Assembly (NCBI RefSeq): GCF_002706795.1
Contig: NZ_CP017705.1
Coordinates: 700,001 to 764,000, forward strand
Direction: 5' to 3'
DNA: 64,000 bases
From: Brevibacillus laterosporus DSM 25
GTDB lineage: Bacteria > Bacillota > Bacilli > Brevibacillales > Brevibacillaceae
Both the position numbers and the translations under genes were made by a program. Shown here in pieces: positions 1 to 64,000 of the stretch (positions within the stretch are counted from its first letter, which is position 1; each line of letters opens with the position of its first letter). Below the pieces are notes generated by a model. That model had not been told where the DNA came from. It made no database searches and saw only the letters and a program-made list of their open reading frames with translations.

Positions 1-180
1 ATTAAAGTAGTTCTTGATCAAAGCTTCAAAACTTGCTTGGCTAGTGTTTCTATCAAACATTTTACTGTTCAGTTTTCAAAGATCATTTTTAAAGTACAAT
101 TCAGTATTATTCCACAATCAAACTTGTTTGTCAACCTTTTTCCTAGCCCGCTTTTTTGTACCTTCTATTTTTAGAAGGAG

Positions 181-257
<77 letters not shown>

Positions 258-277
258 ATAGCACCAATTCATTTTAA

Positions 278-354
278 TGGTCGGGAAGACAGGATTCGAA
301 CCTGCGACACCTTGGTCCCAAACCAAGTACTCTACCAAGCTGAGCTACTTCCCG
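278..354 (-). tRNA. tRNA-Pro (anticodon TGG)
   Basis: Acceptor CGGGAAG, anticodon loop TTTGGGA between TTGG and CCAA arms, T-loop GTTCGAATC, encoded CCA. Sixth gene of the tRNA cluster, 20 nt from its downstream neighbour. Confidence 0.95.
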
Positions 355-360
355 TCATGA

Positions 361-437
361 TGGCGTGCCCTGAGAGATTCGAACTCCCGACCTTTTGATT
401 CGTAGTCAAACGCTCTATCCAGCTGAGCTAAGGGCAC
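361..437 (-). tRNA. tRNA-Arg (anticodon ACG)
   Basis: Acceptor GTGCCCT, anticodon loop CTACGAA flanked by TTTGA/TCAAA, T-loop GTTCGAATC, encoded CCA. The first A of the anticodon is presumably edited to inosine, as is usual for this tRNA. Confidence 0.95.
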
Positions 438-466
438 ATTAAAAATTAAATTTATACATGTAAAAA

Positions 467-542
467 TGGTGAGCCATGAAGGACTCGAACCTTCGACCCT
501 CTGATTAAAAGTCAGATGCTCTACCAACTGAGCTAATGGCTC
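467..542 (-). tRNA. tRNA-Lys (anticodon TTT)
   Basis: Acceptor GAGCCAT, anticodon loop CTTTTAA between CTGA and TCAG, T-loop GGTTCGAGTCC, discriminator A and encoded CCA. Confidence 0.95.
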
Positions 543-548
543 TCAATA

Positions 549-624
549 TGGTGCCGGCGATAGGACTTGAACCCACAACCCCCTGATTACAAGTCAGGTG
601 CTCTACCAATTGAGCTACACCGGC
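549..624 (-). tRNA. tRNA-Thr (anticodon TGT)
   Basis: Acceptor GCCGGTG pairs with CGCCGGC through one G-U pair. Anticodon loop CTTGTAA, T-loop GGTTCAAGTCC, discriminator A and encoded CCA. Confidence 0.95.
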
Positions 625-655
625 AAATTAAGGATATGAAGCTTTTCAAAAAAGA

Positions 656-732
656 TGGCGGAGCTGACGGGACTCGAACCCGCGACCTCCGGTGTGACAG
701 ACCGGCGTGAACTCCAACTTCACCACAGCTCC
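656..732 (-). tRNA. tRNA-Asp (anticodon GTC)
   Basis: Acceptor GGAGCTG, anticodon loop CTGTCAC between CCGGT and ACCGG, T-loop GGTTCGAGTCC, encoded CCA. Confidence 0.95.
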
Positions 733-790
733 CTAAAAATCTTTCTTCAAAAAAAACCAGAAATCTAATCCATATATTTTAATGAAGAAA

Positions 791-867
791 TGGTGACCCG
801 TAGGGGATTCGAACCCCTGTATGACAGCGTGAAAGGCTGCTGTGTTAAACCGCTTCACCAACGGGCC
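791..867 (-). tRNA. tRNA-Glu (anticodon TTC)
   Basis: Acceptor GGCCCGT pairs with ACGGGTC, allowing a G-U pair. Anticodon loop CTTTCAC, T-loop GGTTCGAATCC, encoded CCA. First gene of the tRNA operon, about 33 nt from the predicted transcription start. Confidence 0.95.
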
Positions 868-906
868 ATATACAATTTTATTATGTATTTCTTGGGAACG
901 AGATTT

Positions 907-936
907 AGTCTACCACACACAATTCAGTATAGTCAA
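907..936 (-). promoter_or_regulatory. promoter of the tRNA operon
   Basis: On the minus strand TTGACT (931-936) and TAGACT (907-912) are spaced by 18 bp, a good sigma-A match placing the start near 900, just before tRNA-Glu. Confidence 0.7.
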
Positions 937-997
937 TGGTTTTTTAAAATTTTCTTTACAAAAAACTTGTGTAAAGAATTGCTATCTATCCCTAAGC

Positions 998-1035
998 AAA
1001 AAAACTAAAAAAGAGCGACTTGAAAAAGTCGCTCT
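998..1035 (-). terminator. intrinsic terminator upstream of the tRNA operon
   Basis: A perfect 10-bp stem (1012-1021 with 1026-1035, loop of 4) is followed on the minus strand by a long U-rich tract. No intact minus-strand gene precedes it; the only candidate is the decayed ORF at 1073-1273. It would keep read-through out of the tRNA operon. Confidence 0.75.
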
Positions 1036-1072
1036 AGAATAATCCACAAAATCAATTGTTACACTACACTTA

Positions 1073-1273
1073 TCATATAAATTTATTACGATAATTGCTA
1101 GCTCCAATTGATGGTTTAGTCAATTGCTTTACCATAAATAAACATCTGATTCTATGGTCACTGGATTTATCATAAATGATTTTCACAAAATAACGCTCCT
1201 CATCTTGCACAAACGATAAATTACGTATAATATCTATTTTATTGAATTTAATATTCGGATTTAGGGGGCTGTT
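1073..1273 (-). pseudogene. open-frame remnant without a start, ahead of an orphan terminator
   Basis: Sixty-six sense codons stay open on the minus strand and end in TGA 38 nt before the terminator at 998-1035. The predicted peptide contains the stretch EERYFVKIIYDKSSDHR, with a protein-like mix of charged and hydrophobic residues. No plausible start or ribosome site precedes it, and the frame is crossed by the plus-strand promoter and start of the permease gene. I read it as the 3' end of a lost gene, but a chance ORF in AT-rich DNA is possible. I do not recognise the family. Confidence 0.35.
1205..1231 (+). promoter_or_regulatory. promoter of the purine permease gene
   Basis: TTGCAC at 1205-1210 and a perfect TATAAT at 1226-1231, 15 bp apart (slightly short). 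The start would lie near 1238, so an ATG at 1242 would be almost leaderless, which favours the TTG start at 1278. No purine riboswitch fold was found in this short leader. Confidence 0.6.
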
Positions 1274-1277
1274 CTAC

Positions 1278-2579
1278 TTGTTTCAACTAGAAAAACATAA
1301 ATCCTCATTCAAAAAAGAGTTAACTGCGGGGTTTACTACATTTTTTACAATGGCTTATATCATGGTTGTCAATCCTCTCATCTTATTAGATGCGGGCGTT
1401 CCTTTCCAACAAAGCTTCACGGCAACAGTAATAGCAGCCATGATCGGAACACTTATCATGGGACTTTATGCAAACTATCCTATAGCAATTGCACCTGCAA
1501 TGGGTTTGAATGCATATTTTGCTTATTCGGTTGTAAAAACAAATCAAGGACTTGATTACCATATTGCTTTTTCAGCTGTATTTGTGGCAGGGATATTATT
1601 TGTCATCCTCTCCCTTACGCCTTTGCGCTCAAAATTAATTGAGGCCATCCCTAGTAATTTAAAGTATGCCATTACTGCTGGGATTGGACTTTTTATTGCG
1701 TTCTTAGGATTACGTATGAGTGGGTTAATCACCGCTCATCCAAGCAATTTGGTTGCATTAGGTGATCTACATTCTCCTTCTGTCGTACTAGCTCTAATCG
1801 GTCTTTTGATTACCCTAATATTTTACTCACTGAATATAAATGGGGCTTTATTTTTTGGAATGATTCTTACTGGTCTAATCGCTTTTCTAACAGGCCAACT
1901 TCAATTTACAAACGGTTTTATCGCTATGCCTACACTTCCTGAGGGAATCCTTGTCTCAAATCCTGTAACAGCCTTTGGAGATGTCCTTCATTATGGTCTA
2001 TATTCAGTAGTATTCTCTTTTTTACTTGTTACACTGTTTGATACGACTGGTACAGTCCTTGGAGTAGCTGAACAAGCAGGGCTTATGAAAGATAATAAGC
2101 TTCCAAGAGCTGAGCGTGCCCTGTTATCAGATTCTGTCGCTACTTTATTCGGTTCCATGCTAGGAACATCTCCTACTTCTGCTTATGTAGAATCTGCTGC
2201 TGGTGTTGCTGCTGGCGGTCGTACCGGACTTACTGCCGTATTTATTGCCCTGTTACTCGGAATTGGTGCTTTTTTTGGTCCATTAATTAGCTCTGTATCA
2301 GGATTGTCTGCGATCACCGCTCCTTCGCTCATTATCGTTGGCTCATTGATGGTTGGCAGTGTTCGTCACATTAATTGGGAGTTACCCGATGAAGCTTTTC
2401 CTGCTTTCTTGGTTTTGTTGAGCATGCCGCTTACCTCCAGTATCGCTACTGGGATCTCACTAGGGTTTATTTCATACCCACTGATGAAAATTCTAAGAGG
2501 TAACTGGCGTCAAGTTCATCCTTTGGTCTATCTATTTGGCGTTTTATTTGCTTTTCAGCTAATCGCTGTGCCTCACTAA
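1278..2579 (+). CDS. NCS2-family purine permease (AzgA/PbuG type)
   Basis: 433-residue multi-pass membrane protein that should import hypoxanthine/guanine or adenine with protons. Family marks are an early segment reading AGFTTFFTMAYIMVVNP, the block PAMGLNAYFAY, the segment LFDTTGTVLGVAEQAG and GTSPTSAYVESAAGV, all typical of the AzgA-like branch of NCS2. About 12-14 hydrophobic segments span the length. I chose TTG at 1278 because AGGGGG (1262-1267) sits about 10 nt before it and the resulting N-terminus aligns with the family; an in-frame ATG at 1242 has no ribosome site. Single gene followed by a strong terminator. Exact purine preference cannot be read from sequence. Confidence 0.9.
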   Translation: MFQLEKHKSSFKKELTAGFTTFFTMAYIMVVNPLILLDAGVPFQQSFTATVIAAMIGTLIMGLYANYPIAIAPAMGLNAYFAYSVVKTNQGLDYHIAFSAVFVAGILFVILSLTPLRSKLIEAIPSNLKYAITAGIGLFIAFLGLRMSGLITAHPSNLVALGDLHSPSVVLALIGLLITLIFYSLNINGALFFGMILTGLIAFLTGQLQFTNGFIAMPTLPEGILVSNPVTAFGDVLHYGLYSVVFSFLLVTLFDTTGTVLGVAEQAGLMKDNKLPRAERALLSDSVATLFGSMLGTSPTSAYVESAAGVAAGGRTGLTAVFIALLLGIGAFFGPLISSVSGLSAITAPSLIIVGSLMVGSVRHINWELPDEAFPAFLVLLSMPLTSSIATGISLGFISYPLMKILRGNWRQVHPLVYLFGVLFAFQLIAVPH

Positions 2580-2586
2580 TAGATAC

Positions 2587-2624
2587 AAAAAAGAAGCCGG
2601 GATATAAATCCTGGCTTCTTTTTT
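2587..2624. terminator. bidirectional terminator between purine permease and bluB
   Basis: A 13-bp stem (AAGAAGCCGGGAT with ATCCTGGCTTCTT, loop ATAA) has a T-run on the plus strand and an A-run before it, so it can end transcription from both convergent genes. Confidence 0.85.
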
Positions 2625-2706
2625 ACTAAACAAGAACCTAACGTACATTCTAATTCTTATAATTAAGACCGCTCTAGTATCCAAAGACTTGGTTGCCATT
2701 ACATCT

Positions 2707-3360
2707 TTATTTTTGTACGCCCCACTCGTTTTGAAAAATTAATTCCTGCAAATTACGCCGTTTCTCCCATTGAAGAACTTCCAATAACGGACGGTCTGGG
2801 TACTCATTTGTATAACCTAGTGAAAGTAAGGCCACTGGTTCAATGTGTGGAGGTATTCCCAGGATTTCACGAACATCGGCTTTCTTATAAAAGCTAACCC
2901 ATCCAAGTGCAATTCCTTCTGCACAGCTAGCCAACCACATATTTTGAATCGCACATGCTACTGACAAGACATCCGTTTCTGGAATTGAATTACGACCAAG
3001 GACGTGCGCACCTCCCCGCGTCGGATCATTTGTAATACAGATGGTCAGGGGAGCTTCTTGTAGCCCTTGAACTTTGATCCCCATAAAACGATCACTTCGA
3101 TCTGTACCTTCATAATGAATAGCCAGTGCACGTCGTTCTTTGTCTGCAGCATAAGCTAGCTTATCTTTGATTTCTTGCTCTGTGACCATTATAAAATTCC
3201 ATGGTTGCATAAAACCAACAGAAGGAGCATGATGCCCCGCTTCTAAAATTCGTTGAATAGCATCTTCAGGTAATGGTGTCTTCAAAAAACTTCGAATATC
3301 CCGTCTCCCTTCAATCGCTTTATACACGCCTTGTTTTTCTTGTTCAGTAAATTGAAGCAT
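2707..3360 (-). CDS. bluB: BluB-type 5,6-dimethylbenzimidazole synthase (nitroreductase fold)
   Basis: 217 residues. BluB enzymes use oxygen to break down FMN and form 5,6-dimethylbenzimidazole, the lower ligand of cobalamin. Features that separate it from ordinary nitroreductases: RRDIRSF near the N-terminus, HHAPSVGFMQPWNF, the segment GRNSIPETDVLSVACAIQN, and ALGWVSFYKK followed by LGIPPHIEPVALLSLGY. The start at 3360 has AAGGAG nine bases upstream; a longer reading frame to 3510 would run into the terminator of the gene before it. It stands alone, with no cobalamin genes and no cobalamin riboswitch nearby, so in this host it may serve cofactor repair or partial cobalamin synthesis. A general nitroreductase role is the alternative. 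Confidence 0.8.
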   Translation of the reverse strand: MLQFTEQEKQGVYKAIEGRRDIRSFLKTPLPEDAIQRILEAGHHAPSVGFMQPWNFIMVTEQEIKDKLAYAADKERRALAIHYEGTDRSDRFMGIKVQGLQEAPLTICITNDPTRGGAHVLGRNSIPETDVLSVACAIQNMWLASCAEGIALGWVSFYKKADVREILGIPPHIEPVALLSLGYTNEYPDRPLLEVLQWEKRRNLQELIFQNEWGVQK

Positions 3361-3470
3361 TTTGCTTATCTCCTTAGATGTTTTTTTGTTCAAGTTACTC
3401 ATTTTTAGAAAAAAGTAGGAGTCGAACTTCACCAAGCGTTTGGAGTATTTTTTCTCCTCTCTAATCGTAC

Positions 3471-3503
3471 AAAAAATCTCCCACCAACAGTAGGAGATTT
3501 TTT
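3471..3503 (-). terminator. terminator of the secreted nuclease operon
   Basis: An 11-bp stem (AAAAAATCTCC with GGAGATTTTTT) ends in a T-run on the minus strand, 11 nt beyond the stop of the 401-residue secreted protein. Confidence 0.85.
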
Positions 3504-3513
3504 GTGACAATTT

Positions 3514-4719
3514 TTATTTTCCGTAAGAACCCTTAGCAAAAGTACTAGGATCCCACCATTTATAACCAGCGGCAGGAGCTGACCATGGCTCTTTTTGTGG
3601 TTCAATCGTTTGGGAAGGTATTTCATTTTCTGGACCAGTCGTAATGAGCGGGGTCATCGTATCCAGCTTTAAGCCTTGCACCTGTTGAAGGTTTTCGTAA
3701 TTCTCTTGTTTGGCTAACCAATTTATTAGGTTAATAAGTAGCACAGCGTCGTCTTGCTCTTTGAAACCATCATAGGTTTTCTTCTTTTGACCATTTTCCT
3801 CACGTAGATACTTCGGTGTAGCATCTTCTACCGGAGAGGAGTCACCAATGAAAGCAGCTTTACCTTTTCCAAGCTTAGCGATGGCTACATACGGTCCTTC
3901 CTCCACTCCACCGCCTTTATATACACCTTTATCAACAGAATTTGCCCATTTCGCATTCGTTTTTGGCAAATAAACGATTCCTTTCGCTTTTGTCGGCTCA
4001 ACAATAGCAAGTGTACTACCCGCGTGCATTGCTACGCTAGACACACCTTCTGTAATTCCTAAAGCTTGCGCAGGGCTCACAATGTTATTTGCATTTATAT
4101 CTCCAAGCGCATTGTAGCGAAACCTAATGCCAAAGTTATCAGCCAGCCAATCGGAGCTAGCTACCCCTTGCATTGCTTCAGAATTACGCTCTGCGTCACT
4201 CATTCCTTTAGCCGGATCAGTCCACGCTCCACGACGATATCCATTCATCACTTCAGAGGCATCCCACCGATTCTTGTTACGATCCGCATTATAGTGATCA
4301 CCAATAAAGAAGATACTACCGCCATTTTTTACAAATTCAATCATTGCTGCTTGTTCGGATACTTTATAAGGAATGTTGGCCTCACCAATGACAAACACAG
4401 CATATTCTTTCAGATCGTCATATACAATCGGCATTGATTTGCGTAATTCCTTCACATCATAGCCGGCTTGAGCAATCGCATTAGCAAAGTCAGAGAAACC
4501 ACCATCAATAACCCAATCTGCCGCTCCTGCTGTTTGTCCATGCGTATTGTCAAATAACACCTTTTTGCCGAGAGGGGTACCCTTTGCAGAGATAAACGGA
4601 GCTGAATCTTGAGGACCTTCAGCCCATACTGAACTTGTGAACAAAGTGGAAGCTGCTAGTGTAAGAACAATAGCCCCCTTCCAAACCTTCTTAGCTAGAA
4701 AATAAGATGAACGAAACAT
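3514..4719 (-). CDS. secreted protein with a GATase/ThuA-like fold, partner of the large nuclease
   Basis: 401 residues with a signal peptide ending near SSVWAEG. The mature part begins GKKVLFDNTHGQ and then has alternating strands and helices with FVIGEANIPY, FVKNGGSIFFIGDHYN and GKGKAAFIGDSS, which resemble the glutamine-amidotransferase-like (DUF4350/ThuA-type) fold; the assignment is by pattern only. The start at 4719 follows AAGGAGG. It lies 19 nt after the large secreted nuclease, so the two are one operon and probably act together outside the cell, for example on extracellular nucleic acid. Related proteins are sometimes labelled DNA-binding, which I cannot verify. No catalytic Cys of a true amidotransferase is evident. 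Confidence 0.55.
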   Translation of the reverse strand: MFRSSYFLAKKVWKGAIVLTLAASTLFTSSVWAEGPQDSAPFISAKGTPLGKKVLFDNTHGQTAGAADWVIDGGFSDFANAIAQAGYDVKELRKSMPIVYDDLKEYAVFVIGEANIPYKVSEQAAMIEFVKNGGSIFFIGDHYNADRNKNRWDASEVMNGYRRGAWTDPAKGMSDAERNSEAMQGVASSDWLADNFGIRFRYNALGDINANNIVSPAQALGITEGVSSVAMHAGSTLAIVEPTKAKGIVYLPKTNAKWANSVDKGVYKGGGVEEGPYVAIAKLGKGKAAFIGDSSPVEDATPKYLREENGQKKKTYDGFKEQDDAVLLINLINWLAKQENYENLQQVQGLKLDTMTPLITTGPENEIPSQTIEPQKEPWSAPAAGYKWWDPSTFAKGSYGK

Positions 4720-4738
4720 CGTAGATTCCTCCTTATCG

Positions 4739-7700
4739 TTATGGTACGAGCTGAATATGTGTATAGGTGGCGATTCCTTTTTTGCTAAAATACGCTTTAT
4801 CATGTAGTATCCCAGTGATTTTTACTTTTTTACCAGCAGCATTTGCCACAGCATACGGTCCATTACGGTCTGCATTGACAAATTTTACGATCAGCGCATT
4901 CGTAGTCTCGTCCCCTGGTTGATCAGCAAGATAAATACCATAACCAGCAAATTGCGCATTTGGCTCAACCGTTTGTACGTACGCCTCAAGTGTAATTGTT
5001 ATACCTTGTGGTAGAGCTAAGGCTTGAGCTACTGTCAGACCCGCTTCCTCCTCTGTCACCTGCAATGTTAAACGAACCTTTTGCGCATACCCTTCGATTG
5101 TTCCCTCAAAGCTGAATGTTCCTAAGCTACTTGTATCTGCTACATTCGGATTCCAGCTCCCTACTGGTACTTGCTGTTTACTGCCATTGCTCATCGAGGC
5201 CAATACGGTCGTAGGTAAGGTGTAATTCGCTCCTTTTCGTACGGAAGCAGTAATATCGTCAACACTGATGATGCTTGGTGCTCCTGTTGATTCTGTTACC
5301 AATACATAGACTGCTTCACTCTCATACTGAGTTGCTGAATTGCTGGCAATGATTTCGAGTACAGTTCCCACTGGCTGCGCTGGAATTTTCACATTGAAAG
5401 CTCCTAGCTGGTCTACCTTGCCAGTGCCTACTAATATCGTTCCTGTACGAATTGTAACGTCTGTTCCCGGCTTAGCTGTGCCAGTTATTTGCGTGTCTGC
5501 TGCTGTAATCGGATGAACAACAGGTACATCCCCTAAAGGAGTTACTCTAATAGAAAATACTTTCTGTAATTGGGCAGACCCTAACTTAATAGTAGCGATT
5601 AGCACCACGTCTGTGGCCTTAGAAACAGCAGCTCTGTTCACATGTCCGTTTTCAATCTGCACGATGGTTGAATGGGCGTTGTCCTGCAAACTCCATTGGA
5701 TCGAAACATTGTTTGCACCCATCTTTGGTAAAGAAACGCTTGTAGCCGTACCATCATAGGTTACGTTCAAACTTGCTTTCACTGTCTCTACTGCTTCCTC
5801 GTCCGTGATTGTTTGAGCAGGTACGGTAAGCAAGAACATTTTCGTATCACTGCTGGTCCCTTTTTTGAGGGTAGCTGTTAAGGTCACTTTTGCATCTGGC
5901 GAACCCTTTGCTGGGCGAGTTACTTTTCCTTGCTCCGAAATAATAGCTGGTTGATCAGATACCCAGGTAATTGCCGATCCATAAGCACCACTGGTAGGCA
6001 AAATCACATCAGTACGAACTGTGCCACTCTCATCTCCTACGGACAGAGAAGCTTTATCTGCGGCAACTCGATCTACATCAGTAAGTCCACTGCGTAAAAT
6101 AACAATATCTTTTACAGATCGTGGGTATACCTGAGCGGTGCTTTTAAAGATAGAAGCAATTCCAGTTACATCCACCACGTCTTTTTCACGTAATTCAGGC
6201 AAGCTGACGCCGTACTTCCCTAAAAAAACTTCGATTGAACCAGTCGAGGTCGTCACTACAAGCTTACTAGGGGAAACCTGTGAAACGGTTGCTTCTGCCA
6301 AGCGAACCAGCATTCCCTGCTTGTCTACTAGTTGGTTTGCTTCTACAGAAATAGCTTGAGGTTCAGTGAACGTACCTGTGATCGAGAATTCGGCTTGCAT
6401 AATTTCTACTTCTCCGTTGTACGTATCTTTCAAGCCTTTTGAAATGGTAATCATATCTCCTGGTTTCACTGGAGTTTGTGTAGCAGGTTGGAATACCAGA
6501 ATACCTGCTTTGTCATCTTGTATATAAAAACTGTTTCGACTGTCTGAAACCGTACTTACCACACCTGTAGCTGTCACGATCGGGGTTTTGTCTGGTAATT
6601 GACGAATGGTTAACAAGCTATTTTTTTCGTCAGTAGGTGCCGAAGTATAACCAGCTTGTTCTGCTTCTTGCGTACTATTAAAGAACAGACGATTTTCTAC
6701 AGCAACCTTCTGAAAATCGAAAGGCTGTACATAGGTTTTTGTACTAGCATCGCCAACAGGACGGCTTAGTGTCTTTTTCTGTTCACGAGCACGGAATTCA
6801 AACGGTAATTCAGTCAACGGGTCTTGTGCATTCCAAATACCAATTCCTGCTTGTTTTGCTTCCTTGACGGCTTTAGAGTACTGCTTAAATGTCTCATCCT
6901 TGACTGGCCAGATGATATACATGCTGGCATATCCATCTCTCACCATTTCCAAATTAACGTTGCGACCATCTGCAAGAATTACTTCTGCTAAAAGACGACC
7001 GTATGCATCAATGGGCGTGGACGCTGGTTTAATCGTAATCGAGTCCCCTGGAGCTATTAATTTTTTTAAATGGTGTTTAGCACGTTCTCCATGAGCTTTT
7101 TGGTTTTTATCTTTACTGCTATCGTCTGTACCGTTGTAAACCTTGGTATAGTCAAAATTAGGATCTTTCATATGGTAGGTTTCCGCCGTATCCATATTTA
7201 CAAATCGAACCGTATCTACCCCAAGAACCGGCTGAGACAAGTGAATCGTATCGCCATCCACCACATCCTTCACAACAGAAGGAAAAGCTTCTCCTGGCTG
7301 AGGAGCTGGCGGTTGATCCTGTAATAAGTTCAAATCCGTTTGTTTACGTGGAAGTATTTGATACAGTTCATTATATTGAGCTAAAACACCCTCCACTTGA
7401 TACCACTGACCTGCCGTGAGCTGTGCTACGTCTACGCTCTCTTTCATAACACGAACTGTAATCCCTTGGAAATTCTCATCAATCATACGTAAGTTATAGC
7501 CCCCACCAGATTCACTGCTCGGAACGGATAGTAAATATACTTGTGAGGAGATCAGCATTCCTTCGTATTTTTCCGCTAGAGCTACTTCATTAAGTTGGGC
7601 TACTGTCAAGGATTTTGCTTCAGGCACATGATTCCCTGTGCTTATCACCACGATATCCGCTGATGTTTCTGGGGTAATTTCTGTCAAATTTTTATAAACA

Positions 7701-9334
7701 ACAATTTTACCTGTTACTTGAACCAAATCTCCTTCTTTTACATCTGGATAACTGGCCCATTTACTTGCAAACAAATTAATACCTGCTGTCTCGTCCTGTA
7801 TATACGTGGACAGCTTTCCTCCGCCAATCGAAGCGTTATCCGCTGTTACGATACCTTGGAGAGTTACAACTTCATTTACTCGTTGTTTCAAATCTGCGAT
7901 CGTAGCAATACTAGCTACCAACGACTCCGATACAACTTCTTCTGTTAACCGATTACCAGCTACATTTTGAATCGTATTGGCTTGAAGACGAATCTTATTA
8001 TCGCTTCCTCGTAGACCTTGAGCCAATGAAACGATTAGTTTTTGCCCATCAAAGGAAACATGATCCCCTTCTTTAAGAGGAGCGAAGTCACTTCCGTCTC
8101 TTGCTATTTGAATGGCCCCACGTAACGCGTCCTCGGAAACAGCCGAGGTAATTTCTTCATCAAAACGTAAGGTAATTCGTTTATTATGTTCATCTAGCTT
8201 CGCATCCAAGTACATAGGTGCTTTTTCGTTTTTGGAATCTTTGAAATTTATGGAAAATTCTGGTGAAACTAAATGAGTAATAGCACCAAATACCATATCA
8301 TGCTTCACAATTACGTACACATGATCAACGCTGTCTTTAGCCTCATGTCTCACAGCTTTCCCCGAGAAGGTGATTCTAAGTCGATCATCTCCTTCCAGCT
8401 TAGCTGTATAGCTGAGTCCCTCTGGTAAGCCTTTTACTTGTACGCTTGATTTAAAAAACAGAGGCAGGAACTTGGCATGATGAAGCTCTACTAGAAGTGA
8501 GTCGGCAACACCTCCATCATTAGCATCCGATTCATGTATGCTACTAGTAGACAAGGTGATGGATGGACCAGGCTTCTTTACTACGACTGGAAACAGTGCA
8601 ATTCGATGATCTACCTCCGCTTGGATAATGGCTAGTCCAATTGCTTTTGCTGTAACCACACCATCTTCATTCACTGTAGCGACTCGCCTGTCTGAAGAAC
8701 TCCAATTCACTACTTTTCCTTCAATCTCTCTTCCTCTACTATCAATTGCAACCGCTTTCAAAGTTAGACTTCCATCTAAAGCAGAATCGATCTCTAGGAT
8801 ATTATCGTCTGCTAGGTTGTTTATCTTAACAGCAAACACTTTGCTAGAGGTAGCCTGTACAAGAAATGGTTTTGCTGTTTTTTTCGAGCCGTACGCCTCA
8901 ACACGCACAGTCACCCGTTTATCCAGCTCTCCGCCTTTTATTGATTCAAAATGGACACGGGCAGTTTTATTAGATTCATCCCAAACGAAGTCAGTCGCTT
9001 CTAATGAAGACCACCCTTCAAAGATGTTCTCTTTGACTGAAAGCTGAAAATTCCCTGGTTCCGGCGTATCTTCTGGGATATCAGATAACGTGATTGTCAT
9101 CTCCCCATTGACCGCAGATACATCCCTCACCTTCACCTTCTTTTGTTTTACATGTTCAATCACTTCTTGGGGTGTTATTTCTTCTTGAGATGTTACTACT
9201 TCTTGGGATGCGACTTCTTCTTGCACTTCCGATGTGTCTGCCGCTTGTACAGCAGCTGGTAGGCTAAATGAACATACCATACAGAGAACCATGAAAACAT
9301 TCAACCATTTCAAATGCCTTTTTCGCTGTGACAA
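4739..9334 (-). CDS. giant secreted multidomain nuclease (YhcR-like; SNase core, OB-folds, Ig-like repeats)
   Basis: About 1531 residues. After a signal peptide come a BIG2-like Ig domain (about 175-255), an SbsA-like strand-rich region, two OB-fold segments (about 475-670), a staphylococcal-nuclease domain (about 690-845), further OB-folds (about 915-1100), two atrophied Ig-like repeats, a BIG9-like and a BIG4-like domain, and a C-terminal OB-fold. The nuclease core shows VVDGDTIHL, VRFVNMDTAET (the Arg, Asp and Glu of the active site) and YGRLLAEV (second Arg). B. subtilis YhcR, a sugar-nonspecific Ca-dependent wall nuclease, shares the OB/SNase part but also has a 5'-nucleotidase domain that is absent here. 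No sortase motif or SLH domain is seen, so it may be released. TTG at 9334 fits the ribosome site AAAAGGAG better than GTG at 9343. First gene of a two-gene operon. Confidence 0.8.
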   Translation of the reverse strand: MSQRKRHLKWLNVFMVLCMVCSFSLPAAVQAADTSEVQEEVASQEVVTSQEEITPQEVIEHVKQKKVKVRDVSAVNGEMTITLSDIPEDTPEPGNFQLSVKENIFEGWSSLEATDFVWDESNKTARVHFESIKGGELDKRVTVRVEAYGSKKTAKPFLVQATSSKVFAVKINNLADDNILEIDSALDGSLTLKAVAIDSRGREIEGKVVNWSSSDRRVATVNEDGVVTAKAIGLAIIQAEVDHRIALFPVVVKKPGPSITLSTSSIHESDANDGGVADSLLVELHHAKFLPLFFKSSVQVKGLPEGLSYTAKLEGDDRLRITFSGKAVRHEAKDSVDHVYVIVKHDMVFGAITHLVSPEFSINFKDSKNEKAPMYLDAKLDEHNKRITLRFDEEITSAVSEDALRGAIQIARDGSDFAPLKEGDHVSFDGQKLIVSLAQGLRGSDNKIRLQANTIQNVAGNRLTEEVVSESLVASIATIADLKQRVNEVVTLQGIVTADNASIGGGKLSTYIQDETAGINLFASKWASYPDVKEGDLVQVTGKIVVYKNLTEITPETSADIVVISTGNHVPEAKSLTVAQLNEVALAEKYEGMLISSQVYLLSVPSSESGGGYNLRMIDENFQGITVRVMKESVDVAQLTAGQWYQVEGVLAQYNELYQILPRKQTDLNLLQDQPPAPQPGEAFPSVVKDVVDGDTIHLSQPVLGVDTVRFVNMDTAETYHMKDPNFDYTKVYNGTDDSSKDKNQKAHGERAKHHLKKLIAPGDSITIKPASTPIDAYGRLLAEVILADGRNVNLEMVRDGYASMYIIWPVKDETFKQYSKAVKEAKQAGIGIWNAQDPLTELPFEFRAREQKKTLSRPVGDASTKTYVQPFDFQKVAVENRLFFNSTQEAEQAGYTSAPTDEKNSLLTIRQLPDKTPIVTATGVVSTVSDSRNSFYIQDDKAGILVFQPATQTPVKPGDMITISKGLKDTYNGEVEIMQAEFSITGTFTEPQAISVEANQLVDKQGMLVRLAEATVSQVSPSKLVVTTSTGSIEVFLGKYGVSLPELREKDVVDVTGIASIFKSTAQVYPRSVKDIVILRSGLTDVDRVAADKASLSVGDESGTVRTDVILPTSGAYGSAITWVSDQPAIISEQGKVTRPAKGSPDAKVTLTATLKKGTSSDTKMFLLTVPAQTITDEEAVETVKASLNVTYDGTATSVSLPKMGANNVSIQWSLQDNAHSTIVQIENGHVNRAAVSKATDVVLIATIKLGSAQLQKVFSIRVTPLGDVPVVHPITAADTQITGTAKPGTDVTIRTGTILVGTGKVDQLGAFNVKIPAQPVGTVLEIIASNSATQYESEAVYVLVTESTGAPSIISVDDITASVRKGANYTLPTTVLASMSNGSKQQVPVGSWNPNVADTSSLGTFSFEGTIEGYAQKVRLTLQVTEEEAGLTVAQALALPQGITITLEAYVQTVEPNAQFAGYGIYLADQPGDETTNALIVKFVNADRNGPYAVANAAGKKVKITGILHDKAYFSKKGIATYTHIQLVP

Positions 9335-9821
9335 TTCATTCACTCCTTTTGGATCATTTTTTTGAAAAATAACGATAATGAGATCTGCCAGTATATTCCC
9401 TATTTCAGAAAAATAGGAAAAAATATTCTGGTATTTTCACTATATGGTAGAGTTTCACTTTTTACATGATCATTTGGTAGGATTTTTTCAAAAAATGAAA
9501 CTTTTACGATCATTCTCACTGTTATTATAAAATGGTAATGTGAATTTTAGACAAAGCTAGTATTAGGAAATTGTAAAAATTTTCTAAATTCAAATTCATA
9601 AGCTCTGAACTTGTATCAGGGTAAACGGACTGAGCATAGACCGTTTTAATGAACTCATGCGGTGTTACTCTCGACTTTTTTAGTTGTATTACTGTCACCA
9701 TGGTGGTTTACTTGGCAAAGGTATTACATGTTTAAGCTTTTCAAAAGCAGGCAAATTCCTGAAAAAGATGGATGCTTACGGGGAAAACACGAAACGTTTC
9801 CCGGGAAAGGATATTTACATC
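9335..9821. other. divergent intergenic region
   Basis: AT-rich stretch between the nuclease operon and a plus-strand small gene. It holds a 7-bp hairpin (9399-9417, CCTATTT/AAATAGG) in the presumed nuclease leader and a weak AAACGG/CCGTTT hairpin near 9622-9648. Short overlapping plus-strand frames at 9662-9821 lack a ribosome site. No clear promoter pair could be fixed. Confidence 0.4.
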
Positions 9822-10196
9822 ATGAAAATCAATGTTTATTACGACTACTTAGAAAATCATTTAGCTCCTCTCTGGTATGTCATTACTTTTCGGGAAACCG
9901 AACTTGATTGGAACAAAGAGCGAGCTTATATACCGATTACAGCCCCTTTTCAAAGAAAAGAAGCAGAAGACTTCGATCCAGATTTATTAGGACTTACTGT
10001 CACATTAGGAGATTTGCTGGTTCATCCTGAAAAGCCAGGAAAGTTTGGGATTAATCTCAGAGCCTTGAAAGAACAGGCTGAAAGGCATGGGGTGGATCAT
10101 CAAGAAATTAGACAGTTTGTACTTCAGGTCGGGGATATAGAGGAGGTGTTGCAAATGAGACTACTAAGTGATAAAAATACAGGCGCCACTCGTTAA
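9822..10196 (+). CDS. hypothetical protein, 124 aa
   Basis: Small soluble protein of unknown function beginning MKINVYYDYLENHLAPLWYV. It is acidic and has no signal peptide or membrane segment. The ATG at 9822 follows GGGAAAGG by 11 nt; longer in-frame starts (9684) lack a ribosome site. It is wedged between the secreted nuclease operon (divergent) and the secreted 290-residue protein (convergent). The pattern (DPDLLGLTVTLGDLLVHPEKPGK) looks like a real protein, but I do not recognise the family. Confidence 0.6.
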   Translation: MKINVYYDYLENHLAPLWYVITFRETELDWNKERAYIPITAPFQRKEAEDFDPDLLGLTVTLGDLLVHPEKPGKFGINLRALKEQAERHGVDHQEIRQFVLQVGDIEEVLQMRLLSDKNTGATR

Positions 10197-10209
10197 GAGC
10201 CGCGCCTGT
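10172..10209 (-). terminator. terminator of the 290-aa secreted protein gene
   Basis: Stem ACAGGCGC/GCGCCTGT plus inner CTC/GAG, loop of 5, followed by TATTTTTA on the minus strand. The plus-strand gene ends inside the hairpin, so the element may serve both convergent genes. Confidence 0.7.
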
Positions 10210-10216
10210 CTGTTGC

Positions 10217-11089
10217 TTATTTATTTGTTTTACGAATCCATTCCAACACACTATCTCGCAAGTTGTTGGAATATTTTTTACCTGGTTTTTTAGCGTCAAA
10301 TCCATTTAAATACTTAATGGCTTCATCAATGTATTTATTGGCATCCTTTTCATAATCACGCATGTCTTCTAAATCGTCCTCATCAGAGCTTTCCAGCCAA
10401 TCCTCAAAAGTACGTACTGATTTTTGCTTATATTTTACTGCATCATTTAGCAATTCAATGACGTCATCCATTCTCCGTCTATCACTTTTACTTAATTTGT
10501 CTCCCATTTCATCAGACAAAGCCTCCATCCGATCCCGCATAATTTCGATCGGAACTGTTGCATACGTATACGTCTGTTTTAGCATACCCACGTTAGGAGT
10601 AACATTTTGATTTAATTTACTGTAGATCGCTTTATTTAACGTATCCGTTGTCTTTTTCATCTGGGATGCTAGCGAGGCAATGTTCTGTAAATCCTGGAGC
10701 ATCATGCCCGAATGGTAATTCTTGGATTCGTAGGGAATGCTTTGCATTAAGGTGTTTAGAACATCTTTATTCCCCATTACGCGTTGAGCTTCCTGAGTAA
10801 GAGCCGCGGAACCCCCTGCTCCCCCAAAGAACAGATGTGTTACAAAAGTGGCATCATCCTTCAAGTAAGCTAATTTACGCAAATTTTGCAACGGTTCAAC
10901 CGGAACATATACCTTGCCGTCTATTACAATTCCACGCTCGTTAATGGGGGAACGATCTACCGTCAAGGCTACCTTTTGGTAGTTTCCCTCTTGCCCATAT
11001 GGACTCACTACTTGAGTTGCCGCGAAAACGGTTGTGCCTCCAATCGCAAGCAATGCGGCAGATAAGGCAACTAACTTCAATCCTTTCAT
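10217..11089 (-). CDS. secreted protein of unknown function, 290 aa
   Basis: Signal peptide MKGLKLVALSAALLAIGG... with cleavage near VFAAT. A short segment (about 45-65, INERGIVIDGKVYVPVEPL) resembles the repeat of copper-amine-oxidase-N/stalk domains found in Firmicute surface proteins. The rest is helical and rich in charged residues, with a Gly-rich FFGGAGGSAAL stretch and a strongly acidic run (SSDEDDLEDMRDYEKD, about 240-255). The start at 11089 follows GGGGAGG. It lies 85 nt after the SLH surface protein, separated by a hairpin, so the two may share transcription. Function unknown. Confidence 0.65.
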   Translation of the reverse strand: MKGLKLVALSAALLAIGGTTVFAATQVVSPYGQEGNYQKVALTVDRSPINERGIVIDGKVYVPVEPLQNLRKLAYLKDDATFVTHLFFGGAGGSAALTQEAQRVMGNKDVLNTLMQSIPYESKNYHSGMMLQDLQNIASLASQMKKTTDTLNKAIYSKLNQNVTPNVGMLKQTYTYATVPIEIMRDRMEALSDEMGDKLSKSDRRRMDDVIELLNDAVKYKQKSVRTFEDWLESSDEDDLEDMRDYEKDANKYIDEAIKYLNGFDAKKPGKKYSNNLRDSVLEWIRKTNK

Positions 11090-11115
11090 ACAACGTCCTC
11101 CCCTGTGATTAGCAG

Positions 11116-11153
11116 AAAACCTTCCTTGTAACCAGAATGGCCAGGAAGGTTTT
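11116..11153 (-). terminator. terminator after the SLH protein gene
   Basis: A 10-bp stem (AAAACCTTCC/GGAAGGTTTT) with an 18-nt loop and a short TTTTC tail on the minus strand. The U-tract is weak, so partial read-through into the next gene is likely. Confidence 0.6.
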
Positions 11154-11174
11154 CGCTTTTGTTTCATCCAGTTC

Positions 11175-14100
11175 CTACTTGACTTCAGCAACAGCCGGAA
11201 TCAGTTTTTGCATTGCCATGACACGAGCCATCAAGATAGCTGCATCACCGCGAAGCATGTTAGCTTTCGGCTCAAATATATAACCTTGTTTCGGGTCAAT
11301 CGGATCTACTGGAGAACCGATGATCAGTTTTTTCTTGGCGATTTCCACTACAGCAGGAGCTGCATATCGATCAACCAATGGTGCATCCTTGAACAATTTT
11401 GTTAAGTTTGCAGTTGTTTTTGCTGCGTTGGTTTCCGTTTTTAATTTCAACGCACGCGCTAAAATAACGGCAACCTCTTCACGAGTAATTTTACTATTTG
11501 GTTCGAAAATCTTCGGTTCTTTACCGCGAACGATTCCCAAACGCGCTGCTGTTTCAATGTGACGGTAGTCGTACTTCTGAGTACCATTGTAATCAAACGG
11601 TACATCCACAAACGACTGACTTGGCGGCTTTTCTACTAATGGAAGCTGCAAGGCACGCACGATCATCGCTGTAAATTCACCACGTGTCGTTTCTGTATCT
11701 GGCTTAAATTCCACTTCGTTATCCGCTTTAATAACTCCTTTAGCAAACATTGCTTCTACTTGGTTGCGTGCATATTGATGAGTCACAACATCTACAAAGG
11801 AATCGTTTAGCTTAGCTACTACATAATAGCCAAACTTATCAAATGGAACCGTGATCGTTTTCTTGCTCACATTCACCTTACCGCCAAGATTTTCCCAGAA
11901 GAACTTGTTCGGGTCATATCTCATTACGGTTAGATGATTAGCTGCATCCGAAACAACATTCGCATCGTATGCAAGCTCTAACGTACCGCGTTTGTTTGGT
12001 ACAAGCACGCGATTTACAGGAACATCGTTGAAATTATACAGCTTCAGGCTATCTGTTAACGCACGTGGCATGATTGGTAGCATACCATATGGATACGGAT
12101 CATAGTCTTCCTTTGTACCTGGATCATCAGCTAAACCTGCATCCATCCAGAATACATTCGATGCTTTTACAAAATGTGTATCAAAGGAATGCTCGAAATC
12201 ACGACCCAAGTCCTTAATCACATCATCAAAGTTTTTCGGTCTTTCTTGTAGATAATCAAAACGGTCAACAACGCCATCCTCTTTGTTAGAAATTCCGTAT
12301 AGGATGTTATGGCCCTTGAAGACTTGACCTCTCAAATTCTCTGGTACGTTATAATCGTAGCGAACCAGATACGTATCTTTCGGGAATGTCAGGTTTAACT
12401 GCTTTTCGAAAATATTCGTTTTCGCAGTCATTGGTGCCATATGTTGCGCGCCTGGGATAGTACTTAGTGCATAGAATACCTCGAACGAATCATTTACGAC
12501 ATCGCCGTTAGCACTCTTCACCGTAAAGCTAATTTTGTTCGCCTTGTTAGGTTTTAGATCTGTAATGACCGCTCTAAAGGCGTTCGGGTAATCAATTTTT
12601 CCGTCCATATCGCTGTCATAGTCCACTTTTGTCGCAACATTATTTTTGCCAAATGTAATACTATCCGCTCCTGGTGCATCAATTACTACTTCAACAAAGT
12701 TTTGATTCAAGGTTGCTTGACGTGGCAGGATAGGTCGAACAATGTCATACATTAAGCCTGGCGCACGAACTTCTAAGCGAGCAGTTGATTTGGAAGTACC
12801 ATTTACCCCGTTATTGTAGACAGTAAAGGTATAAACTAGTTTTGTGCCATCCTTAGGTAATTCAATATTCGATAGAATGAACGTAAAGTATTTTTTGTCC
12901 TTCAAATACTTAACTTCCAAATTGTCGACTTCTTTGCTTCCCCAAGTGTCTTTTCCATCAATTAATAATTTGTTCTTTCCTAAAATCCATTTTTTGTCAT
13001 ACTTATCATCAGAAGACTTGATTTCAAGTACATATTTTGGTTCATTACCAGCTTCAATATCTTTCTCCATATCATTAAGTCTGGCTTCGATACCGGCAGT
13101 TGAATCTGGCAGATCAATAAAATCAAAAGTACCAAAGATATTCATTTTCTTTTCTTTAGTTGTATACACTCCGTCTTTTCCAGTAAAGCGATTGTCTTTA
13201 GAAGGCTTCTCTGTTGCATAAGGGTAGATACCTTCCGTACCGCCTTTTGGAATTTCAGGATAGTTATTGGATAGCAGTGTAATTTTGTACGTTTTTTCGT
13301 ACAGGACATTGCCTTTTTTGTACTTGAAGACCAAGGTATTTTGACCTTCAATAAAGCTAACCTTTGTACCAGATTTCATTTTAAAGTGATAGTTGTCACC
13401 TTTTGGTTCTAAAGGAATATCGCTGTTATTCAAAGTCAGCTTGATCGTACCGTTTGTATAGCTAGCTGCATCAAGCTCTACATTGCTAACGGTACCCTCA
13501 AATTCTTTCATACTAGAAACCAGCTTGTCTTCGTAACCAGTAATCGTTGGATCATAATCAAAAACCTGACCGTCTTTAATCTTGGAAAATTCTTGAACAG
13601 GTCCAGAAGCTGATGTCACTTGAATGGAATAACTATCATTACCAGTTGTGCCTTCAACCTCAATCTCTAGCGTTTGTGTCCCATTAACTGGCAATTCTCT
13701 AATTGTGAACCAGAGACGCTCACCGCGAATTGTTCCCGTAGCGGGACTAACAGTAACTGGAACTTTACCACCGCCTTGTCCAATCGCATGAACGGTGATT
13801 TTATTAACAGCACCTAGATTTTTAGTTAATAGAGCAATTGAGAATGGCAATTTATTGATGGTAGTATTCGCATCAAATTTATTACCTTCGTCATTTCCGG
13901 TCGGTATTTTGTCCGATTGGATATACTCTGCACCTGTAATTTGGAACTTGCTGTCATCCTTGATGGTATAGCCAAAATCGCTGTTTGTATCGTATACGCT
14001 AGAAGCCTCTTTATTTGACTGCACTGGATTAAATCCATCCATCGCCACTGTGTAGCGCTTGCCAATCTCAAATGGGAATACTGCTGGTGCTCCTGGCTTT

Positions 14101-15158
14101 GGTGCTGCTGGATCATCAGGTGGATTTCCTTCAAGTAACTGATTACCTTTAAAGGTATAGCGGTAATGATGATACTCAGCCCCGTCTGGCTGCTTGGTTA
14201 ACTCTGCATCCTTGAACGTGATATTCGCCTTTGCAGTACCAGATAGGCTGCCTTCAAAGAAGCGAACCTTCATAATTTCTACTGTACTCGCAGCCGGAGT
14301 AAAGCTACTGTCCACAGGTATCATCAAATCACCTGTGAAGGTAAAGTCAGCAGGCTGTGGTGTACCTTGAGACAAGATCATTGGAAAATCTTTTAAATCA
14401 TAATCATTTACTTTACCTGTTGAATCAGGTACGGATACTTTTGTATCAAAAAAAGTAGCTGATCCATCAAAATAAATGACTTCTCGTTTTGATTCAATAA
14501 CCTGATCTTTATTGGTCAATTTGAATGTAAGGACGTTCTTTCCTTTTTTTAATTTCAACTGACTGATAATAAAGTAGTTATCTGCTGATTCATTTACAAA
14601 TGCTGAACGTGAGTCTCCGTCGCTTTCCACGATTACCTTTGTAACGTTAGGAGCATTCCCCTCAATTGTAAAAATGTCGTTACTAGTTGTAAAACGCTTT
14701 GTTACAACCGTTGCATTTTGTTCGTTCAAAGGTAGTTTTTGTGAACCCGATTTGAACTGTAGGTTATACAAAAGTGGCGTATCAATATAGGTCACTTTAA
14801 TCGAAGAAGTTATCTCGGAAGCACCATTCTTCCCACGAAACGTAATTGTATTTTCACCTGGGAACAATTCAATGTTTGCAACACGAATCCGTCTACCGTC
14901 ATCTGAAACGATAACTCCCGTCGTCTTTTGTGGACCCTCTGTTCCGTTTTTCGGTGTTACCGTGTAACTAACGCCAATGGGAGAAACCTGATTTAATGTT
15001 CCCTCAAGAGATAGATACTTGTAATTAACGATCTCAGGGAGATTTTCAAATATAAAGTTATTCCCGCTACTAGCTGCACCTACGCCCATCGGATAAAACG
15101 GAATCACGGTCAGCATCATGACTAACGCTAACAGTGCGTGCAATATCCTTCTGGTCAT
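11175..15158 (-). CDS. large S-layer-homology surface protein
   Basis: 1327 residues: signal peptide (MTRRILHALLALVMMLTV..., cut after GVGAA), a long strand-rich Ig-like region, and three C-terminal SLH domains at about 1119-1165, 1183-1235 and 1258-1320 (FVDVVTHQYARNQVEAM; FVDVPFDYNG; FKDAPLVDRYAAPAV). SLH domains bind pyruvylated secondary wall polymer, so the protein is held on the cell wall. The C-terminal position of the SLH block is less usual for main S-layer proteins and more like an accessory adhesin or enzyme carrier. No catalytic domain was recognised. The start at 15158 follows GAGGAGGGG. Confidence 0.85.
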   Translation of the reverse strand: MTRRILHALLALVMMLTVIPFYPMGVGAASSGNNFIFENLPEIVNYKYLSLEGTLNQVSPIGVSYTVTPKNGTEGPQKTTGVIVSDDGRRIRVANIELFPGENTITFRGKNGASEITSSIKVTYIDTPLLYNLQFKSGSQKLPLNEQNATVVTKRFTTSNDIFTIEGNAPNVTKVIVESDGDSRSAFVNESADNYFIISQLKLKKGKNVLTFKLTNKDQVIESKREVIYFDGSATFFDTKVSVPDSTGKVNDYDLKDFPMILSQGTPQPADFTFTGDLMIPVDSSFTPAASTVEIMKVRFFEGSLSGTAKANITFKDAELTKQPDGAEYHHYRYTFKGNQLLEGNPPDDPAAPKPGAPAVFPFEIGKRYTVAMDGFNPVQSNKEASSVYDTNSDFGYTIKDDSKFQITGAEYIQSDKIPTGNDEGNKFDANTTINKLPFSIALLTKNLGAVNKITVHAIGQGGGKVPVTVSPATGTIRGERLWFTIRELPVNGTQTLEIEVEGTTGNDSYSIQVTSASGPVQEFSKIKDGQVFDYDPTITGYEDKLVSSMKEFEGTVSNVELDAASYTNGTIKLTLNNSDIPLEPKGDNYHFKMKSGTKVSFIEGQNTLVFKYKKGNVLYEKTYKITLLSNNYPEIPKGGTEGIYPYATEKPSKDNRFTGKDGVYTTKEKKMNIFGTFDFIDLPDSTAGIEARLNDMEKDIEAGNEPKYVLEIKSSDDKYDKKWILGKNKLLIDGKDTWGSKEVDNLEVKYLKDKKYFTFILSNIELPKDGTKLVYTFTVYNNGVNGTSKSTARLEVRAPGLMYDIVRPILPRQATLNQNFVEVVIDAPGADSITFGKNNVATKVDYDSDMDGKIDYPNAFRAVITDLKPNKANKISFTVKSANGDVVNDSFEVFYALSTIPGAQHMAPMTAKTNIFEKQLNLTFPKDTYLVRYDYNVPENLRGQVFKGHNILYGISNKEDGVVDRFDYLQERPKNFDDVIKDLGRDFEHSFDTHFVKASNVFWMDAGLADDPGTKEDYDPYPYGMLPIMPRALTDSLKLYNFNDVPVNRVLVPNKRGTLELAYDANVVSDAANHLTVMRYDPNKFFWENLGGKVNVSKKTITVPFDKFGYYVVAKLNDSFVDVVTHQYARNQVEAMFAKGVIKADNEVEFKPDTETTRGEFTAMIVRALQLPLVEKPPSQSFVDVPFDYNGTQKYDYRHIETAARLGIVRGKEPKIFEPNSKITREEVAVILARALKLKTETNAAKTTANLTKLFKDAPLVDRYAAPAVVEIAKKKLIIGSPVDPIDPKQGYIFEPKANMLRGDAAILMARVMAMQKLIPAVAEVK

Positions 15159-15542
15159 TCGTTCCCCTCCTCTAGTTTTGCTGTGTGTTTCTCCTCAAAG
15201 AAAAACATACCCATTTCTTTATATCGGTAAGAACGTTGTAAATATTAAGGTTTTTAGCTTTATTTTTCAGCAAAAGAAAAACTTCTATCTTCCAAATTTA
15301 TTCCAATCCTAGCATCCAAACATGGAAAACAATCCTTCACGGTCTAAAGACATACCGTATCAAAGTGGAAGCTTTCATTATAAAACATAGTAAGCCTCAA
15401 ACCTATTCAAGCCTGTTTCCCCTCCAGGTGGATATCTTACGTTTTATGACAAGAAAACATAACAATATGCAACTGATTGTTGACATAATGCAAAGGATTA
15501 TTTACATTAAACATAAGATTTGAAACAGAAAGGATTTTCTGA
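15159..15542. other. divergent intergenic region
   Basis: Lies between the SLH protein gene (minus) and an XRE regulator (plus). The plus-strand promoter is at 15480-15508. For the minus strand a TATAAA near 15220 is visible, but no well-spaced -35 element. Nothing else was recognised. Confidence 0.4.
15480..15508 (+). promoter_or_regulatory. promoter of the small XRE regulator
   Basis: Perfect -35 TTGACA (15480-15485), 17 bp, then TACATT (15503-15508); the start codon follows about 35 nt further on, with AAAGGA between. Confidence 0.6.
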
Positions 15543-15746
15543 ATGTTAGAAAACAGAGTACGGGAGCACCGGGCTCGTCTGAAATGGTCTCAGCAGGATT
15601 TGGCTACTGCCATAGGCGTGACCCGTCAAACGATTGGTCTGATCGAAAAAGGTGACTACGCTCCTTCAGTAGCACTGGCTCTAAAAATGGCACATGTCTT
15701 TCAGGTGTCAGTAGAAGATCTATTTCAATTGACAGTGGAAGGATAA
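15543..15746 (+). CDS. small XRE-family helix-turn-helix regulator
   Basis: 67 residues that are essentially one Cro/C1-type HTH: QQDLATAIGVTRQTIGLIEKGDYAPS is the recognition region, followed by ALKMAHVFQVSVEDLF. This matches the YgzD/YozG class of minimal regulators, which often control adjacent membrane proteins. RBS AAAGGA lies about 11 nt before ATG. The next gene, about 200 nt downstream in the same direction, encodes a small exporter and is a possible target. No effector domain, so any signal would be through a partner. Confidence 0.85.
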   Translation: MLENRVREHRARLKWSQQDLATAIGVTRQTIGLIEKGDYAPSVALALKMAHVFQVSVEDLFQLTVEG

Positions 15747-15944
15747 CTCTCATGTACCACGTTTCATGCGCTCTCCCGTGTTTCCTATTTTGTTCAGTCT
15801 TAATGTATTTTTGTGTTCTATGTAGGTTGTACTCGCACTGGCCCAGCGACGTCTTCCATAAAAAAGAGGCTGTATCGATATTCGCGGTAATTCAAACAAC
15901 ATTCAACATTAGATGATCACCAAGATCAGGAGGAACTATCAACT

Positions 15945-16427
15945 ATGAATCTACTTTGGCCCTATTTCATTATTTTCCTATTTGCCGCTACTCCCATGTT
16001 TGAGCTTATTGCCATGATTCCGATTGGGATTTTTGCTGGACTGAATCCCATTTTGGTTTCCTTAGTAGCGCTGGTGGGGAACGCAATTACAGTTTTTCTA
16101 CTTATCTTACTAATGGAAAAAGTTCAAATGTGGTTGCAGAAAAAGCGTGGTGACAAAGAACCTAGCAAACGTCAGCAACGTGCAAAACAGCTCTTTAAGA
16201 AGTATGGATTACCTGGGCTATCCATTTTAGGACCTGCTCTAGTCGGAAGTCATCTTACTGCAATAATGGGAATGTCCTTTGGGGCAACCCGTCAAAAAAT
16301 GTTGCTGTGGATTGGTATTAGTCTTGTCGCATGGACAGGGTTAGCAATGATCATTGGGTATTTTGGGGCTGATCTTATGAATATGGGTGAGCAGAATGGA
16401 TTTTTGATTCGAATGCTACAGAAATAG
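15945..16427 (+). CDS. small multidrug export family protein (Sm_multidrug_ex)
   Basis: 160-residue membrane protein with four hydrophobic segments separated by a basic loop (KKRGDKEPSKRQQRAK, about 66-81). The pattern IPIGIFAGLNPILVSLVALVGN and KYGLPGLSILGPALVGSHLTA is typical of Pfam Sm_multidrug_ex (YuiB/COG2426-like) proteins. The name comes from an old observation and the real substrate is unknown. RBS AGGAGG lies about 11 nt before ATG. A terminator follows directly. Confidence 0.75.
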   Translation: MNLLWPYFIIFLFAATPMFELIAMIPIGIFAGLNPILVSLVALVGNAITVFLLILLMEKVQMWLQKKRGDKEPSKRQQRAKQLFKKYGLPGLSILGPALVGSHLTAIMGMSFGATRQKMLLWIGISLVAWTGLAMIIGYFGADLMNMGEQNGFLIRMLQK

Positions 16428-16453
16428 TTCGTTACATAATATTGCTCTAAAAA

Positions 16454-16492
16454 TCAAAAGCCTGAGGGATATCATGTTCCGCAGGCTTTTGA
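16454..16492. terminator. bidirectional terminator
   Basis: Stem TCAAAAGCCTG/CAGGCTTTTGA with a 17-nt loop between two convergent genes; each side supplies a short T-run. Confidence 0.7.
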
Positions 16493-16501
16493 CTATATCA
16501 C

Positions 16502-16834
16502 TTAATCAAAACATCGTTTGCCATTCACATAATAGCTATTGGTCTCAAAAGTACTAAACGCAATCTCCACTTCCGATATCCCCTGCGCCAAAACATGTCT
16601 AGATACGCATTCCGCAAAGCGATCCCTTACCTCTGTTCCACGTTCGAACCAATACACGTGGATAAAGGGATATCTTTCCACTCTCTTTCCTTCAAAGATA
16701 GAGATAGTTGGTATGCACTCCATGATGAAATTGTCTGTTCCACAATCACAAATCTCTGCTAACTCACGAAGCAAAGACTCGCTCATGTTGCATGCCTGTT
16801 CGGTAGAAATCCCACGTAATAATAATTGAGGCAT
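16502..16834 (-). CDS. DUF1904 family protein
   Basis: 110 residues beginning MPQLLLRGISTEQACNMS, with the 4-oxalocrotonate-tautomerase-like pattern seen in DUF1904: a short N-terminal strand, a helix, then IEGK-like FEGKRVERYPFIHVYWFERG and a C-terminal NSYYVNGKRC. The N-terminal Pro2 after Met resembles tautomerase catalytic proline but there is no proof of activity. The start at 16834 follows AAGGGGGAAGGG; an upstream in-frame ATG at 16903 has no site. Confidence 0.75.
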   Translation of the reverse strand: MPQLLLRGISTEQACNMSESLLRELAEICDCGTDNFIMECIPTISIFEGKRVERYPFIHVYWFERGTEVRDRFAECVSRHVLAQGISEVEIAFSTFETNSYYVNGKRCFD

Positions 16835-16965
16835 TTCCCTTCCCCCTTTTTGTTCTGTACCTTGCCCTTTTAGATAAAAGCGAGGAATACATCTATATCG
16901 CATTCCTCGCCTACATGTACCAAGTAAATGTAATTTGACAAACTTCCAAATATCACAAGAAATAC

Positions 16966-17937
16966 TTACAGTTTCTCTACACGGAAAGAATGTGTAAAGA
17001 CGAATTGTTCCGCTGGCCCTAGACCACGAGCACCCGTCTGTTCTGCTACATCTAAGTTAAAAGCATCTGTGACAGCCGTATATGGCTCAAGAGACACACT
17101 TGTATTCCAGCTTGGTTGGAAGACTAACATGAATGGGAATTGATCGCCAAATTCATAAACGATTTTATGATTAGCTTGTTGGTCAATCAGTTGGCAGCTG
17201 GTGGTTCCATCCTTTACTGTGACAAAGGCATGATCGCGACCTTTTGGCATGTCAGGATAGAGAAGCCCCTTCGTTAATTGCTGGCACAGGTCAGTTGGGG
17301 TGGGAGCACCATCTACGAATCCTTCCTCGTTTACCGGCCACTCTAGCTTTGAGTCAACCTGCATCACTGTTTGTTGTTCGTGACCTTGCTTCACGTTGAA
17401 ATAGGGATGGAATCCTAACATAAACGGAGCAGCTACTTCGCTCTCGTTCCTCACTTCCCCTTCCAAACGCAGTACGCCATCTTGTAAAACATAAGTAAAT
17501 CGGAACACCAAACGTGCCTGAAATGCTTCCAATAAATCTGGATGATCCGCAAAATCAAATTCGGATACGACGAATGCTCCACGATCAGCTTTTGCACCGC
17601 GATCTATAACGTTCCAAGCACGTACGCGTAATTCTCCGTGAGAATGGTGCTCGCCTTTATTTAAGCCTAGTTGATATTTTTTCCCGTTAAAGGAAAAGCT
17701 TCCGTGTCTAATTTTATTGGGCGGAAACAGAATCGGATTCCCGAATCGTGCAGAAGCATCTTTAATCATGGATATTTTTTCAGGTGATACAAATACTTCT
17801 TGGTTATTCACTGTAAAACGAAATAAATTATTTCCGAGCCCCGGCACTAGATGAGCTTCCGCTGGATATTCTGCATCAGTCAGGACATATGTTATGTAAT
17901 CGTCTATTTTGCGTTCTGCTACTTGATATCTTGTCAT
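16966..17937 (-). CDS. aldose 1-epimerase family protein (galactose-mutarotase fold)
   Basis: 323 residues of the GalM-like superfamily: NGKKYQLGLNKGEHHSHGELR, then EGEVRNESEVAAPFMLGFHPYF (the HPYF His is the usual catalytic or binding His) and a late FQPSWNTSVSLEPYTAVTDAFNL, with Glu in the position of the catalytic base. These enzymes interconvert alpha and beta anomers of hexoses; this branch is often annotated only as aldose epimerase. RBS AAAGGAG. Monocistronic; no sugar operon beside it. Confidence 0.8.
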   Translation of the reverse strand: MTRYQVAERKIDDYITYVLTDAEYPAEAHLVPGLGNNLFRFTVNNQEVFVSPEKISMIKDASARFGNPILFPPNKIRHGSFSFNGKKYQLGLNKGEHHSHGELRVRAWNVIDRGAKADRGAFVVSEFDFADHPDLLEAFQARLVFRFTYVLQDGVLRLEGEVRNESEVAAPFMLGFHPYFNVKQGHEQQTVMQVDSKLEWPVNEEGFVDGAPTPTDLCQQLTKGLLYPDMPKGRDHAFVTVKDGTTSCQLIDQQANHKIVYEFGDQFPFMLVFQPSWNTSVSLEPYTAVTDAFNLDVAEQTGARGLGPAEQFVFTHSFRVEKL

Positions 17938-18167
17938 GACAATCTCCTTTCCCTCTGTAAAGCATCCACAAATGTGTAATGACTCGACTTACATCATCAT
18001 TGATGTTCTATCATTTTGTAGTGTAACGCAATCCGAAATTAGAACACAAGCAAAAGCGATAAAAGGGCCAATTGCCTGAAAGGGGCTACTAGCTGGAAGC
18101 CACTTGATTTCATATGGTACGATTTCCAATAGAGAACTAGTGTAAAATGACAGGAGGGAATGACGGC

Positions 18168-19421
18168 ATGGGTTACACTACTTATGCCACATTGCTTTAT
18201 CAGATAGATAAAGAACATGTGCAAACGATTCTAAAGCAAAATAACATCAAATCCTACCTCTATCCGATAAATGAGAGCTGGACAGCAGTCATGTTATCAG
18301 ATGAAGAAGATGGAGGTGACGAATTCGCTGCCTACATCTCGGAGATTACTGGACAGCTAAGCATGTATGTAGCTAGTCTGCCCAATCAGGCTTGGGGATT
18401 TTCCTGCTATTTAAACGGTGAAGCTTTGGTCTCCTGGTTCATTCAGTATAATGATGTCGCTTCTGATCTTCAATTGGAAGGTACACTATCCACCTTGTCT
18501 GATTGGGTAACATCCCCGTCAAGCTTTGAGAGGTTTATGAACTACACGCTACAAAATGAATCAGAGGAGAAGGCACATGAAGAAGCTAGAGCACTATTTC
18601 TTCAAGCCTTTGATATAGCCGATGTGGAAGGCTGGTCCTTCGCATATCTATCCAGACAAACATCTCAATTTCTGCAACAGCATCGTATCCTTGTAAACAA
18701 GTGTCGGCGCTCACCTGTTCGAGTAAAAAAAATGATCAAGGCTTGCTTGCAGGAACAGTTATTCAAAGCTGGATTTGTTCTGTCTGAAGCGGTACCTACT
18801 CCAAACCAAGAGGGTGGAAAAAAAGGAGGGGAAGTCCTCGAACAGTTTGCTTTTTATCGTGCAACTCCTGCTACAACGAATACTGGTTTGCTCCTAACGT
18901 TTCACAAACGACAACGGAAGTTCACTGTTCTTTTACAACATGCGAACTATGGCAGTATTGATCTTTGGACCTGGTCTGAAGGGAAATGGGGTCGTACACA
19001 CGGTGTTGCTCAGTGGAGAAGCTATGCAGACGAACAAGAGCTGGTGGAGTTTTTATATGAAGTGGTTCATCTATTTGTGGAATATGGCCCCACTTTCTTC
19101 CAGCAAATCGATCATAATCTGGAGGTATTTTCACCTCGTGATCTCTTACTTGACATTGCGGATAAATCATTGATATCTCGCGGATTCTTACGTGAATCAA
19201 CCGACGAACACACCATCTATGTAAATGATCAATATGAAATATCATTTACACATGCAACCTACCCACGTCAGCTATTTGGGCGTTTTCGTCATGTGTCGGA
19301 GCCAACATCTTGGCACAATCTTCACCCATTTTGGCTTGATCAATGCTATTATTGTACAAAAACAGAATTTATTCACCTTTTAGGGCACATGCTTCAGACA
19401 TTTGAACGTCAAACAACCTAA
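18168..19421 (+). CDS. conserved hypothetical protein, 417 aa
   Basis: Soluble protein with no recognised domain, beginning MGYTTYATLLYQIDKE. The first half suggests a stand-alone alpha/beta domain (residues 1-110, acidic EEDGGDEF loop), then a helical middle with a KKMIKACLQEQLFKAGF segment (about 190-206), and a second alpha/beta half (TGLLLTFHKRQRKFTVLLQH) that may be a repeat of a similar fold. The start at 18168 is fixed by CAGGAGGG; ATG at 18147 lies before the site. No signal peptide. Function unknown. Confidence 0.6.
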   Translation: MGYTTYATLLYQIDKEHVQTILKQNNIKSYLYPINESWTAVMLSDEEDGGDEFAAYISEITGQLSMYVASLPNQAWGFSCYLNGEALVSWFIQYNDVASDLQLEGTLSTLSDWVTSPSSFERFMNYTLQNESEEKAHEEARALFLQAFDIADVEGWSFAYLSRQTSQFLQQHRILVNKCRRSPVRVKKMIKACLQEQLFKAGFVLSEAVPTPNQEGGKKGGEVLEQFAFYRATPATTNTGLLLTFHKRQRKFTVLLQHANYGSIDLWTWSEGKWGRTHGVAQWRSYADEQELVEFLYEVVHLFVEYGPTFFQQIDHNLEVFSPRDLLLDIADKSLISRGFLRESTDEHTIYVNDQYEISFTHATYPRQLFGRFRHVSEPTSWHNLHPFWLDQCYYCTKTEFIHLLGHMLQTFERQTT

Positions 19422-19471
19422 GTGCTATACATAAGTAATTCTCATTTTATACATCAAAGGTGGTTCTTTCT

Positions 19472-19903
19472 ATGCAGGCTTGGTTGATTTTTGCATTGTT
19501 ATCTGCCGTAATGGCAGCATTGGTATCTATTTTTGGCAAAATTGGTTTAAATCAAGTGGATGCAAATACAGCAACTGCTATTCGAGCTGTTATTATGGCC
19601 TTATTTTTACTTGGTGTGGTTCTTTTTGAAGGAAAATGGAATGCCATTGGCGAAGTTATTGCCAACAAAAAAGCTCTTTCCTTTATCGTACTAAGCGGTG
19701 TAGCTGGAGCATTATCGTGGTTGTTTTATTTTGTGGCCTTAAAGTACGGGAAGGTCGCACAAGTTGGTCCCATTGATAAATTAAGCGTCGTGTTGGCTGT
19801 TGGCTTAGCCTTTGTATTTCTCGGCGAACGAGTTAGCTTAATTGGTGGTATCGGCATTGGACTAATTGCCGTTGGAACTTTATTAGTGGCATTTGGTTCG
19901 TAA
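19472..19903 (+). CDS. single-domain EamA/DMT family membrane protein
   Basis: 143 residues with five hydrophobic segments and the typical EamA ending GERVSLIGGIGIGLIAVGTLLV. Single EamA-domain proteins of this length (half of the usual ten-segment transporter) probably work as dimers in export of small metabolites; the substrate is unknown. ATG at 19472 sits 8-10 nt after AAAGGTGG; a GTG at 19460 is inside that ribosome site and is not used. A strong terminator follows. Confidence 0.8.
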   Translation: MQAWLIFALLSAVMAALVSIFGKIGLNQVDANTATAIRAVIMALFLLGVVLFEGKWNAIGEVIANKKALSFIVLSGVAGALSWLFYFVALKYGKVAQVGPIDKLSVVLAVGLAFVFLGERVSLIGGIGIGLIAVGTLLVAFGS

Positions 19904-19918
19904 CCATACCTTGTTATT

Positions 19919-19946
19919 GCCTGATGCTTGTCAGGCCTTTCTTTTA
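19919..19946 (+). terminator. terminator of the EamA gene
   Basis: Stem GCCTGA/TCAGGC, loop of 6, then CTTTCTTTT. Confidence 0.8.
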
Positions 19947-19984
19947 TGACCGAAGAGAACGTATATTCCTGTATATTCACCCTA

Positions 19985-20022
19985 TAAAAAAAGCGATCTT
20001 GGCACGATAGCACAAGATCGCT
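19985..20022 (-). terminator. terminator of the DUF2512 gene
   Basis: A perfect 10-bp stem (AGCGATCTTG/CAAGATCGCT), 11-nt loop, then a seven-base T-run on the minus strand. Confidence 0.8.
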
Positions 20023-20050
20023 ACAGAATAATAAGCTCCGGCTTTCTAGC

Positions 20051-20410
20051 TTATACTTTCTCCACTCGACCACTGCGAATAAGCCAAAGATGCAAAAAAT
20101 ACTCGGTTATCCCAAAAAAGACAGCGTAAAAGAAAATACCGTCCATACCCATTTTAGTTCCACTAAAGATAAATTTAGTAAAGAAGACGACAACCAGACA
20201 CATGATCATATCAAGAAGAGTCGTTAACCATAATGTACCAGGTTGCAAAAACATTAATTCCATTAACTGACCAAGAAGTGCTACCACCACACCTGCTACC
20301 ACAGGTTCCCACCAATAAGGATAATAAATGCCACCATATACATTATCTAGTAGCAGAAATAAAAAAGGAGTTATCACAAGTTTTATCCAAAATCCACTCA
20401 ACGATTTCAC
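20051..20410 (-). CDS. DUF2512 (YndM-like) membrane protein
   Basis: 119 residues with four hydrophobic segments (about 10-28, 35-52, 58-78, 88-108). The start MKSLSGFWIKLVITPF and the segment order match the DUF2512/YndM family of Bacillales, whose function is unknown. Start choice is uncertain: GTG at 20410 agrees with the family N-terminus but lies almost on the ribosome site AGAGGAGG, whereas TTG at 20401 has ideal spacing and would remove three residues. Monocistronic. Confidence 0.75.
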   Translation of the reverse strand: MKSLSGFWIKLVITPFLFLLLDNVYGGIYYPYWWEPVVAGVVVALLGQLMELMFLQPGTLWLTTLLDMIMCLVVVFFTKFIFSGTKMGMDGIFFYAVFFGITEYFLHLWLIRSGRVEKV

Positions 20411-20518
20411 ACCTCCTCTATCTACTTTCTTAGCCTTGTTATAAACAAATTTAAGGATTGTATACCTTGTTTGGGCTACTTTTTGGTAAAAATCTGTGAG
20501 GAAAGAAGGGGTCGACTC

Positions 20519-21733
20519 ATGAGTACTTTATTTCAAGATAGTATGTATTACGTCACTATCGGCGAAATCATTCGCAATTATCGGCAACAAGCCAACCTTT
20601 CAATCACACAGCTTGCCCACATGACTGGGATCAGTAAGGGAGTTATCTCAAAAATTGAAAATGCTGATACTAGGCGGCCAGAATTAAAAACATTGAAACC
20701 CCTCGTCGAACATCTCAACATTCCCTATACAGAAATTATTGAGGCCTATTTATTGGTGGAACCACGGCTTGAAATTTTAGAGGAACTGTTGGAGGATGCC
20801 CTCTTCATAGGTAATTTGCAGCTCGTTCGTAAAGTTGCACTAAGTTATTTAAAGTCTCCTCAGGAAGAGACCGATCGTCTGCTTAGAAAGCTATATGAAC
20901 AAACGCAACAAGTAAAAGACATTGTATTGAAACAAACTCTATACGATCTTATGGCTCAGTATGCGAGAGATCACGGCTTGCTCCAGCATTTGGCCCAGCT
21001 TTTTCTCCAGTTATATTTGATGGCACAACAAAAAGAAGCGGACTTCGAATCCGCCTTTTACCTAGGAAAAAATGTGTTATTTTATGCAGCTCTCCTACCT
21101 GTTGAGCAACAAATTCAGCTATATCAACATATTAGTATGCATGCCTATCTGTTATGCCGTTATGATGAATCCATCTTGTATAGTAAGGAGCTATTGCAGA
21201 TTGCTCAACGTAAGCCTGCTCACTCGATATATGCGTACAGCACCTTATTTTACTCATCGTATGCATTGGAAGATTTCCAGGGGGCGAAAGAGGCTTTTAT
21301 GTGCTATAGCCAAATCTCCCGTACCTCCTCCTCTGAGCATTATAGACTAATGAGAGCATTACTGGAGTATCGAATAGGCAACAAGGCAACTGCTATTCGG
21401 CAGTTAAAAAAATGTCTAACGCTTGCTAGTCGTAAAACCAGTCTAGTAGTAGTCAATCAGCTCATCGAAATATACTTAGACTATGGTCACATATCGAATA
21501 TTTCCTCTTTGCTTGAAGATAAAGCCCCTTGGAACATCCAACCCGAGACCTATTTAGAAAAAAGAAGCTATGGCCATTTTTATCGTTTATTAGGTCAATA
21601 TTATCAGCAGTTAGGTGAGTTTACGCAAGCGGAACAAAGTTATTTGCACAGCCTTATTTGTTATGGTGATTACCATCCACAAGGCAAACAAGAATGCCTT
21701 AATCGGCTACTGTATCTGTATCAACACCGTTAA
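20519..21733 (+). CDS. XRE regulator with a long TPR-like helical domain (PlcR/NprR/Rgg-like architecture)
   Basis: 404 residues. Residues 12-70 form an XRE HTH (IGEIIRNYRQQANLSITQLA, then GISKGVISKIEN). The rest is all helical with repeats ending FYRLLGQYYQQLGEFTQAEQSY, typical of tetratricopeptide domains that bind short signalling peptides in the RRNPP regulators. Unlike classic PlcR/NprR loci there is no pro-peptide gene directly downstream: the next gene is convergent and overlaps its 3' end by 35 nt. Start at 20519 after AAGGGG. Peptide control is therefore only an inference; stress- or phage-linked TPR regulators are alternatives. Confidence 0.75.
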   Translation: MSTLFQDSMYYVTIGEIIRNYRQQANLSITQLAHMTGISKGVISKIENADTRRPELKTLKPLVEHLNIPYTEIIEAYLLVEPRLEILEELLEDALFIGNLQLVRKVALSYLKSPQEETDRLLRKLYEQTQQVKDIVLKQTLYDLMAQYARDHGLLQHLAQLFLQLYLMAQQKEADFESAFYLGKNVLFYAALLPVEQQIQLYQHISMHAYLLCRYDESILYSKELLQIAQRKPAHSIYAYSTLFYSSYALEDFQGAKEAFMCYSQISRTSSSEHYRLMRALLEYRIGNKATAIRQLKKCLTLASRKTSLVVVNQLIEIYLDYGHISNISSLLEDKAPWNIQPETYLEKRSYGHFYRLLGQYYQQLGEFTQAEQSYLHSLICYGDYHPQGKQECLNRLLYLYQHR

Positions 21734-23267
21734 GAGTAATGACGTGAAATCCATAATCAGTCTGCTGGCTCCCTGTTTCCTGTAAAATCTGTTCTCCTGC
21801 ACGTCTAATACGCTCCTGACCTAGCTCACAGATGGTTCGGTAGCCGTGTTGGTAGGCTGTGGAAGTGACCGGTATAGCTTCTGGCAGTTGAATCATGATA
21901 AATTTACGCTTTCCATTATCCTCTGCATTAAGCTGCATCACAGCATGGGCCGTAGTGGATGAGCCTGCAAAAAAATCCAAGACAATGGATTCTTTATGCG
22001 TTACAATCTCCAACACCTTTTTCATTAATCGTTCGTCTTTAGGAAAGGGAAAAAGCTGACCACCCATTAGCTGTCGCAGGCGTTTCATCGCCCTTCTGCC
22101 ATCATGATAAAACACGCTATACGGAACCTGATACTCTGTGTGATGTAAATAACGCTTTATACAGGGGATCGTTGTTTCATCTATACCAAAATGTATCAAA
22201 TCTTCCTGTAAGAATTCGTTCATACGTTTTTCAGTATAAGCCCATCCTCTCGATGGAACCTTAACTGTTTTTTTTGTAATTGGATGCAATATATCATAGA
22301 CAGGCCCCCCTCCGCCTGGCCAAGAGATGTCTCCTGGAAAGTAAACACCGTTAGCGTCAATTGCGGAATAATGGCTGTGTTGCTTCGAGGGATGATCGTC
22401 TGGTAATGCCCTGAACCATTTTTTTAATTCAAGACTCGCGTCTCGAAATCGTCCTTTATACTTTTTAGTGAGCTGCTTCCCTTGCTTATAAATTTCCGCC
22501 AACCCCGCTTTTTTCTCGCGCCAGACCTTTCGGTGTTGTTGAAGATAGCTTACATTTTTTCCATATACCAATATAAATTCATGTGAGATGGATATAAACT
22601 TAGCGTCATTTTTTCTCCCTCCACTCCAAACAAACTCACCGAGATAATTTTGCTCACCATAAAGCTCATCACAGATAAGGCGCAGATTTGCAAATTCTTT
22701 TGAATCAATACTAATGAGAATGACCCCGTCTTCTGTTAATAGTTGACGTGCAATCGCCAAGCGGGGGTACATCATCGTAAGCCAATCGTTATGCATATTT
22801 TCTCGCCATTGTTGATCAAACCTAGAAGAGTGTTTATGGGCGATGATATTGCTCTTCGTTTTCCTGTGGTAATTATCTTTATAAATGAAGTTTTTACCTG
22901 TATTATACGGCGGGTCTATGTAGATGCATTGGATTTTACCTGTATATGTGTTGCATAGAAGTCGTAATCCATCTAAATTATCGCCTTCTATATACAGATT
23001 TTCTGTTTTGCTAGCATTTTTAGAGCGTGGTACATTCAGCATGGGAGTGGACAAAAAAGCTGGCTTCTGAGATCCCTCCTGTAAAGCAGTCTTCTTGTTT
23101 GGCCAAATCAACCCGTATCCATCATCGTGTAAGGTATCCTCCCCAAACAGTTTTAACCATTCGTCCCTTACCAGAAATCCTTGATGCATCAAGCTAGGGA
23201 AATGCTCTATGAGCTTTTTTCGATTTTCCCTTTGCCGCTCAAGCAGGTGTTGCTTTCGTTCCTCCAC
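21699..23267 (-). CDS. solitary beta-class N6-adenine DNA methyltransferase (type III Mod-like)
   Basis: 522 residues. Motif IV YIDPPYNTGKNF at about 115-126 precedes motif I DFFAGSSTTAHAV at about 433-445, the order that defines beta-class amino-methyltransferases, including Mod subunits of type III systems. The long part between them includes the target-recognition region. No Res subunit or any nuclease lies beside it, so it is an orphan methyltransferase or a split remnant of a restriction system. GTG start at 23267 has GGAGG 10 nt before it. It converges on and overlaps the XRE-TPR gene by 35 nt with no terminator between, so antisense interference is possible. Confidence 0.85.
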   Translation of the reverse strand: MEERKQHLLERQRENRKKLIEHFPSLMHQGFLVRDEWLKLFGEDTLHDDGYGLIWPNKKTALQEGSQKPAFLSTPMLNVPRSKNASKTENLYIEGDNLDGLRLLCNTYTGKIQCIYIDPPYNTGKNFIYKDNYHRKTKSNIIAHKHSSRFDQQWRENMHNDWLTMMYPRLAIARQLLTEDGVILISIDSKEFANLRLICDELYGEQNYLGEFVWSGGRKNDAKFISISHEFILVYGKNVSYLQQHRKVWREKKAGLAEIYKQGKQLTKKYKGRFRDASLELKKWFRALPDDHPSKQHSHYSAIDANGVYFPGDISWPGGGGPVYDILHPITKKTVKVPSRGWAYTEKRMNEFLQEDLIHFGIDETTIPCIKRYLHHTEYQVPYSVFYHDGRRAMKRLRQLMGGQLFPFPKDERLMKKVLEIVTHKESIVLDFFAGSSTTAHAVMQLNAEDNGKRKFIMIQLPEAIPVTSTAYQHGYRTICELGQERIRRAGEQILQETGSQQTDYGFHVITLNGVDTDTVAD

Positions 23268-23465
23268 TTAGTCGACACCTCCACTATGCTATCAAACTTA
23301 CTTCTATTACATTCTCTGGATACATATTCGTCATTTTCAATTTTTTTCCTTTCATAGAGCAGTGTCTACAAAAGACGGATGACCTATGAGGCCTAGTCAT
23401 TCATTTTCAAAAAATTACCTTTTGCATGTATTTGCAGATGTTGATTTTCGGGGTGATTTCATAAA

Positions 23466-23500
23466 GAAAAGGCTGCTTTCCCATTTAGGAAAACAGCCCC
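23466..23500 (-). terminator. terminator of the metallophosphatase gene
   Basis: Stem GGCTGTTTTCC/GGGAAAGCAGCC (G-U pairs), loop of 5, followed by TTTTCTTTAT on the minus strand. Confidence 0.75.
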
Positions 23501-23521
23501 TCCCTCTTATCATGATGAAGA

Positions 23522-24280
23522 TTAGATCGTATATACCTTGCGACTTGGCAATTCCAGACAGTGTAATTTACCGCCGTACACACAGCCTCCATCAATTCCA
23601 ATAATCTTATTTTTTCCAAAATAAACATCCGTACTACCATCTGGATGCAAATAGTTCGTAGATGTATGACCAAAAACCACCGTCTTTTCTCCCGCATATC
23701 CATTATGAAATTCTTCACGTATCCAGATCATTTCTTGCTCGTCCATTTCCTCCAATGATTTGTTTGGACTCACTCCTGCATGGATAAAGATGTATTCCTC
23801 TGTCTCATAATAGAGTGGCAATTGTTCTAGGAAACGAATATCCTCTATTAACTGCTCGGGTAATTCCAGTTTAACCCCAGGTGCCTCTTTCTTTGGCAAT
23901 ATTTTGGGTGGCTCATTTGAGCCTATTCCTGGTCTGATCACCTGTTGTAAGGCTTCTTCTTCTGTTAATGGCAATTCAAAACCGTAGGGACGTAATGTTG
24001 TAGGTGCATGATTACGCATCCACCTGCCCATCCAGAATTCATTGGCGATGGTTAAGGCTTTAATCATCATATCCTCATGATTTCCTTTTAGGGCAATAGC
24101 TCCTGCTTGAGTTAGTTCCTTTACTTTAGCAATGACTCCCTTGGCATTGGGCCCACGATCTACGTAATCACCCAACAGGATGAGTTGATCCTTATCTGCA
24201 TGGTAATTAGCTTTCGCCAGCAATTGCTCCATTTTATCTAATTCTCCGTGAATATCGCTCATTACCAGAGTACGTTTCAT
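23522..24280 (-). CDS. calcineurin-like metallophosphatase (PrpA/ApaH type)
   Basis: 252 residues with the full metal-binding set: SDIHG (8-12), GDYVDRG (37-43), KGNHEDMM (about 64-71), and later FIHAGVSP and VFGHTSTNY. This layout matches the Ser/Thr protein phosphatase / symmetrical diadenosine tetraphosphatase group. Which of the two it is cannot be told from motifs. RBS AAAGGAAG; single gene with its own terminator. Confidence 0.85.
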   Translation of the reverse strand: MKRTLVMSDIHGELDKMEQLLAKANYHADKDQLILLGDYVDRGPNAKGVIAKVKELTQAGAIALKGNHEDMMIKALTIANEFWMGRWMRNHAPTTLRPYGFELPLTEEEALQQVIRPGIGSNEPPKILPKKEAPGVKLELPEQLIEDIRFLEQLPLYYETEEYIFIHAGVSPNKSLEEMDEQEMIWIREEFHNGYAGEKTVVFGHTSTNYLHPDGSTDVYFGKNKIIGIDGGCVYGGKLHCLELPSRKVYTI

Positions 24281-24481
24281 GCTGTCTCACTTCCTTTATC
24301 TGTCTGGGGTATGGGGAGTTCATGTTTCCATTGTATTACCTTACATGAGCAAGGAGAGGGCGGCAAGGTTTATTCAGAAAAAAGGTAACTTTCAAAACAT
24401 AAATACAAACAGAGAAACATATAAACACACGAATCGTTTTGTATATCATCCCATGATTACAATAGGTAGCATAGTGCTAGC

Positions 24482-25324
24482 TTACTCATCCCAATTCTTA
24501 AAAAAACAAATGGTCGGTACACTGGCGACCTGGAGCTTGGGATCATGCTCACCTTTCGTAAACGCCTCTACTGTATTTATATGCTTGATTGATCGATTGG
24601 CAAACTCATTTCGTCCCTGTGAACGTATAAGTGTGTAATATTCATAAGGGTCTATTACAGAAAAATCACCCTGTAGCACCCCAGGAAATGCTTTATTAAC
24701 TGAGTATTCCTGACTCTTGTATTCCTGCAATGCTTTGCCTTTTTGATTTTTATATTTTGAAATATCAACCTTCGCGGTAATAGGGAAAGCTGCTTGTGGA
24801 GCACACTCTGTACAATGATCATAATAATGTGGAATAAAGACATAATACAAATCGGGATAGTCTTGTGGGGATGCTTGTGCTTCAAAGCGTTTTACCGCGT
24901 TTTCTACCGCAAGAGAAAGCGCAATATGATCAGGATGCCCTGTAACTCCATCTGGTGGAAAGGTGATGATGATCTCCGGTTTCATAGAAAGTAACGTCTG
25001 AAGTACGCGCTCTGCCAACACGTTTTGGTCCATCTGCGCAAGCCCGCCATCTGGATAGCGATATAAAAACAAATCGGATACTCCCAAACAGCGGATGGCA
25101 TTGGTTAATTCGTGCTCACGCCAGACAGCTAGTTCTTTTTGGCAGGTGATCGAATACGGTCCGCACTTCCCTTTATCTCCTGATGTAGCTGTCACCAAAT
25201 AAATATGATGCCCTAATTCACTATATTTCGCCATGGTTCCTGCGCAGGCAAACGATTCATCATCAGGATGTGGAAAAAGAAACAGGAGGCGTCTTTTTTT
25301 CGAATTTCCGATAAAATAACCCAT
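24482..25324 (-). CDS. cytoplasmic PIG-L family deacetylase
   Basis: 280 residues, no signal peptide. Zinc-site motif FPHPDDESF (17-25) with the Asp catalytic base and a later GHPDHIALS (about 130-138), as in LmbE/BshB deacetylases acting on N-acetylglucosaminyl groups. It carries an insertion with four Cys (CGPYSITCQ and HCTECAP) absent from short BshB enzymes. Last gene of the seven-gene minus-strand cluster; the kinase gene ends 50 nt before it. In context it probably deacetylates an imported N-acetylated compound. BshB of bacillithiol synthesis is an alternative, but bshA/bshC are not nearby. Confidence 0.8.
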   Translation of the reverse strand: MGYFIGNSKKRRLLFLFPHPDDESFACAGTMAKYSELGHHIYLVTATSGDKGKCGPYSITCQKELAVWREHELTNAIRCLGVSDLFLYRYPDGGLAQMDQNVLAERVLQTLLSMKPEIIITFPPDGVTGHPDHIALSLAVENAVKRFEAQASPQDYPDLYYVFIPHYYDHCTECAPQAAFPITAKVDISKYKNQKGKALQEYKSQEYSVNKAFPGVLQGDFSVIDPYEYYTLIRSQGRNEFANRSIKHINTVEAFTKGEHDPKLQVASVPTICFFKNWDE

Positions 25325-25374
25325 GCTACTTCCTTCCTTTTCTACCCTTATTTCATTTGAATGACAGTAGAATC

Positions 25375-26361
25375 TTAGTGATTCCTCATGGCAGAAAACC
25401 CCATAGCAATTACGCCTTTAATGGGTTCTTGCTCGTTATCATCCACGATTGCTTTTGGAGCATGCTTACTAATCAATTGAATAAGCTTTTGTCTCACAAT
25501 TGGCTCATGCTTCAGCACGCCTCCTTGTAAAATAATAGGACAAGCTTGTTCTTGTAGATCAAGCTGATCCATGACTGTTTTTATACCTGTAAACAACTCA
25601 TCTGCGGCTTTTTCCAAAATCTTATGTGCCGTCTGGTCCCCTTGTTGCGCTGCTATACTTACAAGGCGGGAGAGTTCACCCACTCTGTCCACCGAATATG
25701 TCCTCTCATTATAGACCCAGTGAAAAAGCTGTTCTACATCATCCATTTGCAAATAAGCAAGGATTCCATCTGTTAGCAATGTAGTATCCGAGCGACCATC
25801 TGATGCTCGAAATATAGCGGTTAACGCTTGATTACCGATCCAATAACCACTTCCTTCATCACCTACTAGATGCCCCCAGCCCCCTACTCTGCCTCTCTTC
25901 CCATCCGTACCAATACCGCAAACAATGGACCCTGTACCAGCAATGGCCAATATACCAGGCTTACCACCTGTGGCACCTATAAGGGCAGCAACGCAATCAT
26001 TTTCAACTACCAGTTGCTTTATTTGAATGTTCAGACCAAAAAGCACTTGGTTCACTAGCTTCAATAGGATAGCTCGATCGTAGGAAGTATCCAGACCAGC
26101 TAAGCCAAAAACGGCGCAGTCTACGTGTAGAGAAGCGTTTGTTTGAGAGTGATCTTGTAACTGTGGAGGCATGGCTTCATTCATTGCTCTTCGAATTGCC
26201 ATTTTTAACTCATATGTAGCTGGCTCTACACCTTTTCCATGATAGTTACATGATCCAGCCCTTCCCGTTCCCAGTACCTGCTGGTTGTAGGTAAGTAGCA
26301 TCGCCAAGCTTTTTGTGCCTCCTCCGTCTACTGCTAGAAGAGGAATATGCCATTGATTCAT
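25375..26361 (-). CDS. BadF/BadG-family kinase, N-acetylglucosamine-kinase-like
   Basis: 328 residues of the ASKHA fold: LAVDGGGTKSLAML (phosphate 1 loop), AGTGSIVCGIG (phosphate 2) and GGWGHLVGDEGSGYWIG, the last being characteristic of GlcNAc/MurNAc kinases (NagK/MurK branch) rather than the benzoyl-CoA reductase ATPases after which the family is named. It should phosphorylate an amino sugar. Its ATG overlaps the stop of the lyase gene (ATGA), so the two are translationally coupled, tying the sugar kinase to the lyase and deacetylases. Confidence 0.8.
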   Translation of the reverse strand: MNQWHIPLLAVDGGGTKSLAMLLTYNQQVLGTGRAGSCNYHGKGVEPATYELKMAIRRAMNEAMPPQLQDHSQTNASLHVDCAVFGLAGLDTSYDRAILLKLVNQVLFGLNIQIKQLVVENDCVAALIGATGGKPGILAIAGTGSIVCGIGTDGKRGRVGGWGHLVGDEGSGYWIGNQALTAIFRASDGRSDTTLLTDGILAYLQMDDVEQLFHWVYNERTYSVDRVGELSRLVSIAAQQGDQTAHKILEKAADELFTGIKTVMDQLDLQEQACPIILQGGVLKHEPIVRQKLIQLISKHAPKAIVDDNEQEPIKGVIAMGFSAMRNH

Positions 26362-27878
26362 GTGTTTTCACTCCATGTTGACAGGGTATAATCCAATTGC
26401 GACAAGGCGGTTTGACAACGCAATGTTGCTGTCTGCCACCAGTCTTGCATCAGCTTCTGTGTTGTTTTTCGAGCTTCAATCATACGTATCATTTCTCTAG
26501 GGCTAGGACCACCCGGTAAAGAACGAATGGTAACAAAATGTACAGGATCAAGCGCTTCAGCAAGCTCTGCCTCAGTTAGTAGTACTTCTCTTTTAATCAC
26601 TTGTTGAGCTGCTTCATTTACCATATGAAGGGTTACTTGATCAGCTGTCATTCCTTGTTTGATCGCCTGCTGCACTACATAGCTGACAATATGATGCGCG
26701 GTTCTAAAAGACAGCTTATCCGTACGGACTAATGTATCCGCTAGTTCGGTCACTGTGGCAAAGCTTCCCTTAACACGTGCCAAGAGAAACTCTTTATTGA
26801 TTTGCATCGTTGTAATCACAGCCATCAATAAATGATACATGTTATCCAAAATGGACAAACTTTTCCATACGTACGGTTGCATGTCATCTTCTGTATCAAC
26901 AATATCACCAAACGGGGTGTTATGCATCATCGAAAGCACAGTATTGGTTGTACCTACACAACTGGATAATAAGGCACGCATATGCTCCAATGAAACGGGA
27001 TTGCGCTTTTGCGGCATAATGGAGCTGACTTGCACATATGGATCGGCCACTCTCACAGCACTAAACTCTTGTGTGCACCACAACAGGAAATCCTGTACCG
27101 ATCGGCCAAGATTGATCGCCGCTAATTGAACTGCCAGCATCGCCTCACCAAGATAATCTGCTCCACTAATGGCATCGTAAGAATTTTCCACCATTTCATC
27201 AAAACCTAATAATTCTTTCATTTGAACGCGACTAATCGCAAAGCCAGAAGTGGTCAGGGCAGCCGCTCCCATTGGACTTCGATTACAATTTTCGTAAGCA
27301 GAACGTAATCGACGTAGGTCGCGTTCCAGGGAATCTGCCATCGCCATTACATAGTGAGCCAAAGTGGTTGGTTGTGCCTGTTGGGTATGAGTATAACCAA
27401 CCATGATGGTATCAATATTCTCCTGTGCAACTAGTAACAAATGTTTATGCAAAAGCATTCCAGATGAATACGTTGCCAGTAGCTTCTCCCTTAGCACCAT
27501 CCGATAAATGCAAATTCCCATGTCATTGCGGCTACGAGCAATATGTAAATTGCCAGCGATGTCACCTGCCAGCTCTAGCAACTGGCTTTCCACCTGAAAA
27601 AATAGGTCCTCATATTCACCTGTGTAACTAGACTGACGTAGGGTGTCTACATCTAGCTTCTGTAATGCATACGCGATTCGTCTCGCTTCCTCCATAGAAA
27701 GTAAGCCCTGTTCTTTTAGCATGATTACGTGAGCCTTATTGATGGCCATCATGGGGGCTAACAGATGGACTTTGGCTTCTTCAAAGGCTGGTTCTAGAAC
27801 TACCTTAGCATAGGTTTTCCCTGGGAAGCTGGTTCCTTCCTTAGCGTACATTTTCGCTTGTTGAGCTTGAAAATTCAT
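26358..27878 (-). CDS. argininosuccinate-lyase-like enzyme of the fumarase/aspartase superfamily
   Basis: 506 residues. Conserved region 1 (HIARSRNDMGICIYRM), region 2 (VGYTHTQQAQPTTLAHY, with the His-Thr pair) and region 3 (VSSIMPQKRNPVSLEH, mobile Ser loop) are all present, so it should be an active C-N or C-O lyase that releases fumarate or a related product. It lies in a deacetylase/kinase/ABC cluster with no arginine genes, and the sequence differs from true ArgH in several spots (IMPQKRNP instead of LMPQKKNP). A different substrate, such as an aspartyl- or malyl-like adduct, is likely. Start at 27878 after AAGGAGG; an upstream ATG at 27923 has no site. Confidence 0.75.
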   Translation of the reverse strand: MNFQAQQAKMYAKEGTSFPGKTYAKVVLEPAFEEAKVHLLAPMMAINKAHVIMLKEQGLLSMEEARRIAYALQKLDVDTLRQSSYTGEYEDLFFQVESQLLELAGDIAGNLHIARSRNDMGICIYRMVLREKLLATYSSGMLLHKHLLLVAQENIDTIMVGYTHTQQAQPTTLAHYVMAMADSLERDLRRLRSAYENCNRSPMGAAALTTSGFAISRVQMKELLGFDEMVENSYDAISGADYLGEAMLAVQLAAINLGRSVQDFLLWCTQEFSAVRVADPYVQVSSIMPQKRNPVSLEHMRALLSSCVGTTNTVLSMMHNTPFGDIVDTEDDMQPYVWKSLSILDNMYHLLMAVITTMQINKEFLLARVKGSFATVTELADTLVRTDKLSFRTAHHIVSYVVQQAIKQGMTADQVTLHMVNEAAQQVIKREVLLTEAELAEALDPVHFVTIRSLPGGPSPREMIRMIEARKTTQKLMQDWWQTATLRCQTALSQLDYTLSTWSENT

Positions 27879-27919
27879 GTTTGATACCTCCTTGTCTATT
27901 TTAGTGGGTCTTGTATTCC

Positions 27920-27961
27920 ACATCCGTGGGTCTCCTTTAGATTGAGACCCCTCACGGATGT
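27920..27961 (-). other. strong intercistronic hairpin
   Basis: Between the secreted deacetylase and the lyase genes an almost perfect stem forms: ACATCCGTG/CACGGATGT (9 bp) continued by GGTCTC/GAGACC (6 bp) with a 3-nt bulge and 9-nt loop. No T-run follows, so it is not a normal terminator and more likely stabilises or processes the mRNA. Confidence 0.6.
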
Positions 27962-27977
27962 AAATAAATAGACTGCT

Positions 27978-30524
27978 TTATTGCTTCAAACTGATCATAT
28001 TAACAAACATGCGAATTGCACCTGGCACTAAACTAGGTATTTGACGATACCAGACCAAGGAGCTGTACGTGTAGGTTCCTTTGCCATATTTCGCAGTAAG
28101 ATAGGTACCTGTGAACTCCTTCTCTTTGGCATCTCCATTGCTTATTAACTCGATATACTCTTTGCCACAAGCAGATGGATTGTAGGCAGAGCGATCCTGA
28201 ACCCAATGATTCCAGTCCTGTACAGTAATTCTGTTGGGAGTTGTAAATAAAGGGTGTTCTGGTTGTAGCATCGTCACTTTGGAATTTTCATCCGTAACAC
28301 GCCACTTTATAAGCGGTTGCCCAATTGTAATGGGATAAGGAGCCAGATCAGGTGTCCATTTATCCTCGGGTTTATGATACAAAACGACAAGATTACCACC
28401 ATTCTCTACGTATTGAAGTAGACGCTTATTACTTGGGATCAGCTCTGGGCGGAACCCGTAAGCGCGTATCCCAAGCACAATTGTGTCATATTGCTCTAAA
28501 TCGCCTGATTCTACTGCTTTTGCATCCAAATTGACCACGTTTATACCTAATTGCCGCAGATACTGATCGATTTGATCAAAACCACTAGAAATATATCCTA
28601 CCTTTATATTTTTTGTCAGTTGCAGATCAAAAGCTTGAATGGCAAGTGTAGCAGGATGGATGTAATAGGTGGTGCCAATGTGTGGATATGTGATGACTTG
28701 CACGTTTTCTTGACTCTGTAAGCCTTTTGCGCTGGCTTTTGCTGTGACCTCGTACGTACCGTTTTTTACTCTTTGGGACGGGGTTACCTGAAATGAAACG
28801 CTTTTGGTTTCCCCTTTATTAGCAAAGATGAGTTTACTCGACGCTGGCTTCGCAATCCAGCCGGCTGGTAACACAAGCGAGATGGTTGGTTCACAAGCAC
28901 CTGTCGTATTGTTTTTCACCGTAACATTGACTGGAATTGATTGATTTTGCTGGAGGGTGTTTAACACAGTAGCATCCGGGCTAAGCGATAGAGAAAATGG
29001 TGGCAAGATCCCCACCGTAGCTTGCGGTACAGCATGTAATGTCGCATCCTCTCCAAAAGCACTATAGGTAATATCACTAGAGAAGATCGGTAAGCGGAAC
29101 GGATGAAATTTGACTGCATGTTTTGGAATATGTACGTCATAAGTTACTGATATGGTCTGATTGTAGCCCACCTGTCCAAACGTCGTAGGTCCAGTCGCGT
29201 TCACCTTCCATCCTTCTGGTGTCTTTAGCGATATCCTTACATTTTTAATGGCGACCTGACTGCCATTATATGCTGTTACCGTCACTTTAGTCGTTTGCCC
29301 AGGAATCAGCTCATTGCTGGCAGTTTTTACTTTGCCCACCAACGACAATGCCTCTGCACTCGCTTTATTTAATTGGCGTTCTTTTATCTGTAATCGATGA
29401 AGCACATCCCCCATGCTTCTTGCATCTAGATCAGTTGATTTAGCCTCCTTGATCGTATCTGTTACATCCTTTTTCATTTGATGTATTCCCGTAGCCACTT
29501 TCAAAAAGTCAGGATATGACCTGAGAATATGTTCTGCATCGCTTTGTAGCTGATGGATTTTTTGGGATAACCGACCTCCTAGCTTCTGTTGAGCAATCTC
29601 TTTTGACCAATCCTCAAACGTAGTGGAAATTCCCTCAAACAAATCTCCTTCCTTCTGCTTTATCGGCCCAACTGATTTGGCTAGCTTGTAGTAAACGAAG
29701 TCCGGTCCTTCTTCATAGTGACGTCCCATCCCCTGACTTTTGTGCATAAAACGTGATTCTTCCCCCAACTGCTTGTAAGAGGCTCCATATATTTGGTCGT
29801 AATCACCTATAGGAACCCGAACTGTATAATCCTTAACACCTGCTGGTAGATATAGCTTTTTAACCTGCCAGGGTGATAATCCTGCTTTTACTTGTTCAGG
29901 AAATACAGCCGGGTTAGCGGCATCTTCAAAAGCTCTCACCGTAATCACATTCATTGCACGATGATGGCCGTGAGTAGACTCTTCATTGAGAAAAGCAGGG
30001 ATCACTACATCGGGGCGAACTTGACGGATATGACGAATCAAACGTTCATAGGTATTCTGTTCACCCCATTTTTCTAATGTTTCATCAGGACTTTTAGAAA
30101 AGCCAAAATCATAAATCTGATCATTCATTTGTTCACTGAGATTGATTAGATTTACGTTAGTAATTTTGGATGCTTCTTGTAATTCCCGCGTCCGAATAAT
30201 GCCTAGCGAATTACCTAGTTCACCACCGATCTCATTTTGCCCACCTTCTCCACGATTGGCGATCAGGCTCGTTGTCTCTATTCCTTTGCCTAAACTAAGA
30301 TACGCAAGCGTAGCGCTGTGCTCGTCGTCTGGATGAGCACCGGTATTCATCGCGCTTGCCACCGTAGTCAACGGTAGAATCGCTTTCCATAAATCAACAA
30401 CACCTCGATCGGCATGAACGGTCTGTGAAGGGGGTAAGGTTACTAGTGAAGCAATAAGAGCTATGCTGGTGAATCCTGCAAACCATGTAAAAAACGGACG
30501 GAGATATAAAATTCCTGTTCTCAA
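27978..30524 (-). CDS. secreted multidomain PIG-L deacetylase
   Basis: 848 residues. After a signal segment (about 1-38) comes a PIG-L domain: AHPDDEHS at 63-70 and HGHHRA at about 186, the zinc and catalytic motifs. A helical linker (about 290-390) leads to two NEW3-type Ig-like domains (about 400-630; GWKVNATGP and AGWIAKPAS) and a C-terminal GATase/ThuA-like domain (about 640-848; YDTIVLGIRAYGF, YVENGGNLVVLYH). It should act outside the cell on N-acetylated glycans or glycoconjugates, before uptake by the ABC system just upstream. TTG start at 30524 has AAGGGGGG nine bases before it. Specificity is unknown. Confidence 0.8.
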   Translation of the reverse strand: MRTGILYLRPFFTWFAGFTSIALIASLVTLPPSQTVHADRGVVDLWKAILPLTTVASAMNTGAHPDDEHSATLAYLSLGKGIETTSLIANRGEGGQNEIGGELGNSLGIIRTRELQEASKITNVNLINLSEQMNDQIYDFGFSKSPDETLEKWGEQNTYERLIRHIRQVRPDVVIPAFLNEESTHGHHRAMNVITVRAFEDAANPAVFPEQVKAGLSPWQVKKLYLPAGVKDYTVRVPIGDYDQIYGASYKQLGEESRFMHKSQGMGRHYEEGPDFVYYKLAKSVGPIKQKEGDLFEGISTTFEDWSKEIAQQKLGGRLSQKIHQLQSDAEHILRSYPDFLKVATGIHQMKKDVTDTIKEAKSTDLDARSMGDVLHRLQIKERQLNKASAEALSLVGKVKTASNELIPGQTTKVTVTAYNGSQVAIKNVRISLKTPEGWKVNATGPTTFGQVGYNQTISVTYDVHIPKHAVKFHPFRLPIFSSDITYSAFGEDATLHAVPQATVGILPPFSLSLSPDATVLNTLQQNQSIPVNVTVKNNTTGACEPTISLVLPAGWIAKPASSKLIFANKGETKSVSFQVTPSQRVKNGTYEVTAKASAKGLQSQENVQVITYPHIGTTYYIHPATLAIQAFDLQLTKNIKVGYISSGFDQIDQYLRQLGINVVNLDAKAVESGDLEQYDTIVLGIRAYGFRPELIPSNKRLLQYVENGGNLVVLYHKPEDKWTPDLAPYPITIGQPLIKWRVTDENSKVTMLQPEHPLFTTPNRITVQDWNHWVQDRSAYNPSACGKEYIELISNGDAKEKEFTGTYLTAKYGKGTYTYSSLVWYRQIPSLVPGAIRMFVNMISLKQ

Positions 30525-30672
30525 TGGATTTTCCCCCCTTATTTGAGGTCATTCTTTTTTGAAAAAACCTGTAATGATACTTGATGCTTTTTCTTGGAAT
30601 CCTATGCGGGTTCGCCATGTAATCAAACTAGTTCCTATTGGCTATTATTGCTTCTCCCCCTCCTCCTTAGCC

Positions 30673-32421
30673 CTAAACGGCTGAGCTAGCTTGATCTTTC
30701 GTCCATTTTTTGGAAAGGAACAGAACAATGATAATCAACACAATCTGCAAAACACCATATGCGCAAGCTGTACCGAATTCAAAAGAATACATGCGCTGGA
30801 ATATCTCTACGGAAATTGGTGTGGAGCTTGTAGTGAACAGCAGGATAGAAGCTACAAATTCCCCGATTCCCTGCACAAATGCCAATAATGTCCCTGCTAA
30901 AATTCCACGTAACGCCATGGGAAATATGACACGTCGGAAGCTGTACCACCAGGAAGCCCCAAGATTACGTGCCGCTTCCTCTACTGAATGGTCCGTCTGC
31001 ATCAACGTAGCTGAGGTGGAACGAAAGACTAACGGTAGATGACGTACAAAATAAGCCAAGGGCAAAATCCAGATCGTTCCCACCAAAACCTGATTAAAAC
31101 CAAATGGATGCGGCTGGCTGAAAGCAGCGAGTAAGTTAACACCCACAACGGTGCCAGGCAATGCCCACGGAAGCATAATCAGGACATCAAGTAAGGTTTT
31201 CCCTCTAAATTTCAGTCGGATCATAGCATAAGCTGCTGCTACTCCAAAGATGGCATTACCAAGGGTGGCAATGAAACTCATCTCAAAGCTAGTAAAAATT
31301 GGCCTCCATGTTTTACTGTCCGTAAACAAATCGAGATAATGAGAGAACGTATAAGCTGGCGGTAAAACCTGTACTGTCCAGGTAGCATCTACTGAGAAGG
31401 ATAGAAGCACAAGCACAAGAATTGGTAGCAGCAGAATAACAACACCAATCGTAGAGAGTACCATTGCTGTATACAGACCGGCTGTACTTTTTACCTCTGT
31501 CCGATGTATACTAATGCCTTTGCTCTGATTCTGATAATTGCGTACACCCTGATACCAGCGCATCAATAGCAAAAACAAAATTGAAACGATCGATAATATA
31601 GTAGATTGTGTTGCTGCCATATCGAGATTGCCGTTCGTGCGAGATAAATAGATTTGCATTGTCATCGTGCGATCAATCCCAAAGATAAGCGGAGCTGTAT
31701 AGGAGGCCATTGCAATCATAAATACCAGCAAAGACGACGCCACAATAGCTGGTGTCAGCATAGGCAAAATGACGCGCTTCCAGACGATGACCCGATTGGC
31801 ACCAAGATTGGCTGCGGCTTCTTCAAGTGAAGGATCTAGCCCTTTTATTGCGGCTGAGACCGTCATGTAAAAATACGTATACATGGTAAAAGTATGGACA
31901 ATCAGTACACCCCACATGCCTTTTAACGAAAAAGGTACCTGCTGAAGCTGAAATAATTCTTGTAAGCCTCGGGGAATAATGCCGCTCTCTCCATATAAAA
32001 AAGTAAAGGAAAGCACCCCAATCAGAGGGGGTAATGCCATCGGAACCATGGCTAGTACAGACAAGATTTTACGCCCTGGAAAGTCATAGCGTTCTAATAG
32101 AAATGCCAAGCTTATCCCTACGATTCCACAGGTAATCACACTAAGTACCGAGATGTATAAGCTGGTCCAAAGAGCTTCCAGATTTGCCGTATGCTCCAAA
32201 CTAAAAAAACGAGCATAATTAGCAAGCGTGAACTGTTTGTCTATATTCATACTTTGGAAAAAGGTCTTCCCTAACGGATAAACAACATAGGCAAGTAAGA
32301 TTAGAAATAAAGGAGCAACTAGAACATAGACAAAAGAGTTGGAGGACAAAAGCATGAAGTGGCGTTGTTTAGTAGCTTGTGGTACCGGTTCATTTCGCAA
32401 TGATTTTGGTCGAGTATTCAT
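30673..32421 (-). CDS. ABC transporter permease, fused double-domain (FbpB/ThiP-like)
   Basis: 582 residues with about 12 transmembrane segments and two binding-protein-dependent permease modules. Each carries an EAA loop: EEAAANLGANRVIVWKRVILP (first half) and EEAARNLGASWWYSFRRVIFP (second half). Fusion of both permease halves is typical of Fe(III), thiamine and phosphonate importers of the FbpB type. Start at 32421 after GGGGAGG. Works with the ATPase and lipoprotein encoded just upstream. Confidence 0.85.
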   Translation of the reverse strand: MNTRPKSLRNEPVPQATKQRHFMLLSSNSFVYVLVAPLFLILLAYVVYPLGKTFFQSMNIDKQFTLANYARFFSLEHTANLEALWTSLYISVLSVITCGIVGISLAFLLERYDFPGRKILSVLAMVPMALPPLIGVLSFTFLYGESGIIPRGLQELFQLQQVPFSLKGMWGVLIVHTFTMYTYFYMTVSAAIKGLDPSLEEAAANLGANRVIVWKRVILPMLTPAIVASSLLVFMIAMASYTAPLIFGIDRTMTMQIYLSRTNGNLDMAATQSTILSIVSILFLLLMRWYQGVRNYQNQSKGISIHRTEVKSTAGLYTAMVLSTIGVVILLLPILVLVLLSFSVDATWTVQVLPPAYTFSHYLDLFTDSKTWRPIFTSFEMSFIATLGNAIFGVAAAYAMIRLKFRGKTLLDVLIMLPWALPGTVVGVNLLAAFSQPHPFGFNQVLVGTIWILPLAYFVRHLPLVFRSTSATLMQTDHSVEEAARNLGASWWYSFRRVIFPMALRGILAGTLLAFVQGIGEFVASILLFTTSSTPISVEIFQRMYSFEFGTACAYGVLQIVLIIIVLFLSKKWTKDQASSAV

Positions 32422-32517
32422 CTAGTACCTCCCCTATCCGTAAAGAAAACTAGGTGAAAAGCTAAACCGCTGGCTCTAGGAGCCCTTATGCTGGCACGAA
32501 TTCATTGGCTGAGTACA

Positions 32518-33651
32518 TTAGTAAGGCTCTTTATTAGTAATAAAATAAACGCTGGCTTTCGGAATGAAGAAGGAAATCATTTCTCCTCGCTGTTTGATTT
32601 GACTGCCCGCATGAATAAACAATACTTTCAACTGTTGTTTGTCGCCTACTTTACAAACATACGTCACGCTGGCCCCTGTAAATTCAGAGATGCTAATTTG
32701 GCCATTCATCTGATTCGTTCCGTAGACTTGTCGTTGGTCATTATCGTCACCCTGGATGCTTTGCTGATCACTTACGACCTGTATAGCCTCTGGTCGGATG
32801 GAAATAGATACCTTGGTACCCTTTTTTACACTCTCTCTATTTGATGAATGATCACAATACCCTGTCACAAATAAATCAGGTTCTACCTGCACAGTTGCTT
32901 CATCCCCATCTATCTGCACAACCTCCCCTTCCCATAGATTTGTTTCTCCAATAAAAGAAGCAACAAACCGATTAGACGGTCGATTATAAATATCTTCTGG
33001 TGTACCAATCTGTTGCACTTCACCATTTTTCATCACCATGATGCGATCGGACATCGACATTGCTTCGGCTTGATCATGGGTCACATAGATTGTAGTGATA
33101 CCAAACTCCACTTGCAGCCGTTTAATCTCTATGCGTGTCTCCTCTCGCAATTTGGCATCCAAGTTGGATAGGGGTTCATCTAATAATAAGATCGATGGTT
33201 CAATAACTAAGGCTCTTGCTAGAGCCACACGCTGTTGTTGTCCTCCAGATAATTGATCAATTCGCCTGTTTCCATATCCGTCCAAATGTACGAGCCTCTG
33301 AGCTCGCTCTACTTTTTCTTTGATTTGCTTTTTGGTAAGCTTGCGTACCTGTAAACCAAAGGCTATATTTTCAAACACCGTCATGTGGGGGAAAAGGGCA
33401 TAATTTTGAAACACCATACCTGTATTTCGCTTATGTGGCGGAACGTATGTCATATCAGCATTAGCAAATAAAATACGCCCCTTAGTAGGATAATAAAAAC
33501 CAGCGATCATACGTAAGGTAGTGGTTTTTCCGCATCCACTTGGTCCAAGAAATGTGAAAAACTCACCTTGTCTAATCTCAATGTGGACGTTTTGGACTCC
33601 TTTTGCTTTGCCAAATGCTTTTGTTACATGCTCTAACGTGACTCCACTCAA
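32518..33651 (-). CDS. ABC transporter ATP-binding protein (FbpC/PotA/UgpC class)
   Basis: 377 residues: Walker A GPSGCGKTT (34-42), Q-loop NYALFPH, signature LSGGQQQR (about 133), Walker B LLLDEP, D-loop SNLDAKLR, switch His VTHDQAEAM, and a C-terminal TOBE/OB region (about 235-377). This is the CUT1/Fe/spermidine importer class. TTG at 33651 is chosen because AGAGGAGG lies 8 nt before it; the upstream frame to 33702 has no ribosome site. Confidence 0.85.
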   Translation of the reverse strand: MSGVTLEHVTKAFGKAKGVQNVHIEIRQGEFFTFLGPSGCGKTTTLRMIAGFYYPTKGRILFANADMTYVPPHKRNTGMVFQNYALFPHMTVFENIAFGLQVRKLTKKQIKEKVERAQRLVHLDGYGNRRIDQLSGGQQQRVALARALVIEPSILLLDEPLSNLDAKLREETRIEIKRLQVEFGITTIYVTHDQAEAMSMSDRIMVMKNGEVQQIGTPEDIYNRPSNRFVASFIGETNLWEGEVVQIDGDEATVQVEPDLFVTGYCDHSSNRESVKKGTKVSISIRPEAIQVVSDQQSIQGDDNDQRQVYGTNQMNGQISISEFTGASVTYVCKVGDKQQLKVLFIHAGSQIKQRGEMISFFIPKASVYFITNKEPY

Positions 33652-33724
33652 CTCTCTTCCTCCTCTCTTTTTATGCAGCATGCAAAACAAAGGATGGCTC
33701 ACATTTCCGGACTGCTGTTAGTGA

Positions 33725-34834
33725 CTATTTCTTTCCTTTTCCCTTGATATTTTCATCCCAATATTGCATCCATTCTTTTTCCTTATTCCCTATGACCTGC
33801 CAATCAATCTCCAATGGTTTTAACTCAACATCCTGTAGCCAGGAAGGTAGGTTTTCTTTACTGATCGTGGAGAGTGTGGGAATTTGATAGTACTTTTCCG
33901 CCATTTCAATTCGGATCTTTTCATCAAATAAGAAGTCATAAAATTTCTTAGCGGCAGCTATGTTTTTGGCACCCTTTACGATTGCCACGCCATCTACTAG
34001 AATTGGTGCACCGCTGACTGGATACATGTAATCAAACGGCTGCTTTTTTGTTTCCTTTTGAATCATGATATCTTGTAAATTCCATAAAGATATTGCCCCC
34101 TCTTGACGAGCTAGCTTCAAATATAAACTGGTAGGATCTTGCGCATATTCCTTTGTATTTGCATCTAATTTTGCCAGCCATTCATAGCCCTTTTCCGGAG
34201 TTGTTACACCCTGCCGATACATCATCGCCGAATAGATTGTGCGCATTGTACCTGATTTCAAAACGCCACGAATTATAATCTTGTCCTTATATTTTGGATC
34301 AAGTAAATTGTCCCAATCCTTTGGCGCTTCTGCTTTTGGTAACATCTCGGGATTGTACATAATGACTTCGGGCAATAGCATTTCTCCATACCAACGATCC
34401 TGTGGGTCTTTATACAAGGCTGGAATATGATCACCGAAGGGTGGTTTGTAGCTTTCTAGCAAATCTTCCTCAGCGGCAGTCAGCAAGCTCGATTGTGTAC
34501 CTCCCCACCAAAAATCGGCTTGTGGATTCGTTTTTTCTCCTCGGATTCGCTCTAGAATTTCCTGCGCTCCAATTGTTAAGACATCCACTTTTATCTCAGG
34601 ATGAGCGCTTTCAAATTTGGGAATAAAATCGTCTACAACGCTCTTGTCACGTCCCGTGTAAATCACCAGTTGTTGTTGGGAGCCTTGCTTTGTTTGTGAT
34701 TCGCTTCGTTTAGCCGAATCATCTGTACCTGCTTGGGAAGAACAGGCTACAAGTGAGATTAATAACGCGACCAATAGAAATATCTTTATCCAGATTTCGC
34801 CTCTTCCCACTATGGTTTGCCTTATTTTGTGCAT
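33725..34834 (-). CDS. ABC transporter substrate-binding lipoprotein (AfuA/FutA-like)
   Basis: 369 residues with a lipoprotein signal (LISLVAC, lipid Cys31). The body shows LVIYTGRDKSVVDDFIPKFE and PQADFWWGGTQSS, typical of family-1 binding proteins for Fe(III), 2-aminoethylphosphonate and similar anions. The Tyr pair expected in Fe(III) proteins is not clearly placed, so the ligand may be organic. Start at 34834 after AAAGGAG. First gene of the seven-gene cluster; with the following deacetylases and kinase the natural cargo may be a sugar-like anion. Confidence 0.8.
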   Translation of the reverse strand: MHKIRQTIVGRGEIWIKIFLLVALLISLVACSSQAGTDDSAKRSESQTKQGSQQQLVIYTGRDKSVVDDFIPKFESAHPEIKVDVLTIGAQEILERIRGEKTNPQADFWWGGTQSSLLTAAEEDLLESYKPPFGDHIPALYKDPQDRWYGEMLLPEVIMYNPEMLPKAEAPKDWDNLLDPKYKDKIIIRGVLKSGTMRTIYSAMMYRQGVTTPEKGYEWLAKLDANTKEYAQDPTSLYLKLARQEGAISLWNLQDIMIQKETKKQPFDYMYPVSGAPILVDGVAIVKGAKNIAAAKKFYDFLFDEKIRIEMAEKYYQIPTLSTISKENLPSWLQDVELKPLEIDWQVIGNKEKEWMQYWDENIKGKGKK

Positions 34835-35039
34835 GCCATCTTCTCCTTTCACCACATTATCCTGTTCCTTTTGGACTTCCTATTTAATTCCCAAAACAGG
34901 TTCACCATTTTTCTCTATCCAAATCAGCTTGCTAGCCTGCTTCTGTTTCCTGCATTGATATCGAACAGACTGTTTATTCTGACTTTTTAAAGGGTATTTC
35001 CTGTCCTTTTGAAAACAATGTCACTCACCACCGGATGAT

Positions 35040-35054
35040 TTGTAATGATTACTA
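35040..35054. promoter_or_regulatory. candidate Fur/Zur-family operator
   Basis: TTGTAATGATTACTA contains a perfect GTAAT-G-ATTAC core, the spacing of Fur-superfamily boxes (7-1-7). It matches the Bacillus Fur consensus at 11 of 15 positions, and its core resembles Zur boxes. It is about 205 nt before the lipoprotein start. Confidence 0.35.
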
Positions 35055-35179
35055 CCAAAGTATGGATAGGACTTGTGAATTATGCTTGTATTTTACTAAA
35101 ACGCATTGATTTTCATTTTATGTAAAGATAGTAGAACGATCGGTCATACTATCATCTCTAAGACAGTATTTTCCCAATA

Positions 35180-35212
35180 CAAAAAATCGCAAGCAACTAC
35201 CCTACCTGCGAT
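35180..35212 (-). terminator. terminator of the AraC-type regulator gene
   Basis: Stem ATCGCA/TGCGAT with a 15-nt loop followed by TTTTTTG on the minus strand. Confidence 0.65.
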
Positions 35213-35250
35213 GTAACATCATTTCATTTCGCTTTATTGTATGAGGGAAT

Positions 35251-36147
35251 TCATCTATTTCTAACGGGGATATATAGCAAAATAATAGAATCTTCGTCTT
35301 CTATGTGCGTGAATTCGGCCCCATATACCTCAAAATTATCTCGTGCATCAAGCTCAAAGTCTACACTAGGAAACCATGTCCCCCAGATATAGTCGTAGGT
35401 GCTTCTAAGTTCACTGCCTGGTCCTTGATGACGAAAAACAGCATATTCACCAGGCTGAATTGTATGAGCGACCATGCCTTCTGGAACTTCTACAATCTCC
35501 TTTACTTCAATAGCCGCTACACCATAAAAGGTAGTCAACTCTGTCAAATGATTGAGTGAAAGCGGCACTTCCGCGGTACAGATTCCGTATCTCACCTCAG
35601 GATTATAAATCGTCTGCTTATTCGCTATCTCCCTTTCTCGTTGGAAATACCGTTGCCAGATTTGTTTAAACTGATTTTCATGCAGATTATTGATCTCTTT
35701 AACGCCAATAACCAATCGTTCTGTCTTAATTCGTTGAAAGCCGGGTTGCAGGCTAATCTGCTGCAAGCGATGCTCCAAGCGTTTATCAACAAGTGGCATC
35801 TTTTGTAAGGAGATTGGTTGCAATCTTTGTTTACGGAAAAAATACGGTGACACACCAAACTGCTTCTTAAATGAACGACTAAACGAAGCTTGGGAATCAA
35901 ACTGGTAGTCTAGTGAAATTTCTAAAATAGATCGCTCTGTTTGTAAGAGACAAACGGCTGCCTCTGTAAGTCTTCGCTTCCGAATATAATCACCGATTGT
36001 CTCGCCTGTGCATTCGTAAAAAATTCGATGAAAGTGATAGTAGGAGAAGTTCACCAGGCGGGCTACCTCATCTGCTTGTAAGGGCTTATCTAGGTGCTGT
36101 TCCATGTAGTCAATCGCCACTTCAATTTCTTTGTCATAGGATGCCAA
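35251..36147 (-). CDS. AraC-family regulator with GyrI-like effector domain
   Basis: 298 residues. N-terminal pair of HTH motifs of the AraC type (LQADEVARLVNFSYYHFHRIF and LEISLDYQFDSQASFSRSFKKQFGVSP), then a GyrI/SOUL-like small-molecule domain (about 145-298; ending VEGMVAHTI-type strand, YDYIWGTWFP and ILLYIPV), the architecture of Rob/BmrR-like drug or metabolite sensors. TTG at 36147 follows AGAGGAG; the longer frame to 36204 overlaps the gene before it. It sits 34 nt after the C45 acyltransferase, so they may be co-transcribed. Confidence 0.8.
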   Translation of the reverse strand: MASYDKEIEVAIDYMEQHLDKPLQADEVARLVNFSYYHFHRIFYECTGETIGDYIRKRRLTEAAVCLLQTERSILEISLDYQFDSQASFSRSFKKQFGVSPYFFRKQRLQPISLQKMPLVDKRLEHRLQQISLQPGFQRIKTERLVIGVKEINNLHENQFKQIWQRYFQREREIANKQTIYNPEVRYGICTAEVPLSLNHLTELTTFYGVAAIEVKEIVEVPEGMVAHTIQPGEYAVFRHQGPGSELRSTYDYIWGTWFPSVDFELDARDNFEVYGAEFTHIEDEDSIILLYIPVRNR

Positions 36148-36181
36148 GCCTGGTTCTCCTCTCTTTATCACACTGTTTTTT

Positions 36182-37285
36182 CTACCAAAAATGAGCGGGA
36201 ACAATCCCTTGAGGAAGGGCTACCTCAATGGTTGGAAAGGCTAGCTTCCCTCCCACAGACAACGTATGCCAATTGTTGTGGAGAGGGGAACCATAACAGA
36301 CTTCAATCGTTTTTGCCGTTACATCAAAGAGCATAGAGCGTAGCGTCCCAAAATACTCCTGATAATAATGCGTGCTTAAGCCCTTTGGATATTCACTGTT
36401 CATTAGAGCAAGTAAATCTGCCTTCTCTACCAGCGCCTCTTCTTGAAGCACGCTTTCTAGAAGCTGTTGACGAATGAGCGAGTTATGCATGCTATGTGTA
36501 GAAGTATGTTCCAATTCAGAAAATAATACATGGTTGGTTGCAACCAGGTAAGGAGTGTCTCTCTCCTTTCCTATTTTCCTAATCGCAATGTCACCATCCA
36601 TGATTTCCACTAATGCCGCATTTTCATTTGGATCTGCTACTAATAGGTTCACATTTGACACAATGGGCATCTCGCGCAGTCGTTGTAAGGCTTCGTCCAC
36701 ATTGCGACATTGTTCCAGTACGGTTCGAATCGCTGTCCAGAATTGTAGACCCTCCCCTTTTGGAGAACGCAAGCTTGGATGAATCCCTACCGGTTGACCG
36801 CAAGCTGACATCGTGATGCATAGACCCTGATCGTTCATGCCTTCCATTCGTCCAAATGATAAGCCGCTAAAGCCTGTATGTACATATGTTCCCCCTATGT
36901 TAGTTGAGCATAGTCTCATGTCGTCTAAGTCAGGGGTAAATTCGTAATTTCGCAATACGTACAGATGACCATCCCGCATCTTAGCCGGAAGTACAACAGA
37001 GTGAGTACATCCAGACACAATGCAGCTTTCATGTAGATAGCGCAAACGATTCATCGGCATCTTAGCTTGGCTGCAAAAGGCTTCAAGCTCTTCCCAAATA
37101 CCTGGAGAATACTGTTGAAGCATCTGTTGCTGAGTCCACAGGCGCTGATCTGAAATCGCCTCCTCCTCCTCTAAAAAATAAACCTGATATAAGTAGGGGA
37201 TGTGGCGTAGTATTTCGGCTTGTTGCTCGCCAACTTCTTTATTTGTGCCTTCTAGGTACGTGAAATAGCCTTGTCTGGTTTGCAT
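36182..37285 (-). CDS. C45-family autoproteolytic acyltransferase/hydrolase (AAT-like)
   Basis: 367 residues of the Ntn-hydrolase family typified by isopenicillin N acyltransferase. The presumed self-cleavage site is at Gly92-Cys93 (SGCTHSVV), with the downstream VLRNYEFTPD and GMNDQGLCIT segments expected for the family. Members cleave or transfer acyl groups from amide bonds; beta-lactam substrates are only one case. RBS AAGGAGG. Followed closely by an AraC-type sensor that might respond to its substrate or product. No beta-lactam synthesis genes nearby. Confidence 0.75.
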   Translation of the reverse strand: MQTRQGYFTYLEGTNKEVGEQQAEILRHIPYLYQVYFLEEEEAISDQRLWTQQQMLQQYSPGIWEELEAFCSQAKMPMNRLRYLHESCIVSGCTHSVVLPAKMRDGHLYVLRNYEFTPDLDDMRLCSTNIGGTYVHTGFSGLSFGRMEGMNDQGLCITMSACGQPVGIHPSLRSPKGEGLQFWTAIRTVLEQCRNVDEALQRLREMPIVSNVNLLVADPNENAALVEIMDGDIAIRKIGKERDTPYLVATNHVLFSELEHTSTHSMHNSLIRQQLLESVLQEEALVEKADLLALMNSEYPKGLSTHYYQEYFGTLRSMLFDVTAKTIEVCYGSPLHNNWHTLSVGGKLAFPTIEVALPQGIVPAHFW

Positions 37286-37367
37286 AAGATTTCCTCCTTG
37301 AAAGTAACATGTGATGTAATGTCATTATAACGAGGAGGAAATAAAAAATTTTGATACTTTTTGCTGT

Positions 37368-37802
37368 TTACATCAAGCTCATAATAACATTGCGTTCCCG
37401 AAACCCAAGCTTTTCATATAACGCCTTCGCTTGATTAGCTACATAGACATTTAGTCTGATTTCGGGATATCCTTGTTCTTTTAGCCTCTGAATAGCTGCT
37501 TCCATCAGTGGTGTAGCATATCCCTTTCCACGGGACTCAGGCATGACATATAGCTCAAAAATATAACCGAGCTCTGTGTCAGTGAATTGCTCGATGATAC
37601 TACCAGCTAACACCCAACCTACGATTTGCTCGTTCTGCTTACCTACTAGATACCAAGCTCCTTTTTCCAGCAATTTATGAATTGGCTCCTCGATTTTTTC
37701 GAAATCCACATCGATGTGACCCAAGGTGCCTTCCAGCAGGGCCTGCGGTGTCTTTTCATATAAAAACTTCAGATCCTCTTCCGTTGCTATTTTGATTTCC
37801 AT
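37368..37802 (-). CDS. GNAT family N-acetyltransferase
   Basis: 144 residues with the acetyl-CoA loop MPESRGKGYATPLMEAAI (about 90-107) and a C-terminal NQAKALYEKLGFRERN block, the usual GNAT ending. The substrate is unknown. Start at 37802 is supported by AAAGGAG; an earlier ATG at 37826 lies before this site. Confidence 0.85.
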   Translation of the reverse strand: MEIKIATEEDLKFLYEKTPQALLEGTLGHIDVDFEKIEEPIHKLLEKGAWYLVGKQNEQIVGWVLAGSIIEQFTDTELGYIFELYVMPESRGKGYATPLMEAAIQRLKEQGYPEIRLNVYVANQAKALYEKLGFRERNVIMSLM

Positions 37803-37841
37803 GTGAGTAGTCTCCTTTGCTTTCATAAAGTGATGTACGCC

Positions 37842-37997
37842 TTACTCCTTAGGTAAAATAACTAGAATGAACGTAGCAATAGGACCTCCTAACAATGACA
37901 AGACAAACCATGCAAGCCCCGATCGATTTTTCCCTTGTGCAAGTCCAGCATTAATGAGGGCAAGCGTCCCCCACCCTACTATGTACTCGTTATTCAT
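37842..37997 (-). CDS. small membrane protein, 51 aa
   Basis: Fifty-one residues beginning MNNEYIVGWGTLALINAGLA with a positively charged turn (QGKNRSG) and a hydrophobic second half with the GGP turn (WFVLSLLGGPIATFILVIL), so two short membrane segments. ATG at 37997 has GGAG about 11 nt before it. The stop lies 39 nt before the GNAT start, so co-transcription is likely. Similar tiny KGRS-loop membrane proteins are widespread but uncharacterised. Confidence 0.6.
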   Translation of the reverse strand: MNNEYIVGWGTLALINAGLAQGKNRSGLAWFVLSLLGGPIATFILVILPKE

Positions 37998-38215
37998 ATG
38001 GTTTCGTCTCCATTTCATAGATTAAAATCTTGCTCACATACAAATCCGCACGTTACACATTACTATTGTAACAAATTTTCTGCAAATAATAAAAAACTAG
38101 CACTAATTGCGCAAGAAACAGATTACTTACGGAAAAGTAAAACAGTCTAGTTCCGCTACTATTTCTACTGGCTTGGCACCTTGAATCGTTATCTTCTCGA
38201 ATTTTTTGAAAAATA

Positions 38216-38231
38216 CGTGATCTGAATCACA
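38216..38231. promoter_or_regulatory. FNR/CRP-type binding site before the hemerythrin gene
   Basis: CGTGATCTGAATCACA holds a perfect GTGAT-N4-ATCAC palindrome, one base from the FNR consensus TGTGA-N6-TCACA. A TAGATT at 38253-38258 would place the start at 38265 and the box centre at about -41.5, the class II activator position. Confidence 0.6.
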
Positions 38232-38301
38232 CCGTTTGTTCATTTGTTTCGATAGATTTACTATTGTAAGAAATCAGAACGAAAGATGAGTTGATACGCT
38301 T

Positions 38302-38850
38302 ATGAATACTCCTGTATACAAACCACAGTTGGACATGACAGATTGGACTACATCCGATCAGGAAAAATACAACAAATTGATTACGATCATCGACCCACAC
38401 CTACACTCGTTTGTCGCTGAACATGCCATGCTGGAAAACTTGATGGATAAGGTACGAGAAGGTTACGATTTAAAAGTATATCGCCTGGCTTTACAAGAGA
38501 TAAAAGAAGAATTGGAGCATCATTTTCTGTATGAGGAAACATTCATTTTAGGCAAGCTACAGAACCACATCGTTGAAACAGAAGTAGGTCCCATCGCAAA
38601 ATTAGTACAAGACCATGTGGTCATTCGTAAGCATTATAACGATGCGAAGGAGCTGTTTGAGCAAGAGCAAGCGAAGGAATGCAGTGAATTGTTAATGCAA
38701 AAAATGAACTTCTTAGCTTACCTTTTGAAAAAGCATATTGAAAAAGAGGATCATTATATTTTCCCATTAGTAAGCCTTGTATTATCAGAGGAAGAAAAAA
38801 GAGCAATAGCCGAAGAAGTACGTCTGGCAGATTTACAAAGACAAGCCTAG
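38302..38850 (+). CDS. hemerythrin domain protein
   Basis: 182 residues, all helical, with the diiron ligand pattern spread over four helices: HSFVAEHAML (first), EHHFLYEE (second), QDHVVIRKHY (third) and KKHIEKEDHYIFP (fourth). Such proteins bind O2 or NO or repair iron-sulfur damage (YtfE/ScdA-like without the N-terminal domain). A good FNR-type box upstream suggests induction when oxygen is low. The ribosome site (AAAGATGAG) is weak and distant. Own terminator downstream. Confidence 0.8.
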   Translation: MNTPVYKPQLDMTDWTTSDQEKYNKLITIIDPHLHSFVAEHAMLENLMDKVREGYDLKVYRLALQEIKEELEHHFLYEETFILGKLQNHIVETEVGPIAKLVQDHVVIRKHYNDAKELFEQEQAKECSELLMQKMNFLAYLLKKHIEKEDHYIFPLVSLVLSEEEKRAIAEEVRLADLQRQA

Positions 38851-38898
38851 TCATCGGCTCTATTACTATGGAAAACTAGATAACTGCTATCATATCCG

Positions 38899-38947
38899 AA
38901 AAAGCACGTTCACCCTTACTCGTAAGCTTTGAGCGTGCTTTTTTTGC
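38899..38947 (+). terminator. terminator of the hemerythrin gene
   Basis: Stem AAAGCACGTTCA/TGAGCGTGCTTT (G-U allowed) ending in a seven-base T-run. Confidence 0.8.
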
Positions 38948-39135
38948 TTCATGTGGTAATATGGTAAGCTTATCTGAGACAAATATAAAAAAAAGCCACA
39001 AGGATAGCTATTCTTTCATACCGAACTGTATTTTAAGAAATCAGTTGATTACCAAACAGTCTAACCTTCCTCATACAGTAAACATGGATTTTTTTCACCC
39101 ATCATTTTTTGTAGAAATGGAGCACATACATCCAG

Positions 39136-40071
39136 ATGAAAATAGACCGCTTACTTTCTATCATTATTATCTTGCTAAACCGTAATCTCGTACAAGCGAA
39201 GGATTTGGCTGAGCAATTTGAGGTGTCTATTCGAACCATTTACCGCGATATTGAAACGATTAATCAAGCCGGTATTCCTATCGTTACCTATCAGGGAGCG
39301 AATGGAGGTATTGGTCTAGCTCAAGGATATCGGCTAGATCGTCAATTGCTGACTAATAACGAGCTAGCCACGATCGTCACCTCGCTACAGAGCCTCTCGA
39401 CCATGGACAAAAGTGAGAGTCATCAGTTTTTAGTAGAAAAGATTACTAGTATTATTCCACATTCTCAAAAAGAACAATTTCTTTGGAAAACGCAGCAATT
39501 TCTCGTTGATCTTTCACCTTGGGGACAAAACGAAAGATTGGAAGAATCCATTCTAATCATTAGACAGGCAATTGAAGCTAGTCATTTAGTAAGCTTCACC
39601 TATTCGAATGCACAGGGGAAACAGAGTGACCGAAATGTCGAGCCTCATATTCTTCTCGTAAAGGGTCGTTCCTGGTACTTGTACGGTTTTTGCAAAAACA
39701 AGCTCGATTTTCGCCTGTTTAAACTATATCGCATGAAGAGGCTCAACGTGCTTGATACAACATTTACCAGACGAAATATTGAAGTAGACGAGCTTCCATG
39801 GGTACAGAAATGGAATGATCCTACTCAAATGGTGCACCTTGTCTTACGTTTTGCCCCAGATTCTCGTCATTTAGCTGAAGAGTACTTTGGTGTAGAAGAA
39901 TTATGTGATCAAGCTGGGGGGTATGTAACAGTATCCGCCTCTTTTCCTGAGGATAATTGGCTCTATGGATTTATTCTTAGTTTTGGACCTTCTGTAGAAG
40001 TAATAGAGCCTGAGTCTATTAAAGTTAAAATAAAAAAATTAGCAACAGCCATCGTTGAAAAATATGTATAA
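39136..40071 (+). CDS. WYL-domain HTH regulator (YafY type)
   Basis: 311 residues: DeoR-like winged HTH (1-60; LAEQFEVSIRTIYRDIETINQAG), central linker, and WYL domain (about 140-230; VEPHILLVKGRSWYLYGFC with the Trp-Tyr-Leu triad) plus WCX-like C-terminus. These regulators sense ligands or nucleic acid and often activate a neighbour. The ribosome site is poor (GGAG 13 nt upstream). The zinc-ribbon/GyrI-like gene follows 79 nt downstream in the same direction and is the probable target. Confidence 0.85.
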   Translation: MKIDRLLSIIIILLNRNLVQAKDLAEQFEVSIRTIYRDIETINQAGIPIVTYQGANGGIGLAQGYRLDRQLLTNNELATIVTSLQSLSTMDKSESHQFLVEKITSIIPHSQKEQFLWKTQQFLVDLSPWGQNERLEESILIIRQAIEASHLVSFTYSNAQGKQSDRNVEPHILLVKGRSWYLYGFCKNKLDFRLFKLYRMKRLNVLDTTFTRRNIEVDELPWVQKWNDPTQMVHLVLRFAPDSRHLAEEYFGVEELCDQAGGYVTVSASFPEDNWLYGFILSFGPSVEVIEPESIKVKIKKLATAIVEKYV

Positions 40072-40150
40072 AACGATTGATCGAAACCTGACAGATAGTT
40101 GTCAGGTTCCACCTCTTATACTGTTAGTAAACCAAGAAGGAGTGATAGAA

Positions 40151-40933
40151 ATGACAACTACCTTTTGCCAAAGTTGTAGCATGCCTCTTCATGAAGAAGT
40201 GTTAGGTACAGAGCAAGACAACAGCAAATCACAGGAATATTGCTCATACTGCTATGATAAGGGAGCGTTTACTGCACCAGACTGTACAATGGAGCAAATG
40301 ATAGAAATATGTATTCCCCACATGGTAGGAGATGAAATGAGTGAGCAACAGGCCCGTACAATGTTAACAGGACTATTCCCTCAGTTAAAACGTTGGGCAC
40401 AGGAAAATAATGCAACAGGCTCCCAGCAACACCTTGAAAAACCTCGACTCGTTCATCTTGAAGAACTCACGATTTCTGGAATCTCTGCCCGTACAACCAA
40501 CGCTCGTGAGCTGGCTGGAAGTGGTGTGATCAGTGGGTTGTGGGATCGGTATTTCGCTGAAAATATAGCTGAGCAACTGTCTTCGGATAGTCTATCCAAG
40601 GACATCTATGGTGTCTATGCAGATTACGAGAATGGAGCAATGGGGGAATACACTAGTTTAATTGGGCACAGAATGGCAGAAAAATCGGCGATGACTTGCT
40701 CAAACATCACTACAGTCACATTACCTGCCGCTCAGTACGCTGTCTTTACTTCCCGACGCGGTCCTTTGTCTGAGGTTGTCATAGAGGCTTGGCAATTCAT
40801 TTGGACGTGGTCCATGAATAGTGATCTTCGTCGCACATTCACTGGTGATTTTGAACACTACGATGAGCGAGCTAGCAATCCTAATGACGCTATTGTTGAA
40901 ATATATATAGCTGTTGAGGCCCCACTCCAATAA
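40151..40933 (+). CDS. zinc-ribbon protein with GyrI-like effector domain
   Basis: 260 residues. N-terminal zinc ribbon with two Cys pairs (FCQSCSMPL and YCSYCYDKG) followed by a helical segment, as in the putative zinc ribbon domain of the regulator-partner family. The C-terminal half (about 100-260) is an AraC effector/GyrI-like domain (HLEELTISGISARTTN, YGVYADYENG, AVFTSRRGP, VEIYIAVE). Start at 40151 fixed by AAGGAG. It probably binds a small hydrophobic or cationic compound; co-regulated with the WYL gene before it. Confidence 0.75.
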   Translation: MTTTFCQSCSMPLHEEVLGTEQDNSKSQEYCSYCYDKGAFTAPDCTMEQMIEICIPHMVGDEMSEQQARTMLTGLFPQLKRWAQENNATGSQQHLEKPRLVHLEELTISGISARTTNARELAGSGVISGLWDRYFAENIAEQLSSDSLSKDIYGVYADYENGAMGEYTSLIGHRMAEKSAMTCSNITTVTLPAAQYAVFTSRRGPLSEVVIEAWQFIWTWSMNSDLRRTFTGDFEHYDERASNPNDAIVEIYIAVEAPLQ

Positions 40934-40939
40934 TAACTC

Positions 40940-40990
40940 AAGCAGACACGTGAGTAGCTTCCTTCTCAATCGTGCCTGCTTTTTTATTTT
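40940..40990. terminator. convergent terminator
   Basis: Stem AAGCAG-CACG/CGTG-CTGCTT (single mismatch) followed by TTTTTATTTT on the plus strand, between two convergent genes. Confidence 0.7.
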
Positions 40991-40994
40991 GTCC

Positions 40995-41375
40995 TCATTC
41001 TGCTTCCTTTCGAATAATGCCGTGACTGGTTCCGATTAGTACTTCTTTCCCTACTTGATTGTAATATACAAACGATAACGCTACTTTATCAAAGCCCTCC
41101 ATAGGAGTAATTTCATTGATTGTTATCTCACAGGTGATTGTATCCCCCGTAAACACCGGACGCAGAAACTCGTTGTTAAACTCCCTAGCAATGTAGTGGA
41201 GATCACCACCTATTTTTGTTCCAATACTTGCTGTTAATAAACCATGTACCATAAGCCTACCTTGTTCGTCACGCTCCATATGATGTCTACCTTTGTCACC
41301 CGTAATCTCTGCAAAATGGAGTGTTTCTTCCTCCGTAAAGGTTCTTGTCCATGTTAACGTATCTCCCGGTTTCAT
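40995..41375 (-). CDS. MaoC-like hotdog dehydratase
   Basis: 126 residues with the MaoC/R-hydratase pattern: FAEITGDKGRHHM (the D...H catalytic pair), then HGLLTASIGTKIGG, FLRPVFTGDTITCEITI, and a C-terminal strand. The family adds water to enoyl-CoA or related thioesters. The usual ITGDxNPxH motif is changed (GDKGRHH). Start ATG overlaps the TrmB stop, so it is translated with the regulator, which may control it. Confidence 0.75.
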   Translation of the reverse strand: MKPGDTLTWTRTFTEEETLHFAEITGDKGRHHMERDEQGRLMVHGLLTASIGTKIGGDLHYIAREFNNEFLRPVFTGDTITCEITINEITPMEGFDKVALSFVYYNQVGKEVLIGTSHGIIRKEAE

Positions 41376-42190
41376 AGGGTCCCTCCTCCTTTATAGCCTG
41401 TTACTACATGAGATAGATCAGGCCGATTACGCCAAAGCCGCTCTACCTTATCAGCCCCGTATTCTCGCGTAACTTCTTCAATCATGATGTCGTGTCTTAC
41501 ATACTCGGTAGCTACGAGCACAAGTGCTGGGTTTCTTGTTTTAATAGCCCAGGGGACACCACGTTCATTAAAGTTGGCAATAATAACTTCTTCCCCATCT
41601 CTTGCTGCTATCGTTAATTGCCCTCCCATTCTCTCTTGCACAACTTCTGGTGACATATAGTTGTGGGGAAAGGTGTAGCCAAGACTTACTCCCTCAGCAC
41701 CAAACACTATCGAAAATACCGAAATATCACGACTGACTGCCTGTTGGATTTGCTCATATAATTCGCTTACTTGTGGCTCCCAAATGGATAGCCACAGCTC
41801 ACTCTTCGCCTGATGAATCGTATCTGACAGCTCTTGTATCACATGATCATATCCACTCAGATGCATAATCACATCAATAGCAGGATCTTTTTCCAATGTC
41901 TCTAGTGAATGCTCCAGATAATGGATGGTTTCCTCCATATTATTTCTCAGACGTTCCAGCATCTGCTTAGCAGGAACAGGCGCATATTTAACTGGATCAG
42001 TCGGTACCAAATAAGCGGCTCCTCTGTCGATCAATTTTCCTAGTACCTCATAAATCATGGAACGCGGAACCCCTGAACGTTTGCTCACTTCGTATCCAGT
42101 GGCCGGCGCTTGCTGAATCAAACTAACGTAGGCCTTGCTCTCATATTGGGAAAATCCCAGCTTATGTAGCTGACTATAGATCGTCTCCAC
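41372..42190 (-). CDS. TrmB-family transcriptional regulator
   Basis: 272 residues. Winged HTH at about 1-70 (LHKLGFSQYESKAYVSLIQQ, then GVPRSMIYEVLGKLIDRGA) and a TrmB C-terminal sensor-like region with a coiled linker (about 75-110). TrmB proteins respond to sugars or other metabolites. GTG at 42190 follows AAGGGGGGG; the longer frame starting at 42232 has no ribosome site. Two-gene operon with the MaoC-like protein. Confidence 0.8.
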   Translation of the reverse strand: METIYSQLHKLGFSQYESKAYVSLIQQAPATGYEVSKRSGVPRSMIYEVLGKLIDRGAAYLVPTDPVKYAPVPAKQMLERLRNNMEETIHYLEHSLETLEKDPAIDVIMHLSGYDHVIQELSDTIHQAKSELWLSIWEPQVSELYEQIQQAVSRDISVFSIVFGAEGVSLGYTFPHNYMSPEVVQERMGGQLTIAARDGEEVIIANFNERGVPWAIKTRNPALVLVATEYVRHDIMIEEVTREYGADKVERLWRNRPDLSHVVTGYKGGGTL

Positions 42191-42499
42191 TGCTTCGCCC
42201 CCCCTTTGCCCAAAGATAAAAGTGGTAGTCACAATACTTATTAGGAATCATAACCCTTTTTTCCTGTTTACAAGTATGAAAAATAAGCATTCCAGCCACA
42301 ATAAGTGCTTCCATCACAGAAGGAAGGGCAGGCAGGATCTCTTTGTTGAAAGAAGAATATGTACGCCATTCTTTTTCAAAAGGCGTAGACGCTACTGATA
42401 GCTAGAATTTTTCCTGATCGTACAAAAAAGCCTCCTTTCATGTACAGGCAACAATAGTTTAATTCCCGTTCAGTAAAAGAGGCTTTATTGTTTTATCAT
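42191..42499. other. intergenic region with OatA-gene terminator
   Basis: The left half is the promoter and leader of the TrmB gene without a clear box; the right half is the terminator 42424-42486. Confidence 0.4.
42424..42486 (-). terminator. terminator of the OatA-like gene
   Basis: Stem AAAGCCTC/GGAGGCTTT with flanking TTTT/AAAG pairing and a long loop, then TTTTTT on the minus strand. Confidence 0.65.
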
Positions 42500-44692
42500 T
42501 TACTTGAGTACATCAGATAGTAAGGCAGCAAATGCCTTCGCTCCCTCTGGCTCCAGGTGAACGCCATCTGGAGAGAAGTAAGAATCCTTCCCTGCGCTGG
42601 CTGTGTACCAATCTACGAGTAGTGTATTGGGATGACTGTTCGCTACCTCTGCTAGTGTAGTGTTTACTACGCCTTCCCACGGACGTGGAACACGAGTGTT
42701 AATGAGAATGATCTGCTTCACATCTCCAAGCGATTTCAATAAGCCCTCCAATTGCTTCTTGGTAAATGCTCCATTTGTACCAAGCTCAAGAACAACCCGA
42801 CTTCCAAGCTTCCCTCTCTTTTTATATTGGGCTACTAGCTCAGGGGTCTGGTGCAATTGTCTACCGATTTTTGCATCAACGGTAATCCCTGGAAGTAGCT
42901 TTTGCAGGTGTGGAGAAACATCTAGCATAATGGAATCTCCAAACACTGTGATTCCTCTTCCTGCTCTAGTAGAAGGCGCCTTCTTCTCTTCTGTATCTGT
43001 CTTAGAAGATTTCTCTATTTTTGAATCGTTTTCCTTCGATTGATGAGCAGTAGAATCATCTTTGTCAGTTTCTGGAGCTGACGAGCCACTTTCGTTTTCC
43101 TCAGAGCCTGTTGTTTGCTCAGCTTCGTCGCCATTTGTTGTGGTATTAGGTGGTTTTTGCTCCGTCTTTGTTGGATTTTGCTCTGTATCAGCAGTAGATT
43201 GCGTAGCGCTATTTTTTTCGCTCGTTTCTCGTTTTACCTTCTCCTGCTGTGAAGAATTATTTTTTTGTGTTGATGTTGATGTTGTTTTGTCTGCTTCTGC
43301 TGTTTTTTCATCCGCTTGCTCAGGCGTGTCTGCTGAAGTCGTGTCTTCTTTTTTCGGTATAAACAGATTCGCTTCCTCAACATTTGGTTGTTCAGCTAGA
43401 TGCTTCGTCTCAGTGTTTATCGTACTAGCTGTTGGAATAGCGCTGGCGGTCACATTCTCTCCCCATCCTGCTATCGCAATGCAAGTGGAGCTAAAAGCCA
43501 AAATAGCAACCATAGAAACAACCCAGCGTCCAAACATGACAAATCTCCAGTGTCCATCTTGCATTCGGCGATATTTGGCAGGTTTCACAAATGAACCACG
43601 ACGAATCGGTTCCTCAACCAAGCGCAAGGATAAAGCGGCAAGCGCAATGGTTGCTCCAATCTGAAATATGGCCTTAGGAATGTCCGTTCCATTAGTATGT
43701 ATGGTGGGTGTGCTCAGGACAATAATCGGGTAGTGCCATAAATACATTCCATACGAACGAACGCCGATCCAACGCAGTGGCTTAGCTCCCATTAGCTTGC
43801 CAAAGCTACTCGCCGGATGCGCAATCACTGCTACGACTACAGCTGTAGCAATCGACAACAATACAAGACCGCCTTGATACAAAAAGTCCTCATATTGATT
43901 GGTATACCAAATCATCCAAAGAATGGTTGCCAGTCCTGCTATCCCTAAAACCTCAAGGGTAATGCGTGCGGGAAGTGAGACCTTTTCAGAGAGCTTGGAG
44001 CTAGGCCAGATCATTGCAAGTGCCGCTCCAATCAATAGCCCAAACGCCCTCGTATCTGTTCCGTAATAAATACGGCTGGGGTCAACGCCTGGCTCATATA
44101 AAAGGGCCATCGCGAAAGCGGATACAACCACTCCAGCTAACGTAAGACCTAGCAATTTACCTCGACGTGGTGTATTTCGTAGCCCCACGAGTAACAATAA
44201 CGGCCAAACGAGGTAGAATTGCTCCTCAACTGCTAAAGACCAAAAATGACCAAAAGGTGAAGCTGGACCAAAGCTTTCAAAGTAAGACACCTCGTGAAAA
44301 ACCAGCCACCAGTTGCTCACATAAAGAAGTGCTGCTACAATTTCGCCTCGCAATGCCTGTAGATGAGAGCGATCAAATAAAGCTAACCAAACAACTACTG
44401 CTATGAGCATGACTAGCATAGCCGGCAACAATCGCTTCGCTCGCCGAATCCAAAAATCCTTTAGATCAATTTTTCCTTTCTGTTTCCACTGTGATATCAA
44501 TATATCCGTAATCAGGTATCCAGATAGCACGAAAAAAACTCCAACACCCAACAAACCACCTGGTGCCCAATTGACATTGAGGTGATAAAGAATGACAGCG
44601 AATACGGCAAGCGCACGTAATCCATCCAGTCCCGGCATGTAGCGACCATGCCCTTGAAGCGGTTTAGGCATTACGTCCACCCCCATTGCCAT
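42500..44692 (-). CDS. OatA-like peptidoglycan/polymer O-acetyltransferase
   Basis: 730 residues. Residues 20-400 form an acyltransferase-3 membrane domain (about 10 segments; YMPGLDGLRALAV with the start, then FWSLAVEEQFYLVWP). A Ser/Thr/Glu/Lys-rich linker (about 420-565) probably crosses the wall. A C-terminal SGNH domain (about 580-730) has GDSIMLD, LGTNGAF and DGVHLEPEG (Asp-His), the catalytic set. This is the fused OatA architecture used for acetylation of MurNAc, giving lysozyme resistance. Start at 44692 is preceded by AAGGA; ATG at 44671 is an alternative. Confidence 0.85.
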   Translation of the reverse strand: MAMGVDVMPKPLQGHGRYMPGLDGLRALAVFAVILYHLNVNWAPGGLLGVGVFFVLSGYLITDILISQWKQKGKIDLKDFWIRRAKRLLPAMLVMLIAVVVWLALFDRSHLQALRGEIVAALLYVSNWWLVFHEVSYFESFGPASPFGHFWSLAVEEQFYLVWPLLLLVGLRNTPRRGKLLGLTLAGVVVSAFAMALLYEPGVDPSRIYYGTDTRAFGLLIGAALAMIWPSSKLSEKVSLPARITLEVLGIAGLATILWMIWYTNQYEDFLYQGGLVLLSIATAVVVAVIAHPASSFGKLMGAKPLRWIGVRSYGMYLWHYPIIVLSTPTIHTNGTDIPKAIFQIGATIALAALSLRLVEEPIRRGSFVKPAKYRRMQDGHWRFVMFGRWVVSMVAILAFSSTCIAIAGWGENVTASAIPTASTINTETKHLAEQPNVEEANLFIPKKEDTTSADTPEQADEKTAEADKTTSTSTQKNNSSQQEKVKRETSEKNSATQSTADTEQNPTKTEQKPPNTTTNGDEAEQTTGSEENESGSSAPETDKDDSTAHQSKENDSKIEKSSKTDTEEKKAPSTRAGRGITVFGDSIMLDVSPHLQKLLPGITVDAKIGRQLHQTPELVAQYKKRGKLGSRVVLELGTNGAFTKKQLEGLLKSLGDVKQIILINTRVPRPWEGVVNTTLAEVANSHPNTLLVDWYTASAGKDSYFSPDGVHLEPEGAKAFAALLSDVLK

Positions 44693-45532
44693 TCTGTTTT
44701 TCCTTCGTTGTGGATGCGTTGTGCTGTGTTGTTTTTGGCGTTATGTCATTCGCTTTTTCTATCCATCCTCTACTTCTGTCTACATTCTTACCTGTCCCGA
44801 TACCCATGATGCACACTACCCTTTCACTATCCAAATCATACTGGTTTCTGATCTCTTCCTCATTCGTTCGTTGTATTCGGCGTCTTCATTCGCCATATGT
44901 AGACAAAAACAGTACTCATATGTAGACAAACAAACAGCCAAAAACCAACAAAATCTGCAAAAGGAATGGTTCTCTATGTTATGGGCTTACCCTATTCTGA
45001 TGCCCCATTCCCTCCTGATCAAACAACAATAACTACCATGATTATAAGACGCTATTACCAGTAAATCGTTACAAAAAATTTACGATTTTACAGTTTTACA
45101 ATTACAGTGTTTTTCCCTCATAATGCAAATAAAAAACAGAATTTTCCACAAACAATTCGACAAGTTACACGAACTCTCAAGAATTGATTATGTTGATTTT
45201 TTCTTCACTTGTAAATAGTTGTTTATTGGTGATTTTATTAGTATAAAAATTAATTTTATCCTTTTAAGGTAACAAAACTCTTTTATGTTATTTACATGCT
45301 TTTATATGCTCATTCCTCGTACTTCCTGTAGATTGTAAAAAAAGACTACCAATAGAGGTAATCTCTCTCCACATTATTACTTTATTTTCGTGTAACTCTA
45401 CTGACATTAGTATTTCGGTAGCTTATATTGCGTTAAATGGCTCCTTTTTTAAATCGGAAAGCTAAACTAATGATACTAGTAAAGAGAAGAATAAATTTTT
45501 TACATCCGTCCCTACAGAAAGGATTTTGCCTC
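44693..45532. other. long AT-rich intergenic region
   Basis: About 840 nt without a supported gene. Short plus-strand frames at 44686-45032 have no ribosome site and biased composition. It holds a pair of exact 14-bp direct repeats (44894-44907 and 44917-44930) and the long upstream region of the UDG gene. No terminator or promoter was placed with confidence. Confidence 0.4.
44894..44930. repeat. pair of 14-bp direct repeats
   Basis: CATATGTAGACAAA occurs at 44894-44907 and 44917-44930, 23 bp apart (about two helical turns), upstream of the OatA-like gene. A double operator is possible. Confidence 0.5.
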
Positions 45533-46039
45533 ATGCTTCAATCTTTTCCACCCGTTATTACTAAATCCTGTACACTCCTAGTCCTTGGCAGTATGCCTGG
45601 TGCCGTCTCATTACGCAAACATGAGTATTATGGAAATCCACGTAATCATTTCTGGCCCATTATGTATGAACTATTCCAAGAACCTATTTCCGAGTCCTAC
45701 GAACAGCGTCTGGCGTTTTTATTAGATAAAAGGATTGCCCTCTGGGATGTTATACAAAATTGCGAGCGGGAAGGCAGTCTCGACTCAGCGATCAAACAAG
45801 AAAAGATTAATGATTTTGACAGCTTATATGAACAGTATCCAGCTATTAAAGCTGTATTATTTAATGGAACAAAAGCTTATCAAAGCTACAAAAAATATCG
45901 TGGTTTTTTAGACGATCGTCTCTATCTGACATTACCTTCAACAAGTCCTACACCTAGTCGTTACATAAAGACCATGGAGGATAAGCTTGGAAAGTGGCAG
46001 ATTGTACTGGAGCTATTAGATGAGAAAAAAGATGAGTAG
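45533..46039 (+). CDS. DNA-deoxyinosine glycosylase (UDG family 6-like)
   Basis: 168 residues with LVLGSMPGAVSL (motif 1), the block EYYGNPRNHFWPIM, then LFNGTKAY and a final STSPTPSRY, the pattern of hypoxanthine-DNA glycosylases of the uracil-DNA-glycosylase superfamily. It should remove deaminated adenine (hypoxanthine) from DNA. Start at 45533 has AAAGGA 11 nt before it; the longer frame from 45437 does not. Confidence 0.8.
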   Translation: MLQSFPPVITKSCTLLVLGSMPGAVSLRKHEYYGNPRNHFWPIMYELFQEPISESYEQRLAFLLDKRIALWDVIQNCEREGSLDSAIKQEKINDFDSLYEQYPAIKAVLFNGTKAYQSYKKYRGFLDDRLYLTLPSTSPTPSRYIKTMEDKLGKWQIVLELLDEKKDE

Positions 46040-46364
46040 AAACAAGAATATTTTGTGTGTTTTTCATGTTGTTTGATTAGGCAGATAGATGAATATGATT
46101 TTCTATTGCCGTCATCGATTTGTGGAATGGCTGGTGGAATGGCTGGTGGAATGGCTCGCTAATGTCGCTAGCACATTATACTAGTAAAAGAGAATAGGGA
46201 ACAGACGCAGAGCTTACATTCAGCTCTGCATATGAGTATAGGGATATTGTGTAAAGTTAGATTACTTTTACTCTTTTTCTGATTAGTCAGGAATCAGGTA
46301 TACAAAGGCTCTACAGTGATACAAATTCTCTTTGATCCTATAAGAATCGAGCGCTAAAGAACCG
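46040..46364. other. intergenic region with a short tandem repeat
   Basis: Nothing gene-like. Contains the 12-bp tandem repeat at 46124-46156 and no obvious terminator for the glycosylase gene. Confidence 0.4.
46124..46156. repeat. 12-bp tandem repeat (2.75 copies)
   Basis: Unit GGAATGGCTGGT is repeated at 46124, 46136 and (partial) 46148 with no mismatch. Confidence 0.85.
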
Positions 46365-46793
46365 TTATCTACATGTGGCTCCTACGCTCCACTGCCAAAG
46401 GTTACAGCCTTTATTCTGACCTTTACACTGCCATCCTTTTATAGAATAGTAGGTATTTAAACTGCCCTGAATAGGACAAAGAACCTCGATAGGATAATCA
46501 CCAAGGTTTTGTAGCATGGTATACAATAATCCCTTGCTCCGATAGTTTTTAGCAACTGCAAATTGATAAAGTGATATGGTTTGTGTAGATTTTTTAGGAT
46601 AAAATCGAAGAGCTCCGGCAATCACATCTCCTTCTAGCGCCACAAGCACTTGGTTTCTGCGGACTGCTGCTCTGGACCCATCTGGACATAAGTATTCACG
46701 ATTTGCAATCGAATCAGAATTTTCAGCGATATGTTCATGAAAGAATTGTGCGATCTCTTGGGCCATCAACGGATGCGCTAGTTTTATTTGCAT
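46365..46793 (-). CDS. GNAT family acetyltransferase
   Basis: 142 residues; core FAVAKNYRSKGLLYTMLQNL is the acetyl-CoA binding segment and the end (NTYYSIKGWQCKGQNKGCNLW) is Cys-rich. Start at 46793 follows AAAGAGG; the longer upstream frame crosses a terminator. It lies beyond the terminator of the phage lysis genes and is therefore probably host DNA or a separate cargo gene. Substrate unknown. Confidence 0.7.
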   Translation of the reverse strand: MQIKLAHPLMAQEIAQFFHEHIAENSDSIANREYLCPDGSRAAVRRNQVLVALEGDVIAGALRFYPKKSTQTISLYQFAVAKNYRSKGLLYTMLQNLGDYPIEVLCPIQGSLNTYYSIKGWQCKGQNKGCNLWQWSVGATCR

Positions 46794-46951
46794 ATGTACC
46801 TCTTTATGGAAAGTTATAAGATATATCAGAATGTATGTTCTTATTTTTATTTTACAAAAGATAGAACCTGGTTGCAAGTTTTTCAAGAGAGAATAGCTTA
46901 TTATCGTGATGAAAAAAATGCTACCTTTATTCCCTAATAGTACCGAAGAAA

Positions 46952-46993
46952 CCCAAAAAGCCTTCCAGCTAAAAATTCTACTGGAAGGCTTTA
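46952..46993 (-). terminator. terminator of the prophage late operon
   Basis: A 12-bp perfect stem (AAAGCCTTCCAG/CTGGAAGGCTTT, 12-nt loop) followed by TTTTTGGGTTT on the minus strand, downstream of the last holin gene. Confidence 0.8.
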
Positions 46994-47047
46994 CTAGGTC
47001 AAATCCATTCATGATGATGATAAAAAAATATGATAGAGTGCATGAGT

Positions 47048-47233
47048 CTATTGTTGTTTTTCTCGTCTATTATTTAAAAACACGGCAATAATAGCCACCA
47101 CGGCCGAAACACCGTTCGCAATGGCATTCACCTGTTCATCTGTAATGATTTGGTAGCCTAATGTATCAGCTAGTAGCTTGATGGAACCAACTATCCCAGC
47201 AACCAGTAACGGTATATTTCCTTGTTCCTTCAC
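47048..47233 (-). CDS. small phage holin
   Basis: 61 residues with two hydrophobic segments (about 8-27 and 38-54) and a charged tail NNRREKQQ, like small holins of the phi LC3/BhlB type. GTG start follows directly on the amidase stop, so it is translationally linked. With the amidase and the BhlA-like protein it completes the lysis cassette. Confidence 0.7.
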   Translation of the reverse strand: MKEQGNIPLLVAGIVGSIKLLADTLGYQIITDEQVNAIANGVSAVVAIIAVFLNNRREKQQ

Positions 47234-47959
47234 TCAGGCACCCGCTTTCAGATAGTTTGCCATATTTTTAATGAGCTGGGCAGCGTAATCACCAACCACA
47301 ATTCCATTAGGGACGGCATTCTGTTTCCAATAGTCAGGAGAGGTTATGATTTTTGCCTGTACGAGAGCATCCACAGCCAATTCAAAATCATCACTAGGCC
47401 CTTCTATAGCAGGAGAATACGGGTGACCAATATGTCCGCAAAAAGCCTTGATCACTGCTTCTGCATAGCGTTTCCAATTGTCTTTTAGTTTTTGGGCATC
47501 CCCAGCATGATCAATAAATCCATATTCCATAATGATCGTGTCTACTGCACCTGTTTCACGATGCATGAAATAATAGTCTCGCCCATCTGCGCCTACTCGT
47601 GTGTATACTCTACGAAATTTTTGTCCCTCTGCTGCTACTGCTTGAGCAAGGGCGTTTGCTAGTTTATTAGTAGTGAAAATAGAATGAATGGCTTCCACAC
47701 CTTCCCCACCACCTGAGTTGATGTGGTTGGAAATACAGTAGGTGGCCCCGCTTTGTTTGACGAGCGTAGTACGCTGAGATGGGGTAAGTGTGGTATCTGT
47801 CGTCCGAGTGATAACAACAGGAAGAAGTAACTCCCTGCACCTTTGTAGCTGGTACAAGCTAATTTGTAGCGTCAAATCCTTCTCCTGCATCTGATTCCCA
47901 ATTGCGCCCGGATCAGTTCCACCGTGCCCTGCATCAATCATTAAAATCGGTTTCGCCAT
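47234..47959 (-). CDS. N-acetylmuramoyl-L-alanine amidase (phage endolysin)
   Basis: 241 residues. Amidase_3 zinc site: DAGHGGTDPGA (His), then the Glu in QEKDLTL, SNHINSGGG (His) and the catalytic MEYGF Glu near 150. It cuts the MurNAc-L-Ala bond of the wall. The C-terminal part (about 180-241) contains a short repeat-like segment (ALVQAKIITSPDYW) that may bind wall, but no LysM or SH3 is evident. ATG at 47959 has GGAGG 8 nt upstream; ATG at 47965 is too close to it. Confidence 0.85.
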   Translation of the reverse strand: MAKPILMIDAGHGGTDPGAIGNQMQEKDLTLQISLYQLQRCRELLLPVVITRTTDTTLTPSQRTTLVKQSGATYCISNHINSGGGEGVEAIHSIFTTNKLANALAQAVAAEGQKFRRVYTRVGADGRDYYFMHRETGAVDTIIMEYGFIDHAGDAQKLKDNWKRYAEAVIKAFCGHIGHPYSPAIEGPSDDFELAVDALVQAKIITSPDYWKQNAVPNGIVVGDYAAQLIKNMANYLKAGA

Positions 47960-47974
47960 ACGCATATCCTCCTT

Positions 47975-48241
47975 TTATTCTACCTTTTCTTTTAATTCTT
48001 GCAGTTCCATTTCCAAACCAGATAGGCTTCGTTCAATTTGCTGTAGCGTTGACGTGTTTCGCTCCAATTGAATCACCATGCGTTCATTGTGCTCCATGAG
48101 CTTAGCCTCGCGTGCCTGAGCCTGTTTCACTAATCGAGTCTCGCGGTCTCTCCCCTCTTTTTTGGTAGAGAATAACAGCCAGACAAACAGAGCAGCAAAC
48201 GGACCTTGTTGGAGCAATGCGTTCAGTACGCTCTCTTCCAT
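47975..48241 (-). CDS. BhlA/UviB-like holin
   Basis: 88 residues: hydrophobic segment at 10-25 (QGPFAALFVWLLFS), then a charged coiled-coil of about 55 residues (NERMVIQLERNTSTLQQIER). This is the layout of the BhlA holin-like proteins of Bacillus prophages. Start at 48241 set by AAGGAGGG. Located between the second fibre module and the amidase. Confidence 0.75.
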   Translation of the reverse strand: MEESVLNALLQQGPFAALFVWLLFSTKKEGRDRETRLVKQAQAREAKLMEHNERMVIQLERNTSTLQQIERSLSGLEMELQELKEKVE

Positions 48242-48339
48242 GCCATTTTTCCCTCCTTGACGCATTTTGTGTAAAAGAAAGAGCACCTTCATTACCGAAG
48301 ATGCCCAGACTGGGTGAGAATTTCCTGATTTGAGAAAAT

Positions 48340-48369
48340 AAAAACGCCTTACTCAACATGAGCAGGCGT
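48340..48369 (-). terminator. terminator ending baseplate/fibre module B
   Basis: Stem ACGCCT-GCTCA/TGAGT-AAGGCGT, 3-nt loop, followed by TTTTATTTT. Closely related to the terminator of module A at 52120-52152. Confidence 0.8.
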
Positions 48370-48373
48370 CCCT

Positions 48374-48502
48374 TTATTCCTCGTTTTGTTTCGATAGATA
48401 CTCAGCTACTGGAATTTGATAATCTTTGGGGAGAGAATCGATGGAACGTCGCTTCGCTTTGACAAGCAATCCATAGACGGGAATCATGTATTCTTTGACC
48501 AT
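48374..48502 (-). CDS. XkdX-like small protein, module B
   Basis: 42 residues starting MVKEYMIPVYGLLVK, the conserved MVK-YMIPVY head of XkdX proteins that follow tail-fibre genes in PBSX-like elements. ATG overlaps the stop of the gene before it (TAATG). Copy A at 52156-52308 has the same start. Function unknown; possibly fibre assembly. Confidence 0.75.
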   Translation of the reverse strand: MVKEYMIPVYGLLVKAKRRSIDSLPKDYQIPVAEYLSKQNEE

Positions 48503-48666
48503 TATTCTTCACCTCCTTTCCATTCATCGAGTGCTTCCTGAAGAGTAGTTATTTTTTCAAAAAGCTGTGCAATAGCTTCATAGGCTACTACCAGCTCTGG
48601 AGACATTTCCTTTTGCTCACGATCAGCTTGGATCTGAGATAATGCCTTTGGTTTAGTTAGGATCAA
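48502..48666 (-). CDS. small coiled-coil protein, module B (XkdW-like position)
   Basis: 54 residues with a heptad helix (VVAYEAIAQLFEKITTLQEAL). TTG start overlaps the fibre stop and has GGAGG nine bases before it, so translation is coupled. Counterpart in module A is the 74-residue gene at 52302-52526, which shares the helix plan. Confidence 0.6.
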   Translation of the reverse strand: MILTKPKALSQIQADREQKEMSPELVVAYEAIAQLFEKITTLQEALDEWKGGEE

Positions 48667-50102
48667 TCGAATGCACCTCCGAATCCTTTTACGATAACAG
48701 GCTCAGCTGCTGTTCCTTTGGTGAAAGAAAAACGTAAGCTAACGCCCCATTTTTCTGCTGTTTTTTCCTTGTTGGTGAAGATAAAGCCTCGGTTGAATTT
48801 GACGAAATTCGTTGCGTCTTCCCATGTTGGTAACTCATCGAAAGCGTTATTTGAGACTTCAACCCTGTAATCAGCTCCCGATGGAACGGTTGCATCGATA
48901 GTTACCAAAATACGTTTAGCAGCAATGTCTGTTGAGAATGGTTTTTTCAAATGAAACGATAGTCGCTCTGCCGTTCTCCGAAAAGTGAATGCTCTGGTAG
49001 ATGTCATACCTTTGCTGTCTTTTGCTTCTATAGTGATAGTGTGACTGTCGTTTAAGGAGAGACTTAGCCATGTGACTTGTGGGATGGTCACGGTATTTTC
49101 CTTGCTGTCAGTCCCAGCGAATGTGCGGATAACTTTGCCGTTGATTTTCTCCGTGATGGTAAACGCGTCACCCTCTGGCTCTGTGACTGTGTAATTCTCG
49201 GAAGGGATAGCGCTTAATACGCCGAGGTCTACATTTTGTCCGCTGATAACGGGTGGTCTGTTGTGGACGACTCGGAACTTGCGGGTAATCTCGGTTGATT
49301 TGCCACCTTGGTCGTCCTCTGCCCAGATGGTTAGCGTATGATCGGTGTTTTCGGCTAGGTCAGAGCCTGTGGGATCGGTGGTGCCGTCATAAAGGCGTTT
49401 GGTTCGGAAGGTTAGCGTTTTGGCAAAAGGAATAGGCGTGCTACCGTTGGATACTCCGGATTGCAACGCCCTTGTGGTGCCGTTGTTCATGCGGTATTTT
49501 ATTGTGACTACGTTGTCTTTGTCGGTGTCGGATGCGGTGCCCTGGATGGTTAGTGTAGCGTTTTCGGTTAGGGTTTGGTTGTTGGGTGGAGACGTGAGTA
49601 CGATAGTCGGATTAGAGTTATCGGAATACTCGATAGTTACCGTATATTGATAGTAATAGGCATAGGTTCTCGTATCACTTCCAGGTTTAGTTACTGTACC
49701 ACGATATTTTTGCGTATATTGATAAATCGACACTGCGGACTCAGGTGAACGATTGACTTTATCTGGGCTTCCATCCTTACTGAGATTTCCGCTATAACCA
49801 CCGCTATTGTAGGAAATGCTACTTGGAAAAGAATAGTCTGGCTGACTTGTAAATTTTTCCTGAGTAGTAGTTACCTCTTTACTATCAGGCGGTGTATAGG
49901 AGCCACCTGTTTGAATCCTTCGTGTGTAGGAACCTCCTGAGAGAGTAAACGTTACAGTCGAACCATTTACTGTATAAGATACGGTTCCTGTGTTAACTTT
50001 TACAGATGTAACGCCTTTTAATCCTGGTATGGTCAAGGTCTGCGTTTGCGAACTGAATGTCGATTCGTTGAATTGTTTTACTTGTTGTTTTATGGTTGCC
50101 AT
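48663..50102 (-). CDS. tail fibre protein, module B
   Basis: 479 residues. Strand-rich protein: variable N-terminal part (1-160), a central Ig-like block (about 160-285; RALQSGVSNGSTPIPF and HTLTIWAEDDQGGKS), then a second cadherin-like unit and a C-terminal domain (about 380-479). The central block is strongly similar to that of the module A fibre (52526-54043), while both ends differ, the pattern of a receptor-binding protein. Directly abuts the 91-residue gene before it. Confidence 0.75.
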   Translation of the reverse strand: MATIKQQVKQFNESTFSSQTQTLTIPGLKGVTSVKVNTGTVSYTVNGSTVTFTLSGGSYTRRIQTGGSYTPPDSKEVTTTQEKFTSQPDYSFPSSISYNSGGYSGNLSKDGSPDKVNRSPESAVSIYQYTQKYRGTVTKPGSDTRTYAYYYQYTVTIEYSDNSNPTIVLTSPPNNQTLTENATLTIQGTASDTDKDNVVTIKYRMNNGTTRALQSGVSNGSTPIPFAKTLTFRTKRLYDGTTDPTGSDLAENTDHTLTIWAEDDQGGKSTEITRKFRVVHNRPPVISGQNVDLGVLSAIPSENYTVTEPEGDAFTITEKINGKVIRTFAGTDSKENTVTIPQVTWLSLSLNDSHTITIEAKDSKGMTSTRAFTFRRTAERLSFHLKKPFSTDIAAKRILVTIDATVPSGADYRVEVSNNAFDELPTWEDATNFVKFNRGFIFTNKEKTAEKWGVSLRFSFTKGTAAEPVIVKGFGGAFD

Positions 50103-50378
50103 CTACAAAATCACCAGCCTTTTATTAGCCTCGTCATACCAGCCTTCTGTTAACGTGATGTCATTAAGCGTTGCGAAGTTTTCAAAGAACACATTGTCCG
50201 TGAAGTTGTTAAACACCGCATCTTTTATCGTCTTCACATCAATCTGCAAAGCCGAAATAGCCACTGTGTGCTGTTCCAGTAGCTTGTGGGCATCGTCTAT
50301 TCCTTTTTCCCATCGGTTAATATCCGTTTCCATGACAGGATCGTCATAGTTCCAATCTAATTTAGGATTGTAGGGCAT
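50103..50378 (-). CDS. small tail protein upstream of fibre, module B
   Basis: 91 residues starting MPYNPKLDWNYDDPV, with DINRWEKGIDDAHKLLEQH, a helix also found at the N-terminus of the 206-residue module A gene (VDEIRLNHIEEGIYNAHFLIE). It looks like a shortened version that lost the C-terminal part. Likely fibre anchoring or chaperone. No known family assigned. Confidence 0.55.
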   Translation of the reverse strand: MPYNPKLDWNYDDPVMETDINRWEKGIDDAHKLLEQHTVAISALQIDVKTIKDAVFNNFTDNVFFENFATLNDITLTEGWYDEANKRLVIL

Positions 50379-50658
50379 CAGATTTCACTCCTTTCACTTC
50401 AAATTCGAATCGGAATTCCAACGATTGATCGCTTAATACATCCACATTAGCCGTTCTTTCTGTTATGAGATTGCCTGCTTCATCCAGCAGTTTTAAAGAG
50501 GACACCTTCGTTATCCCGCTCACTGGCTCTGTTATTACCACCACCTTATTTCCATCCTGCTTGGTAGTTCTCAATTGGACTGTTTGGTTGTTTAATATGA
50601 GGCTAGAAGTACGTTGACTTAAATCTTGTGCCGCCCGTTCCAAATAGGCTTTATCCAT
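50362..50658 (-). CDS. small tail protein, module B
   Basis: 98 residues, beta-rich, with no signal or membrane segment. Same place and size as the 99-residue gene of module A. ATG at 50658 overlaps the XkdU stop (TGATG), with GAGGTG upstream. Function unknown; probable baseplate accessory. Confidence 0.55.
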   Translation of the reverse strand: MDKAYLERAAQDLSQRTSSLILNNQTVQLRTTKQDGNKVVVITEPVSGITKVSSLKLLDEAGNLITERTANVDVLSDQSLEFRFEFEVKGVKSDALQS

Positions 50659-51245
50659 CAAATAATCACCTCATCCTGATATTTAATAGGAGTCATACCA
50701 ACTCGAAATTCGCTAACCTTGTGATAACGTCTCCGATTGATTTTGATAATTTCACTAATCGCAATCTCATTTGACACCGCCAGCTGTGGTATAAACACAT
50801 GCGGAACCCGCTTTCGCTTATGAATGTCATACACCCAAGAGGCTACATCAAAAATCGACCATAGAGGTACCGAGATATAGAAATAACCAGCATCGGGATT
50901 TTCCTCTATGAATACTTGTTCAGCAGCTTGTTCTTTGATAAAAAGCTTGGTAATACTACTTGCCAGCGCTGGCGTAAAGGGCAGACGCTCCCGATACTTT
51001 GCCATCACACGTGCACGTCGCGTCTCATAGGAATCACCCTGCTTGGGAGTAACCTGAAACATATACTCCCAATACGGTAGTCCCCATGTAACTGTGGTGA
51101 TCATCGTTTGCCGTTCCAAATCTAGCTTCCGAGTCTGTTGGTACGCTCTCTCTGCTTCTCCTGCCTCAAAATGGTGCACCGCTACCTGATTCTCATACCA
51201 ATAGGGAGGTAACATAGCCCGATATTTTTCTGGGATCATCGTCAT
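50658..51245 (-). CDS. YmfQ/XkdU-like (DUF2313) tail protein, module B
   Basis: 195 residues with LPPYWYENQVAVHHFEAGEAE at the start (conserved LPxYWY), as in DUF2313 proteins that sit between baseplate J and the fibre in Mu- and PBSX-like phages. ATG overlaps the baseplate J stop (ATGA). Paralogue at 54962-55513. Confidence 0.8.
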   Translation of the reverse strand: MTMIPEKYRAMLPPYWYENQVAVHHFEAGEAERAYQQTRKLDLERQTMITTVTWGLPYWEYMFQVTPKQGDSYETRRARVMAKYRERLPFTPALASSITKLFIKEQAAEQVFIEENPDAGYFYISVPLWSIFDVASWVYDIHKRKRVPHVFIPQLAVSNEIAISEIIKINRRRYHKVSEFRVGMTPIKYQDEVII

Positions 51246-52069
51246 GGCCTACTCACCGTCACATTTTTCACAATCGGTATGGTTGAAAAAGTGAAGTCGA
51301 TATTCTCCTGAGCATGATTGAGCAAAACATTCCGATAATCTATCACTCCAGCTACCTTAAACAAGCGATAGATTTCAGAATAAAGGATCTTCTTGCTCTG
51401 CTTATTGATATATTCCACAATGCCAGCTCGTATCTGCTGTTTTATTTCATCCACAGATACAGAAGATTCCCACTCCAATAAGTCTCCGCTGATGGTTATC
51501 TCTAATGCTTTCGCAGCTTGAACCACTACTTTGTCGTTTAAACTATGCTTATCTGGCTGTGCTAGATGCTCCGTTACTGTTTTTACTAAAGCTTCGTCGG
51601 CAGGCTGCCCATTCTGGTCGGTTAACGCAATATGCACTGTGTTTGGCGCCTCACCCCAGATAAACAGCTCACCTACATTAGGTACTTCCTTCACCCAGCG
51701 CTTGTAATCATATTCAGCGCCTGATCCCTCCTCTTCCCCAGCCTTGGCAAACAAGCGCTGGCGATACAGCTCGTCTGGCTCGGTGACTTTTCTCTTCACG
51801 CCTAAAAACACTCCCCAGGCGTCTAAAAATTCTCCATCCGCCCAGGGTAAGTACCATTGCAAAAAACGATATTCGTCCAATTGTTGTTGCTCGGATATTT
51901 CTAAAGCGAGAGGATAGTGAAAATCATAAAAAATTTCGCCTTCTTCTGGGGAAGGTGGCGTCTCACCACGGGCCTGAGCAAGTTCACTTGCCCGATTATA
52001 CATCCGTTGGTAAATCTCTTCTGCTGTTTCGCGTAACAGGGGCATCTCCGGTTTTTTTGCCTCTGACAT
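51242..52069 (-). CDS. baseplate J (XkdT-like) protein, module B
   Basis: 275 residues of the baseplate-J/gp47 family: EIFYDFHYPLALEISEQQQLDEYRFLQWYLPWADGEFLDAWG marks the family head; GAEYDYKRWVKEVPNVGELFIWG follows. Start at 52069 (ATG) has AAGGTGGTG upstream; the frame also opens at 52081. It begins a second module after a terminator (52120-52152), a strange place for a core baseplate gene. Clearly paralogous to 55510-56325. Confidence 0.85.
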   Translation of the reverse strand: MSEAKKPEMPLLRETAEEIYQRMYNRASELAQARGETPPSPEEGEIFYDFHYPLALEISEQQQLDEYRFLQWYLPWADGEFLDAWGVFLGVKRKVTEPDELYRQRLFAKAGEEEGSGAEYDYKRWVKEVPNVGELFIWGEAPNTVHIALTDQNGQPADEALVKTVTEHLAQPDKHSLNDKVVVQAAKALEITISGDLLEWESSVSVDEIKQQIRAGIVEYINKQSKKILYSEIYRLFKVAGVIDYRNVLLNHAQENIDFTFSTIPIVKNVTVSRP

Positions 52070-52119
52070 CTCTATCACCACCTTGTTAATTGGAGAGCCG
52101 TATAACCGACTCTCCCATG

Positions 52120-52152
52120 AAAAAACGCCTACTCATTACACATGAGTGGCGC
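52120..52152 (-). terminator. terminator ending baseplate/fibre module A
   Basis: Stem CGCC-ACTCAT/ATGAGT-GGCG (single bulge), 5-nt loop, then TTTTTT on the minus strand. It lies before the module B baseplate gene, so that module needs read-through or its own promoter. Confidence 0.8.
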
Positions 52153-52155
52153 TTC

Positions 52156-52308
52156 CTATTTCTTATTTACTTGATCTGCTAAGAATTCTGCCACTGGCAG
52201 CCTGTATGCTTCGGGTAGAATTTTTTGTGCGTTTTTCACCGGTTCTATTGCCCATTCGCCTGACTTTACTAGGTATGCATAGACAGGGATCATGTATGGT
52301 TTTACCAT
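52156..52308 (-). CDS. XkdX-like small protein, module A
   Basis: 50 residues starting MVKPYMIPVYAYLVKSG and ending near EAYRLPVAEFLADQ, equivalent to module B's copy. ATG at 52308 lies inside the stop region of the preceding gene. Too short for routine calling but conserved in two copies. Confidence 0.75.
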   Translation of the reverse strand: MVKPYMIPVYAYLVKSGEWAIEPVKNAQKILPEAYRLPVAEFLADQVNKK

Positions 52309-52526
52309 TGTTTCTCACCTGCTTTCATTGAATTCACTTCATCTTCCAAAGCTAATATTCGATCATTTAGCTGTTTTATTGTCACTTGTGACGATACGTT
52401 CTGCTTATCCAACTGTACAATTACCTCCAGAATAGATATCAATTCCCTAGGCAATAGAAATTGATGCCCAGGTGTTTCTACCATGTTACCAAGTGTCCCG
52501 TCTGGGTTTCTTTTTATATATTCCAC
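52302..52526 (-). CDS. small coiled-coil protein, module A (XkdW-like position)
   Basis: 74 residues; N-terminal NPDGTLGNMVETPGHQF and a C-terminal heptad helix (TIKQLNDRILALEDEVNSM). GTG at 52526 overlaps the fibre stop, with GGGGGTG eight bases before it. Equivalent to the 54-residue module B gene. Confidence 0.65.
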   Translation of the reverse strand: MEYIKRNPDGTLGNMVETPGHQFLLPRELISILEVIVQLDKQNVSSQVTIKQLNDRILALEDEVNSMKAGEKQW

Positions 52527-54043
52527 TAGCTAATCACCCCCACTAGCATGACGGCTGATTCATTTGTGCTCGTATTGGTCCTGCTCAATGTAAGCTTGAA
52601 CATAGCGTCGGATTTTGCTGTAGTTACAGCTCCAAGCAACTCATCCTCTGAAATTGAAGTAGTAAGATCAACACTTTCCTTAGTCATAGCTGTATATTGC
52701 TCTGGCTGTCCCTTATCTACAAAAGATGCTTCAGCATCAACAACAAGATTGCCTTTTTCTCTCTTTAGCCAAGCAAGTATTTCTCTAGTTGATCCTTTCG
52801 GTGCTAAGATTTTATAACGGGCAACAGCTTTCTTCATGGGTGTTTCCGTTACGGTGTTGTTGATGTTAAATGTCTTTACTGTATAGGCTCCAAATTGATC
52901 TGTAGCCGTTATGGTTACAGTGTTAGCCCCAGCTTTAAGATCACTAACTTTACATGTATAAGACCAATTTCCACTTGTAACACCATTAAGTAACGTTCGT
53001 TCTGTACCGCTGTTGAGCTTTGCCTTTACCGTGAGGGTATTTCCGTCGGGATCGGATGAAGTACCTGAGACAGTAATAGAATCCGGTGGTATCAGACCAG
53101 ATTGTACAGCAGGGAAAGTATCAACAGTAATAATGGGAGCCTTATTGTGCTTAACGGTAAAAGTACGGGTGACGACATCAGATTTACCACCTTGGTTATC
53201 TTCTGCCCATATAGTTACCGTGTGATTGGTTCCCTCTGCCAGTAATCCTGATACATCTATGGAGCCGTCGTACAGTCTTCCACCCCGGTAAGTTAGTACC
53301 TTGGAAAAAGAAAGAGGCGTGCTACCGTTTGATACTCCGGATTGCGCCGCCCTTGCCGTTCCTGTATTGATTTGGTATTTGACTGTGACGACATTACCGT
53401 TGTCAATGTCAATCGTGGTTCCTTGTAATGTGAGTGTTTTACTTTCTGTTAAAGATTGATTGTTCTGAGTTGTAACAGAAATTGTAGGTTTCGTATTATC
53501 AACATAAGTGATGGTGACTTCATAGGCATAGTAGAGTGTTATCTCAGTTATTAATGCTTTTCCATATATACCTCCTCCGTAGTAGTTGCCATAACCATTC
53601 CATTTTTTTGTTACCTCATTAAATTGAAAATGGCTTTTATCTGGATTAAGCGTACCAGTAGTTGTAGTTTCCGTAATCTCTCTCCAACCAAGGTTAGTAT
53701 AAATTTTGTTTATATCATTCGAAGTCAAGGTATGGAAACGTTCTAAAGGTAAGGTAGGCTTTTCTGTTTCTGTTCCATAAAAAATGTCAACCCAAGTGAT
53801 CGTGGTAGGCCCTACCTGTCGTAAAGAATGTTCTGTTGTTTCTCTCACTCGGGTTCCGTTCGTAGCTGTAACAGTAACCGTAGATCCTGATAGGGATGTG
53901 GTGGCTTTACCCGTACTTGACTTGACACTAACAATATTTTTTATATTCGGAATGGTAACTTCCTTCGTTTGGGTTCGCGTGGTACTATCACCCGTTTCCG
54001 GAAGCTTTATCACCATCGTTTTTTCGTTACCGGCAGTTTTCAT
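52526..54043 (-). CDS. tail fibre protein, module A
   Basis: 505 residues. N-terminal unit (1-180, with the TTEKPTLPL-type strand region), central Ig-like block (about 185-305; ARAAQSGVSNGSTPLSF and HTVTIWAEDNQGGKS), a second Ig-like unit (about 305-390; SGTSSDPDGNTL) and a C-terminal domain (about 395-505). The central block matches module B's fibre closely, including a 31-base stretch with one difference. Start at 54043 after AAAGGAGTG. Probably the receptor-binding or fibre shaft protein. Confidence 0.75.
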   Translation of the reverse strand: MKTAGNEKTMVIKLPETGDSTTRTQTKEVTIPNIKNIVSVKSSTGKATTSLSGSTVTVTATNGTRVRETTEHSLRQVGPTTITWVDIFYGTETEKPTLPLERFHTLTSNDINKIYTNLGWREITETTTTGTLNPDKSHFQFNEVTKKWNGYGNYYGGGIYGKALITEITLYYAYEVTITYVDNTKPTISVTTQNNQSLTESKTLTLQGTTIDIDNGNVVTVKYQINTGTARAAQSGVSNGSTPLSFSKVLTYRGGRLYDGSIDVSGLLAEGTNHTVTIWAEDNQGGKSDVVTRTFTVKHNKAPIITVDTFPAVQSGLIPPDSITVSGTSSDPDGNTLTVKAKLNSGTERTLLNGVTSGNWSYTCKVSDLKAGANTVTITATDQFGAYTVKTFNINNTVTETPMKKAVARYKILAPKGSTREILAWLKREKGNLVVDAEASFVDKGQPEQYTAMTKESVDLTTSISEDELLGAVTTAKSDAMFKLTLSRTNTSTNESAVMLVGVIS

Positions 54044-54055
54044 TTTCCCACTCCT

Positions 54056-54676
54056 TTATACCTGCGTAATCGTAATCGTATGTGTATTCCAACCACCGAT
54101 TCTCATCTTCTGCACAGTTGTATCTCGATTCACCGTTGATCGTGCGATCATGGCTCCTTTTTTGTAGCTGTTGACCAGCTTAGAAAGAGTTATCTTCCCT
54201 GATCCAATTGCTGTGATAGCCTGATTCTCAAAAGCTACATCATCACAAATCGTAACTTCTTGTCCAACCGTGAAGCCTGTTGTTGAGGCAACAGAAATAG
54301 CCACAGCAAAAGCACTAGAGGATAGAGCTACTGTGGCATAGGTTTTCGTCTCATCCAATTGTAAAACAGGGTCTATTTGTCCATCATAGGTATCTGCAAA
54401 TCTTGCCTGTGCTCCTGAGACTCCTCGGCTATCAATGTCTAGATGGGCTTCAATACGGGAAATACGGCGACTCGCTTTTTCAATCAAAAAGTGGGCATTA
54501 TAAATCCCCTCCTCAATGTGGTTCAATCGAATTTCATCTACAGGCGTACCTGCAATCTGTTCCCACGCAGGGGCAATGGAAACTGTACCGTCTTCATTTT
54601 GATGAAAGTTGTATATGTTGGGGCGATCAACAAGACGGTTGATGTGGAGCTGTTTTTCATACGCCAAATCATTCAC
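54056..54676 (-). CDS. tail protein upstream of fibre, module A
   Basis: 206 residues. N-terminal helical half (about 1-85) with VDEIRLNHIEEGIYNAHFLIE, then a strand-rich C-terminal half (TVGQEVTICDD). GTG start overlaps the stop of the gene before it. Compared with module B's 91-residue gene, this one has an extra C-terminal domain. Function unknown. Confidence 0.55.
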   Translation of the reverse strand: MNDLAYEKQLHINRLVDRPNIYNFHQNEDGTVSIAPAWEQIAGTPVDEIRLNHIEEGIYNAHFLIEKASRRISRIEAHLDIDSRGVSGAQARFADTYDGQIDPVLQLDETKTYATVALSSSAFAVAISVASTTGFTVGQEVTICDDVAFENQAITAIGSGKITLSKLVNSYKKGAMIARSTVNRDTTVQKMRIGGWNTHTITITQV

Positions 54677-54968
54677 CTGCCTTCCATTGTAGTTCGATTG
54701 GTATGCTAAGAGTTATTTCACGGTTAGGTTTCTCCATTTGCAAGCGATCTTCCCAAACTACCTGTCCGTTGACATCTTTTACAATACATTTCGTTACTAT
54801 TCCTGTCATGGAGGCTGAGATACGGATCAAAAAAGTAACTTTATTAACACTTTGTCGTATTTTCAATAAACTAACAGGAACGATTTTATCATCCAGTTCT
54901 ACCTCTGCCGAATAAAAAGCAGATTCCAAGGCATTAGCCTGTCCCTCTAATAGATGGTCAGTTAGCAT
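54669..54968 (-). CDS. small tail protein, module A
   Basis: 99 residues of mixed beta strands, matching the 98-residue gene of module B in place and size. Overlaps both neighbours by a few bases (coupled translation). No family recognised. Confidence 0.55.
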   Translation of the reverse strand: MLTDHLLEGQANALESAFYSAEVELDDKIVPVSLLKIRQSVNKVTFLIRISASMTGIVTKCIVKDVNGQVVWEDRLQMEKPNREITLSIPIELQWKAGE

Positions 54969-55513
54969 AAATCATTCTCTCCTCCGCTAAAAAAAGCACC
55001 ACAATCCCTTTTTTGTGTTTCATAAAACTTTGTCGGACCTGATGTAAAGGTGATCCCTCCATAACTACTTGCAATGATTTTCTCTTTCAGAACATGAACA
55101 GGTCGTATTTTTTCAAAATCAACTGCTAGCTGCATCAGATTTATTGATCGATAACCTGAGAACTCAAATAGGATTTCCTTATTAGTGAAATCCTCTGTAA
55201 CTTTCTTTAGATCTCCTGCCATTCTGCCTAATACGTACAATGTATCTAATGTAAAATTGGCTTTTGCTATATTCTTTTTACGTATCTCTTCTCTTCTTTC
55301 TTCTACTGTACCGTTCCGTTTGTCTCCAAAATATATCCAATCCCATATATCTAATCCAAAAGTTGCATAAGGCAAAAGATACTGATTTCCCAGCTCTTTT
55401 ATTTTATTGTTTTGAAACAAAATCTCTTCTTCTGTTGACACCAAGTGGAGCCTAGCCACTTCGTTATCATACCAATATGACGGTAATTGCTTGCGATATC
55501 GAATAGGAATCAT
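54962..55513 (-). CDS. YmfQ/XkdU-like (DUF2313) tail protein, module A
   Basis: 183 residues with the same LPSYWYDNEVARLHL head and DAIF-like ending. ATG overlaps the baseplate J stop (ATGA). In Mu-like phages this protein joins the baseplate wedge to the fibre. Confidence 0.8.
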   Translation of the reverse strand: MIPIRYRKQLPSYWYDNEVARLHLVSTEEEILFQNNKIKELGNQYLLPYATFGLDIWDWIYFGDKRNGTVEERREEIRKKNIAKANFTLDTLYVLGRMAGDLKKVTEDFTNKEILFEFSGYRSINLMQLAVDFEKIRPVHVLKEKIIASSYGGITFTSGPTKFYETQKRDCGAFFSGGENDLC

Positions 55514-56325
55514 AGTTCAACCACCAAATTAACAAACGGTACAGCTTTTATTGGTTTACTAAGATTTTCTGTTCCGTCATTTAAGGTATAGTTTGAATAG
55601 TCCTTTACGCCATCAACCCAAAATAGTGCACCTAGCAAATGATAAACGATGCAAGTGCTGCCTTTTATATATTCTTGAATTCGATTTGTAATAAGTGAAG
55701 TTATCTCCGATCTCTTCGATACATCAGCTAATTGAAGCTTTACCCTCACATTAAGGTTGAAAATTTCAGCAGGAAAACATTTTAAATCATGACCTGCAAT
55801 ACGTTTTGGCTCCAGTTGATTCTGTAAGAGAGAAGCAAATTCTAATGTAACAGGCTGACCCTGCAAGTCAGTCAGATATAAATCAATCGATACATCATGA
55901 CGCTCGTGTTCAATGGCAACTGCGCCACCAACTCCCTCCACTTCTAAAGCCCACCTTATATAGTCCTCTGCACGTCCACTTCCCTCCTCAGTTCTCTTTT
56001 TATGGAGAATTCGTTGCCGATAAGCTTCGGTTTCCTCCCCCTCTTTACGGTCTACTCCTTCTGCATATCCATGGGCATCCAGAAACTCTCCATCACTCCA
56101 AACCACAAATGCCTGTAAGAGACTATATTGAGATAATTGTTGTTGTTCCGAAATTTCTTTTGCTAACGGATACCAAAAATCGTAAAAAATCTCTCCTTCT
56201 TCCGTAGCAGGAGGAGATTGTCCATTTTCTCTTGCATAAGCAATCGCACGATTGGCTATTCGCTGATAAATATGATCTGGGCTTTCTTGAAGAATCGGCA
56301 TTTGCGGCTTCTCTAACGTTTCCAA
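55510..56325 (-). CDS. baseplate J (XkdT-like) protein, module A
   Basis: 271 residues. Family head EIFYDFWYPLAKEISEQQQL, and the same order as the module B copy. TTG start inside the XkdS 3' end has AAGGTGG upstream. It is the canonical copy, directly after XkdS in the PBSX order. Confidence 0.85.
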   Translation of the reverse strand: METLEKPQMPILQESPDHIYQRIANRAIAYARENGQSPPATEEGEIFYDFWYPLAKEISEQQQLSQYSLLQAFVVWSDGEFLDAHGYAEGVDRKEGEETEAYRQRILHKKRTEEGSGRAEDYIRWALEVEGVGGAVAIEHERHDVSIDLYLTDLQGQPVTLEFASLLQNQLEPKRIAGHDLKCFPAEIFNLNVRVKLQLADVSKRSEITSLITNRIQEYIKGSTCIVYHLLGALFWVDGVKDYSNYTLNDGTENLSKPIKAVPFVNLVVEL

Positions 56326-56741
56326 ATATCTACCACCACCTTAGTCTTTCCCCGTACTCCTTCAATTTCTAGCCTCAGGGCAATCCGATTGTCTCTATAC
56401 TTAATGTCCAAAACCTCTGCTCGTTCAATCTCTGAATGAGCTTCCAGCGCATCCTCCACATCACGCTTGATAAGAGCCAAGGGCACATGCTTTGGTAGCT
56501 TGCCAATATGCTCAAAAAAATCTACCCCTATTCGATCGCTGTAAATCGCATATTGGAAGCGCTTGGTATGCAGAATTTTTTTCGCAATCTCTTCCAAATA
56601 CTCAGCATAAGTACTGGTCTTTACATGTCGACCATCTGTTCCTTTGATAAATTGAAACGTAGTCCAATCTAATTTATATGTCCAGGGTATCGGGGAAGTA
56701 GCATCTGTCAGCTCTACATTACTCTCTAAAGCAGGAAACAT
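56313..56741 (-). CDS. xkdS: XkdS-like (DUF2634) phage protein
   Basis: 142 residues; N-terminal YKLDWTTFQFIKGTDGRHVKT, then IYSDRIGVDFFEHIGKLPKH, and a C-terminal strand of KTKVVVDIW, as in the DUF2634/gp25-like protein before baseplate J. RBS GAGGTG. Baseplate wedge subunit by position and family. Confidence 0.8.
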   Translation of the reverse strand: MFPALESNVELTDATSPIPWTYKLDWTTFQFIKGTDGRHVKTSTYAEYLEEIAKKILHTKRFQYAIYSDRIGVDFFEHIGKLPKHVPLALIKRDVEDALEAHSEIERAEVLDIKYRDNRIALRLEIEGVRGKTKVVVDIWKR

Positions 56742-56996
56742 TTATTTCACCTCACCCAGTACCAGATATTGCCCCGTGGAACACCGCATCAGGGCATAGG
56801 TTGCCCCCAGTTGAAGTTGTGTAAATAGCTCATTTTTGAAAAATACTAGATCATCCTCTTCCTCTTTTAATGGCGTGGGGTCCTGATCTAGCTTGATGAC
56901 CACTGGGGCATCATTTTGTAGGGTACCAAATTCGATCTGGGTATCACTAATGCCACTTCTTGCTTGGGTAAACAATCTATTAATTGCTTGTTGCAT
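56742..56996 (-). CDS. xkdR: XkdR-like (DUF2577) phage protein
   Basis: 84 residues with GTLQNDAPVVIKLDQDPTPL and the C-terminal strand typical of DUF2577. ATG at 56996 follows GGAGAGG; the frame extends upstream without a ribosome site and overlaps XkdQ. Probable baseplate or late-tail component. Confidence 0.75.
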   Translation of the reverse strand: MQQAINRLFTQARSGISDTQIEFGTLQNDAPVVIKLDQDPTPLKEEEDDLVFFKNELFTQLQLGATYALMRCSTGQYLVLGEVK

Positions 56997-56998
56997 CC

Positions 56999-57946
56999 CT
57001 ATCCTCTCCATTCCAGTTGTAAGTCCATCACAAACTCCCTGTTTTTCCACCGCGTATTGCAGGAGGTCACGATCCAACTACTTTGTTGACCATTTGACTC
57101 CTGAATTTTCACCATCCAGCCTGCCCGCAATCTAGCAATGAGTGAGTTTGTGTGACGAACGGTTATGGAGCGTGTTCGCGGTATTTTAGCTAACGTAGCA
57201 AGCTGTTTGGACGCCAAAGAGGTGAGGTTCTTCTCCTCACCTGCATCAATGATTTTCTGCATTCGTCCTACCTTTTTCATCAACTCACTATGTTCCTTCG
57301 TGACTTTACCTGCCACCCGATCTCCTTCATAGCGTTCTACCGTTACTGCCGTGTACACTTCCTCCAGGCTTTCTCCCGTAGAGCTTGCCTCCAGCATGTT
57401 AGCTTGAAACACAGGGACATAGGGATTGTTCCCCTCTGCTAGTACGATTAGCTTATCGCGTTCATGCTGGATAAAATAACGAAGTCCTGTTCGTTCAAAG
57501 GCTCTCTCTGCTATATCGGTGAACAACGAAGTATACGGCTGGGAAGGGAGCCGTTCTTTTACGGTAAATCCAAAGGCTGGACATTGAAACGAAATGCCTG
57601 CCCCCTTCATAATCTTCTCCAGCTCCTTCCCTGCATCTCCTTTTACATAGGGTCTTGAGCAATCATTTTTTTGTAAATACCAGGAAAGCTCATATGCAGT
57701 CCCGCTCACATCCTTCGTCTTTTCGTCCCGATTCCATTCCACTAAGGGCCCGTGAAAAAGCTGCTCGCTCTCCTTTAACTCATGAGGAAACATCATGAGA
57801 TAGCCAGCAGCAGCTAATACCGGGGGATTGCGCAGTTGAATCTGACACGACTGAGCGATCTGTCCTCTGGAAGAAGACCAGGAGATATCCGTCACGGCTG
57901 GTGTTAGTTCCAGTCGGGTAGCATCTTTTCCATAAATGACACGCAT
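56999..57946 (-). CDS. xkdQ: XkdQ-like tail hub protein (gpD-like)
   Basis: 315 residues with the phage late-control D/XkdQ pattern: SWSSSRGQIAQSCQIQLRN, TAYELSWYLQKND, and a C-terminal strand region VTSCNTRWKNREFVMDLQL. It forms the hub between tube and baseplate. Adjacent to XkdP, 12 nt gap. Confidence 0.85.
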   Translation of the reverse strand: MRVIYGKDATRLELTPAVTDISWSSSRGQIAQSCQIQLRNPPVLAAAGYLMMFPHELKESEQLFHGPLVEWNRDEKTKDVSGTAYELSWYLQKNDCSRPYVKGDAGKELEKIMKGAGISFQCPAFGFTVKERLPSQPYTSLFTDIAERAFERTGLRYFIQHERDKLIVLAEGNNPYVPVFQANMLEASSTGESLEEVYTAVTVERYEGDRVAGKVTKEHSELMKKVGRMQKIIDAGEEKNLTSLASKQLATLAKIPRTRSITVRHTNSLIARLRAGWMVKIQESNGQQSSWIVTSCNTRWKNREFVMDLQLEWRG

Positions 57947-57958
57947 AGCCGCTCCCTC

Positions 57959-58573
57959 CTAGGCTTTGCTCTTAAATTCAGCATTTTTCTTTTGGATACG
58001 ATTGAGCTGTTTGCTACGGATTTCTCTATCCTGATGAATCATATTTTGGGCTGGTGTTAGTAAATATGGGTTTGCTTGCTGTTTCTTCGCTGTCTTTCCT
58101 GTGGTGTTGGCACGAGCTTTTTGTTGCTTAGCCATGATCACTGGTGGCTGTAGAAGCTCTTTGTTACTTGACCACTCTACAAACTCGTCTTTGATAAAAA
58201 TAGGCAATTCGATCGACCCGTAATAATCCACATTCATTCCTTTAAACGTCCCATCTACAGGTCCAATCAATACATTCCAAGCTAAATTCAGTTCGTCAAT
58301 CGTGAGCAAAACTTCTTTCCCTGAGATACGATCTAAGCCTGCTAACCATTCACGCGGTCCCTGATAGCCTTCCACTTCAATTAAAGGCGACTCTATATTA
58401 CCTGGAAGCCAAAAATCAAAGGAAATTGATTTCGCTCGATTAGCAGATAGTCTGTTTTTGGTAACAAGCGAAATGCTGGTAGATGTTTCTGCATCGTTCC
58501 CGTAGCCTTTTACTTGCACCTCTGCTGGGGTTACGGGAAACGTCAGCCGATATTTTCCCTGCATACGAATCAT
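57959..58573 (-). CDS. xkdP: XkdP-like phage protein lacking a LysM domain
   Basis: 204 residues. The N-terminal half (1-130, FPVTPAEVQVKGYGNDAETS, PREWLAGLDRISG) matches the XkdP body. The C-terminus is a basic, Lys/Gln-rich tail (QQKARANTTGKTAKKQQ) instead of the LysM wall-binding domain usual for XkdP. ATG overlaps the tape measure stop. A shortened tail may affect wall contact during infection or killing. Confidence 0.7.
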   Translation of the reverse strand: MIRMQGKYRLTFPVTPAEVQVKGYGNDAETSTSISLVTKNRLSANRAKSISFDFWLPGNIESPLIEVEGYQGPREWLAGLDRISGKEVLLTIDELNLAWNVLIGPVDGTFKGMNVDYYGSIELPIFIKDEFVEWSSNKELLQPPVIMAKQQKARANTTGKTAKKQQANPYLLTPAQNMIHQDREIRSKQLNRIQKKNAEFKSKA

Positions 58574-61104
58574 GCTTTTCCACCTCTTGTCTCTAATGCA
58601 TTGACGAAAGCAGTCTCGATGATACGCTTTATTTCATTCGTAACGGTAGGGTCTTTCAATAATCGAATCATGCCTACCACATCCTGAAGTACACCATCTG
58701 CATGTAGCGTGATGGGCATAGTTGAGACCGTTACCGATAGATTTTGAGCTGACTCCTTCTTATCTGCCGCATTCGTAGCTACAGGCTTTACGGGCGGTGC
58801 TGGTGTTATAGCTAACGTATCTTGTGGTTTTCTTCTCATAGATTTGATCTGACTAGCATCATCACTAATTGGAATCGATGGCTGTGCGGGTGGCACTGGT
58901 GCAGGAGGTGTCTCTTGCTTTTCTTTTCCCCATCCAAACCAATCAGGCAATTTTTCCATGAGGAAGTCTCCGCCAACCGAACCTAAAAATCCACCAACTA
59001 CTCCGCCAACAGCTGTTCCTAATCCCGGTACGATCGAGCCAACTGTGGCACCAATCATAGTACCTGCGGCTTTCATCCCAGCGCTTCCACCTAGCTTTAA
59101 TAGCTCCATCGGTTTATTGTCAGACGTAGCTAATGAAGCGAGATCCATGGCTTCTCCTACAAAAGGAATTTTTTTCAGCAGGCCTTTTCCAAAGGATTTA
59201 ACCCCACCAAAGCCTTTGCCGCCCAGATTCTTTAATCCGTCCCACGCGGCTCCACCGAAGCTTTTTATCCCTTCAAAAGCTTTGCCACCAATGTCCTTTA
59301 GTTTTCCAAAACCGGTAGCTGGCTTGCCAGCTTTTTTGGGAGCTGTAGTAGGGAGAGTAGCTTTACGAGAAAGTGGTTTGGCTGGTTTAGGTTGAGTTTT
59401 TGGTTTCGTTGGTTTTTTCTGATTGCTTGGGTTACTTGGATTATTTTTGGGTGATTTGCTGGCTCCTCCAGTGTTTTTTCCGCCGAATTTGGAGGGGCCT
59501 AGCTTTCTTTTCCCCTTTTTTCCTCCTCTTTTTTTCTTCGAGCCCTTACGCTTATCTCTTTTTTCCCCACCTGTATCGCTGCCATCTGTGCAACAGCATT
59601 TATCTTGCTTATTGTCTGGGCCATCACCACCACCATCGCCTTGGTCATTTTCTTTCGCCCATTTAGCAAGAAGATATACTCCCAATCCTTCTAAGGTATA
59701 TCTAATCCCCGCTGGTAGTTGATTAAAAATTTGAATACCTGTAGACAACGCACCAGTTAACATTTTTATTACAGGGGTTAAATCCTTGGCTACCGTAGCT
59801 GTTAAGTCCACCATAGCTGCTTTGGCTTCGCTTTGAGCTTTCATATATTCAAACCAAGGATTTTGGTCGATTGCAGCCTTATAGGATTTATTTACTTCGT
59901 TATTAGCTACTTTATTTTCCACTTCGCCAGCAGAAATTTTCCCCGTTTTCTCCAGCAGTGGCACTAGATGCTGTAATAGCTCCTTGCCGGAACCTGAGCC
60001 TACTGCATTTAGCATCTCTTGACGTACATTATCATCTTTAATAGAAGCAAGATTCATAAAAATACGTCCCATTGCCGTCTGATTATCGCTTTTATTATCT
60101 GAATGCAATAGCTGGGTTACTTGGATGGCCTCACTGTCAGCCAAGCGTTTGGCTTCCTCAGGACTTTTTCCATCCGCCTCATAACCTTTTTGTAATACAC
60201 TACTCAGATCGCCCTGAGTAGACATTTTTAATGCAATATCTTTTAAGGCGCCTAGTGGCATGTCATTTGATGCAATTCCCATGTTACCAATTTCGCCGAC
60301 CAGCATCGCCATTTTCTCTGGTGTATCCATTACCATCCCTAGCTGGGAAGTATATTTGATCATAGAGGATACAAAATCGTCGCTAAAATCCTTCATATTG
60401 GTACTCATATATTGAAGAGAATTCGCAAGTCGCTCAGGATCACTAACTCCTGTGCTGTCGCGTAATAGAGCCATCATTTTTAAGCTCTGATCAGCAGAGA
60501 ACCCTGTAGACATACTTAATTTGGCAGCAAATTCGGCATATGCAGCCTTATCCTTTGAATTTACCTCGTCACTTCTGTTATAGATGGATATAGCCTCTGT
60601 TTTGCTTACATTCGGGTTAATTTGGAGCATTTTCTCAACACTGCGATCTAAATCTTGGACCTCAGCATCCGTTTTTCCTCTGGCAATAAATAATCCTCGT
60701 TCTTTTGCTGCAGATTGAGATTCGGGGATCGAGTTTTTGTACCACCTCATCGCCTGCCCTCTTAAATCAACAAAGGGGTTAGCGGAGCCGCCATCGTCTC
60801 CTCCACCACTCACCACAACGGGTTGACTAAACTGACTGCGCATTTGCGAAATCTTTTGTGTCGCCTGATCATCTATTTCCACACGAAGCTTGGCTTGGAC
60901 AGAAGTTCCGAGTTGCTGTAATTGAGAACGTACCTCTTTTATACGCCGTTCCATTCTATCAGCTTCTCGTAAAAAATCGCGTCCCATCTGTCTCCAAGCT
61001 ACTTGTAACGAGACCGAATCTCTTTTCCATGCCATCATGCCCTGCCTTACCTTGAACATCTCTTTCTGGACGGAAAGGAGCTCGACTACCATATCGTTGC
61101 TCAT
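58570..61104 (-). CDS. xkdO: tape measure protein (XkdO-like)
   Basis: 844 residues. Helical N-terminus (1-110), a globular middle, one membrane-like segment near 465-490 (LEGLGVYLLAKWA), a Lys-rich low-complexity linker (about 495-600) with a Cys triplet (DKCCCTDGSD), and a Gly-rich hydrophobic segment (about 690-740, AGTMIGATVGSIVPGLG). Tape measure length sets tail length; at 1.5 A per residue the tail would be roughly 125 nm. ATG at 61104 has GGAGG eight bases upstream. Confidence 0.8.
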   Translation of the reverse strand: MSNDMVVELLSVQKEMFKVRQGMMAWKRDSVSLQVAWRQMGRDFLREADRMERRIKEVRSQLQQLGTSVQAKLRVEIDDQATQKISQMRSQFSQPVVVSGGGDDGGSANPFVDLRGQAMRWYKNSIPESQSAAKERGLFIARGKTDAEVQDLDRSVEKMLQINPNVSKTEAISIYNRSDEVNSKDKAAYAEFAAKLSMSTGFSADQSLKMMALLRDSTGVSDPERLANSLQYMSTNMKDFSDDFVSSMIKYTSQLGMVMDTPEKMAMLVGEIGNMGIASNDMPLGALKDIALKMSTQGDLSSVLQKGYEADGKSPEEAKRLADSEAIQVTQLLHSDNKSDNQTAMGRIFMNLASIKDDNVRQEMLNAVGSGSGKELLQHLVPLLEKTGKISAGEVENKVANNEVNKSYKAAIDQNPWFEYMKAQSEAKAAMVDLTATVAKDLTPVIKMLTGALSTGIQIFNQLPAGIRYTLEGLGVYLLAKWAKENDQGDGGGDGPDNKQDKCCCTDGSDTGGEKRDKRKGSKKKRGGKKGKRKLGPSKFGGKNTGGASKSPKNNPSNPSNQKKPTKPKTQPKPAKPLSRKATLPTTAPKKAGKPATGFGKLKDIGGKAFEGIKSFGGAAWDGLKNLGGKGFGGVKSFGKGLLKKIPFVGEAMDLASLATSDNKPMELLKLGGSAGMKAAGTMIGATVGSIVPGLGTAVGGVVGGFLGSVGGDFLMEKLPDWFGWGKEKQETPPAPVPPAQPSIPISDDASQIKSMRRKPQDTLAITPAPPVKPVATNAADKKESAQNLSVTVSTMPITLHADGVLQDVVGMIRLLKDPTVTNEIKRIIETAFVNALETRGGKA

Positions 61105-61141
61105 TGCATTCACCTCCGTTCATGCTACATCTTTCCTTCAT

Positions 61142-61173
61142 AAAAAAACGGCGGAGGATATCACTCCTCCGCC
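61142..61173 (-). terminator. terminator between chaperone and tape measure genes
   Basis: Perfect 9-bp stem (GGCGGAGGA/TCCTCCGCC, loop of 6) followed by GTTTTTTTA on the minus strand. The stop of the frameshift product is inside the loop. Confidence 0.75.
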
Positions 61174-61322
61174 TCTAATTCAATGATCTGACATGCGATA
61201 ATAAATAATTTTTGCTTATACCGATCCACTTCATATTCAACAATTTCCGCCGGGAGACCTCTGCCATGCAGATAAGCCTTCGCTACATGCCAAGCCTCCG
61301 CGTCGGATTGAATTAGTTTTTT
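61161..61322 (-). CDS. -1 frameshift extension of the tail assembly chaperone
   Basis: The heptamer A-AAA-AAC (61316-61322) lies immediately before the chaperone stop TAA. Slipping back by one base opens a 51-codon frame (CTA ATT CAA...) to TGA at 61161-61163, with an acidic helical end (QIIELEAEE). It would give a 177-residue fusion, like gpG-T of lambda. A short stop-proximal site with no strong downstream pseudoknot visible. Confidence 0.7.
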   Translation of the reverse strand, partial: KKLIQSDAEAWHVAKAYLHGRGLPAEIVEYEVDRYKQKLFIIACQIIELEAEE

Positions 61323-61693
61323 GCTTCTTCAATCGCTTCCTCTTCCGTCTGACCCTGATTTGCTTTGCGTACCGTTTCTAAAAGGAGTGCATAGGCGTCT
61401 GGGTTGCGGTCAAACAGTTTGCCGGGAAGTTCAAATTTATCGCCTGCCTTGAACGCTTTCTTTAGCTCTGGATCATTCCAATTAAAGTCGTGTTCGGTCG
61501 CCTTCACAATGCGAGCATCATTGTAGCGGTACCAGTCGAATTTATCACCTTTATCTGCCTCTCGCTCGCAAATACGACCTTCCATTAAGGTAAGCTGACG
61601 TACCTTCCATACCTCACCATCAATGCTGACTTCTACCTCATGACGTGGTGTTGTTTCATTTGCTTGCGCTAAAAATTTTTCTAATTTCCCCAT
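61313..61693 (-). CDS. xkdN: tail assembly chaperone (XkdN-like)
   Basis: 126 residues of Pfam PF08890 (phage XkdN-like). Core VRQLTLMEGRICEREADKG and ARIVKATEHDFNWNDPELKKAF. It sits between tube and tape measure genes, where chaperones with frameshift products are found. RBS AGGGGG before ATG. Ends next to the slippery site. Confidence 0.85.
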   Translation of the reverse strand: MGKLEKFLAQANETTPRHEVEVSIDGEVWKVRQLTLMEGRICEREADKGDKFDWYRYNDARIVKATEHDFNWNDPELKKAFKAGDKFELPGKLFDRNPDAYALLLETVRKANQGQTEEEAIEEAKN

Positions 61694-61704
61694 GGAAAGT
61701 CCCC

Positions 61705-62157
61705 CTATTCTTCTGTATATTCTGGTAATTTATCAAGGTAATCAGGCTTCTTGTTACTGCGACCCTTAATTTCATAAGTCGCATTATCGTTTCCGTCCGC
61801 CTTTGCTTCCCATAATGTGATTTCTTCTGGGTTTAGATAGATATCCGTTAAACGAACTCGTTCTGTATTACCGTTTTCCTTATCGATCATTTCGCCCAAA
61901 AGCTGTGGAATTACAGGAGTTTTGCCCTCGGTAATTTGATCCACGCAAAAATATTTGAGCAGGGCGTTAACAGATGATACCTTTAAAGTAACCTCTACAT
62001 GCCAGGAGTCAATGGTTTGTACCGAGCCCTTTTGCAGACGTTTTACGTCACCATACTCTGTTTTTAGGACAGCTTTCCCTTCCAATGTACCGTAGATTGG
62101 ATCACCATTTTCATCGTATACCTGACAATTTTTTAATTTAATATCGCTTTGACGCAT
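61705..62157 (-). CDS. xkdM: tail tube protein (XkdM-like)
   Basis: 150 residues, LEGKAVLKTEYGDVKRLQKGS and WHVEVTLKVSSVNALLKYF match XkdM tube proteins. ATG at 62157 (the GGGAGG ribosome site overlaps the end of the sheath gene). Directly follows the sheath gene, as in PBSX. Confidence 0.85.
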   Translation of the reverse strand: MRQSDIKLKNCQVYDENGDPIYGTLEGKAVLKTEYGDVKRLQKGSVQTIDSWHVEVTLKVSSVNALLKYFCVDQITEGKTPVIPQLLGEMIDKENGNTERVRLTDIYLNPEEITLWEAKADGNDNATYEIKGRSNKKPDYLDKLPEYTEE

Positions 62158-62159
62158 GC

Positions 62160-63497
62160 TTACAGCACCTCCCATTCAATATCGAAAAGCTCAATAGCAT
62201 CAAGTGGCTTGGCTGCTAGGCGGAAACCACGTTTGTCACCAATTCCATTTTTCTTATCTTCAAAAATCCAGCCCTGTTCAATAGCTCCTTGCGCTTCACG
62301 CACTTCAAGGTAGGTTTTAACCGCACCAACAAACGTCGCACCGCCAATATCGTTATTATCCAGTTTACCTTTATACTTTTTGCCTACAGAGGTAATGTCA
62401 TTAACAATTTGGTCGAGCGTCATCGAAACGCGAATTTTACCAAAATCCTCACGCTCTACTGCTTTTAATGTCGTTAAGGTATTGACGGCACTTTCAATCA
62501 AGTACACGTCACCGTCACGAACTGCAATCAATGTACCAGAGTTAAGTGCATTTTGAATTTCGGTGTGTCCCCAATCTTTTGTCGCTTTTTTCAACGGAAC
62601 CAGCTGTGCACTCAGAGAAATGTGGGCAGGTGTAGCGGCAATCATACCAGCTAGCCATGCCGCCCATTCTAGGCTTCCATAGGTCTTGCCGTTCACATGT
62701 TGACCTGCAATGGCGCAGTTTACGACACGTCGAGAATTGTTGGCTACAGAACGCTCTACATGCTCGTTCATGTTGCTATCTTTTTCTGGCATACCACCGA
62801 TTACTAGCGTGCTACGTTTTTTGCTGAAAAGCTCGCGATCAACCATGAATTGTTTGGCTGCTGCTTGAATTCCAGCGTCAGCTGACGGCAAATACATCGC
62901 GTCGAAATCAATACCTGCGATGGAGTTAAATAAAGTGGTAAAGTCATTTGCCGCTAGAGTAGTGATGCCACTTGTTCCACCTGACAGTGACGTCAGCGTT
63001 GTTTCTTCTGCCGCTTTGTCACCCAGCTTTTTCACTTTGATATAAATGGATTGTTCTGCTTTGGTTACTAGCTCGTCCATATTTGCAAAAGAAAACTTCT
63101 CTGTTTTTACCGGACCTTTGACCTGTAATTCCTTTTTCCCTAATTCTGCTGTTGAATCTTTAATCGAGATTTGTAGTTCGTTACCAACTAGGCCTGGATA
63201 ACGTGCTTCGATGGCAAAGGAACCTTCTTGCGAATAGGTAGCCGCGACACCCTTACCGTTCGTCATACGATAGCCAACTACAGTAGCGCCTCCTTCTGCG
63301 GCCAACTCTAAAATTCCAATTTGTCCAAAGGTTTCTGCTACGCGCTCTTCATAGCCCTTCATAGTAATGACTTGATCAGGAGCTCCCCATTCAGCTAGAT
63401 ATGGTACAAGTACCACACCACTTTTAGGTAGAACTCGTTCCTGCGCTTTCGCTTTTAATTCTACGTTTACACCTGGTCGTTCACGTTGGATTGTCAT
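62160..63497 (-). CDS. xkdK: contractile tail sheath protein (XkdK-like)
   Basis: 445 residues with the sheath head RPGVNVELKAKAQ, the central LSGGTSGITTLAANDF, and the C-terminal domain (KTYLEVREAQGAIEQGWIFED). Contractile tail, so the element is a myovirus-like phage or tailocin. RBS GAGGAGG. Confidence 0.9.
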   Translation of the reverse strand: MTIQRERPGVNVELKAKAQERVLPKSGVVLVPYLAEWGAPDQVITMKGYEERVAETFGQIGILELAAEGGATVVGYRMTNGKGVAATYSQEGSFAIEARYPGLVGNELQISIKDSTAELGKKELQVKGPVKTEKFSFANMDELVTKAEQSIYIKVKKLGDKAAEETTLTSLSGGTSGITTLAANDFTTLFNSIAGIDFDAMYLPSADAGIQAAAKQFMVDRELFSKKRSTLVIGGMPEKDSNMNEHVERSVANNSRRVVNCAIAGQHVNGKTYGSLEWAAWLAGMIAATPAHISLSAQLVPLKKATKDWGHTEIQNALNSGTLIAVRDGDVYLIESAVNTLTTLKAVEREDFGKIRVSMTLDQIVNDITSVGKKYKGKLDNNDIGGATFVGAVKTYLEVREAQGAIEQGWIFEDKKNGIGDKRGFRLAAKPLDAIELFDIEWEVL

Positions 63498-63499
63498 AC

Positions 63500-63763
63500 T
63501 TACTTACCTCCTCGAAATGTAGATACGTATTGTCGTACTTGTTCTTCACTTATTACCTGCTGATCCGTACATGCATGTAACGCTCCTGCTACTTCAAACC
63601 TCTCTGCTTGCAACAACGGTGCACTCTCAATCCATTCCTGACGAGTGCGCTTGGCCTCCTGAGTAGTAGTGTTGAGAGGCTGTAGATCTGCTTGCTCGTT
63701 GTTCTTTTTCGGTTGAGCTTTTTTCACTGTTCCTTCATTTGTTTGTCCTGTTGATTTAGCCAT
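63500..63763 (-). CDS. small phage tail region protein, 87 aa
   Basis: Charged, disordered N-terminal half (KKAQPKKNNEQ) and a helical C-terminal part (EWIESAPLLQAERFEVAG), as in YqbJ-like proteins located before the sheath gene in PBSX/skin elements. ATG at 63763 has GGAGG six bases upstream. Function unknown. Confidence 0.6.
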   Translation of the reverse strand: MAKSTGQTNEGTVKKAQPKKNNEQADLQPLNTTTQEAKRTRQEWIESAPLLQAERFEVAGALHACTDQQVISEEQVRQYVSTFRGGK

Positions 63764-64000
63764 GTCCATCCTCCTTCACATCAAAGATCGTAATTTTATC
63801 TACCTGCTCTCTTCGTACAGGCATGAGGTACTCATAGCGAAACGTAATTTCGGCCCGTTCCTTTTTCTCTGTATTCACAGTGAAAGTGCTCGGGTCAATG
63901 TCAAGCAAGAGCTTGTTTTTGCCACGGTAACTATAACGTTGCTTTCGTAACAAATCTCGAAGGACAGCTATAGAAAGCGGAACATGTTTTTCTTGTTCCA
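63756..64000 (-). CDS. phage tail terminator-like protein (partial, right edge)
   Basis: The frame is open through the right edge: the visible 80 residues include EKHVPLSIAVLRDLLRKQRY and LLLDIDPSTFTV. The position one gene before the YqbJ-like and sheath genes fits the XkdJ-type (DUF6838) protein. A TTG at 63953 would be an internal start but the frame continues upstream without a stop, so the gene is truncated by the window. Confidence 0.55.
   Translation of the reverse strand, partial: EQEKHVPLSIAVLRDLLRKQRYSYRGKNKLLLDIDPSTFTVNTEKKERAEITFRYEYLMPVRREQVDKITIFDVKEDGHG

Follow-up and report, generated by a model that had tools for sequence, protein, structure and literature searches.

The window, the 64,000-nucleotide stretch of a complete Brevibacillus chromosome (B. 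laterosporus DSM 25) that was analysed, carries on its minus strand a run of tail genes in which a chaperone gene lies between those of the tail tube and the tape measure protein, as expected of a tail assembly chaperone (TAC; Table 1). The 3' end of the chaperone ORF reads GCA AAA AAC TAA, which places a slippery heptamer in the phase X_XXY_YYZ directly before the stop. The -1 frame starts with CTA (61316), continues for 51 sense codons and closes with a TGA at 61163-61161; the in-frame heptamer near the 3' end, together with the long open -1 frame, is the lambda-type arrangement. A fusion made by a shift at this site would have 177 amino acids and a mass of 20.6 kDa, with NLIQSDAEAWHVAK as the predicted junction peptide and GLPAEIVEYEVDR from the extension. 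The coordinates and lengths given in the preliminary description for the heptamer ending at the TAA and for the open -1 frame were all confirmed on the minus strand. Scanning 57-64 kb of the window against Rfam gave zero matches.

Table 1. Features of the chaperone locus, in window positions
Feature	Position	Strand	Basis
Tape measure/XkdO-like protein, 847 aa, downstream neighbour	58570..61113	-	tail lysin/tape measure PHROGs
Terminator-like hairpin + T7 across the -1 frame stop, ahead of the tape measure gene	61142..61173	-	folding, z -3.28
-1 frame extension, 51 aa (LIQSDAEAWH...ELEAEE) + TGA	61161..61316	-	open frame, Ka/Ks, motif, predicted fold
Stem-loop 3' of the heptamer, base ~8 nt away, candidate frameshift stimulator	61246..61307	-	folding
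TAA of the 0-frame, abutting the heptamer	61313..61315	-	sequence; adjacency in relatives
Slippery heptamer A_AAA_AAC	61316..61322	-	sequence; conservation among relatives
XkdN-like tail assembly chaperone, 0-frame product, 126 aa + TAA	61313..61693	-	sequence, PHROG 389, PF08890, fold
Tail tube protein (DUF2001/XkdM-like), upstream neighbour	61705..62175	-	profile matches
Contractile tail sheath (XkdK-like), 445 aa	62160..63497	-	profile matches

Terminator-like hairpins of differing sequence occupy the same position in most Brevibacillus tailocin loci; the one in the window perhaps lowers expression of the tape measure gene.

We identify the 126 amino acid protein as an XkdN-like tail assembly chaperone. 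It matches PHROG 389 over its full length (E-value=4.4e-14) and falls just short of the cut-off of PF08890 (Phage_TAC_5), at 25.3 against 27 bits (E-value=1.6e-5), and a family profile built from its relatives matches YqbN (3KLU) at 7e-37. The chaperone and its extension were folded separately. The AlphaFold2 model of the chaperone (pLDDT 89.8) has the TAC fold, with matches to YqbN 3KLU (Z=11.4, rmsd 3.6 over 109) and to the HK97 TAC 2OB9 (Z=7.9, rmsd 2.9 over 97). Near-identical loci belong to B. laterosporus. A tblastn search of phage records gave zero matches with the window protein and 34 records with a clostridial relative. The same genome holds two further XkdN-type loci in which A_AAA_AAC abuts the stop, at G000:C1:2977002-2977391 (L076/L151; 59 amino acid -1 extension) and C1:4061956-4062300 (L077; 57 amino acids).

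An amidase gene at 47.2 kb forms one end of the cluster; at the other, immediately beyond the window's right edge, are genes for a sigma factor and a divergent HTH regulator. Ordinary chromosomal genes flank the cluster. Besides the sheath, tube, chaperone and tape measure it specifies LysM-type and YqbQ proteins, lysis proteins and two baseplate/fibre modules. No portal, capsid, terminase or integrase gene was found among the ORFs scanned (the main ORFs of window 47.2-64 kb and of the next 18 kb). The element had been taken for a phage, a view which is not borne out: with sheath, tube, baseplate and lysis genes but without head or integration genes among these ORFs, it is best read, from its gene content, as a tailocin of Brevibacillus laterosporus, a contractile tail cluster lacking a head. 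The baseplate J and tail fibre modules are duplicated within the one cluster (50103-52081 and 54669-56325, minus strand), possibly conferring two host-binding specificities. The sigma-factor-like gene (PHROG 1190; L181 2489-3145, minus strand) and the divergent HTH regulator gene (L181 3924-4280, plus strand) lie just upstream of the cluster and are likely to control it. B. laterosporus strain 1821L is the source of a purified, bactericidal phage tail-like bacteriocin of the PBSX-like type, whose XkdK-like sheath measures ~48 kDa (PMC9406221). The species, the XkdK-like sheath and the XkdN and Xpf-like neighbours are common to both systems, but terminase and integrase genes are reported near the 1821L locus. 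Since the sheath in the window is 445 amino acids long, the two may be the same particle.

Relatives of the chaperone were gathered from Bacilli and other Bacillota by protein similarity or the presence of PF08890, the slip site being no selection criterion. Profile searching located 163 rows, among which the window's own locus is counted more than once, and 162 of these carry A_AAA_AAC in frame at the chaperone 3' end. The sole A_AAA_AAG occurs in L152, where the stop lies 18 codons downstream. Dropping extensions more than 80% identical left a non-redundant set of 93 loci. Of 720 further ORFs (minimum 100 amino acids) from these loci, none terminates in AAAAAAC-stop and, given 162 of 163 against 0 of 720, the heptamer at the frame end is not there by chance. 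The AAC codon is kept in 90 of 90 loci where a change to AAU would be silent in both frames, and AAU appears in none (p=8e-29, a value which, like the other p-values, overstates independence because the loci share descent, the low-redundancy sets being the safer guide). A_AAA_AAU followed by UUR would retain the Asn of the 0-frame, the Leu of the -1 frame and the stop, and would be expected in about half of the loci from Leu codon usage; that AAC is never exchanged for AAU points to codon-anticodon slippage at exactly A_AAA_AAC. Detection of only the 126-residue product, together with a -1 frame not conserved among relatives, had been set beforehand as the result which would speak against frameshifting; heptamer and extension alike proved to be conserved.

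The slip site had also been described as lacking an obvious stimulatory fold. This was wrong, as a strong and conserved hairpin lies ~8 nt downstream. Nested folding of nucleotides 5-75 after the heptamer gave a mean z of -2.47 (92 loci); stretches farther downstream and upstream averaged -0.38 and +0.07, respectively. With peptide-preserving (synonymous) shuffles the mean z was -2.2 (n=91), unchanged in the 27-locus low-redundancy set, and the window fold itself scored -2.65, three of 300 shuffles being equally good. Pairing jumps at nucleotides 8-10 after the heptamer in the 93 loci, which is the usual spacer for a -1 stimulator. Two clades share the same 5' arm and have different 3' arms; the stem register is paired in 82% and 93% of cases, respectively, versus 24-66% in slid controls, and covariation is modest, lying above shuffles in the second clade and being borderline in the first. 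Judged by these comparisons, the stem-loop is conserved and selected, and is a candidate stimulator. A crude stacking-energy scan for H-type pseudoknots revealed none in the window and candidates in about half of the loci, which were inseparable from the strong first stem. An upstream Shine-Dalgarno-like stimulator was not enriched (mean z +0.58). In the window, GAUUGAA and UUCAAUC on either side of the slip site could pair into a hairpin; this was rejected, the upstream-inclusive fold being no better than shuffles (z 0.78).

Programmed -1 frameshifting in the chaperone gene is very likely on these comparative data. The reading that we favour, with a probability of about 0.9, is ribosomal -1 slippage on A_AAA_AAC, aided by the hairpin, which would yield a 126 amino acid G and a 177 amino acid GT product in a tailocin. 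We infer that the slippage takes place on the ribosome and that its rate is a few per cent. The majority of ribosomes would read xkdN to the TAA and release the chaperone (G), while a small share would be delayed at A_AAA_AAC by the stem-loop; tRNA-Lys and tRNA-Asn would then re-pair one base back and the adjacent stop would be bypassed, the slipped product being the fusion (GT) with its 51-residue helical domain. By analogy with lambda, G would coat the tape measure protein, the fusion would link the tape measure to the tail tube subunits, and the two together would set the tail length of the headless contractile particle. Tail length control by the lambda chaperone products is documented (PMC5009743), and the extension may, on that analogy, have a function in it. 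In E. coli, A_AAA_AAC supports -1 slippage only weakly (PMC4066793, PMC5009743); its efficiency in Bacillota is taken here as an assumption.

The position of the 0-frame stop deserves further attention. In 82 of the 93 non-redundant loci it abuts the heptamer, and in 90 it lies at most one codon away, whereas simulations in which the extensions were back-translated with background codon usage gave 48.5 (maximum 62 in 500 simulations) and 54.5 (maximum 67), respectively. Adjacency also exceeded expectation in the low-redundancy sets (46 versus 26.2 among 51 loci, and 25 versus 14.4 among 27). The first codon of the extension is CTA, which creates TAA, in 60 of 90 loci against a background of 14%, and loci with CTC instead mostly regain the stop at the following codon (CTC ATA A). 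Since adjacency lies above the coding expectation, there is, by this statistical measure, selection for a stop at the slip site or right beside it, over and above the coding of the extension. Such a stop probably helps, either because ribosomes stall there or because G then terminates precisely where slippage would occur.

The first of these roles can be carried further. The adjacent stop might itself be the stimulator, with AAA-AAC in the E and P sites (or in the P site), the stop in the A site and a release factor competing with the -1 slip, a so-called shifty stop. The excess of adjacency and of CTA, its survival of redundancy filtering and the return of a stop one codon on in most loci lacking CTR all favour this explanation. 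Moreover, published TAC frameshifts average 26-36 nt to the stop (PMC10885494), the TAC_12 loci compared here have 11-61 codons to it, and gp17.1* of SPP1 is made by a stop-adjacent +1 shift at CCC UAA (PMC6316719). Against this, all three stop codons occur at the heptamer-adjacent position, loci with the stop one codon away carry an intervening sense codon, adjacency could be selected to spare the unshifted product an extra tail, and an 8-nt spacer is equally normal if AAC occupies the A site during slippage. In addition, one Brevibacillus subclade (L010, L024-L027, L030 and L045) has kept heptamer and extension and lost the adjacent stop (CTC/CTT). Its 0-frame continues for 15-25 codons past the heptamer, and in most of its loci the native downstream fold does not outscore shuffled sequences. 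Stop adjacency and the strong fold were probably lost in one evolutionary event, and this co-loss is, as a contrast, at most suggestive: either neither element is indispensable, or the subclade is decaying. On balance, stimulation by the stop itself is a possibility against which we lean. The broader proposal of an ancient XkdN recoding signal of the Bacillota, in which an A-site stop and a hairpin together make the poor A_AAA_AAC slip and the G:GT ratio depends on release factor, is unlikely, though worth stating.

Hairpin-aided ribosomal slippage has also to be weighed against slippage of RNA polymerase on the A6 run. Realignment of this kind occurs in bacteria (PMC3711429), and the run is rich in A. 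It is, however, always exactly six A long, preceded by C or T and followed by C; AAU never replaces AAC, and the conserved downstream RNA fold and the codon phase fit a ribosomal rather than a transcriptional event. We regard a polymerase origin of the extension as very improbable.

The extension evolves as protein. Its Ka/Ks was 0.133 in the -1 frame versus 1.79 and 2.53 in the other frames, an approximate value, as many pairs among the 37 distinct Brevibacillus-type sequences are Ks-saturated, and changes fall mostly at third positions of the -1 frame codons. Sequence comparison thus indicates that it is under purifying selection. Extensions in the family are 50-75 amino acids long and share the motif LI(K/R)xG(D/G)...P.E....KAF..A....E, in which L1 and P22 are invariant (50 sequences). 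The predicted fold of the window extension is a compact small helical domain (pLDDT 95). Checked for homology to lambda T, the extension gave zero matches against Pfam and PHROG and has no recognised relative; a weak fold search returned nothing informative, the best named match being a Microbacterium phage tail assembly chaperone (E-value=5.6).

Seven phage records were examined and none annotates a frameshift, the second product being missed or partly listed as a hypothetical ORF. Three of them list a 3' piece of the extension as such a stand-alone ORF (Jimmer2 gp22, PBP180 ORF21 and phiCDKH02_45), as if the -1 frame were a separate small gene, reinitiated after the TAA. Conservation begins, however, at the first post-slip codon (L1 invariant, I2 above 90%), upstream of any start codon, and no start codon is conserved in frame at the head of the extension: ATG, GTG or TTG occurs within the first 20 codons in 43 of the 93 loci only, and at no fixed place. 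A separate gene is therefore very improbable. In Streptococcus phage EJ-1, as deposited (L169 1495-2091), chaperone and extension form one continuous frame, which as it stands speaks for a fusion product, and the slip site is present in MismyG, a near-identical phage; the single frame may be a natural fusion or a sequencing error. That the overlap is due to chance, or is a decayed frameshift in a dead prophage remnant, as the missing head genes might suggest, can be dismissed in view of the purifying selection on the extension, its conservation in 162 loci and the occurrence of chaperone homologues in 28 of the 39 genomes of the family.

Programmed ribosomal frameshifting, as favoured here, would extend the tail-chaperone mechanism, by way of a single and nearly unchanging signal, to a very common Gram-positive family of phage and tailocin tails, whose second product is largely missed in the public records examined. 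The loci also form a natural data set, including a clade without adjacent stop and fold, for asking whether a stop beside a slip site promotes -1 frameshifting; the same set bears on the question of why this heptamer, inefficient in E. coli, is the one used in Bacillota.

Among the closest known systems is XkdN-YqbN of PBSX and skin (PF08890, PHROG 389), with which the Brevibacillus chaperone has sequence family and fold (3KLU) in common; the Brevibacillus branch is divergent from the family profile (25 bits), and slip site and extension are present in nearly all relatives sampled. No description of frameshifting in the XkdN family was found in the open-access literature searched. An earlier suggestion of A_AAA_AAC concerns a phage of Paenibacillus larvae (PMC6003738). 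The same heptamer serves bacterial -1 frameshifting in a different gene, IS1 InsA-InsB', where slippage at AAAAAAC (the A6C motif) is reported to be ~2% (PMC12428005). Within the Bacillota, the tail chaperone of SPP1 (gp17.5/17.5*) undergoes -1 frameshifting at UUUUUUC (PMC6316719) and, with the TAC_12 chaperones of Gram-positive siphophages, resembles the window in this respect. The TAC_12 loci, though of the same class, differ: their candidate heptamers lie well ahead of the stop, and their -1 frames are open for 129-180 codons. Compared with these and with published TAC frameshifts, the window signal stands out by its abutting stop and short extension. The preliminary description had assigned the site to the lambda G/GT mechanism. 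Like gpG/gpGT, the window has a chaperone between tube and tape measure, a probable -1 slip near the 3' end and a predicted longer fusion with an extra domain, and the assignment to TAC -1 frameshifting at a compact, stop-abutting site is supported. In lambda, G and GT are absent from the mature particle. The lambda slip site is G_GGA_AAG, whereas here A_AAA_AAC abuts the stop and is followed by a downstream stem and a 51-residue extension, so that in slip site and stop adjacency the likeness fails. Tail chaperone frameshifting as such is well known, and the XkdN signal is a variant of the lambda-like kind.
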